A stretch of 31,628 nt of DNA from a virus. The number at the start of each line of letters is the position of its first letter. Positions within the stretch are counted from its first letter, which is position 1. Under the pieces are notes generated by a model. The model did not search any database. It saw only the letters and a list, made by a program, of their open reading frames with translations, and was not told where the DNA came from. Shown here one piece after another: positions 1 to 31,628 of the stretch. The position numbers were made by a program, and so were the translations under genes. The stretch is from positions 1-31,628 of the IMG/VR virus record IMGVR_UViG_3300031825_000056; one strand, 5' to 3'.

Positions 1-97
1 CGACGATCACGTTGCTGGTGCGACGGCCACCGCCGTCACTGGTGTCGGTCATGCGCTCGGAAGCGAGCAGCTTGATGTCGGCTGCGGTGATGGGCAC
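1..97 (-). CDS. Tail-associated protein of B3/D3112-like phages, N-terminal fragment
   Basis: Only the first 32 codons lie in the window; the gene runs off the left edge. The start is GTG, because a strong ribosome binding site (GGAGGT, minus strand 110-105) sits 7 nt upstream and the previous gene ends at 101. The N-terminus reads MPITAADIKLLASERMTD, followed by a DGGGRRTSN segment. From memory this resembles a structural protein encoded downstream of the tape measure gene in Mu-like siphophages. It is the leftmost visible gene of the leftward tail operon. The assignment rests on the N-terminus and position only. Confidence 0.6.
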   Translation of the reverse strand, partial: MPITAADIKLLASERMTDTSDGGGRRTSNVIV

Positions 98-100
98 GGG

Positions 101-496
101 TCAGACCTCCAGGAATCGGAACGTGGGCGCCAGCAGCTCGCCGGCGTCTTGCTCGCCATCGAGCAGCGGCCACAGCGGCACGGCCGCGAAGCCGCCGCGG
201 GCGTGGTCGAAGATCACGGCGCGGGCGGTGCCGCGCAGGTTGAGGGTGAACTGGGTGCCGGCTTCGGCCGCCCACGCCTGCAAGGTGTCGCACACCGCGC
301 GCGTGATCCATGCGGCGGTGGCCGTGCCCTGCAGCGTGATGGGCCGGCCCGCCAGCTTGACGGCCACGTCCACCAGCAGCGCGCCGGTGGTGCTGTAGGC
401 GGTGGACTGCTCGATCGGGCTCCAGTCGAACTCGTCGGCCCATTCGAGCCGATCCGACAGCTCGATGGTGGTGGCGCCCTTGGTGAGGGTGATCAT
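101..496 (-). CDS. Phage tail-associated protein, 131 aa, unknown function
   Basis: 131-residue protein whose ATG overlaps the stop codon of the tape measure gene (ATGA), so translation is probably coupled. It has no signal peptide or membrane helix and a mixed alpha/beta composition with many aromatic residues. Placed directly after the tape measure protein, it probably belongs to the distal tail or tail-tip assembly of a long-tailed Mu-like phage. I recognise no catalytic motif. The function is inferred from position only. Confidence 0.65.
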   Translation of the reverse strand: MITLTKGATTIELSDRLEWADEFDWSPIEQSTAYSTTGALLVDVAVKLAGRPITLQGTATAAWITRAVCDTLQAWAAEAGTQFTLNLRGTARAVIFDHARGGFAAVPLWPLLDGEQDAGELLAPTFRFLEV

Positions 497-3400
497 ACGG
501 ACGCTCCCTTGGCGCGTGCCAGTTCGTCCAGCAGGCGCTGCAGCACCGCGTCACCGGCCGCGTCGGTGCGCACGGGACCCAGGGCCATGCCGTTCCAATT
601 GATGTTGACGGTGCGCGTCTGCTCGGGGATCGTGGAGGGCGCCGGCGCGCCGCGCACCGGGCCCAGAGGCGAGCCGGCACCGAAGGTGTAGCGCTCGGCG
701 GCCTTGAGCAGCGCCTGCGACATCGTCGAGTTCGCGCCGCCGTACTTGATCTGGCCGGGGTTGCTGAAGTACGGAATGTCGCCCTTGGCGTCCGCAAACT
801 CGCGGGCGATGTTGCGTGCGACCTTGTCGTCGGCGACGCCCGCGGCCTTGAGGAAGGCGGCGATGCCAGTCAACGTCGTGAGGTCACCCCCGGCGACCAA
901 GGTGTTGCCGTTCTTGTCCAGTGAGAAGCCGTTCTTGTCGACGTTCAGACGCTTGCGCTCTTCTTCGTCCTTGGCTTCCTTCGCCTCGCGCTCGCGCTTG
1001 GCTGCGGCATTCTGCTTTTCCTGGGCGGCGATCGCGCGCTCGGCGGCGCTGACTGCAGCGTCGCCGGCCTTGGTGTAGGCATCGCCGAGTTGGCCGACGG
1101 CGTTGATCCCTTCGCTCGCCGCCTTCACGGTGGTCTTCCCGGCGCTATCTACCTGGACCTCGTAGCCGCGTGCCGCGGCCTGGGCCTGCACCCAGGATGG
1201 CGCGATGCCATTGTTGGCCGCGATCGCGTCGTCGGCAGCCTTCTTGAAGGCGGCGCCCAGCTCGCGTGCCGAGGCAGTGCCGGCGGCCACCAAGTAGTCG
1301 TACGCCTGGCGGCTGGAGGCCGCCGTGCGCTTCATTGCTTCGTCGCTGGTGACGCCCAGCTGCTTCATCGCCTCGGCCACGCTGTTGATGCCGGGCGTGG
1401 CGGCGTCCAGGCCTTCCTTCAGCAGGCGTGCCTTCTCGCGCGCCTGATCCAGCAGACCATCGGTGATCTTGTCGCCCAGCTTGCTGCGCAGCTGCTCGAT
1501 GCGCTGCAGCACCAGGTCGATCGCCTGCTGGCTGTCGGCCGTGTTGATGGCCTTGCCCAGGCTGGCCGTGAGCGCACGGCCGGTGTCCACGCCCTGGGCC
1601 TTGAGCCGGTCCAGGCCGGCCACGATGGCCTCGACGTCGTTGATGGCACTGCGCGATGCCGCGCCCACTTTGCCCTGCAGCTGCTCGAACTCCAGCCCGG
1701 TGCGCTTGACCGCCTCGCGCACGGTGGCGTCCAGCAACTGTCCAAGCCGCTCGGCCTCACGGGCCGATCCCATGAAGGCCGCACGAGCCATCACTTCGAA
1801 CTGCGCCAGGTCCTTGCCTTCGAGCGCCTGCGCCCAGGCGGCTCGCACCTCACTGGCAGCCAGCTTGCCGGAGGCGGCCAGTTTGTCGAGCACCGCGCCC
1901 AGGTCACGGATGCCCTGCAGGCTGCCCAGGTCGAAGTCCTTGCCGATCTTGCCGATCGCGTCGGCCGCGCTCTCGCCCTTGGCTCGCAGTCCGTCGAACG
2001 CCGCGATCGCCGCCTGCGCACCCTTGCTCAGCTCGAACTGCTTGTCGATCGCGGCCTGCGTCTTGGCCGCCAGGGCCTGCCGATCGAGCGCGGCCTGCTT
2101 GGCGATCTCGCTGCTGGTCTGGTCGGCGCGGGCGATCTCGTCGCTGCGGTCCTTGTAGCCGACCAGTTTGGCGGCCGCCTCGCCGATCGCGCTGCCGATG
2201 TCCTTGAAGTTGGTGACGATACCCAGCAGCGTGAAGGTCTTGAGCCCGCTGAGGATGCTGGCGAAGCGGCCGACGTTGACCGCCGCGCCGCCGCCGGCCG
2301 CACCGGCGGCGTTCAGGGCCGCCGTGTTCGCCGCCACGGCCACCGCCGACTGCGCGGCGGCCGCGCCGATGCCGGCGAAGTGCTGCGCCAGCCTCAGGGC
2401 CGCAAACGCTGCCGCGGCCTGCCCGGCGTCGATCAGCAGGCCGGCGACCGTGTCCAGGTTCTCGGCCAGCGCGGCGATCGCGCCGGCCGCCAGCCGGCTC
2501 GCGCCGGTGGCCTTGTCTGCCTCACCGACGTACACCGTCCAGTTGGTCGACAGGTTTTCCAGGGCGCGGCCCACGGTCGGCGGCAGGGTCGAGAACTCGC
2601 GCTTCAAGGTGTCGGACTGCCCCTTGAGCGCGGCCATCACCGTGTCCGCGCTCAGCGAGCCGGCCTCGGCCATCTTGCGCAACTCGCCGGTGGTCACGCC
2701 CAGGCCGTCGGCCAGCGCCTTGGCCAGGCGCGGCGACTGCTCCATGACGCTGTTGAACTCGTCGCCGCGCAGCACGCCGCCTTGCAGGCCCTGGACCAGC
2801 TGCGTGACGGCGGCCCGGGCCGACTCGGCGCTGCCGCCAGACAGCTGGATCGCCTGGTTGATGGTCTCGGTCAGGCCCAGCGCCTGGCTGACGGCCGCCT
2901 GGGTGGAAAGCCCAGCGCTCTTGCCGGCCTCGGTCAGCTTGGCGAACAGCTGGCCCGTCTGCTCCAGGCTGGAGCTGGTGCGGGTGGAGATGTCCACCAC
3001 CTCGGCAAAGGCCGCGGTGAAAGCCTCACCCTCGCCGGTGGCCAGCTTGATGCGCGCCTGCAGGTTGTTGTAGGCGTCAGCCGTCTCCGCCACATCGGAC
3101 GCCATGGCGCCGAGCCCGCGCAAGCCCACCAGGACGGCATACAGGCGCTGCAGCTGGGCCAGCTGCTGGCTGATGGAGTTCACCCCTTCGCCGATCTGGC
3201 GATGGGTGCGGTTCATGGCGCCGCCGGCGGCCTGCGCGCCGGCGGCAGCTCCCTGGTAGGCCGGCGCGATCCCTTCGACCGACGCGCGCACCTGCGCCAC
3301 TTCCTGGCGCAGCCGCTGCTGCGCGGCCTGGGCGTTCTGCCCGGCGATGCCGTAGCGCTGCAGCTCGGCCTGGGCGCCGGCCAGCGCCTGCTTTTGCTGG

Positions 3401-3756
3401 TCGAAGGTGGCGCGCGCGCCGTCGGCCGCGGTGCGCAGCCGCTGCAGGTTCGCCGCTTCCTGCGCGGTGGGCGGGCCGGCCGCGCCAATCTGCCTGGCGT
3501 AGTTGGCCGCTTCCGTTTCGGCGGCCTTCAGCGCCCGGCCGGCGTCCCGGGCTTGCGTCTGCAGGCGGCTGAAGGCGGTAATCGCCGCATCCTGCGCGGC
3601 CAGCTCGCGCAGCCGGGCGGCGGCGGCCTTGGCCTGCTGGCTCAGCTCGCCCCCGAGGACCTTGGCGACATCGTCCAGATCGTCGGCCAGGCCGGTGACG
3701 GAATCGCGTCCCTGAACGTCGGCCCTGATCTCGTACCTGACTTGCTTGTCTGCCAC
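493..3756 (-). CDS. Tape measure protein
   Basis: 1087-residue protein, the largest in the window. The first ~190 residues are Ala/Gln-rich coiled coil. Residues ~215-420 form the conserved phage tape-measure domain (NNLQARIKLATGEGEAF, then GGVLRGDEFNSVMEQSPRLA, then AGSLSADTVMAAL). A hydrophobic Ala/Gly-rich stretch follows around 430-520, with further coiled coil towards the C-terminus. Tape measure proteins set tail length and are threaded through the tail lumen; at about 0.15 nm per residue this predicts a tail near 160 nm. Its position downstream of the tail tube gene fits. The gene between tube and tape measure, normally a tail assembly chaperone, was not found. Confidence 0.93.
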   Translation of the reverse strand: MADKQVRYEIRADVQGRDSVTGLADDLDDVAKVLGGELSQQAKAAAARLRELAAQDAAITAFSRLQTQARDAGRALKAAETEAANYARQIGAAGPPTAQEAANLQRLRTAADGARATFDQQKQALAGAQAELQRYGIAGQNAQAAQQRLRQEVAQVRASVEGIAPAYQGAAAGAQAAGGAMNRTHRQIGEGVNSISQQLAQLQRLYAVLVGLRGLGAMASDVAETADAYNNLQARIKLATGEGEAFTAAFAEVVDISTRTSSSLEQTGQLFAKLTEAGKSAGLSTQAAVSQALGLTETINQAIQLSGGSAESARAAVTQLVQGLQGGVLRGDEFNSVMEQSPRLAKALADGLGVTTGELRKMAEAGSLSADTVMAALKGQSDTLKREFSTLPPTVGRALENLSTNWTVYVGEADKATGASRLAAGAIAALAENLDTVAGLLIDAGQAAAAFAALRLAQHFAGIGAAAAQSAVAVAANTAALNAAGAAGGGAAVNVGRFASILSGLKTFTLLGIVTNFKDIGSAIGEAAAKLVGYKDRSDEIARADQTSSEIAKQAALDRQALAAKTQAAIDKQFELSKGAQAAIAAFDGLRAKGESAADAIGKIGKDFDLGSLQGIRDLGAVLDKLAASGKLAASEVRAAWAQALEGKDLAQFEVMARAAFMGSAREAERLGQLLDATVREAVKRTGLEFEQLQGKVGAASRSAINDVEAIVAGLDRLKAQGVDTGRALTASLGKAINTADSQQAIDLVLQRIEQLRSKLGDKITDGLLDQAREKARLLKEGLDAATPGINSVAEAMKQLGVTSDEAMKRTAASSRQAYDYLVAAGTASARELGAAFKKAADDAIAANNGIAPSWVQAQAAARGYEVQVDSAGKTTVKAASEGINAVGQLGDAYTKAGDAAVSAAERAIAAQEKQNAAAKREREAKEAKDEEERKRLNVDKNGFSLDKNGNTLVAGGDLTTLTGIAAFLKAAGVADDKVARNIAREFADAKGDIPYFSNPGQIKYGGANSTMSQALLKAAERYTFGAGSPLGPVRGAPAPSTIPEQTRTVNINWNGMALGPVRTDAAGDAVLQRLLDELARAKGASV

Positions 3757-3771
3757 GGTGCTTCCTACAAT
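3742..3771 (+). promoter_or_regulatory. Candidate promoter of the 52-aa membrane protein gene
   Basis: TTGCTT at 3742-3747 and TACAAT at 3766-3771 are separated by 18 bp, a plausible sigma70 promoter reading rightward, opposite to the surrounding tail operon. The expected start site (about 7 nt after the -10 box) falls on or next to the ATG at 3778, and no Shine-Dalgarno sequence precedes that ATG. A leaderless transcript is therefore likely. The -35 box lies inside the first codons of the tape measure gene. Confidence 0.5.
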
Positions 3772-3777
3772 GGACGT

Positions 3778-3936
3778 ATGCCGCGCCTGATCGCCTTCCT
3801 CCTGTGCATCGCCTTCCTGTTCGCCGCGGGCGGTTTCGTGCAGGCCGGCATGGCGCTGGCGGCCGCCGGTGCGCTATCGCTCGCCGGCTACCTGGTCTGG
3901 GGCCTCGTGCGCCTGTTCATCGGCCCGGCGCGATAG
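3778..3936 (+). CDS. 52-aa double-transmembrane protein, moron-like
   Basis: Short gene on the strand opposite to the tail operon, lying between the tape measure (starts 3756) and tail tube (ends 3964) genes. The product has two hydrophobic segments, residues ~4-19 and ~22-45 (FLLCIAFLFAAGGF and LAAAGALSLAGYLVWGLV), and a short basic C-terminus. It has its own candidate promoter and is followed at once by a 9-bp perfect stem-loop. That is the promoter-gene-hairpin layout of a moron (lysogeny-expressed cargo gene). The function is unknown; a superinfection-exclusion or envelope role is only a guess. Lack of a ribosome binding site and small size leave some doubt that it is translated. Confidence 0.5.
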   Translation: MPRLIAFLLCIAFLFAAGGFVQAGMALAAAGALSLAGYLVWGLVRLFIGPAR

Positions 3937-3958
3937 CCGCCTGGTCGGCCCAGGCGGC
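3936..3958. terminator. Perfect stem-loop between convergent genes
   Basis: GCCGCCTGG (3936-3944) and CCAGGCGGC (3950-3958) form a perfect 9-bp stem with a 5-nt loop. It lies between the stop codon of the 52-aa plus-strand gene and the stop codon of the minus-strand tail tube gene. No U-run follows on either strand, so it is terminator-like rather than a clear intrinsic terminator. It could also protect the 3' end of the tail tube message. Confidence 0.5.
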
Positions 3959-3963
3959 CGGCC

Positions 3964-4704
3964 TTACACCATCTGGGCGCGGTAGAAGCGGCTGATGCCC
4001 ACGCCGCTCTTGGTCGGGTCCACCAGCACCTCGCCCTCGATCTCCAGCGAGCCGAAGTCCGTCTGAATGAGCGCCAGCGTCTTGGCGATGCCAGCGCCCA
4101 GGCGCCACACGTCCACGATCACCGGCTTGCCGCTGTCGGCCTCGTTCAGGCCGCCGAAGCTCAGCTCGAGCTCGGGTGCCGCGCTGGTGAGCGCCTCGAT
4201 GTTCACGTGCTCCGGGTGCGTGTAGCTCACCGTCAGCGCGTCCGCGTCCACGATGGTGGACGACTCGGGGATGAAGATGCCCTCCGCGCGCACTTCGTAG
4301 TTGGCCGGGTCCACCGCCACGGCGGCCTTCTTCACCGTCACCAGCGTCGGCCCGGGGTTGGCCAGGCGGATCAGCCCGCCCTTGTACGCCACCACCGGCT
4401 CGTCGACCACGGCCGCGCCGGCCACCGTGGCGGCGACGCCGAACACCGCCCGGGTGAAGTTGACCGGGTTCCAGTCGGCCAGCTCCATCTTCAGGTTCAC
4501 GCCGTTGATGCGCCGCGTCTGGGCATAGGTGCCGCCGCCCAGCCGCGTCATGTCCGGCTGCTTCTTGACTTCCTCGTCGTGCGACAGCTCCAGCACCAGG
4601 GCGTTGCCCACCGGCACCCGCGGCGCGGCGGCCACGCCGTAGGGGCGCGCGTAGACCTGGCCGACCAGCTGGATCGGCTTGTAGATTTGCTTGATGAGGG
4701 CCAT
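3964..4704 (-). CDS. Major tail tube protein
   Basis: 246-residue protein without membrane segments, rich in beta-type sequence, with an Ig-like/tube-fold style (AYKGGLIRLANPG, EGIFIPESSTIVDADAL, IVDVWRLGAG). GGAG lies 8 nt before the ATG. It lies between gp37 and the tape measure gene, the usual place for the tail tube protein. No sheath gene is present, so a non-contractile tail is expected. It polymerises around the tape measure protein to form the tail shaft. The call rests on position, size and composition; I see no diagnostic motif. Confidence 0.7.
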   Translation of the reverse strand: MALIKQIYKPIQLVGQVYARPYGVAAAPRVPVGNALVLELSHDEEVKKQPDMTRLGGGTYAQTRRINGVNLKMELADWNPVNFTRAVFGVAATVAGAAVVDEPVVAYKGGLIRLANPGPTLVTVKKAAVAVDPANYEVRAEGIFIPESSTIVDADALTVSYTHPEHVNIEALTSAAPELELSFGGLNEADSGKPVIVDVWRLGAGIAKTLALIQTDFGSLEIEGEVLVDPTKSGVGISRFYRAQMV

Positions 4705-4737
4705 GTGATGTGCTCCAGTGGGTTGGTCTCGGAAAGG

Positions 4738-5196
4738 TCAGGCGGCCTTGAAGGCCGTTTCGATCAGGAACGCCAGCGGCAGGTACATGAAACCACCGCT
4801 GTAACCGGCCGGCGGCGAATTCGTCAGGCGCAACGGCCCGGCGGTGTTGGGCGCGCGAAACCCCATCAGCGCGGCGCCGGCACGGGCGACCAGGTCGCCG
4901 GCCTCGGCGCGCGCGGCGGCGCCGCTGCGCGCGCCCTGCACGTTGCGTACGGCCGCCACCACCAGCCAGGTGTGCTCCAGGCGCGCGGCGCGGCCGTCGC
5001 TGCGGGTTTCCAGCACCCGAAAGCCGGTCCAGATCACGTGCACGGCGGGCGTGTGCTGCGCCGACTCCTTCACGTGGGCCAGCTGCGCCGCGGTGAGCAC
5101 GTGCACCGCCGGCTGCAGCCCGGCCAGCGCCTGCTGCAGCCGCGCGACGATGTGCGTCTCGGGCTCCAGGAAGTCGTTGGGCAGCGCGTCGGCCAT
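4738..5196 (-). CDS. Mu gp37-like protein (DUF1834 type)
   Basis: 152-residue protein. A longer reading frame runs upstream, but the start is set at the ATG two bases after the gp36 stop because the upstream part is the antisense-like shadow of gp36. It begins MADALPNDFLEPETHIVARL and ends with a hydrophobic stretch (FMYLPLAFLIETAF). In Mu and relatives gp37 follows gp36 and acts at the head-tail joining or tail completion stage; the exact role is not established. Family assignment is by order and general resemblance. Confidence 0.65.
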   Translation of the reverse strand: MADALPNDFLEPETHIVARLQQALAGLQPAVHVLTAAQLAHVKESAQHTPAVHVIWTGFRVLETRSDGRAARLEHTWLVVAAVRNVQGARSGAAARAEAGDLVARAGAALMGFRAPNTAGPLRLTNSPPAGYSGGFMYLPLAFLIETAFKAA

Positions 5197-5198
5197 GG

Positions 5199-5693
5199 TC
5201 AGGCGAAGCCGCGCAGGCTGTCGTCGGTGATCTGGCGGGCGCTGAAGCCGTGCGACACCTCGGCCTCGCCCGGTGCGTCGCCAGCCAGCAGCGTGCCCGG
5301 CGTGCCGCCCCAGGGGCAGGCCAGGACGGCCTTGCCGTCGGCGATCGCAGCCAGCTCGCGCTCGCAGGCCTTGTAGCGCAGGAACACCTCGTGCTCGGGC
5401 GCCAGGGCGTCGTGCAGGTAGTAGCGCGCCACGTCGCACACGATGCGCGTGAGCTGCGGCGGCGCCACCAGCTGCACCGCCTGCGGGTTCTCGGCCGTCG
5501 GGGCCGGCTTGGTGCAGCCAGGCAGCGGCAGGCGGTAGATGCGCCCGACGTAGCCGTCGGCCAGCGCCTGGGCATCGGCCAGCGCGCGATCGACGGCCGG
5601 CGCCTGCACGGCCAGCAGGTCGGGGTCCGTGAGCTGCGTCAGCTCGCGCGCCCCGAAGCGGTCGATCATGTCCTGCACGCTGGCGTAGTTCAT
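5199..5693 (-). CDS. Mu gp36-like head-tail protein (DUF1320)
   Basis: 164-residue protein starting MNYASVQDMIDRFGARELTQ, the typical opening of the DUF1320/gp36 family (DRFG..EL.QLTD). An all-alpha body follows (ALADAQALADGYVGRIYRLP, CDVARYYLHDAL). Family members are thought to be head-completion or adaptor proteins at the portal-tail interface. It lies between the capsid cement gene and gp37, the order seen in Mu-like phages. The ATG is preceded by the short 5694-5721 spacer. Confidence 0.85.
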   Translation of the reverse strand: MNYASVQDMIDRFGARELTQLTDPDLLAVQAPAVDRALADAQALADGYVGRIYRLPLPGCTKPAPTAENPQAVQLVAPPQLTRIVCDVARYYLHDALAPEHEVFLRYKACERELAAIADGKAVLACPWGGTPGTLLAGDAPGEAEVSHGFSARQITDDSLRGFA

Positions 5694-5721
5694 CGCGGGC
5701 CGATCCTGTCGTCAGGCGTGG

Positions 5722-6114
5722 TCAGACCGTGGGCTGCACGTGCGGGACGAGCTGGCACTCGACGAGCTGGCCCGCCGCCGCGGCCGCGCCCAGGGCGCGG
5801 GCGCAGTACTCGGTGGCCGCGCCCACGGCGGCCTTGCCGGTGCCCGCCGCGTCCGGCTTGATCCAGGCGCCCAGGGCGATCGGCTCGCTGGCCTCGACCA
5901 GCGCGCTGTAGCCCGTGATGGCGCTGACGGCGTCGCCGGCGTCGGCTGCGTGCTCGGTCACGCCCTGCATGTCCTTGGCGCCGCCGCCCAGGACCTTGGT
6001 CGCGTAGCCGCCGTCGTAGGCGACGAAGCGGTTGGCCGCCAGGGCGACCGTCGCCACGATCGTGACGGCGTGCTGCTTGTCGAACTGGTTGCCGGTGTTG
6101 TTCTGCGATGCCAT
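5722..6114 (-). CDS. Capsid cement/decoration protein (DUF2190-like)
   Basis: 130-residue, small-residue-rich protein. The sequence HAVTIVATVALAANRFVAYDG, then GGGAKDMQGVTEHAADAGDA and SEPIALGAWIKPDAAGTG, matches the pattern of DUF2190 capsid cement proteins, which bind the outer capsid surface and stabilise it. It is encoded three genes after the start of the capsid operon, between gp35-like and gp36 proteins. There are no Cys pairs, membrane helices or signal peptide. Confidence 0.75.
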   Translation of the reverse strand: MASQNNTGNQFDKQHAVTIVATVALAANRFVAYDGGYATKVLGGGAKDMQGVTEHAADAGDAVSAITGYSALVEASEPIALGAWIKPDAAGTGKAAVGAATEYCARALGAAAAAGQLVECQLVPHVQPTV

Positions 6115-6142
6115 GAGTCAGTGCTCCTGTGCGTGGGGTGGG

Positions 6143-6445
6143 TTACTTGGCGCCGGCCTTGCCGCCCTTGGCGGGCGCCTTGGCCTGGTCGGGGTCGGTG
6201 GAGGCCTGCGCGCTGCGCACCGCGTCGCGCTCGGCTTCGAACGCGCGCTGCGCCGACGCGGCCTGGCGCTCGTCCTGGCGCACCTGGGCGGCTTCCTGCG
6301 CCTGGTCCTTGGCCGCGCCGCTGGCCAGCAGCTCGCGCTCGTCGTGTTCGGGCAGGTCGGGCAACTCGCCGCCCGGCGCAATCACCGTGCGCTGGCCGGC
6401 CACCATCACGGCGGTGGCGACCATGGCGATCAGTTTCTTGGGCAT
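6143..6445 (-). CDS. Mu gp35-like small head protein
   Basis: 100-residue protein. The N-terminal ~45 residues (MPKKLIAMVATAVMVAGQRT, then APGGELPDLPEHDERELLASG) resemble the short N-terminal domain of the Mu gp35/FluMu family, which contains an extended 'P.G....L....EL...G' pattern. The rest is charged, Ala/Gln-rich and probably helical, ending in a Lys-rich tail. It lies directly downstream of the major capsid gene, as gp35 does in Mu. Its role in the head is not known. Confidence 0.65.
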   Translation of the reverse strand: MPKKLIAMVATAVMVAGQRTVIAPGGELPDLPEHDERELLASGAAKDQAQEAAQVRQDERQAASAQRAFEAERDAVRSAQASTDPDQAKAPAKGGKAGAK

Positions 6446-6478
6446 GTTCGGTCCTCTGGTTTCCCGCTTCGCCGCTCG

Positions 6479-6505
6479 CCCCGCCGGCGCTCACGGCCGG
6501 CGGGG
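6479..6505 (-). terminator. Stem-loop downstream of the major capsid gene
   Basis: CCCCGCCGGC (6479-6488) pairs perfectly with GCCGGCGGGG (6496-6505) across a 7-nt loop, 20 bp after the major capsid stop codon in the direction of transcription. No U-run follows, so partial termination or mRNA 3'-end protection is more likely than full termination. Such a hairpin would raise capsid message relative to the genes downstream. Confidence 0.55.
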
Positions 6506-6525
6506 GGTCAGCTTCGCTTCGGGGG

Positions 6526-7485
6526 TTATTTCGGGTTGGTGAACAGGAAGCCGGCGGTGTTGTAGGCCACGTTGGGCCGGCGCTCATAGGTGGCGCCGTA
6601 GATCCAGCTCTTGAGGCCGTTGTCGTAGTACGGCGCCTCGGCGAAGGGGTGACCCTCCAGCACGTTGGTGAAGCCGAAGCCGGGCTCGGCCAGGCTGATG
6701 TCCGTGCCGGCGCCGCCGATCTTGGGCACGTACGCCAGGATCGCGTTGTTGCCCCAGCAGTCCTGGCCGACGCCAGCCGCATCCATCGAGATGCAGTCGC
6801 CGACCACGACTTCGTCGACCTCGCAGATCTTGGCCAGCTGCTCCAGCGTGGCCGGGCCCATCTGCGTGCTGGGCAGGTAGGTCTTGACCTCGGCGTTGGT
6901 CTCCAGCGCCAGCTTGGCATCGGCCGACACCATCAGCTTGTTGGGCCGCTTGCCGATCTTCTTGCGGATCGTGTTGCTCGCCGCGCGGATGTCGGTGACC
7001 GGCGTGCCGGTGGCGGCGGACCACTTGGTGCCGCCGGCCAGCGCCAGCACATGGCCGGCGGCGTAGGTGCCCGCGTCGGTCGCCAGGCCGGCCACCTCGA
7101 GCTCGTAGTCCAGCGCCAGGATGTCGTTGGCCGTGGCCATGGCGATGCGCGAGACGTCCAGGTGGTTGCCCACGTTGAGCTTGCGGCTCTCGTCGGCTTC
7201 GCGCAGCAGCTCGCGCGGCATCGGCACTTCCACCGAGTACTGGTCCACGGTGTAGGTCTTGCCCTCGAACTTGATCTCCACGCGCTTGGTGGCGGTGCCC
7301 GGCGCGCGGCGCAGGTTGTAGCGGCGGAAGCGCTCGTCGCCCAGCTTGGCCAGGGTGACCGAGCTGAGCGTCTGCGGCAGCCGCGGGAACAGCCGTTCCG
7401 CGATGTGCATGCCCTGGCCCAGCCCCAGCAGCAGGCTGGTCAGGATCGGATTCTGTTTGAGCCGGATCTCGGCGGCGGTCATCAT
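6526..7485 (-). CDS. Major capsid protein
   Basis: 319-residue protein. AAGGA lies 10 nt upstream of the first of two adjacent ATG codons. Recognisable capsid features include an N-terminal region with ERLFPRLPQTLSSVTLAKLG, a middle with VDQYSVEVPMPRELLREADE, RKKIGKRPNKLMVSADAKLA, and a C-terminal PYYDNGLKSWIYGATYERRP. This fits the HK97-like major head proteins of Mu-like phages (Mu gpT equivalent). It follows the protease/scaffold gene and is followed by a strong hairpin, both typical for the most abundant structural gene. Confidence 0.9.
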   Translation of the reverse strand: MMTAAEIRLKQNPILTSLLLGLGQGMHIAERLFPRLPQTLSSVTLAKLGDERFRRYNLRRAPGTATKRVEIKFEGKTYTVDQYSVEVPMPRELLREADESRKLNVGNHLDVSRIAMATANDILALDYELEVAGLATDAGTYAAGHVLALAGGTKWSAATGTPVTDIRAASNTIRKKIGKRPNKLMVSADAKLALETNAEVKTYLPSTQMGPATLEQLAKICEVDEVVVGDCISMDAAGVGQDCWGNNAILAYVPKIGGAGTDISLAEPGFGFTNVLEGHPFAEAPYYDNGLKSWIYGATYERRPNVAYNTAGFLFTNPK

Positions 7486-7514
7486 GGTGGTGTCGTCCTT
7501 TGTGGGTCAGGGGA

Positions 7515-8045
7515 TCAGGCGGGGAAGCTGGCCGTGACGGCAGTGACCGCCTCGGCGTAGTTCACCTTGTGCTGGCGCATGTAGGCCTTGGCGGCCTGGT
7601 CGATCTCGGCGTCGCTCTTGCCGGCCGCCGCGCCGTGCTCGCCGCCGGCGCCCGGGGCGTGCTCACCGAAATTCACTTTCGGCTTGCCGCCCTCGATCAG
7701 GCCCTTGACGAACTCCAGGGCGGAGACCTTCTTGGTGGTGTCGCCCTCGCTGAACTCCACCGGCTGCGCCTGGTCGGCCAGCGCGTCCAGCACCGCCACG
7801 GCCGCGCCCTTGTCCTTGGGCAGCAGCGTGCCGGCCTTGACCTGGCCTTCGGCGAACGAGACGTGCGCGTCGTGGCGCTGTTTCTTGGCCTGCTCGCTGA
7901 AGCTGGCCACCTGGCCTTCGGCGGCGGTGGCCTTGGCGGTGGCGGCGTCGCGCTGCCGTTCCGCCTTCTCGCGGGCGGTCTTCTCGGCCTGCATCGCCGC
8001 GTTGGCAGCGTCCAGGTCGGCCTGCAGTTGCTCGGCAGTCTTCAT
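7515..8045 (-). CDS. Possible internally initiated scaffold protein (Mu gpZ-like)
   Basis: An in-frame ATG at 8045 inside the protease gene begins MKTAEQLQADLDAANAAMQA and has GAGGA about 10 nt upstream. It falls at the junction between the protease domain and the coiled-coil scaffold. In Mu the scaffold gpZ is made from just such an internal start within gene I. The product would be 176 residues. The nested product is inferred from the Mu precedent and the ribosome binding site, so it remains a prediction. Confidence 0.5.
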   Translation of the reverse strand: MKTAEQLQADLDAANAAMQAEKTAREKAERQRDAATAKATAAEGQVASFSEQAKKQRHDAHVSFAEGQVKAGTLLPKDKGAAVAVLDALADQAQPVEFSEGDTTKKVSALEFVKGLIEGGKPKVNFGEHAPGAGGEHGAAAGKSDAEIDQAAKAYMRQHKVNYAEAVTAVTASFPA

Positions 8046-8525
8046 GGTCGGGGGGTCCTCGTGGTTGACAGGGTCGGAAAAGTTGACGGCACCGGCCGCC
8101 TCGGAAAACTCAATGTCCTTCAGGCCCTTCACGGCCGGCGGCTGCGCGCCCAGGAAGGCCACGTGGCGCAGGTACCAGACGCCGGGCTTGGGGTTGGCCG
8201 GATCGGCGGGCTCGTAGAACGAGGCGCTGCGCTTCTTGAAGCGCCCGCCCTGGACCATCTCGGCGAACTGCGGCTCGACCTGGCGGTGGCTGGTGCGCAA
8301 CACGTCGCCGGCGACCTGCAGGCCGGCCACCCAGCCGTAGGCCGGGCGGTTGCCTTCCGGGTGGCCCACAGTCAGCGGCGCCTCGTGCAGCGCCGGGTCG
8401 TAGGCGGCCGCCGCGGCGGCCAGGTCGGCCGGCGTGATGGTGTAGACCTTGCCGCTGTCGGCCGTGCGAGTGCCGGCGCGGAAGATCTCGATTCCGTCAG
8501 GAAGGGCAGGCTGCTTGGATGGCAT
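7515..8525 (-). CDS. Head maturation protease with C-terminal scaffold (Mu gpI/Z-like)
   Basis: 336-residue protein. The N-terminal ~170 residues (EIFRAGTRTADSG, LTVGHPEGNRPAYGWVAGL, KKRSASFYEP, RHVAFLGAQPPAVKGL) match the Mu gpI protease family, with a conserved His in VGHPE and Ser in KKRSASF as likely catalytic residues. The C-terminal half is a coiled-coil scaffold (ADLDAANAAMQAEKTAREKA) ending in an Ala-rich tail. It releases and processes the scaffold during prohead maturation. ATG 8525 was preferred over an in-frame GTG at 8534; neither has a good ribosome binding site. An internal start at 8045 is described separately. Confidence 0.88.
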   Translation of the reverse strand: MPSKQPALPDGIEIFRAGTRTADSGKVYTITPADLAAAAAAYDPALHEAPLTVGHPEGNRPAYGWVAGLQVAGDVLRTSHRQVEPQFAEMVQGGRFKKRSASFYEPADPANPKPGVWYLRHVAFLGAQPPAVKGLKDIEFSEAAGAVNFSDPVNHEDPPTMKTAEQLQADLDAANAAMQAEKTAREKAERQRDAATAKATAAEGQVASFSEQAKKQRHDAHVSFAEGQVKAGTLLPKDKGAAVAVLDALADQAQPVEFSEGDTTKKVSALEFVKGLIEGGKPKVNFGEHAPGAGGEHGAAAGKSDAEIDQAAKAYMRQHKVNYAEAVTAVTASFPA

Positions 8526-8595
8526 GGCCCGCACTGTCGCGCGAGGCCATGCAAGCGCCGCCGGTGGAGCGCTTCACTTTTTGACTGGAGGCGCG
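8526..8595 (-). promoter_or_regulatory. Spacer between Mor and the capsid genes, possible late control region
   Basis: This 70-bp gap separates mor from the protease gene and is one of the wider gaps in the leftward operon. It contains a short A-run (GTCAAAAAGTG on the minus strand) but no convincing -10/-35 pair. A Mor-activated late promoter would be expected near here, and the weak promoter elements are compatible with activator dependence. This is inference from position. Confidence 0.25.
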
Positions 8596-9015
8596 CTATT
8601 CGAGCGCGAGGGTCGCCTGGCGGCGCTCGAATTGCTCGGTGCGCCAGGCCGCCAGGATCTGGCGCACCCGCGATTCGGTGATGTTCTCGCGCGCCGCCAG
8701 CTCGCGGTGATTGTCGCCGGTGAAGCCGTTGACCACGCGCATGGCCTTGGCGTCGGCCGCGAAGAAGTGTCCAACCGGAATATACGGCTGCGAGCCGCCC
8801 AGGTCCTGGGCGATGCCGCGCGTCAGCTCGATCGCCTCGATCGCCAGGTCGGTGGCCGCGCGGTCCGCGTGCAGCGACAGCAGCGTGAGGTAGTGGCTGC
8901 GGGCCAGGTCGCGCCAGGTGTCGGGGAAGGCGCCGGTCATCAGCGCCTCCAGCGGGCTGATCTGGTCGGGCGTCAGGTCGCTGAGTTCCGGACGCGTGCG
9001 GGTGGGTTGCGTCAT
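8596..9015 (-). CDS. mor: Mor-family middle/late transcription activator
   Basis: 139-residue protein with the Mor/C family layout. An N-terminal helical dimerisation part is followed by the beta strand YIPVGHFF and a C-terminal helix-turn-helix (NHRELAARENITESRVRQIL, residues ~106-125). In Mu, Mor activates the middle promoter and the related protein C the late promoters. Its ATG overlaps the gemA stop codon (ATGA). Here it is followed directly by the capsid genes, not the lysis/terminase genes as in Mu, and no second family member (C) was found. It may therefore control both late blocks. Confidence 0.88.
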   Translation of the reverse strand: MTQPTRTRPELSDLTPDQISPLEALMTGAFPDTWRDLARSHYLTLLSLHADRAATDLAIEAIELTRGIAQDLGGSQPYIPVGHFFAADAKAMRVVNGFTGDNHRELAARENITESRVRQILAAWRTEQFERRQATLALE

Positions 9016-9446
9016 GCCGTCCTCCGTTCGTGCCAGGCCTTGAGCGCCTCGATCAGGTTGTCCAACTGCGCGTCGTTGCAGAACGCCAGCGCGCTCACCG
9101 CCACCTGGCGCTCGATCCAGGCGTTGAGCGCCTGCGGGCTGGTGTTGGTGATATGGCCGTCGCGCGCCAGCTGGTGCCACAGCGCCCACACCTTGCGTTC
9201 CTTAGGCGAGGCGGCCTTCTTGGCGCGCTCGAACTGCGCCTGTGACAGGCGCTGCCGGCGCGCCGGGGCCACGCCAATGCGCTCGGCCAAGCCGGCCAGG
9301 TGTGTGCGCACCCCGCCCAGCTCGCGCTCGTTCATCTGGCTGCAGCTGCTCTTGCCGGTGAGCTGCGTGAGCAGCGCGCGGTAGTCGTCGTCGGCCAGCC
9401 GCAGCTTGGCCTTGAGCGCGTGGATGGCGGCAACGTCGCGGGCCAT
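9012..9446 (-). CDS. gemA: GemA-like regulatory protein (Mu gp16, DUF1018)
   Basis: 144-residue protein with the GemA/gp16 pattern: IHALKAKLRLADDDYRALLT at the N-terminus, GLAERIG in the middle, then KVWALWHQLARDGHITNTSP and a C-terminal helix (ALIEALKAWHERR type). In Mu, GemA affects host gene expression and DNA supercoiling and lies just upstream of mor, as here. The start is 4 bp from the previous stop; the stop overlaps the mor start. The family is clear; the molecular role is poorly defined even in Mu. Confidence 0.88.
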   Translation of the reverse strand: MARDVAAIHALKAKLRLADDDYRALLTQLTGKSSCSQMNERELGGVRTHLAGLAERIGVAPARRQRLSQAQFERAKKAASPKERKVWALWHQLARDGHITNTSPQALNAWIERQVAVSALAFCNDAQLDNLIEALKAWHERRTA

Positions 9447-9449
9447 CGC

Positions 9450-9692
9450 TCACCTCGCTAGCGGCGCGAGCCACCAGGTCCACAGCCCGATCAGGCTAGT
9501 GACCAGGAACACGGCCTGCTGCGCGAGCAGCCGCCAGTGCCGACGCCGGGCCATGAAGGCCATGCCGGCCAGGTTGCTGCCCAGGAACGCAGCGAAGCCC
9601 ATGCCGGGATGCCAGGCGGTGGCCAGCAGCAGCGCGCCGGCGATGCCCAGGCCGGCGACCAGGGTTTCGAGCCAGGTTTCAGCCCGGCTCAC
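9450..9692 (-). CDS. Small membrane protein, 80 aa
   Basis: 80-residue protein with three likely membrane helices (LVAGLGIAGALLLAT, GFAAFLGSNLAGMAFMA, AVFLVTSLIGLWTWW). The GTG start overlaps the stop of the preceding gene (GTGA), so it belongs to the same coupled early operon. The pattern of a small helical hairpin ending in LIGLWTWW is reminiscent of PnuC-type small membrane proteins, but the similarity is weak. The function is unknown. Confidence 0.65.
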   Translation of the reverse strand: MSRAETWLETLVAGLGIAGALLLATAWHPGMGFAAFLGSNLAGMAFMARRRHWRLLAQQAVFLVTSLIGLWTWWLAPLAR

Positions 9693-9919
9693 GGCGCCTC
9701 CGGTCCCGCGGCCGTGGCGGCGCCGGCCGATGCCGGGGCCACGGTTGTACTCGGCCGCGAATTGGAACGAATTGGAACGGGTTTTGGCGCCACGGCGGGC
9801 GATTGCTGAGCTTGCGGCTCAGCAGCAAACGCCGCCAGGGCATCCAGCAGCCGCCAGGCGTCGGCGCCGCTGGCGCGGATGGTGGTGCCCTTGGCGGTGC
9901 GGCGGAAGGTGACGGACAT
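9689..9919 (-). CDS. Small hypothetical early protein, 76 aa
   Basis: 76-residue protein beginning MSVTFRRTAKGTTIRASGAD. The start is the ATG that overlaps the upstream TAA (TAATG); a longer frame exists but lies within the upstream gene. The first ~35 residues look like a small folded unit. The C-terminal half is a low-complexity Pro/Ala/Ser tail containing a 10-bp tandem repeat (two copies of aattggaacg near 9763-9782). The function is unknown. Confidence 0.6.
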   Translation of the reverse strand: MSVTFRRTAKGTTIRASGADAWRLLDALAAFAAEPQAQQSPAVAPKPVPIRSNSRPSTTVAPASAGAATAAGPEAP

Positions 9920-10296
9920 TACTGGGCACCTCTGTGAACGACGACCGACGCGCCGGTCTCCGGGTCTGTGTAGTTCACCTCCGGCTCGCACCAGCAGTCG
10001 CGGCTTGCGGTGTGTGCGCGCTTCTGCGCCAACACAAGGTGCCGCACGTAGGGGTTGGACGGGTGCGCTCCATCGGCCACGAAGCCCTCTGCGCGCGCGA
10101 TTGCTTCGACGGCGTCTACCGCGGCCCTGAGATAGCGCAGATCACTCAGGAAGCCGAAGTCCTTCCGACACGCGCGATAGCGCGTGTTGATGGTGCGCTG
10201 CAGGTCCAGCGGCACCATCCTCCAATGCTTGATGCACATGAAGCGGCCTGTCGCCACGTAGGCGCCGCAGCCGATGGCGTCACACGGGCGGCTCAT
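9919..10296 (-). CDS. Zinc-binding early phage protein, 125 aa
   Basis: 125 residues. The N-terminus carries C5, C10, C21 and H24 (MSRPCDAIGCGAYV, then MCIKHWRMVPLDLQR), a small zinc-binding pattern common in phage early proteins ('CxxHW.MVP..LQ..I...YR'). The rest is helical with a His/Cys-containing C-terminal part (RDCWCEPE). The start was chosen at the ATG that overlaps the upstream stop (ATGA). Its role is unknown; being among early genes suggests a DNA- or host-directed function. Confidence 0.7.
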   Translation of the reverse strand: MSRPCDAIGCGAYVATGRFMCIKHWRMVPLDLQRTINTRYRACRKDFGFLSDLRYLRAAVDAVEAIARAEGFVADGAHPSNPYVRHLVLAQKRAHTASRDCWCEPEVNYTDPETGASVVVHRGAQ

Positions 10297-10802
10297 CGCG
10301 CCATGCCCTTGCCACGAAAGACGACACCGTAGGAATCGCGTTTGCCGTTGCGCTGACCGCACCAGTTAAGCCATGCCGAAAGGGCATCGGCCCCCGCGGT
10401 CTGGTCAGTCGCCTCTGGGACGCCCGGCACCAGATACTTGCCGGCGCTCTTGCCTTGGCCGTGACGCGCGCGCAGGCCGATCGCCTCCTGCAACGCGCGC
10501 ATCGGTCCGCTGGCAATGACGATGGCGCCGCCGCCATCGCGCTTGGTGGACGGTGCCGTCGGCCCCATTTCGATCAGGCCGCTGGCCCAGCACCAGGCGT
10601 ACCACGTCGGGTCGCCGGTGACCACCCAAAGGTCGCTGCGCAGGTGCGCCACGTCCTGGAATGCCGGACCGAAGTACTTACGGCCGAAGCTCGCCGCCGC
10701 GTCCAGCCAGCTGCTGGTCGACGACGCGCGGATGCCGCGGACGGTGTTCGTCTGGTGGGTACCGGCGGAGAACCGCACGGCGATCTGGACGGTGGTGTTC
10801 AT
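10293..10802 (-). CDS. Hypothetical early protein, 169 aa
   Basis: 169-residue soluble protein starting MNTTVQIAVRFSAGTHQTNT. It is rich in Trp and Gly (DPTWYAWCWASGLIEMG, LSAWLNWCGQRNG), with the spacing of a compact enzyme-like or nucleic-acid-binding domain, but I recognise no known motif. Start and stop codons overlap both neighbours (ATGA), placing it firmly in the coupled early operon. The function is unknown. Confidence 0.65.
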   Translation of the reverse strand: MNTTVQIAVRFSAGTHQTNTVRGIRASSTSSWLDAAASFGRKYFGPAFQDVAHLRSDLWVVTGDPTWYAWCWASGLIEMGPTAPSTKRDGGGAIVIASGPMRALQEAIGLRARHGQGKSAGKYLVPGVPEATDQTAGADALSAWLNWCGQRNGKRDSYGVVFRGKGMAR

Positions 10803-11353
10803 TGCGTCCTCCACAGCCGAATGGTCTGGGCGTCGAGCTTGCGCACGTGGTACTGCCCACGTTCTGCAACCTTCTCGGCATTGATGACCTTGCTGATCGA
10901 CGAGCGCACCCGCAGCGGCAGCGCGCAGGAGTCGCCCGGCTCCATGCGCTGCAGCAGTCCGGCCCAATCGGTCTGCCGGCCGCCGCACTTGGGCGCCAAA
11001 GGCACGTTCTTCTCGATCGCGATCGCCGCCGTGTCCAGGTAGCCGTTGCCACGCGTGTGCGGCAGCTGCCCTGCGATGGCCATCCCGACCGCGTCTGGCG
11101 TTGGCCGGGGCTCGATTGCGGGTACGCCATTGCCTCGCCGGTAGACCAGGTCGCCGCTGTCGGGATCCTCGGTGCGCGTGAGCACGCCGGCCCGCACGGC
11201 TGGCCCCAGGGACGAATGCACCGCCTTGGCCGAGACGTCGAACTTGACCGACGCATCGTCGGCGGTGAGCGTCTCTTCGGGGTTGGTGGTCAGGAACTCG
11301 ATCACCTTCCAGGCAACCGACCCTTCGCGCGGCTGGTAGACGGCGGCGCTCAT
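10799..11353 (-). CDS. Winged-helix-like early protein, 184 aa
   Basis: 184-residue protein. Residues ~10-75 look like a winged helix (SVAWKVIEFLTTNPEETLTA, then KFDVSAKAVHSSLGPAVRAG, then a beta wing with LVYRRG). The C-terminal ~80 residues contain VRSSISKVINAEKVAERGQY, which could be a second helix-turn-helix. The ATG is four bases from the next stop and its stop overlaps the next start. It is probably a DNA-binding protein of the early operon; the target is unknown. Confidence 0.65.
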   Translation of the reverse strand: MSAAVYQPREGSVAWKVIEFLTTNPEETLTADDASVKFDVSAKAVHSSLGPAVRAGVLTRTEDPDSGDLVYRRGNGVPAIEPRPTPDAVGMAIAGQLPHTRGNGYLDTAAIAIEKNVPLAPKCGGRQTDWAGLLQRMEPGDSCALPLRVRSSISKVINAEKVAERGQYHVRKLDAQTIRLWRTQ

Positions 11354-11556
11354 GACGCCTCTCCCTGGGTGCGCAGAAACGCCTTCAGCCGCTTGATGCG
11401 CGCGTCCTGGTAGCTGACCATGGCGCCCGCGTACTCGTGCGCCGTCTGGGCCTCCAGGCGCGCCAGCTCGGCCTGGGCCAGCTCGCTGCTGGCCACCTCG
11501 GCCGGGGTGAGGCGGCGCGTCACGCGCCGCAGGTTCTGGATGATGCTCATGTTCAT
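11350..11556 (-). CDS. Small coiled-coil early protein, 68 aa
   Basis: 68-residue, highly charged helical protein (MNMSIIQNLRRVTRRLTPAE, then AQAELARLEAQTAHEYAGAM). The ATG overlaps the stop of the DUF3164 gene. The sequence is dominated by heptad-like Leu/Ala spacing, suggesting a short coiled coil. Genes of this size are common next to DUF3164 genes in Mu-like phages. The function is unknown. Confidence 0.65.
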   Translation of the reverse strand: MNMSIIQNLRRVTRRLTPAEVASSELAQAELARLEAQTAHEYAGAMVSYQDARIKRLKAFLRTQGEAS

Positions 11557-12167
11557 ACGTCCACCAGGTCGAGCGGGATCGGCGCGTAGCGGTCGGTGTC
11601 GCCCACGCGTTCGTAGAAGCGGATGTACTGCTTGGTGCCGATCACCTGGATCGACTCGCCGATGGCCTTCATGGCCTGCTGCCAGCGCTGGTCGCCGATC
11701 TCCAGGCGGCGCAGCGCCAGGATGCGCCCGACGTTGAGGTTGCCCTCCTTGTCGGTCTGGAAGGCCTGCTGCACCAGCGCCATGAGCTCGGGCCGGCTGC
11801 CCTTGGCCCACTCGTTGATGCACTCGTCGATCAGCGCCTTGGCCGCCTGCAGGCGCTCGTCGAAGGTCAGGTTCTCGGCGGTGGCCACCTGCAGCTTGAA
11901 CTGGCCGTCGTAGGTGTGCAGCGTGATGTTGCCCTTCTTTCCGCCGCGCTTGACGCCGTACTGCTCGGCGCTCAGCTCGGCGAAGGCGGCCACGTCGCCG
12001 AAGATCTTCGTCTTGGTCTGGATCAGCCACTGGTTCAGCTCCTTGGCCAGGCCGGTCAGCTCGCGCACCAGACGGTCGCGCTCCTGGTCGACCGGCTTGA
12101 TCAGGGCCAGCGGCACCAGGTGGCCCTGCGCGTTGCGCATGTAGCCATCGGGAACAGGGGTTTGCAT
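11553..12167 (-). CDS. DUF3164 family protein
   Basis: 204-residue protein with the DUF3164 pattern: N-terminal GYMRNAQGHLVPLALIKPVD, a helical middle, KKGNITLHTYDGQFKLQVAT and a C-terminal FYERVGDTDRYAPIPLDLV. AGGAGT lies 8 nt before the ATG, one of the best ribosome binding sites in the operon. The family is almost restricted to Mu-like phages and prophages and sits between the transposition genes and gemA. It is probably involved in replication-associated functions, but none is proven. Confidence 0.85.
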   Translation of the reverse strand: MQTPVPDGYMRNAQGHLVPLALIKPVDQERDRLVRELTGLAKELNQWLIQTKTKIFGDVAAFAELSAEQYGVKRGGKKGNITLHTYDGQFKLQVATAENLTFDERLQAAKALIDECINEWAKGSRPELMALVQQAFQTDKEGNLNVGRILALRRLEIGDQRWQQAMKAIGESIQVIGTKQYIRFYERVGDTDRYAPIPLDLVDV

Positions 12168-12181
12168 TTGCGGAACTCCTC

Positions 12182-12415
12182 TCAGTTGGTTGGTGGTGGA
12201 AGTCGGTTCAGCGATTGCAGATCCGCCATCGCTGCGGACACCGAGCGGCGGTTGGTGAAACAGCGGCGGGCCTGGTCGCGACGCCAGGCGCTGGGCCAGG
12301 TTGCTGGGGCGGCGGCGCCGCCCACGAAGTGCCACTGGTGCGGCAGTGGCCGCTTGAACTCCGAGTACTCGAAGCTGAAGGCCCCGGGGCCGAGGTCGCG
12401 GATGCGGGTCTTCAT
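12182..12415 (-). CDS. Small hypothetical early protein, 77 aa
   Basis: 77 residues beginning MKTRIRDLGPGAFSFEYSEF. The start ATG overlaps the upstream stop (ATGA), and an AGGAGT site for the next gene follows its end. Aromatic residues cluster in the first half (HQWHFVGG) and basic residues in the second (WRRDQARRCF). I recognise no motif. It is kept because of coupling and codon-level continuity with the operon. Confidence 0.6.
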   Translation of the reverse strand: MKTRIRDLGPGAFSFEYSEFKRPLPHQWHFVGGAAAPATWPSAWRRDQARRCFTNRRSVSAAMADLQSLNRLPPPTN

Positions 12416-13035
12416 GACGCGTCGCCCTTGCGCAGCCGATCCAGCCGCTCGCGCACGTCCGCCGGCATGGGCGCGGCCTGGCGAGCGTCGGCGTCGATCT
12501 TGGCCAACGCTGCATCGCGCCCGCCGTAGACCACGTCCAGGCCCTGACCGATGGTCATGTCCTGGCCGTGCACCTGCACGGTGTCCTGCCGCGGCGCGCC
12601 GCGCCGCTGTGCCTCGAGCTGGCGCTCGCCGGCGGCCTCCTGCCGGTCGGCCAGGCCGGCCAGCACGGTGTACAGGTACCCGTGGCCGGACAGCGGCAGC
12701 TCCAGCCGGCCGGCCGCGCGCATGCGCTCCATGTGCTCGATGGCGTGCGACCACGCGGCCAGCGGCGCGGGCCAGTCGCGGCCCTTGTGGGTGATGGCCT
12801 GGCGCTCCAGGTCGGGCAGCAGCTGCAGGATCAGCTTGACCTGCTTGGCGATCGTCAGGCGCGTCTTGGGCGGGTTGAACAGCGTGACGTAGCTGGTGAC
12901 CCGCGCGCCCAGCGGCACGCTGACGGCGATCATCCGCTCGAACGCGTGCTGGGTCGCCTCGTGCGCGAACAGCTGCGCCGGCGTCAGCTCGGTGCCGCAG
13001 ATCGGGCAGGCGATGTGCTCGGGCGCCCTGGTCAC
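12412..13035 (-). CDS. Zinc-finger early protein, 207 aa
   Basis: 207-residue protein with an N-terminal C2H2-like finger: C10, C13, H25 and H30 (CPICGTEL, then HEATQH). Helical segments follow (TIAKQVKLILQLLPDLERQA, AAWSHAIEHMERMRAAGRLE). The last ~70 residues are charged and linker-like. The GTG start overlaps the previous stop (GTGA). The zinc finger suggests a nucleic-acid-binding role in the early programme; this is inference. Confidence 0.65.
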   Translation of the reverse strand: MTRAPEHIACPICGTELTPAQLFAHEATQHAFERMIAVSVPLGARVTSYVTLFNPPKTRLTIAKQVKLILQLLPDLERQAITHKGRDWPAPLAAWSHAIEHMERMRAAGRLELPLSGHGYLYTVLAGLADRQEAAGERQLEAQRRGAPRQDTVQVHGQDMTIGQGLDVVYGGRDAALAKIDADARQAAPMPADVRERLDRLRKGDAS

Positions 13036-13367
13036 AGCCAGCCCTTTGCCCTGGCGATGCCCGCCAGCAGGCCGCCCAGGGCCGCCAGCGCCACCGCGGC
13101 GATAAGCACCAGGGCTGCGCGCGGGGCGCGCTGCAGGCGGTCGCCACGGCGCTGGTGGTGCTCGATCGCGCCCGGCGCGAACGGGAAAGCGACGGCGCTG
13201 GCCGGCTCGCCCGGGCGTGCGACCTGCACCGCCACGGTGCTGCCCCCGACCACGACAGGCGTGACGCGCAGCTCGCAGGCGCCGCACGGCTGGGGGCAGG
13301 GGCGGTCGAACGCCAGCGCGGCCTCGACTTGGCACAGGCCCAGCTCGTCGCAGCTGCGCTTCTTCAT
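13032..13367 (-). CDS. Cys-rich N-terminus, single C-terminal membrane helix protein
   Basis: 111 residues. Five cysteines lie in the first 31 residues (C6, C12, C24, C28, C31), suggesting a metal site. The C-terminus ends in a single membrane helix (ALVLIAAVALAALGGLLAGI) followed by a short basic tail. The start is the ATG that overlaps the stop of a 48-aa gene (ATGA). This resembles tail-anchored topology with the Cys-rich part in the cytoplasm. The function is unknown. Confidence 0.6.
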   Translation of the reverse strand: MKKRSCDELGLCQVEAALAFDRPCPQPCGACELRVTPVVVGGSTVAVQVARPGEPASAVAFPFAPGAIEHHQRRGDRLQRAPRAALVLIAAVALAALGGLLAGIARAKGWL

Positions 13368-13510
13368 GCCAGCCTCCGCGCCGCGATCCGCTTGGCCTGC
13401 AGGAACAGGCCCATGGTCTCGATCACGGCCTCGAAACCGTCCGCGTACAGGCCGCTGTGCGTGCCCTGGGAGCCGTCGGCCATGGTGATGGTGATCAGGT
13501 ACCGGCGCAT
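13364..13510 (-). CDS. 48-aa hypothetical early protein
   Basis: Very short gene, below the usual length cut-off for gene calling. It starts with ATG three bases downstream of the MuB-like stop and ends with a TGA that overlaps the next start (ATGA). The product opens MRRYLITITMADGSQGTHSG and ends QAKRIAARRLA; the first half reads as two beta strands, the second as a basic helix. The tight coupling on both sides and the sensible sequence support a real gene. The function is unknown. Confidence 0.6.
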   Translation of the reverse strand: MRRYLITITMADGSQGTHSGLYADGFEAVIETMGLFLQAKRIAARRLA

Positions 13511-13513
13511 CGC

Positions 13514-14716
13514 TCAGCATCCCGCGATGACCTGGGCGTCCACCTGCGGCCAGCCGGCGGCGGCCGCGGCGTTCATGGCGCGGGCCACCAGGTTGTTGAC
13601 CACCAGCGGGTAGCAGATCGAGCGCGCATCGGCCGCCTTGCCGCCGCGCGGCACGTGGATCAGGCGGGCGCGGATCGCGTCGGCCGCGTCGGGCGCCAGC
13701 ACCTCCTCGTAGGCCAGCTCGAACCGGGCGAACTTGTGCCGCAGATAGGCCTCCAGCTCGGCGTCCAGCGGTGCCAGCTCCACCACCTCGCAGCGCTGCA
13801 TCACCTCGCGCACCTCGGGGTTCTGGCTGTTGAGGCGATCACGCAGCTCGGGCTGGCCGACCAGCGCCACGCCGATCAGGCGCTGCATGCCGTCCTTCAG
13901 CTCCAGGAAGCGCTTGAGCTGCTTGAGCGTGGCCGTGGGCAGGCAGTGCGCCTCCTCGATCACCAGCAGGTGGCGCTGGCCGGCGCGCCGGCTGGCCTTG
14001 AGCATCTGGTGCACCTGCTCGAAGCGCGCCTGCGGCGAGGACTTGACCTTGGCCTGCGGATCCAGCGCGCTGGCGATCGCCTCGGCGATGTGGCTGGACT
14101 TCAGCGTCTTGCCTTTGGTGTCGTTCTGCTCCATCGCGAGCACGTAGGGCCGGATCACCAGCACGTCGCGCCGCTCGGCCTTGATGCGCTCTTCCAGGTC
14201 CTCGGCCAGCGTGGTCTTGCCCGCTCCGGACTCGCCCACGATCGCGATGAAGCCGTGGTGCTGGGCGCAGTCCATGAGCGCGGCGCGCACGTAGCGCACG
14301 CTGGGGCTCTGGAACACGTCCTCGGGCGACTCGACGTCGTCGACGAAGGGGTTGCGCGGCAGCTTGAAGTGCTGGCGCGCGGCGGCGGTGAGGGACTGGT
14401 TTTGCAGTAGCATGGCTTCTTCCTCCAGGGTTTCGTTCAGATGGACTTCGGGGGGATCGGCCTCGGGCGCTCCAACGTCCGGGGCCAACTTCTTTGCGGG
14501 GGGCAGCACCAGCGCACGCAGCTGGCCCATGCCGGCGCCGCGCGACTTCAGGTATGCGACCAGGCCGGCACGCACTTCGCCCACCCGGCGCGCCGGCCAC
14601 TGGCCATGCACGACCAGGCGGTTGCAGGCTGCCTTGCTCAGGTCCAGCGCGCGTGCCAGGTCGGCCTGGGCGATGCCCAGGTCGGCCAGGATCGGCTGCA
14701 GGGCGATGTCGGTCAT
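13514..14716 (-). CDS. AAA+ DNA transposition protein B (MuB/ExeA-like)
   Basis: 400-residue ATPase. The N-terminal ~60 residues form a helix-turn-helix (AQADLARALDLSKAACNRLV). After a linker, residues ~120-380 are an AAA+ domain with Walker A GESGAGKTT (161-169) and Walker B LLVIEEAH (250-257), and a C-terminal helical lid. It is the MuB-type target-selection partner of the transposase: ATP-bound filaments capture target DNA and stimulate strand transfer. The ATG overlaps the transposase stop codon. The fold is close to ExeA/TniB ATPases. Confidence 0.92.
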   Translation of the reverse strand: MTDIALQPILADLGIAQADLARALDLSKAACNRLVVHGQWPARRVGEVRAGLVAYLKSRGAGMGQLRALVLPPAKKLAPDVGAPEADPPEVHLNETLEEEAMLLQNQSLTAAARQHFKLPRNPFVDDVESPEDVFQSPSVRYVRAALMDCAQHHGFIAIVGESGAGKTTLAEDLEERIKAERRDVLVIRPYVLAMEQNDTKGKTLKSSHIAEAIASALDPQAKVKSSPQARFEQVHQMLKASRRAGQRHLLVIEEAHCLPTATLKQLKRFLELKDGMQRLIGVALVGQPELRDRLNSQNPEVREVMQRCEVVELAPLDAELEAYLRHKFARFELAYEEVLAPDAADAIRARLIHVPRGGKAADARSICYPLVVNNLVARAMNAAAAAGWPQVDAQVIAGC

Positions 14717-16485
14717 TGGCCGCCTCCTGCCACCACGCGCAGGCCGGCGCGCACGTTCAGGCGGGCCGCGAGCGCCGGGAGCTCGTCCTCGGGCACGCCC
14801 TCGGGGTGCACGCTGCGCAGCGTGGTCACCAGCTCGCGGGTCATCGTCAGCCCCTGGCTGGCCAGCGCGGCTGCGGCCTCGAACTGGGTGAGCAGGCGCG
14901 CTGGCGCGCGGTGCGTGGCCACGGCCGGCACCAGCTCGGTGCCGCGGCGCGGGATGAAGGTGCGCTGCGGCGTCTGCTCGATGACCTTGTACGGGTCGAT
15001 GCGGCCGCCGAAGGGCACCGCCTTGGCCTTCTTCTTCGCCTCGACCTCGGCGTCGGTGGCGGCGTCGTAGGCGAAGCGCTGCACCTCCTTGCGGTTCGCA
15101 TCCAGCACGGTGTCCGCTGGCCGCTTCCAGTCCTCGCCGATCACGTTGGCGTCGTCGCGGAAGCCCGCGTCGTCGCGCGCCACCAGCGGCACGCCGTGCA
15201 GCGCCTCGTTGCCCTCGGCATCGGTGTCCACCACGAAGGCCGCGTCCGGCACATAGGGGTTGTAGGTGACGAGCAGCTTCTCGCCCACCATCACGCCCGG
15301 CACGCCGCGCACGTCGAACTCGCGGCCCTTGAACGGCACCGTGAGCGTGTCAGTGACCTTGCGCGACTCGGGTTCGTGCGTGAGCAGCTCGCGGCACAGC
15401 TCCACGCCGGGCGCCAGGCGCAGCTGCTCTTGGCTGATGGTGAGCCACTGCTCGTTGCGCGTGCGTCCGTGACGGCTGTGCACCTTTTCGGCGTTGAACC
15501 AGGCGGCCCAGCGCCCGGCCTGCCGGTTCAGCTCGTCCAGGTTGCGCACCGGCTGCAGGCGCAGCGCGGGTTCGAAGCTGCGCTCGATGATGTCGCGCGC
15601 CTTCTCCACCTGGCCGGTGGCGCGCGCGTTGCCCGGCATGTGCGCGATCAGCTTGACCTGCAGCCGGCGCGCCAGGTTCTTGAACAGGCCCGAGGTGTTG
15701 GCGCTGCCCATGTCCATCATCAGGATGAAGGGCACGCCGTGGATGACCTCGCCATCGCGCGGGTGGATGAACCGGATGAAGGCGTCGACCAGGTTCGCGC
15801 TGCTCTCGGCCCCCAGCACGTAATGCAGCATCACGCCGCCGGCGTTGTGGTCCGTGCCCTCGTAGCTCCAGACGCGCTCGTCCTCGATCGCCTTGAGGTT
15901 GCGCGGCTTGTTCTTGTAGAAGCGGTCGCGCTCCATCACCTGCAGGCCGGTCTCGGCCTCGCGCTCGGCGTGCAGGTAGTACAGGACGCACAGCGACGCG
16001 TCGATCTGCCAGACGTGGTTCGGGTGCAGGCTCTTGAGCTCCACCGCCGGCGTCGGACGATTGAGCTGGTCCGGGTGCAGTCCGTAGTCGCGCAGCGCCC
16101 GGGCGATGGCGCTGTCGGACAGCGGCAGCAGCTCGCCGGTGGCGGGGTCCGTGCGCTCCGCGCGGATCTCGCCGTTGGCGCGCAGGATCTCCACGGCCTG
16201 GCCGATCGACAGCAGCCGCTTGTTGGTCTTGCGCTGGCTGGTGACCAGCAGCGCGCTGATGGCCTTGGCTTCGTCGCGTGTGAGGCTCACCTCGCCGGCG
16301 TCGCTGCGGCGCTTGCGCTGCGGGCGCAGCGCCACCTGGCCCAGGTAGCGGTACAGGGTGGCCAGGCTGACCTGCAGCTCGGCGCACGCGGCGTCCAGCA
16401 GCGCCTGCTTGCCACCGGCCGGGGCGGCTTCCGCGGCCTGGGCGAGCTGCACCAGGCGCTGGGTGAGCGCGGGCGAGAGCGGCAT
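14713..16485 (-). CDS. Phage transposase A (DD35E)
   Basis: 590-residue transposase, using the ATG with GAGGG 7 nt upstream; an in-frame ATG at 16518 would give 601 residues but lacks a ribosome binding site. Residues below use the 601 numbering. Helix-turn-helix regions lie at ~40-60 and ~100-150. The rve catalytic core has D173 (WQIDASL), D269 (ILMMDMG) and E305 (GQVEKA), a DD35E spacing as in retroviral integrases. A C-terminal beta domain follows (~390-450), then a coiled, basic tail that in MuA contacts protein B. It cuts and joins phage ends for integration and replicative transposition. Confidence 0.94.
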   Translation of the reverse strand: MPLSPALTQRLVQLAQAAEAAPAGGKQALLDAACAELQVSLATLYRYLGQVALRPQRKRRSDAGEVSLTRDEAKAISALLVTSQRKTNKRLLSIGQAVEILRANGEIRAERTDPATGELLPLSDSAIARALRDYGLHPDQLNRPTPAVELKSLHPNHVWQIDASLCVLYYLHAEREAETGLQVMERDRFYKNKPRNLKAIEDERVWSYEGTDHNAGGVMLHYVLGAESSANLVDAFIRFIHPRDGEVIHGVPFILMMDMGSANTSGLFKNLARRLQVKLIAHMPGNARATGQVEKARDIIERSFEPALRLQPVRNLDELNRQAGRWAAWFNAEKVHSRHGRTRNEQWLTISQEQLRLAPGVELCRELLTHEPESRKVTDTLTVPFKGREFDVRGVPGVMVGEKLLVTYNPYVPDAAFVVDTDAEGNEALHGVPLVARDDAGFRDDANVIGEDWKRPADTVLDANRKEVQRFAYDAATDAEVEAKKKAKAVPFGGRIDPYKVIEQTPQRTFIPRRGTELVPAVATHRAPARLLTQFEAAAALASQGLTMTRELVTTLRSVHPEGVPEDELPALAARLNVRAGLRVVAGGGQ

Positions 16486-16499
16486 GGCGCTGCCCTCGC

Positions 16500-17423
16500 T
16501 CACGCCTTCTTGAGCCATTGCGCGGCGTCCGCGGCCAGCTCCTGCTGCGCGGCGGCGGAGGTGTCGGGCAGGCCGAACTCCTCGCGCAGCGCGCTCAGCT
16601 CGGCCTGCACCTGCCCCACCAGGCCGGCCAGGAAGGCGGTGTGGTCCTCGTCGCCGTGGTTGCGCACCGCGATGATGGCCTGGCGCAGGCCGCCGGTAAC
16701 GGCGCCGCTGGCGTCGCGCATGATGGCGGTGGCCTCCTTCTGCAGGTCGACCAGCTGGGCGTCCGGCGGCAGCTTCTCGATGCGCTTCTGCGCGGCCTTG
16801 AGCTGGTCGATGCGCTTGCCCTTCTCGGCCAGCAGGTGTTCCTTGGCCTCGAGGTCGCCCCTGGCATCGGCCAGCGCCTGCTCGGTCTCTTCGATCCGCA
16901 CCGCCAGGTCCTCGATCACCGACAGGACCTCGGCCTTGGTGGAGCCGCCGGCGATGGCCAGGCGCACCGTTTCAAGCGACTCGGGCGGCAGGGCGCGGGC
17001 AGCGCGCAGCGCGGAGCGGTTCAGGCCGAGGCGGTTGGCGACCTCATAGGCTTCTTCGCCGAGCGCTTCCAGGTTCTGCGACGCCTCGAACATCGTGGTG
17101 TACGGGCGCCCGAAGACGAGTTGGCAGAACTCACCGATGTCCTTCGCCGTGGCGAAGCCGCCTTCTGCGGTGCGAATCGGTAAGTCTTTGATTTTCTTGG
17201 AGGTGCGAACCTGTTCGAAGAGCCGAACCTTCGCCGCGGCGAGGAAATTGGCAGTGAGGTCCGCCATTTGGATGGCCTTGACGCTCCCCGCCAAGTCACA
17301 GAGATCGGCCAGGTCCTCCTGCGCATCGGCGCGCATCTGGACCATCGCTCCATCGAGCTTGGCCTGGTCGAGACTCGCGTCGTGCGCGGCCGGGATTTCC
17401 GTCTTCAGGGCTTTTCGTGCCAT
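16500..17423 (-). CDS. Coiled-coil early protein upstream of the transposase
   Basis: 307-residue soluble protein beginning MARKALKTEIPAAHDASLDQ. The N-terminal ~150 residues are helical (LTANFLAAAKVRLFEQVRTS, GEFCQLVFGRPYTTMFEASQ). The middle (~170-220) is a clear coiled coil (IEETEQALADARGDLEAKEH), and the C-terminus is helical again. Proteins of this layout lie next to the transposase in B3-like transposable phages. They may act in replication or DNA binding, but no activity is known to me. The stop lies just upstream of the chosen transposase ATG. Confidence 0.75.
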   Translation of the reverse strand: MARKALKTEIPAAHDASLDQAKLDGAMVQMRADAQEDLADLCDLAGSVKAIQMADLTANFLAAAKVRLFEQVRTSKKIKDLPIRTAEGGFATAKDIGEFCQLVFGRPYTTMFEASQNLEALGEEAYEVANRLGLNRSALRAARALPPESLETVRLAIAGGSTKAEVLSVIEDLAVRIEETEQALADARGDLEAKEHLLAEKGKRIDQLKAAQKRIEKLPPDAQLVDLQKEATAIMRDASGAVTGGLRQAIIAVRNHGDEDHTAFLAGLVGQVQAELSALREEFGLPDTSAAAQQELAADAAQWLKKA

Positions 17424-17434
17424 GTCTTGGTCTT

Positions 17435-17746
17435 TCAGTCAGGGTTGCGGGTAAAGCGGTTGCGGGCCTCTTCCAGGCGCCGCTCGGAGCGGTCGATCGC
17501 GGCCACGACCTTGAAGGCCTGCTGCGGCAGGCGCGCGTTGAGGCGCCAGTGCCCGGTGGCCTCGTCGCGCTCGACCAGGCCGGCCTCGGCCAGGTTGGAT
17601 AGGTCACGGGTCATGGCACTGGCGGACACGCGCAGCTCCTTGGCGAGCGCGGCTGGCGGGTAGCCGTTGACCACGTCGCCGAAGAGCGCCAGCACCAGCT
17701 TGAGGATCCGCTGCTGGGCGGCGTTGGTGTACTTGCCGCTGCTCAC
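17435..17746 (-). CDS. Winged helix-turn-helix regulator, 103 aa
   Basis: 103 residues. Residues ~8-70 form an IclR/MarR-type winged helix: AAQQRILKLVLALFGDV, ALAKELRVSASAMTRDLSNL as the helix-turn-helix, and ERDEATGHWRLN as the wing. The C-terminus is a basic helix. The GTG start overlaps the upstream stop (GTGA). It probably regulates early phage transcription or host genes. The target is unknown. Confidence 0.75.
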   Translation of the reverse strand: MSSGKYTNAAQQRILKLVLALFGDVVNGYPPAALAKELRVSASAMTRDLSNLAEAGLVERDEATGHWRLNARLPQQAFKVVAAIDRSERRLEEARNRFTRNPD

Positions 17747-17964
17747 GCTGCGGCCCTGGCGGCGTGGAGATCGCCCCGGCAGCGCTGCTCGGCGCGGATG
17801 GACAGGTCGAACACCCGGCGCTCGGCCTGGCGCGCCTTGGCGAGGCACTGGCGGCGCGTCCAGTGGGTGCGACGTTCGCGCTCCCGGTCGTTCGCCAGTG
17901 CCAGCAGGTAGGCGCGATTGCGGGCATGCCACACGGCGGAATCGAACAGCTCTTGATCGGTCAT
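17743..17964 (-). CDS. Small basic helical protein, 73 aa
   Basis: 73 residues, very rich in Arg and Ala with few beta formers (AVWHARNRAYLLALANDRER, QCLAKARQAERRVFDLSIRA). It has no membrane helix. The ATG lies 3 bp after the stop of the CII-like gene, and its own stop overlaps the next start. The charge suggests nucleic-acid contact. The function is unknown. Confidence 0.6.
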   Translation of the reverse strand: MTDQELFDSAVWHARNRAYLLALANDRERERRTHWTRRQCLAKARQAERRVFDLSIRAEQRCRGDLHAARAAA

Positions 17965-17967
17965 GGC

Positions 17968-18438
17968 TCAGAACTCCAGTTCCGGCGCGGCGTAGCGCGC
18001 CACGTTGTGGTGGTGGTAGGCCACCTGTTCCAGGTGGCCGCGCAGGGCCGCCAGGGTCGCTTCGGGGTCGGCGCCGGCCGGGTCGGCGTAGAAAGCCGTC
18101 AAGAGCTGCAGCGCGGCGGCGCAGCTGCTGTTGACAGCCAGCAGGTCCTCGGTGGCGCCGCGCCGGCCTGTGGGCATGTCGATCACAAGCTTGCCGGCGC
18201 ACACGGCCAGCCATTCGCTGGCGAAGCTGCAGCCGCAGGCGTGCTCGTAGGCGGGGATCAGAATCGCCGGCATGCGGCCGGTGGCCAGCCACTTGTAGAG
18301 GCTGTCGTGGGTGGCGCCCATGCGGTCGGCGATGCGCTCGACGCTGAGGTTCTGCCGCTCGTGGGCGAATTCCTTGCACAGGCGCAGCGCCTCGACCAGG
18401 CTGCTCGGGCGAACCCGTTTCCAGTTGCGGCGGCTCAT
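17968..18438 (-). CDS. CII-like phage regulatory protein
   Basis: 156-residue protein. A strong GGGAGGG site lies 8 nt before the chosen ATG; an in-frame ATG further upstream was rejected because it precedes that site. Residues ~12-75 contain a helix-turn-helix (SVERIADRMGATHDSLYKWL) followed by IPAYEHACGCSFASEWLAVC, an arrangement seen in phage CII-like regulators. It is the first gene left of the 18439-18548 divergent gap and probably controls the early/lysogenic switch. Exact targets are unknown. Confidence 0.75.
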   Translation of the reverse strand: MSRRNWKRVRPSSLVEALRLCKEFAHERQNLSVERIADRMGATHDSLYKWLATGRMPAILIPAYEHACGCSFASEWLAVCAGKLVIDMPTGRRGATEDLLAVNSSCAAALQLLTAFYADPAGADPEATLAALRGHLEQVAYHHHNVARYAAPELEF

Positions 18439-18548
18439 TGGAAATGCCCTCCCGCCGCGCCTTCCGAAAAATCTCCCGATTTGCACGACGGGAAATGGCC
18501 TTTCGCCTCGTACAGTGACAGCTCGATCACACGGATGGAGGGATTGCG
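18439..18548. promoter_or_regulatory. Divergent intergenic region with operator-like palindrome
   Basis: The 110 bp separate the leftward CII-like gene from a rightward ORF. It contains TCCCG-N10-CGGGA (18474-18493), a perfect 5-bp inverted repeat. ATCTCCCGAT (18471-18480) overlaps it and shares ATCTCCC with one arm of the main early operator at 19756-19775. A weak -10-like TACAGT sits at 18511-18516 for the rightward ORF. Regulator binding here is likely; the promoters themselves are not convincing. Confidence 0.45.
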
Positions 18549-19070
18549 ATGCGAGACGATGACGCAGACAGCTGGTCTGTGCCGCAGGCGCTGGTCGTTG
18601 CCTACGAGGCCTTCACCCAGCGATTTGGCGCGGATCTGCTGTGGCAAGCCTTCGAGGCGCTGACCGTCCAGCATCGGGCGACACTGCGCGAGCACGCCGC
18701 GCTCGATCGCGACCTGGGGCAGTACCTGGACCACGCGCTGACGGCGCGCGGCGCGGAGCTGGTGGTGCTGTTGGCCAACTCCCGGTCGGAGCCCCAGGCA
18801 GCGCTGTTGCTGCTGCACTGCGGCGTTCGATGGTGGCGTGCCCGCGATGACCTGCTGCGGCGCAGCGGGCCGAAGGTGCGCGTGCCCAAGGTCTATGCCG
18901 AAGGGATGAACGAGCACGTCAGCCTCCAGCTTCTGAGTCAGATGCTGTACCGGGGCGCGGCCCCTGATACAGCTGCTGTCGGAGGCGACCCATCTCCGAC
19001 GCTGCCGGCGCCGCCGGGCGCGGCAGGCCCAGTTCCCGTCGCACGGCTTCGACGGTCGCCTCGGCGCTGA
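18549..19070 (+). CDS. Unknown ORF antisense to the early operon, 173 aa
   Basis: Rightward gene inside the leftward early region, with a strong GGAGGG site 6 nt before the ATG. The product has a normal composition for its first ~145 residues (PQALVVAYEAFTQRFGADLL, ARGAELVVLLANSRSEPQAA), mostly helical. The C-terminal ~30 residues (PSPTLPAPPGAAGPVPVARL) are low complexity and overlap the convergent gene at 18919-19215 by 152 bp. Minus-strand frames between 18439 and 18918 look like non-coding shadows. The function is unknown; a lysogeny-expressed cargo gene is possible. Confidence 0.55.
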   Translation: MRDDDADSWSVPQALVVAYEAFTQRFGADLLWQAFEALTVQHRATLREHAALDRDLGQYLDHALTARGAELVVLLANSRSEPQAALLLLHCGVRWWRARDDLLRRSGPKVRVPKVYAEGMNEHVSLQLLSQMLYRGAAPDTAAVGGDPSPTLPAPPGAAGPVPVARLRRSPRR

Positions 19071-19215
19071 CGATGCCGTCGTCGTACAGGATGACCGCCC
19101 AAGCGAGGGCTTCCATTCCCGGCGGGCACGCCGCCCGTTCCTTGTCGGCGATGGGCCGCAGTGCTTCGATGCGGCGCACGAGCGACTGGCGGTCTGGTGC
19201 GCGGCGGCCCGTCAT
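18919..19215 (-). CDS. Small early protein, 98 aa
   Basis: 98-residue protein: DRQSLVRRIEALRPIADKER, then PPGMEALAWAVILYDDGIVS and ATVEAVRRELGLPRPA, a compact helical unit of a kind found in the regulatory region of Mu-like phages. The ATG overlaps the stop of the upstream DNA-binding gene (ATGA). The Gly/Ser-rich C-terminus overlaps the plus-strand ORF. It is part of the first segment of the early transcript. The function is unknown. Confidence 0.65.
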   Translation of the reverse strand: MTGRRAPDRQSLVRRIEALRPIADKERAACPPGMEALAWAVILYDDGIVSAEATVEAVRRELGLPRPAAPAASEMGRLRQQLYQGPRPGTASDSEAGG

Positions 19216-19445
19216 GCCTTGGGCTCCGCCTTCAGGCCCAGCACGATCGCGCCGCGGTGGGCCTGGCCGCGCAGACCGCGCTGCTTGCCGCGCAGCAGGT
19301 CCACCAGGGTGCTGCGGTCGATCTGGTTACGCCGAGCCAGGTCGGCCACGGCGACGCCGTGCGCCTCCAGCCACTGGCGCGCCGTCGTGGGCGTCTGCGG
19401 GTACGGCAGGCGCGCAGGGCCCAGCGGGGAAGTGGTGTGCTTCAT
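19212..19445 (-). CDS. Ner-like DNA-binding protein, 77 aa
   Basis: 77 residues with one helix-turn-helix covering most of the protein: TARQWLEAHGVAVADLARRN, then QIDRSTLVDLLRGKQRGLRG and AHRGAIVLGLK. This 'AWLE..G..VADWAR......V..LL.G..+.RG..H..AV.LGLK' pattern is typical of small regulators upstream of the transposase in BcepMu- and B3-like phages, where they act like Mu Ner in shutting down early transcription. No Shine-Dalgarno site is visible, so translation may be weak or coupled. Confidence 0.75.
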   Translation of the reverse strand: MKHTTSPLGPARLPYPQTPTTARQWLEAHGVAVADLARRNQIDRSTLVDLLRGKQRGLRGQAHRGAIVLGLKAEPKA

Positions 19446-19481
19446 GGGTAGTGGTAAATTGCGGTTGAGTGCGTCGGCGGA

Positions 19482-19700
19482 TCAGGGGAGCCAGGCGCGC
19501 TCGCCGAGGCGGTGCTTGCAGTTCCAGGCGTCGCGCAGGTTCGCCGTGCGGCGCATCTGCAGCACGGCCCGGACGGTGCTGCCACGCGGGTAGCACCGGG
19601 CGGCGTTGTGGGCGTCGATGGCGGCGGCGAGCGCGCATGCCATCAGGCGGTCGCGGCTGGTGCCGCTGTTGTGTTTCGCGAGGATCCGTGCTGGGGTCAT
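19482..19700 (-). CDS. First early gene product, 72 aa
   Basis: 72 residues starting MTPARILAKHNSGTSRDRLM. An upstream in-frame ATG at 19754 exists, but it lies upstream of the predicted start of transcription (~19746), so the ATG at 19700 is used. The protein is basic and helical (ACALAAAIDAHNAARCYPRG, VLQMRRTANLRDAWNCKHRL), without a clear motif. It is the first gene behind the repressed early promoter. The function is unknown. Confidence 0.6.
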   Translation of the reverse strand: MTPARILAKHNSGTSRDRLMACALAAAIDAHNAARCYPRGSTVRAVLQMRRTANLRDAWNCKHRLGERAWLP

Positions 19701-19752
19701 GTCGGGGCCTGTGGTGGGTGGCGACGTGGTTTTGCGCGGTGGTATGGGGTGC

Positions 19753-19781
19753 ATTATGGGAGATCAATCTCCCATCGTCAA
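19753..19781 (-). promoter_or_regulatory. Early promoter Pe
   Basis: Reading leftward, TTGACG (19781-19776) and CATAAT (19758-19753) are separated by exactly 17 bp, close to the sigma70 consensus and the best promoter I see in the window. It precedes the whole early operon, with a start expected near 19746. The spacer is almost entirely the operator palindrome, so repressor binding would block polymerase directly. Confidence 0.8.
19756..19775. promoter_or_regulatory. Repressor operator, perfect 20-bp palindrome
   Basis: ATGGGAGAT-CA-ATCTCCCAT has two perfect 9-bp arms around a 2-bp centre, filling the spacer of the early promoter and overlapping its -10 box. It lies 18 bp before the start codon of the divergently transcribed CI-like repressor, the expected binding site for that dimeric protein, and could also autoregulate it. 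Confidence 0.8.
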
Positions 19782-19792
19782 GGGATATCGTT

Positions 19793-20269
19793 GTGCCTTC
19801 CAGGCAGGTCGACTTGGTAGCTATCGGGCAGCGCATCGAGCGCTTGCGCGGCAATCTGTCCCAGGCGGACTTCGCCGCTACTCTTGCTGTCGACCGAAAG
19901 ACCGTTGGCACTTGGGAACGTGGTGAACGGTTGCCAGACACCCGTGCTTTGCTTGGGCTATGGGGTCATTACGATGCAGACCCCGCCTGGGTGCTCACCG
20001 GCGACGGATTCGCTCCCGCGCTAAACGTGGACGAGCAGGAGTTGCTGTCGCTGTTTCGCGCCGCGCCGCTGGCAGTCAAGGCCGCCGCCATCGGCGCCCT
20101 GCAAGGTGGCGCAGCGGCGCGCGCGGCCTCGGGCAACCTGTCGCAGCGCGGCAGCGGCAACGTCCAGGTGGGGCACGGCGGCACCGTGTCCGGCATCGTC
20201 CAAACCAACCATGGCCACGGCTCCGTGCAGGTCGGCCAAGTAGGAGCGCCGCCCCGGCGCAAGAGGTAG
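19793..20269 (+). CDS. CI-like repressor with RHIM-like repeat tail
   Basis: 158-residue protein; the GTG start has AGGGA 7 nt upstream. Residues ~11-72 are an XRE helix-turn-helix (LSQADFAATLAVDRKTVGTW, then PAWVLTGDG). Residues ~80-110 are helical. There is no S24 peptidase domain, so RecA-driven self-cleavage is not expected. The tail (113-150) is Gly/Asn/Gln/His-rich with two VQVG tetrads (124-127 and 145-148), spaced 21 residues, and an IVQTN between them. VQVG is the core of RHIM amyloid motifs. The repressor is divergent from the early promoter and upstream of a membrane protein with a related motif. The repressor role is well supported; the amyloid idea is inference. Confidence 0.85.
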   Translation: MPSRQVDLVAIGQRIERLRGNLSQADFAATLAVDRKTVGTWERGERLPDTRALLGLWGHYDADPAWVLTGDGFAPALNVDEQELLSLFRAAPLAVKAAAIGALQGGAAARAASGNLSQRGSGNVQVGHGGTVSGIVQTNHGHGSVQVGQVGAPPRRKR

Positions 20270-20316
20270 CGGCCGCCTCCGTTGCAGGGCCGATTCAATG
20301 GCGACAAGAACAAGGA

Positions 20317-20631
20317 ATGAACGCTGAACGGATCACGCAAATCAACCACGGGGACAACGCGACGCAGATCGCCGTGCTGAACATCCACCCACCATCGCTA
20401 GCGAAGACGCCGCGCGAACCGAAAGGCGTCGACGCGGCCCTCGCCACGCTGCTGGCGGTGTGGCTCTCGCTGGTGTCGCCCTGGGCGTACATCATGGACG
20501 AAGGCTCGCGCCAGCTGGTCGGCCCGGTCAGCTACACCGCCTTGTTCTTTCTGAGCTACGTCAGCGTCATGATCTTGCTGTTCACGCTGATCGTCGGGCC
20601 GTATCTGTTGCACGTAAGGACGAGATCATGA
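20317..20631 (+). CDS. Two-helix membrane protein with N-terminal amyloid-like motif
   Basis: 104 residues. Residues 5-24 read RITQINHGDNATQIAVLNIH, a G/N/Q pattern like that in the repressor tail. Two membrane helices follow (~38-57, ALATLLAVWLSLVSPWAY; ~72-97, FFLSYVSVMILLFTLIVG). The start is uncertain: GGA directly abuts the ATG, so no normally spaced ribosome binding site exists and a longer N-terminus is possible. The stop overlaps the next ATG. A motif plus a helical hairpin is the layout of small pore-forming effectors triggered by amyloid templating, but no activity is shown here. Confidence 0.65.
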   Translation: MNAERITQINHGDNATQIAVLNIHPPSLAKTPREPKGVDAALATLLAVWLSLVSPWAYIMDEGSRQLVGPVSYTALFFLSYVSVMILLFTLIVGPYLLHVRTRS

Positions 20632-21197
20632 GAGCGATCGGGCTCCGCCAGCGCGGCCGCGTCCTATGGGTGGTGCTGCTCGGCGCCGCTTTGGCTGTCG
20701 GTGGTGCGTGGAAGTACCGCCAGGGCCAGAACGAAAAGCGGGCGCAGGCTCAGCAGGTGGAGGCACAGCGCATTCAGCAGGAGAACGAGACGAGGGCTCA
20801 GGCGGAGCGCAAGGAGCTCGAGGCCCGGATTGCCAAGGAAAAGCAGCAACGCGACGCGCTCACTTCATCGCTGACGGCGATAGACGCGCTGGTGGCGCGC
20901 TGGGTCGACGCGGTCAAGGTGGCCGGCACGACGAGTCGCATTGCGCTGGGGCCGCAGGTCGCGGCGCTGCAGGCGATCAAGCGTGAGGCCGAGCAACTCA
21001 CGGTGCCGCCGTGCCTGGATCAAGGCAAGGCCGACCTGGTCCAGGCCATGACTGCGACCGTCGACGGGTTCCTCACGTTCATGAGGAACGAGCTGAACAT
21101 CGGCCAGCAGCTGTCGAAGGCCGACTTCGAGGCCTCGGCCAGACACATGGAGAGCTACAAGAGCGGTAGGAGCAGTTGTCCGGCGGCAGGCGCGTAA
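20628..21197 (+). CDS. Membrane-anchored coiled-coil protein, 189 aa
   Basis: 189 residues. One N-terminal membrane helix (VLWVVLLGAALAVGGAWKY, ~13-31) is followed by a strong coiled coil (~35-85, EAQRIQQENETRAQAERKEL) and a helical C-terminal domain containing two Cys. AAGGA lies 8 nt before the ATG, which overlaps the previous stop. Most of the protein is probably periplasmic. The function is unknown. Co-translation with the 2TM protein suggests they act together in the envelope. Confidence 0.7.
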   Translation: MRAIGLRQRGRVLWVVLLGAALAVGGAWKYRQGQNEKRAQAQQVEAQRIQQENETRAQAERKELEARIAKEKQQRDALTSSLTAIDALVARWVDAVKVAGTTSRIALGPQVAALQAIKREAEQLTVPPCLDQGKADLVQAMTATVDGFLTFMRNELNIGQQLSKADFEASARHMESYKSGRSSCPAAGA

Positions 21198-21239
21198 CTG
21201 CGCATGACCGGCCCAGAACTCTGAAGAGGAGAACGTGAA

Positions 21240-21413
21240 ATGACGAACCCCAAGGCGCCACCACCACCACCACCGCCGCCACCTCCTCCGCCGCCGCCAC
21301 CACCGCCGCCACCCGCGCCGCGGCCGGATGCAGGCCACCGCGAGTTCAGTGAACGCTCGGACAACACAGTCTATTTCTCCCCACCGCCACCGCCACCGCC
21401 CAAGCCAAAGTAG
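21240..21413 (+). CDS. Polyproline microprotein, 57 aa
   Basis: 57 residues: MTNPKA, then 19 consecutive prolines, a short charged stretch (GHREFSERSDNTVYFS), then 7 prolines and KPK. The ribosome binding site is excellent (GAGGAG, 8 nt before the ATG). Mixed CCA/CCG/CCT/CCC codons argue against simple slippage-derived repeat DNA. Such a run stalls ribosomes unless EF-P is active, so expression should depend on EF-P. The rod-like polyproline helix could act as a spacer or binding ligand. I recognise no family. Confidence 0.65.
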   Translation: MTNPKAPPPPPPPPPPPPPPPPPPPAPRPDAGHREFSERSDNTVYFSPPPPPPPKPK

Positions 21414-21419
21414 CCGCGC

Positions 21420-21439
21420 TTGTGGCTCGGGTGCCACAA
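21420..21439 (+). promoter_or_regulatory. Inverted repeat and extended -10 before the SLATT-like gene
   Basis: TTGTGGC-N6-GCCACAA is a perfect 7-bp inverted repeat. Its right arm overlaps TGC-CACAAT (21432-21440), an extended -10 element, and the expected start of transcription falls at or near the ATG at 21448. No ribosome binding site or -35 box is present. It could be an operator or a terminator-like hairpin after the polyproline gene; both uses are inferred. Confidence 0.35.
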
Positions 21440-21447
21440 TACGCCGC

Positions 21448-21954
21448 ATGTCGACCGAACCCGTCGAAGACTCGCTGTGGGCGCAGCGCTGCGGCGTGCT
21501 GCACAAGGCCTGGGTGCAACTGCGCTATCAGCGCCGGCGCCAGCGGTTCTTTGACCTGGTCGACAAGACCACGAAGGCCGCCACAGTGCTGCTGGGCGCT
21601 TCGCTGCTTGGCCGCGAGCTGCAGAACCTACTGCCCTATGTTGCCTCGGCGATCTCCGCTCTCGGACTGCTGGCGCTGGTCTTCGGCTACGGCGACCGCA
21701 AGCAGCTGCACAAGGAACTTGCCGAACAGGCGGCCGCGTTGATCGCCGCCATAGAACTGGTGCCGGCGGGCGAACTCTCGGCTGGAACAACCGCGCGATG
21801 GGCCGCGGACTACGCGCGCCTATGCCTGAAGTCGCCGCCGCCGCTGAAGACCCTCACGATGATGTGCGAGCGCGAGCAGGCCACAGCCGACGGCCACCCC
21901 GAGCATGTCCCGCGGCAGCCACTGCCGCGCCGCCTGCTCGCTGATTTCGTGTAG
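21448..21954 (+). CDS. SLATT-like two-helix membrane protein, 168 aa
   Basis: 168 residues. An amphipathic N-terminal helix (WAQRCGVLHKAWVQLRYQRR) is followed by a membrane hairpin (~43-60 and ~63-81, ALGLLALVFGYGD). A cytoplasmic helical region follows (KQLHKELAEQAAALIAAIEL), with a Pro/Leu-rich C-terminus. This is the topology of SLATT-type 2TM effectors associated with nucleotide-signalling defence systems, though relatives without known function also occur in Mu-like prophages. No nucleotide-synthase partner is present. There is no ribosome binding site. The family call is tentative. Confidence 0.6.
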   Translation: MSTEPVEDSLWAQRCGVLHKAWVQLRYQRRRQRFFDLVDKTTKAATVLLGASLLGRELQNLLPYVASAISALGLLALVFGYGDRKQLHKELAEQAAALIAAIELVPAGELSAGTTARWAADYARLCLKSPPPLKTLTMMCEREQATADGHPEHVPRQPLPRRLLADFV

Positions 21955-22025
21955 CGTGCCCCATTCGTGATGAATTGAACCGCTCCAATTAGCCAGCATC
22001 GCGCGCGCGCGGCACTCTGCCGTGC
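21955..22025 (+). promoter_or_regulatory. Spacer before the lysis operon, possible late promoter
   Basis: The 71 bp precede the rightward lysis/packaging operon. AATTG-N7-CAATT (21974-21990) is an inverted repeat, and TTGAAC (21975-21980) resembles a -35 box, but no good -10 follows at the right distance. This fits an activator-dependent promoter, for example one using the Mor-family protein, whose sites in Mu are imperfect inverted repeats. The spacer also contains a CG-alternating run (22000-22011). Confidence 0.35.
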
Positions 22026-22391
22026 ATGAAGCTCAACGATTCGATCCCGATCTGGCTGCGCGCTCCGCGCAACTCCCTCTGGCTGGCTGCGGCCCTCGTG
22101 CTGCTGGCGCTGATCGCTGCGATCTCGCCGGTGCAGCTGCCGGTGGTGGCGTACAAGGCAGCACTGATCGCGCTGGCGGCCGTGCTGGGCTACTGGCTGG
22201 ACCGCGCGCTCTTTCCCTACGCGCGTCCTGACGGCTACCTGGTGCGCGACTGGCGCCACGGCACGACTGCGCCGACAGGTGATGCCGACTTCCCGGTGGT
22301 GCCGGCCTACCTGCAGGTGTTCTGCCACGCGATGCTGCGCCGCGCGATCGTGATCGCCGCGGTGGTGGTGGGCGTGGCGCTGGGGCTGTGA
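22026..22391 (+). CDS. Putative 2/3TM holin
   Basis: 121 residues with three hydrophobic segments (~18-35 LWLAAALVLLALIAAIS; ~40-57 AYKAALIALAAVLGYWLD; ~104-121 RRAIVIAAVVVGVALGL) and a soluble loop between the second and third. The sequence fits the 'putative 2/3TM holin' family of Mu-like phages (GYWLDRALFPYARP). It would form inner-membrane lesions at lysis and lies directly upstream of the endolysin gene, whose ATG overlaps its stop (TGATG). No clear ribosome binding site precedes it. Confidence 0.8.
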   Translation: MKLNDSIPIWLRAPRNSLWLAAALVLLALIAAISPVQLPVVAYKAALIALAAVLGYWLDRALFPYARPDGYLVRDWRHGTTAPTGDADFPVVPAYLQVFCHAMLRRAIVIAAVVVGVALGL

Positions 22392-23098
22392 TGCTCAGGC
22401 GCGCGCTGCAGGACTTGGTGCTCGCGGTCGCGTCCGTGGTGCTTTGCCTCGGGCTGGCCTTCGCGCTGCCTGGCTGCAAGCAGCAGGCCGAACCGCCGGC
22501 CGCAGCCGCAGCCGGGGTGACGGCGGACCCAAGGCCGCAGCCGACGCCGGCGGCTGCGCCGCAGGCAGGGCCGGTTCCACGCGCGGCGCTGGCCTATCGC
22601 GCCGACCTCACGCGCACGGCGCGCGCCGTGTGGGGCCTGGATGCGCCGGTGCCCGCGTTCGCGGCGCAGGTGCACCAGGAATCGGGCTGGAACGCGCAGG
22701 CGGTGTCGCGCGTGGGCGCGGTCGGCCTGGCGCAATTCATGCCGGCCACCAGCCGCTGGATCGGGGACATCGATCCGCAGTTGCGCAGCAACCAGCCGTT
22801 CAGCCCGGGCTGGGCCTTGCGCGCGCTGGTGACCTACGACCTGTGGCTGTTCGATCGCACACCCCTGGCCTACGCCGAGCGTGACCGGTTCTGGGTGGCG
22901 CTGCGGGCCTACAACGGCGGACTCGGGCACTGGCAGGCGGAGGCGCGCAAGGCTGCAGGCGCCAGCCGCCAGGATGTGGATGCCGCCTGCGGCACCGCCA
23001 AGCGCGCGCGCGCCCATTGCCGCGAGAACCTGGACTACCCGCACCGCATCCTGGTGCTGCTGCAGCCGCGCTATGCGGCCTGGGGCCGCACGGTATGA
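22391..23098 (+). CDS. Transglycosylase-type endolysin
   Basis: 235 residues. An N-terminal hydrophobic segment (residues ~9-28, LVLAVASVVLCLGLAFALPG) ends in LPGC, a poor lipobox, so it may be a membrane-anchored (signal-anchor) or lipoprotein form. A Pro/Ala linker spans ~31-65. The SLT-type lytic domain follows: catalytic E97 in HQESGWNAQA, GLAQFMPAT (112-120) and AYNGG (173-177). It cleaves peptidoglycan glycosidic bonds in the periplasm. It lies between holin and spanin genes. Confidence 0.88.
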   Translation: MLRRALQDLVLAVASVVLCLGLAFALPGCKQQAEPPAAAAAGVTADPRPQPTPAAAPQAGPVPRAALAYRADLTRTARAVWGLDAPVPAFAAQVHQESGWNAQAVSRVGAVGLAQFMPATSRWIGDIDPQLRSNQPFSPGWALRALVTYDLWLFDRTPLAYAERDRFWVALRAYNGGLGHWQAEARKAAGASRQDVDAACGTAKRARAHCRENLDYPHRILVLLQPRYAAWGRTV

Positions 23099-23511
23099 GC
23101 CGCGCGATGCTGGCACTGGCCGCCTTGACGGCCTGCCTGGCCGGAACGGTGGGCGGCTACTGGTACGGCCACGACCAGGGCGTGTTGGCCGAGTCGGCGC
23201 GGCGCGACGGCCGGGCGGTGAAAGATCTGGGCGCACTGATCGAGTCGCACAAGGGGTTGATCCGTCAGGCCGCCGCCGCCAGCAAGGCGATGCGCACGGC
23301 CGTCGCCCGCCGGGCCGCGCAAGACGCGCAAAGCACTCAGGAGATCAGGGATGCGCTCACCGCTACTGCTGCCAGCCGCGATGGCTGCGTGTTTCCTGCT
23401 GGCGTCATGCGCCAGCTCGCCGACGCCCGTGAGCGCGCCGCCCAGGCCGCTGCCGGCGGAGTACGCGGTGCGTTGCCCGGCGCCAGCAGCAGCGCCGCCC
23501 CTGACCGGTGA
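23095..23511 (+). CDS. Rz-like inner-membrane spanin subunit
   Basis: 138 residues. The N-terminal membrane anchor (MLALAALTACLAGTVGGYWY) is followed by a helical periplasmic part (SKAMRTAVARRAAQDAQSTQ, MRQLADARERAAQAAA). The ATG overlaps the endolysin stop. The Rz1-like gene starts inside it in another frame. Together the two would span the periplasm and fuse inner and outer membranes at the last step of lysis. Sequence conservation in this family is low; the call rests on topology and gene nesting. Confidence 0.8.
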   Translation: MSRAMLALAALTACLAGTVGGYWYGHDQGVLAESARRDGRAVKDLGALIESHKGLIRQAAAASKAMRTAVARRAAQDAQSTQEIRDALTATAASRDGCVFPAGVMRQLADARERAAQAAAGGVRGALPGASSSAAPDR

Positions 23512-23617
23512 GGTTGACCCGGTGGCTGCGGCGCTCAAGGAACTCTATGACCTGTACGGCCTGTGCGCGGGCCGGCTGGTCGACCTGTTGGACTGGATCG
23601 ACGGAGGGCAGCAGTGA
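23351..23617 (+). CDS. Rz1-like outer-membrane spanin lipoprotein
   Basis: 88 residues, starting inside the Rz-like gene in a different frame and ending 106 bp beyond it. It has a signal peptide with a good lipobox (LLASC, C20) and a Pro-rich mature N-terminus (SPTPVSAPPRPLP), both typical of Rz1. Its C-terminal extension (LKELYDLYGLCAGRLVDLLD) is longer than in lambda Rz1. It is lipid-anchored in the outer membrane and contacts Rz. Confidence 0.82.
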   Translation: MRSPLLLPAAMAACFLLASCASSPTPVSAPPRPLPAEYAVRCPAPAAAPPLTGEVDPVAAALKELYDLYGLCAGRLVDLLDWIDGGQQ

Positions 23618-23967
23618 TCCTGCAGATTGATTTCATCTGGCTCGTGGCGCTGCTGCTGGCGTTCTTCGGCGCGGCGGCGGGCGCCGCCAAGATCATGCTG
23701 GGCCAGAGCCAGCGGCACCAAGCCACGCTGCACAAGGCGCTGACGGACCGCCTGGACGCGATCGAGGTGGCCAGCCGCGAGGAGGCCAGCCAATGGCAGC
23801 GGGTGGAGCGCGAGTTCCTGCGGTTCCAGGCCGAGCTGCCGGTGCACTACGTGCGGCGCGAGGACTACATCCGCGGCCAGAGCGTGATCGAGGCCAAGCT
23901 CGACGGCCTGGCGACCAAGCTGGAGAACGCGCAGCTGCGCGGAATGATCCACGGAGCAACGTCATGA
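23614..23967 (+). CDS. Mu gp25-like protein (DUF2730)
   Basis: 117 residues. The GTG start overlaps the Rz1 stop (GTGA). It has one N-terminal membrane helix (FIWLVALLLAFFGAAAGAAK) and a long coiled coil (RHQATLHKALTDRLDAIEVA), ending in KLDGLATKLENAQLRGMIHG. This is the layout of the DUF2730/gp25 family encoded between the lysis and terminase genes of Mu-like phages. The function is unknown, perhaps lysis-associated. Confidence 0.8.
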   Translation: MILQIDFIWLVALLLAFFGAAAGAAKIMLGQSQRHQATLHKALTDRLDAIEVASREEASQWQRVEREFLRFQAELPVHYVRREDYIRGQSVIEAKLDGLATKLENAQLRGMIHGATS

Positions 23968-24278
23968 ACATGCATTTCGACGTGGCCAAGGTGCGGCGCG
24001 AGTCGCTGCGCTGGCTGATTCTGCTGACGCTGAACAACGCGCGGCCGCTCGGCTCGTTCGAAGGGCCGATCCTGTCGGTGGCGCAGAGCGAGTACCCCGA
24101 CGCGACTGCGCTGGAGCTGCGACGCGAACTGGACTACCTGGCCGATCGCGAACTGGTGACGCTGGACAAGCAGCCCAGCGGCCGCTGGCATGCGGACCTC
24201 ACGCGCTTCGGAACCGACGTCGCCGAATACACGGTGGACTGCGACCCGGGCATCGCACGGCCGCAAAAGTACTGGTGA
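23964..24278 (+). CDS. Mu gp26-like protein
   Basis: 104 residues beginning MNMHFDVAKVRRESLRWLIL. A winged-helix-like fold is likely: LRRELDYLADRELVTLDKQP matches a recognition helix plus wing, followed by WHADLTRFGTDVAEYTVDC. The start overlaps the previous stop (ATGA). In Mu, gp26 lies between gp25 and the small terminase, exactly as here. Its role is not known; DNA binding in packaging is plausible. Confidence 0.8.
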   Translation: MNMHFDVAKVRRESLRWLILLTLNNARPLGSFEGPILSVAQSEYPDATALELRRELDYLADRELVTLDKQPSGRWHADLTRFGTDVAEYTVDCDPGIARPQKYW

Positions 24279-24282
24279 GGCG

Positions 24283-24855
24283 ATGGGCCGCAAGAGCACC
24301 ATCACGCGCCTGCCGCTGGAGATCAAGGCCTACATCGAGGCCATGCTCGCCACCGGCGGGCAAACGCTCGATGAGCTGATCGCCGACCTGCGCGAGCGCT
24401 TTCCTGCGGAAGCGCATGCTGGCGATCTGCCCAGCCGCAGCGCGATCGGCCGCTACGGGTTGAAGCTGGAGCGCCGCCTGTCGGCCATCAAGGCCAGCAC
24501 CGAGGCGGCGCGCCTGATCCAGCAGCACGCCGGGGACAACCAGGACGCGCGCAGCGAGGCGCTGACAGCGCTGGTGCAGACCGAGCTGTTCGAAGCCATC
24601 CTGTCGCTGCAGGAGGCCGACGATCCCGACCTCGATCCCGGCGAGCGCGTGGGCATGCTCAGTGCGGCTGCGAAGAACATCGCCACGCTCACGCGCAGCA
24701 GCGTGAACCTGAAGAAGTTTCAGGCCGAGGTGGAGGAAACCACCCGCCGCAAGCTGCTTGAAGAGCAGCGCGCCAAGCTCGACGCCATGGGCAACAAGGG
24801 CGGCGTGACCGAGGACACGAAGCGGCAAATTCGCGAAGCGCTGGGGATCACGTGA
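24283..24855 (+). CDS. Small terminase subunit (Mu gp27, DUF3486)
   Basis: 190 residues. It opens MGRKSTITRLPLEIKAYIEA, with a helix-turn-helix-like segment (LDELIADLRERFP, then LPSRSAIGRYGLKLERRLSA). A central helical oligomerisation region follows (DLDPGERVGMLSAAAKNIAT), then a charged C-terminus with ETTRRKLLEEQRAKLDAMGN. This is the DUF3486 family, the Mu-type small terminase that recognises the phage end for headful packaging. It is followed by a short membrane-type ORF and the large terminase. Confidence 0.9.
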   Translation: MGRKSTITRLPLEIKAYIEAMLATGGQTLDELIADLRERFPAEAHAGDLPSRSAIGRYGLKLERRLSAIKASTEAARLIQQHAGDNQDARSEALTALVQTELFEAILSLQEADDPDLDPGERVGMLSAAAKNIATLTRSSVNLKKFQAEVEETTRRKLLEEQRAKLDAMGNKGGVTEDTKRQIREALGIT

Positions 24856-25085
24856 TGGGCGCGCTCGAACGCTACGGACAGAAGCTGAAGAGACGCATCG
24901 ATCGCCTTCGAGGCAGTGCCGGCGCCCGCCGGCGGCGCAAACTTGTGCGCAACGTCGCAATGCTGCCCCTTGTTGTGGCGTGCTGGCCCATCACAGTGGC
25001 TGCCTATTCGTTTGAATGGTGCGCCGAGTGGGCGGCGCGCGGAGCGCGGCGCCTCGGCGATGCCATGCCGCGTTGGGAGCTGTGA
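24855..25085 (+). CDS. Small basic single-helix membrane protein, 76 aa
   Basis: 76 residues; the ATG overlaps the TerS stop (TGATG) and the stop overlaps the TerL start (TGATG). The N-terminal ~30 residues are strongly basic (KLKRRIDRLRGSAGARRRRK). They are followed by a hydrophobic helix (VAMLPLVVACWPITVAAYSF) and an amphipathic end. It lies between the two terminase genes, where Mu has nothing comparable to my knowledge. The function is unknown; membrane- or DNA-associated. Confidence 0.65.
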   Translation: MGALERYGQKLKRRIDRLRGSAGARRRRKLVRNVAMLPLVVACWPITVAAYSFEWCAEWAARGARRLGDAMPRWEL

Positions 25086-26485
25086 TGCCGCGCAAGGGCA
25101 ACGCCAAGGTCATCCCCGCGAACCCGGACGGCATCTTCCTGCCGTTTCAGTCGCAATGGATCAAGGACACCAGCCGGCTGAAGCTGATGGAGAAGTCGCG
25201 GCAGATCGGCATCAGCTGGGCCACGGCCTACGCGGCCGACGAGCGCACCGCGGCGCAGGGGGCGCGCAACGACCAGTGGGTGAGCAGCCGCGACGATCTG
25301 CAGGCGCGCCTGTTCATCGAAGACTGCAAGATGTGGTCGGGCATCATGCACCTGGCCGCCAAGGACCTGGGCGAGGTGGTGATCGACGCCAAGGACAAGC
25401 TGACGGCCTACGTGCTGCAGTTCGCCAGCGGCAAGCGCATCCACAGCATGTCGAGCAACCCGGACGCGCAGGCCGGCAAGCGCGGCGGACGGATCCTGGA
25501 CGAGTTCGCGCTGCACCCCGACCCGCGCAAGCTGTGGGCGATCGCCTACCCGGGCATCACGTGGGGCGGCAGCATGGAGCTGATCTCCACGCACCGCGGC
25601 TCGCACAACTTCTTCAACCACCTCATTCGCGAGGCGCGCGAGCACGGCAACCCGAAGGGGATCAGCCTGCACCGGGTGACGCTGCAGGACGCGCTGGACC
25701 AGGGGTTCCTCTTCAAACTGCAGCAGATGCTGCCGGCCGACGACGAGCGCCAGGCGATGGACGAGGCCGGCTACTTCGAGTTCGTGCGCAAGGGCGCGGC
25801 AGACGAAGAGAGCTTCCAGCAGGAGTACATGTGCAACCCGGCCGACGACGATGTCGCCTTCCTGGAGTACTCGCTGATCACCTCGGCCGAATACAGCGCC
25901 GGCACCGACTGGCAGCGGATCGAGGGCGGGCGCCTGTTCGCCGGCGTGGACATCGGCCGCAAGAAGGACCTGACGGTGCTGTGGGTGCTCGAGCAGCTGG
26001 GCGACGTGCTGTACACGCGGCACGTCGAGCGCATGCAGAACATGCGCAAGAGCGACCAGGAAAAAATCATCTGGCCCTGGATCGAGCGCTGCGACCGCAG
26101 CTGCTGGGACATGACCGGCCTGGGCATCGGCTGGGTGGATGACGCCCAGGACCAGTTCGGCGAAGGCCGCGTCGAAGGCGTGACGTTCACCGGGCCGGTG
26201 AAAGAGGCGCTGGCCTATCCGCTGCGGGGCGATTTCGAGGACCGGGCGTTGCGCATCCCCTACGACCCCAAGGTGCGGGCCGACCTGCGCCAGGTGACCA
26301 AGGTGGTGACGCCGGCCGGGAACATCCGCTTCACCGCCGAGCGCACGCCGGACGGCCACGCCGACCACTTCTGGGCGCTGGCGCTGGCGAAGCACGCCGC
26401 GTCGATGCCTTCCGCGCCGATCGAGTTCATGAGCGGCGGCCCGCGCGAAAGCGCCCGCGACATTTCGGACTTCATCCATGGCTAA
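25085..26485 (+). CDS. Large terminase subunit (Mu gp28-like)
   Basis: 466 residues. The N-terminal ATPase has a Walker A-like SRQIGISW (38-45, with Ile where most relatives have Lys/Thr) and Walker B with acidic pair DE 139-140 (GGRILDEFAL). The C-terminal RNase H-like nuclease starts at ~286 with AGVDIGRKKD (D289) and has a later acidic position in CWDMTGLG. It packages phage and flanking host DNA into proheads by the headful mechanism. It overlaps the portal gene by 8 bp. Confidence 0.93.
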   Translation: MPRKGNAKVIPANPDGIFLPFQSQWIKDTSRLKLMEKSRQIGISWATAYAADERTAAQGARNDQWVSSRDDLQARLFIEDCKMWSGIMHLAAKDLGEVVIDAKDKLTAYVLQFASGKRIHSMSSNPDAQAGKRGGRILDEFALHPDPRKLWAIAYPGITWGGSMELISTHRGSHNFFNHLIREAREHGNPKGISLHRVTLQDALDQGFLFKLQQMLPADDERQAMDEAGYFEFVRKGAADEESFQQEYMCNPADDDVAFLEYSLITSAEYSAGTDWQRIEGGRLFAGVDIGRKKDLTVLWVLEQLGDVLYTRHVERMQNMRKSDQEKIIWPWIERCDRSCWDMTGLGIGWVDDAQDQFGEGRVEGVTFTGPVKEALAYPLRGDFEDRALRIPYDPKVRADLRQVTKVVTPAGNIRFTAERTPDGHADHFWALALAKHAASMPSAPIEFMSGGPRESARDISDFIHG

Positions 26486-28004
26486 AAGCACCACCCCGAA
26501 GGCTGGCCGGCCGCCGGCGCCCGAGCTGAACACGGAGTTCGCCAATCGGCTGCGCGATCCGTTCGAGACCACCTACATGGGGGTCATCCAGACGAACGAC
26601 CCGCTGCTGCTGGAGCGCGGCAACGCCGGCGCGGCGATCTACCGCGACCTCAAGCGCGACGGCAAGGTGTTCGACGGCCTGCAAAAGCGTCAGCTGGCGC
26701 TGGTCGGCAAGGCCTGGCAGGTCGAGCCGCGCGAAAAGTCGGAAGCCGGCACCCGGGATGCCGAGACCGTCACGGCCATCCTCAAGAGCTTCAGCTTCGA
26801 CAAGCTCTGTTCGGAGCTGCTGGACGCGCTGATCACCGGGTTCGTGGTGGCCGAGATCGTCTGGACGGTGCGCGACAACCTGGTGGTGCCGGCACGGGTG
26901 GTCAAGCGCGCGCAGCGGCGGTTCAAGTACGTCCAGGCCGACCAGGACACCACGCCCGCGCTGCACCTGCTCACGCGCTCGAACATGCTGACCGGCGAGC
27001 CGGTCCCGGAGCGCAAGTTCATCGTCCACCGCGTCAACCCCGAGGATGACAACCCGTACGGCACCGGCCTGGGCCTGCAGTTGTATTGGCCGGTGTTCTT
27101 CAAGCGCAAGGGCGTGGTGGCTTGGAACAAGCTGTGCGACCGCTTCGGCTCGCCCACGCCGCACGGCAAGTACCCCCGCGGCTCCGGTCCCAAGGAAAAG
27201 AGCACGCTGGCCGACGCGTTGCGGGCCATGAGCAACGACGGCTACCTGATGACGCCCGAAGGCATGGAGATTGCACTGCTGGAGAGCAAGCTGTCGGGCA
27301 ACGTCACGACGCAGCAGGCCCTGTGCGAGTACATGGACGACTGGATCGCGGCCGTGCTGACCGGGCAGGAGGCGCGTTCCGGCAGCGGCGGCGCGCTGGC
27401 CGCGGCCAGTCAGGAACGGCAGGACGTGCGCGAGGACCTGACGCAGGCGGACAGCGACCTGCTGTCGGAAACGCTCAACGCGACGCTGCTGGCGTGGATC
27501 TGCGAGCTCAATGGCCTGGCGCCCTGCCTGGTGTACCGCCAGGTCAAGCAGGAGGAAGACCTCAAGGCCATGGCCGAGACGGACAAGATCGTCTCCGACA
27601 TGGGGTTCCAGCTGAGCCTGGACCAGGTGCGCGCGAAATACGGCGACGGCTGGGAGAAAAAGGCAACGCCGGCCGCGCCAGCTCGCGTTGTGAACAACGG
27701 GAACGGCGGTGGTGAACAACAGCCCGCCGCATCGGCCGATTTTGCGGAGATGGAGCCGCGTGACGCCATCGATCACCTGGTGGACGAAGCGCTGGGTGAC
27801 TGGGAGCCGCTGATGTCGCCCATCGCCGCGCAACTGCAGGCCCTGCTCAATGACGCGGCGGCCAAGGGCGAGACCGCGCAGCAGCTGCTCGATCGCCTGC
27901 CGCAGCTGCTGGCCGAGCTGGACGTCGGGCCGCTGCAGGAAGACCTGGCGCGCACCGCGTTTGCCGCGCGCTTGGGTGCCAACGCCGGCCTGGAAAACAC
28001 CTGA
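26478..28004 (+). CDS. Portal protein (Mu gp29, DUF935)
   Basis: 508 residues with the DUF935 pattern: FANRLRDPFETTYMGVIQTN, KRDGKVFDGLQKRQLALVGK, LITGFVVAEIVWTV, NPYGTGLGLQLYWPVFFKRK, CDRFGSPTPHGKYPRGSG, and the C-terminal QADSDLLSETLNATLLAWIC. It forms the dodecameric ring at the capsid vertex through which DNA passes. A Pro/Ala/Asn-rich linker (~395-415) precedes a C-terminal helical part, as in Mu. The stop overlaps the MuF start (TGATG). Confidence 0.94.
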   Translation: MAKSTTPKAGRPPAPELNTEFANRLRDPFETTYMGVIQTNDPLLLERGNAGAAIYRDLKRDGKVFDGLQKRQLALVGKAWQVEPREKSEAGTRDAETVTAILKSFSFDKLCSELLDALITGFVVAEIVWTVRDNLVVPARVVKRAQRRFKYVQADQDTTPALHLLTRSNMLTGEPVPERKFIVHRVNPEDDNPYGTGLGLQLYWPVFFKRKGVVAWNKLCDRFGSPTPHGKYPRGSGPKEKSTLADALRAMSNDGYLMTPEGMEIALLESKLSGNVTTQQALCEYMDDWIAAVLTGQEARSGSGGALAAASQERQDVREDLTQADSDLLSETLNATLLAWICELNGLAPCLVYRQVKQEEDLKAMAETDKIVSDMGFQLSLDQVRAKYGDGWEKKATPAAPARVVNNGNGGGEQQPAASADFAEMEPRDAIDHLVDEALGDWEPLMSPIAAQLQALLNDAAAKGETAQQLLDRLPQLLAELDVGPLQEDLARTAFAARLGANAGLENT

Positions 28005-28858
28005 TGGCCACCGAAGCCCAGGAATTCGCGAGATTGCGCACGCTCACGCCCACCGAGGCGGCGGCGTACCTGTCGCGGCGCGGCCAGCTCACCAGGACGT
28101 TCGCCTGGCAGGACCTCTGGCAGGACGAGCACGCGCAGCAGTTCACCGTCAGCCGCCTGGCCCGGCTCGATCTGCTGCAGGCGTTGCGCGACCAGATCGC
28201 CGGTTCGGTCAACGGCGACCTGTCGCGGCGCGATTTCCTGCGCGACGTCAAGACCATGCTGGTGCGCGCCGGCTGGTGGGGGCGAAAGACCGTACCGGAC
28301 CCGGTCACCGGCGAGGACGTAACCACGAAGTTCGATCCGGCTCGCCTCAAGCTGATCTACGACACCAACACCCGCATGGCGTACAGCGCCGGGCTGTGGG
28401 AGCGGATGGAGCGCAACCGCAGGACCCATCCCTACGCGCGCTACATCACGCTGCGCGATGACAAGGTGCGGCCCGCGCATCGGGCCTGGGACGGCGTGAC
28501 GCTGCCTCTGGACGATGCGTTCTGGCGCACCCACTACCCGCCCAACGGCTGGCGCTGCCGCTGCCGAGTGGTGGCGGTGAGCCGGCGCGATTACGAGCGC
28601 GGAACCACCCCGGGCGGCGCGGCGATGCGCAAGGCGGCGCCGCCGGTCGAAATGCGCGAGTGGATCGACCGGCGCACCGGCGAGATCAAGCTGGTGCCGG
28701 TCGGTATCGACCCTGGGTTCGGCTACAACGTCGGCGCCGCCAGCGCGCGAGCTGCCGCCCTGCAAGGCACCGTGAGCGAGAAGCTGTCCAAGGCATCGCC
28801 CGACTTGGCCCGCGCCGCGCGAGAGGCCGGCCTGGAGCCTGGAAAGGGGTCGCGATGA
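28004..28858 (+). CDS. MuF-like head morphogenesis protein (Mu gp30)
   Basis: 284 residues, shorter than Mu gp30 (about 430). The conserved core is clear: KLIYDTNTRMAYSAGLWERM, then RYITLRDDKVRPAHRAWDGV, WRTHYPPNGWRCRCRVVAVS, and the C-terminal DPGFGYNVG. These are hallmarks of the SPP1 gp7/MuF minihead family, minor capsid proteins linked to the portal. I see no C-terminal toxin-like extension of the kind found in some MuF proteins. The start and stop are coupled to the neighbours. Confidence 0.92.
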   Translation: MATEAQEFARLRTLTPTEAAAYLSRRGQLTRTFAWQDLWQDEHAQQFTVSRLARLDLLQALRDQIAGSVNGDLSRRDFLRDVKTMLVRAGWWGRKTVPDPVTGEDVTTKFDPARLKLIYDTNTRMAYSAGLWERMERNRRTHPYARYITLRDDKVRPAHRAWDGVTLPLDDAFWRTHYPPNGWRCRCRVVAVSRRDYERGTTPGGAAMRKAAPPVEMREWIDRRTGEIKLVPVGIDPGFGYNVGAASARAAALQGTVSEKLSKASPDLARAAREAGLEPGKGSR

Positions 28859-29331
28859 TCGATCTCAGCGTCGAGGTCAGCTCCAAGCCGGTCACCGACT
28901 CCCTGGCCCGGATCGCCCGCCGCCTGGGAAACCTGCAACCGGTCATGGACAGCATCGGACAAGAGCTGGAAAGCCGCGTCAGCGGCCGTTTCGAGACGCA
29001 GACCGACCCGCTCGGCCACCGATGGGCGCCCTGGGCCGAGTCAACCCGCGAGAACTATCCCGCCGACGGGTATGGACGCATCCTGGAACGCTACGGCGAC
29101 ATGGTGCGCAGCCTGACCCACGACGCCGACCGCAACAGCGTGCGGGTCGGCTTCGGTGCCGTAGCCGGCAAGGCGGGCGACGCCTACGCCGTGTACCACG
29201 AGTGGGGAACGGAACACATGCCGCGCCGCGGCCTGCTGATGGCGGACCCGGATGCCGGCACGCTGAGCCCGGAAGACGAGGCTGCCGTGCTCGACATCCT
29301 GTCGACCTGGCTGGAGGACGCCGCGAACTGA
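28855..29331 (+). CDS. Virion morphogenesis protein (Mu gpG)
   Basis: 158 residues of the phage virion morphogenesis family: GQELESRVSGRFETQTDPLG, then HRWAPWAESTRENYP, RILERYGDMVRSLTHDADRN, and YAVYHEWGTEHMPRRGLLMA near the C-terminus. In Mu, gpG is needed for head and tail completion and follows MuF. The ATG overlaps the MuF stop (ATGA). In this prophage it is the last conserved structural gene of the rightward block. The Mu order would continue with the protease gene, which here lies far to the left on the other strand. Confidence 0.92.
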   Translation: MIDLSVEVSSKPVTDSLARIARRLGNLQPVMDSIGQELESRVSGRFETQTDPLGHRWAPWAESTRENYPADGYGRILERYGDMVRSLTHDADRNSVRVGFGAVAGKAGDAYAVYHEWGTEHMPRRGLLMADPDAGTLSPEDEAAVLDILSTWLEDAAN

Positions 29332-29376
29332 TGCCGAAGGCGGGCCGGCCTTCGCCCGCGCCAGAGGAGTCTCACC

Positions 29377-29988
29377 TTGGAACTCGAACCGAACCTTCCT
29401 TTCGTCGGCCAGCCGGCCCTCTACCACCCTGCGGCCGGCGATCCGGTCTACAGCGGCGGCGGCAAGCCGCTGGCGGCGATCGTCTGCCACGTCTGGGCGC
29501 CGCAGTGCGTCAACCTGGCGGTGTTCGACCGCAGCGGCATGCCACAGAGCAAGACCTCAGTGCCGTTCGTCGCTGAGGGCGACCTCAAGCCGTCCGGCTC
29601 CTACGCGGTCCCCACCGTGGAGGTGATCCCCGGCGTGCTGCTCACCGCGGACGAGCCGCAGCCGGCCGCCGCGGTGGCGGCCGGTGACGCCAGCGGCCCC
29701 GCGGCGAGGGTGCGATCCGAGCAGATCGACTCGATGATGGAAGCCGTCGTCGTCTCCACGCACCGCTTCCCCGGCACCACCAGCACCGTGGCGATCGCCG
29801 CACTGCCAGACGGCTTCGTGCTGGGCATCGGACACTCCGCGTGCGTCTCGCCGGCGATGTTCAACGCCGAGGTCGGTGTAGACATGGCCACCGCCGACGC
29901 CCTGAAGAAGGCCCGCGAGAAGGCCTGGGAACTGGAGGGCTACCTCCTGCGGAACCGGCTGGCTCGAGCCGGCCAGCCACCGGCTTGA
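29377..29988 (+). CDS. Gp49-like phage protein
   Basis: 203 residues. The start is TTG, chosen because GAGGAG lies 8 nt upstream and no ATG is suitably placed. The N-terminal ~85 residues form a beta-rich domain (LYHPAAGDPVYSGGGKPLAA, VNLAVFDRSGMPQ). The C-terminal part (~115-190; STVAIAALPDGFVLGIGHSA, DALKKAREKAWELEGYLLRN) matches the phage Gp49/66 family. An Ala/Gly linker joins the two, so this may be a two-domain fusion. The role of Gp49 proteins is unknown. Confidence 0.75.
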   Translation: MELEPNLPFVGQPALYHPAAGDPVYSGGGKPLAAIVCHVWAPQCVNLAVFDRSGMPQSKTSVPFVAEGDLKPSGSYAVPTVEVIPGVLLTADEPQPAAAVAAGDASGPAARVRSEQIDSMMEAVVVSTHRFPGTTSTVAIAALPDGFVLGIGHSACVSPAMFNAEVGVDMATADALKKAREKAWELEGYLLRNRLARAGQPPA

Positions 29989-29989
29989 C

Positions 29990-30181
29990 GTGAGCAGCAA
30001 GCGGCGAATCCGGCGCAAGGCCTGCAAGGGCAAGATCCGGCACGCCGACGCGGCGTCGGCCTGGTCGGCGTTGAGCGCCCTCAACCGGAACGAGGGGTAC
30101 CAGGGGCCGATGAACGCCTACGCCTGCCGGTTCTGTGGGGGCTGGCACATCGGGCACTCGCGCGGTGCCTTCGGCCGGTAG
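29990..30181 (+). CDS. Small zinc-binding phage protein, 63 aa
   Basis: 63 residues, with a GTG start one base after the previous stop. The N-terminus is strongly basic (SSKRRIRRKACKGKIRHADA) and the C-terminus carries C46, C49, H53 and H56 (CRFCGGWHIGH), a CX2CX3HX2H zinc site. This is a common type of phage and prophage protein. It occupies the position of Mu com but lacks the two CxxC pairs of Com, and no mom gene follows. It is the last phage gene on this side. Confidence 0.7.
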   Translation: MSSKRRIRRKACKGKIRHADAASAWSALSALNRNEGYQGPMNAYACRFCGGWHIGHSRGAFGR

Positions 30182-30415
30182 ACCCCCTGGACAGCGCCGC
30201 CGGCACCATTTTCACGGACTGCAACGGCTTTGCTACATTCCATCCCGATACGGACCGCGCCAGCCCAGAAAATCCCGATTTATCGCGCCGTTCCCTCTTC
30301 GGATATCTCAACAGCCATCAGCAGGGGGAAGCGGCGCAAGCGTGAATCCCCAGACATCGCTCTTCCCCGAACCCCCGGAAACCGCCGCCCGCCACGAGGC
30401 TGTCCGCTCCCGCTT
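30182..30415. other. Right end of the prophage and junction with host DNA
   Basis: These 234 bp have no clear gene. The last phage gene ends at 30181 and host dtd ends at 30416, so the phage terminus lies between. The left part is AT-richer than its surroundings and holds a pair of direct repeats (30242-30295). The exact terminal dinucleotide and the target duplication cannot be fixed without the left end, which is outside the window. A reading frame starting GTG at 30343 (MNPQTSLFPEPPETA as a methionine start) is open but has no supporting context. Confidence 0.55.
30242..30295. repeat. Paired direct repeats, likely transposase-binding end sites
   Basis: ATCCCGAT-ACGGAC-CGCGCC (from 30242) recurs 30 bp later as ATCCCGAT-TTAT-CGCGCC (from 30272). 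Each copy is followed by a CCC triplet. Two imperfect copies of a ~22-bp element close to the end of a transposable phage are the expected signature of transposase binding sites (like the R1/R2 sites of Mu). A partial related element, CACGGACTGC, lies further left at 30212-30221. Confidence 0.5.
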
Positions 30416-30856
30416 TCAGCCCACGCGCAAGGGAATCGTCACCGGTCCATCGTTCACCAGGTGCACCTGCATGTGCGCCGCGAACTCGCCGGTCTGCACC
30501 ACCGGGTGCGCCGCACGGGCCTGGGCGACGAAGTAGTCGTACAGGCGCCGTCCCTCGTCCGGCGCCGCCGCATTCGTGAAACTGGGCCGGTTGCCGCCCG
30601 ACGTGTCGGCCGCGAGCGTGAACTGGCTCACCAGCAGCAGGCCGCCGCCCACGTCCTGCACGCTGCGGTTCATCTTGCCGTTCTCGTCGCCGAAGATGCG
30701 CAGCTTCAGGAGCTTGGCCAGCAGCTTGTCCGCCTGCGCCTGGCTGTCGCCGCGCTCGGCGCACACCAGCACCAGCAGCCCGGCGCCGATCGCGCCGACG
30801 GTCGCGCCGTCCACGAGCACCCGGGCCTCGCTCACCCGCTGGACGACGCTGATCAC
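30416..30856 (-). CDS. dtd: D-aminoacyl-tRNA deacylase
   Basis: 146-residue host enzyme. It has both hallmark motifs: [20 protein letters not shown] (with the SQFTL active-site segment) and the C-terminal NDGPVT (cis Gly-Pro motif). It hydrolyses D-amino acids mischarged on tRNA, and glycine from tRNA-Ala, in the cytoplasm. The GTG start has GAGGA 9 nt upstream and overlaps the stop of the cation transporter gene (GTGA), so the two are co-transcribed. The gene is full length; the prophage lies just beyond its 3' end and does not break it. Confidence 0.96.
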
Positions 30857-31628
30857 AGCAGGTCGTCCTCGTCCTGGGCGTGCGCTTCCACGTCGCTGGG
30901 CAGCAGCTGGATCGTGGCGCGCAGGCCGGGCACCGCGCTCATGAGCGCCTGTTCGACGGCGGCCCGCACCGCCGCCGCGCGCCCGAGCGTCCAGCTCGCC
31001 GGCATGTGCATGTGCAGGTCGACGAAGCGGCGCTGGCCGGAGCGGCGGCTGGAGATGTGGTCGAAGCGGATGGTGTGGTGCTGGAATTCGTGCAGCGTCT
31101 TCTCGATCTCGGCCATCACTTCCGGCTCGAGCGCGTTGTCCATCAGCCCCTGCGAGGACTTCCACATCAGCGAAGCGCCTTCGCGCAGGATGTTCAGCGC
31201 CACGGCGATGGCCACCGCCGGGTCGAGCCAGTTCCAGCCGGTGAACACCACCAGCCCCACGCCGAGGACGACGCCCGCCGATGTCCAGACGTCGGTGAGC
31301 AGGTGCCGGGCGTCGCCTTCCAGCGCGATGGAGCGGTGATGCCGCCCCGACTGCAGCATCGCCCACGCGAGCGCGCCGTTGAACGCCGAGCTGACCACCG
31401 ACAGCGCGAGGCCCCAGCCAAGCAGCTGCAGCGGTTGCGGCTCCAGCAGCCGCTGCACCGCGGCCCAGGCGATGGCCATGGCGGCGACGATGATCGCCAG
31501 TCCCTCGAACCCGGACGAGAAGTACTCCGCCTTGTGGTGCCCGTAGGGGTGGTCCTCGTCGGCCGGCCGCAGCGCGATCTTCACCATGAGCAGGGCGAAC
31601 ACGGCGCTGGCCAGGTTCACCAGCGATT
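30853..31628 (-). CDS. Cation diffusion facilitator (FieF-like) efflux protein, partial
   Basis: At least 255 residues; the N-terminus lies beyond the right edge. Features of the CDF family are [17 protein letters not shown] (after membrane helix 2), several membrane helices, and the [13 protein letters not shown] metal site (HxxxD) in helix 5. A cytoplasmic C-terminal domain (~185-245) contains [10 protein letters not shown]. It exports divalent metals (Zn, Fe or similar) by proton antiport across the inner membrane. It is translationally coupled to dtd. This is host chromosomal sequence. Confidence 0.93.

Follow-up and report, generated by a model that had tools for sequence, protein, structure and literature searches.

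A conserved antisense gene for a small hydrophobic protein beside the tape measure gene of a Mu-like siphophage

A Mu-like siphophage carries a 52-codon gene between its major tail (tube) and tape measure genes, on the strand opposite to both, and conservation in relatives makes it virtually certain that this is a real gene. We propose that the gene is read from a leaderless message, is expressed in the lysogen as a moron and acts by superinfection exclusion; to this reading, taken whole, we give a probability of about 0.5. The window analysed is the entire 31.6-kb record IMGVR_UViG_3300031825_000056 (31,628 nucleotides), which carries Mu-like genes (transposase A and B, ner-like, gemA and Gp36) and genes for a major tail protein with an Ig-like domain and a TMP_3 tape measure protein. 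The small gene lies on the plus strand, antisense to both neighbours, inside the 207-bp gap that separates them (Table 1). Gene order across positions 493–29576 is unusual for a Mu-like phage: protease, capsid, tail and early genes point leftward, and the lysis genes and the terminase–portal–minor head genes point rightward. Misassembly was ruled out as the source of this arrangement because a relative (G006) shows the identical order.

Table 1 Features in and around the gap between the tube and tape measure genes
Feature	Positions	Strand	Remarks
Tape measure gene	493–3756	−	PF20155 (Pfam) and PHROG tape measure
−35-like TTGCTT	3742–3747	+	Weak; inside the tape measure gene, in K-Q codons
−10 box TACAAT (putative)	3766–3771	+	Adjoins the antisense tape measure ribosome-binding site; TANNNT kept in relatives
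Antisense gene, 52-aa hydrophobic membrane protein (two helices predicted)	3778–3936	+	Same-slot homologues; pN/pS below 1
Hairpin, 9-bp perfect stem, 5-nt loop	3936–3958		No T-run; GCCGCCTGG-TCGGC-CCAGGCGGC
Major tail (tube) gene	3964–4704	−	phrog_807

A conserved gene in the gap

The frame opens with an ATG at 3778 and closes with a stop codon at 3934–3936. On re-reading the sequence, the positions that an earlier, sequence-only reading had assigned to the frame, its ATG, the promoter-like site and the hairpin proved correct. The product has a GRAVY of 1.54, the highest among 331 ORF ends of equal length drawn from the six frames of the window (mean −0.61, s.d. 0.64). The 52 codons make up the last part of a GC-rich frame that stays open for 948 amino acids antisense to the tape measure gene; openness alone is therefore no proof of a gene, and the proof is supplied by relatives.

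A search with the N-terminal 112 residues of the tape measure protein retrieved 14 relatives, found in viral contigs and in bacterial genomes; some of the viral records are the same prophages as bacterial-genome matches. The hosts are Acidovorax sp., Paracidovorax citrulli, A. facilis and Paenacidovorax caeni. The sequence-only reading had staked the small frame on its conservation in relatives, and all 14 keep a homologue of 46–52 amino acids in the same slot and on the same strand, with 43–63% identity. Residues M1, R3, F7, C10, A12, L14, A17, G18, G24, A26 and L35 are conserved in the alignment. Values of pN/pS were 0.17–0.44 in 13 of the 14 pairs compared, indicating purifying selection; the exceptional pair (0.79) consists of nearly identical sequences and its value is based on three changes.

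Divergent homologues came from profile searches of 401 genomes of the Acidovorax family and of additional viral contigs; they occur in other prophages of this family, several of them beside different types of tape measure gene. One carrier of a homologue is Acidovorax facilis DSM 649 (L028). No match was obtained when the region (blastn) and the small protein (tblastn) were compared with deposited phage genomes, and in order-wide and class-wide samples (399 and 369 genomes, with some candidates per genome scored) only the Acidovorax genome already known was matched. The pattern TTCCTACAAT-N5-7-ATGC returned at least 120 matches over viral contigs, and among the matches listed most are unrelated as judged by their contigs; an alignment of the family (A3) was too diverse to serve for a contig scan.

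The small-protein family matches no library family in Pfam or PHROGs. Scans of 14 members against both gave chance-level matches only, none to a defence or exclusion family, and the sole holin match, from a single member, was weak (E = 0.072). The description of the product as a two-helix hydrophobic protein stood in its hydrophobicity, whereas the AlphaFold model, of moderate confidence, is one continuous helix over residues 3–47 (pLDDT 82, pTM 0.35), a shape that would match anything in a fold search. From R3, the basic residues at the C terminus, the glycine-rich middle and the length of the protein, we infer two helices folded into a hairpin, with both termini on the inner side.

A putative promoter at a fixed distance from the start codon

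Upstream of the gene, TTGCTT is followed by an 18-nt spacer, TACAAT and, after 6 nt, the ATG. Of the two halves of this promoter-like site, relatives bear out the −10 box. Among 16 non-redundant members of the small-gene family, 15 have TANNNT separated from the ATG by exactly 6 nt, and the motif was missing from all 39 other offsets examined in the same members. The hexamers at −12 to −7 are TACAAT, TAAAAT, TAGAAT, TAGAGT, TACCAT or CACAAT, and the distance to the ATG is fixed even where the −10 sequence and its surroundings differ. The −35 half is weak: TTGCTT matches the consensus at only three of six positions, and a consensus promoter scan of the window did not call TTGCTT-18-TACAAT. Close relatives have TTGCNT at a spacing of 16–18 nt, which is not clear in divergent members. 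We thus regard the gene as having its own putative promoter, recognized by a conserved −10 box at fixed spacing.

A −10 box at −12 to −7 places the predicted start of transcription on the A of the ATG. The suggestion of a message without a ribosome-binding site also held: between −20 and −4 of the window gene, the search for a Shine–Dalgarno sequence found nothing above 3 nt, and family members have at most chance matches of 3–4 nt. Five members (L024, L164, L165, L168 and L199) have an in-frame stop one to four codons upstream of the ATG and no ATG, GTG or TTG in between, so the ATG must be their start; in the last four of these the stop is part of the −10 box itself. The message is therefore very probably leaderless, an inference from the earlier reading that the near-invariant spacing strengthens. 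The same spacing makes the family a natural set of more than 12 candidate leaderless promoters.

The putative antisense promoter is intertwined with the translation start of the tape measure gene, both its ribosome-binding site and its start codon. The conserved ATTGTA adjoins that ribosome-binding site and lies mostly outside it, so the site does not explain the conservation of ATTGTA. A second, regulatory copy of the conserved block CTGTCTCGCGCGA was sought in the prophage of one relative, where the block proved to be single-copy.

Probable cargo gene, hairpin and other occupants of the slot

The presence and absence of the gene among relatives fit a moron. The proposal that it was inserted as cargo agrees with the comparison of L199, which has the gene, and L003, which has a short gap without it, despite tube proteins that are 77% identical and tape measure proteins that are 70% identical. 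The gap is empty of any such gene in three further relatives (L184, L186 and L188), holds different antisense hydrophobic frames in six (L185, L189 and L190; L005, L010 and L012) and contains same-strand genes in Fc02 (two genes) and HXX_Dennis. Taken with the putative promoter, these patterns make it likely that the gene is a lysogen-expressed moron.

The antisense frames of L005 (3242–3574), L010 (5708–6034) and L012 (3519–3845) are apparently unrelated to the small gene, encode approximately 108 amino acids and have pN/pS below 1. The frame upstream of the tape measure gene in L189 and L190 is likewise apparently unrelated and has pN/pS below 1; it has a Shine–Dalgarno-like start, and a promoter-like TTGACA-17-TTTGAT lies inside the tape measure gene.

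It had been supposed that the slot is normally that of a tail assembly chaperone gene. This is true of HXX_Dennis and perhaps of Fc02, but not of Shewanella phage 1/44 or Vibrio phage 1.083, which have no chaperone gene in this interval; absence of a chaperone is thus not peculiar to this insertion. In the window, all three late-strand frames across the small gene are interrupted by stops, leaving no late-strand chaperone frame.

The earlier reading counted the hairpin as part of the moron layout. Its perfect 9-bp stem is borne out; in relatives the better U-run is mostly on the late strand. The window hairpin lacks a T-run on both sides and is consequently not a classic intrinsic terminator. 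Relatives carry different hairpins at the same place, often with T-runs and several of them strong (in L016, a 12-bp AATAAGGCCGAC stem with a fold z of about −5). In most relatives the longer T-run is 3′ of the stem on the late strand, for example ...GTCGGCCTTATTTTTTTG, and hairpins are absent or poor in L164, L165, L167 and L183. We would describe the element at best as a terminator working in both directions, or as an attenuator placed between the tube and tape measure genes; the name of moron terminator alone fits it less well. In L016, L019, L024, L025, L163 and L194, the better U-run between the small-gene stop and the tube stop is on the late strand; these six hairpins are likely late-strand terminators or attenuators, past which the tape measure and distal tail genes must be transcribed.

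Candidate functions and known systems

We suggest that the 52-residue protein would lodge in the lysogen's inner membrane and block genome entry by incoming phages in the manner of HK97 gp15, probably by hindering a step that depends on the tape measure protein. Exclusion is favoured because the slot beside the tape measure gene matches that of HK97 gp15. The same anatomy would serve a moron that is expressed in the lysogen but helps host or phage by other means, such as through membrane stress or a change in surface or signalling, and one homologue (L166/L201; 6173–6328 of L201, G205) lies outside any tail operon, approximately 1 kb after an MmeI-like methyltransferase gene; its stop overlaps the point where another hydrophobic frame, of 47 aa, begins, which is followed by a helix-turn-helix-like frame. 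Against such a benefit stand the gp15-like slot and the recurring antisense hydrophobic frames within it, which fit a role in tails or entry better, and we consider it possible but not probable.

Regulation of tape measure expression by the antisense transcription unit, with the peptide secondary, would make sense of a promoter lying across the translation start of the tape measure gene (ribosome-binding site and start codon), of the interlocked units and of a hairpin U-run that is often on the late strand. The transcript, however, would start upstream of that ribosome-binding site and leave the tape measure gene behind it, pairing with neither the start region nor the coding part, and selection at the codon level points to a protein; we regard this explanation as unlikely. 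A holin, antiholin or other late lysis protein is very unlikely: the size and hydrophobicity resemble those of small holins, but a separate, complete lysis cassette (a Holin_2-3 gene, an SLT transglycosylase gene and an Rz1-like gene) occupies 22026–23617, and late transcription would oppose a gene that lies on the strand opposite the late operon. A short way ahead of this cassette, at 21240–21413, is a 57-aa frame that contains a long stretch of prolines. Size and hydrophobicity would also suit a type I toxin-like or otherwise inhibitory peptide acting in addiction or abortive infection, but no antitoxin or counter-RNA was recognized and the cell would need to tolerate a peptide made from a seemingly constitutive promoter, which renders this idea highly improbable. 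A chance open frame in GC-rich DNA, consistent with the 948-aa antisense frame and the missing promoter call, is contradicted by the conservation, the selection and the fixed −10 spacing in relatives, and its likelihood is negligible.

More speculatively, and with low confidence in the whole, the tube–tape measure interval may be reserved for small membrane proteins that are encoded antisense, made from the prophage and directed at entry by phages whose tape measure proteins are of particular kinds. Several families would have used it (the leaderless family and the types seen in L189/L190 and L005/L010/L012), and expression of the leaderless family inside a late operon would need a fixed leaderless promoter intertwined with the ribosome-binding site of the tape measure gene. 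Small antisense genes in tail operons are easily missed in annotation, and the present one is a clear case with a strong evolutionary signature. If exclusion through a tape measure step is true, the protein would offer an independent, short means of studying the opening of the inner membrane by tape measure proteins.

The closest parallel in working is HK97 gp15, for which we drew on GenBank annotation and PMC10883804. By that paper's account, gp15 is a proven exclusion moron product that blocks DNA injection, and HK97 hybrids with the tube and tape measure genes of HK022 escape it (PMC10883804). Like the small gene, the gp15 gene encodes a tiny membrane protein (of 62 aa in gp15), adjoins the tape measure gene on its 5′ side and belongs to a temperate siphophage. 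The gp15 gene has its own terminator. It differs in lying on the tail-gene strand, in having a Shine–Dalgarno sequence and in encoding one evident hydrophobic segment with a polar tail. The two proteins have no sequence homology (hhalign probability 0.3%), so our claim is that the small protein may work like gp15, not that it is a gp15. HK97 gp23, annotated as a 'reverse moron product', is also cargo on the strand opposite the tail operon; it lies elsewhere and partly overlaps gp22, and the comparison covers annotation and strand. The cI message transcribed from PRM in phage lambda is leaderless, is expressed from the prophage and starts at its AUG, but cI is a repressor, neither a membrane protein nor antisense in a tail operon.

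P22 SieA, TP-J34 Ltp and Tuc2009 Sie2009 are membrane-associated prophage proteins that block DNA injection, and Ltp is overcome by changes in the tape measure protein (PMC10883804); their resemblance to the small protein is one of described function. Fc02 and other B3-like phages, also Mu-like siphophages, carry small exclusion genes (olg1/sie1 and gene 10), of which olg1 is transcribed in the lysogen (PMC9936078); these are located in the lysis–lysogeny control region. Morons, reverse morons such as HK97 gp23 and leaderless prophage messages are thus already known. What is new is the combination, beside a tape measure gene, of a probable reverse moron with a putatively leaderless message in a conserved family that has no library match.
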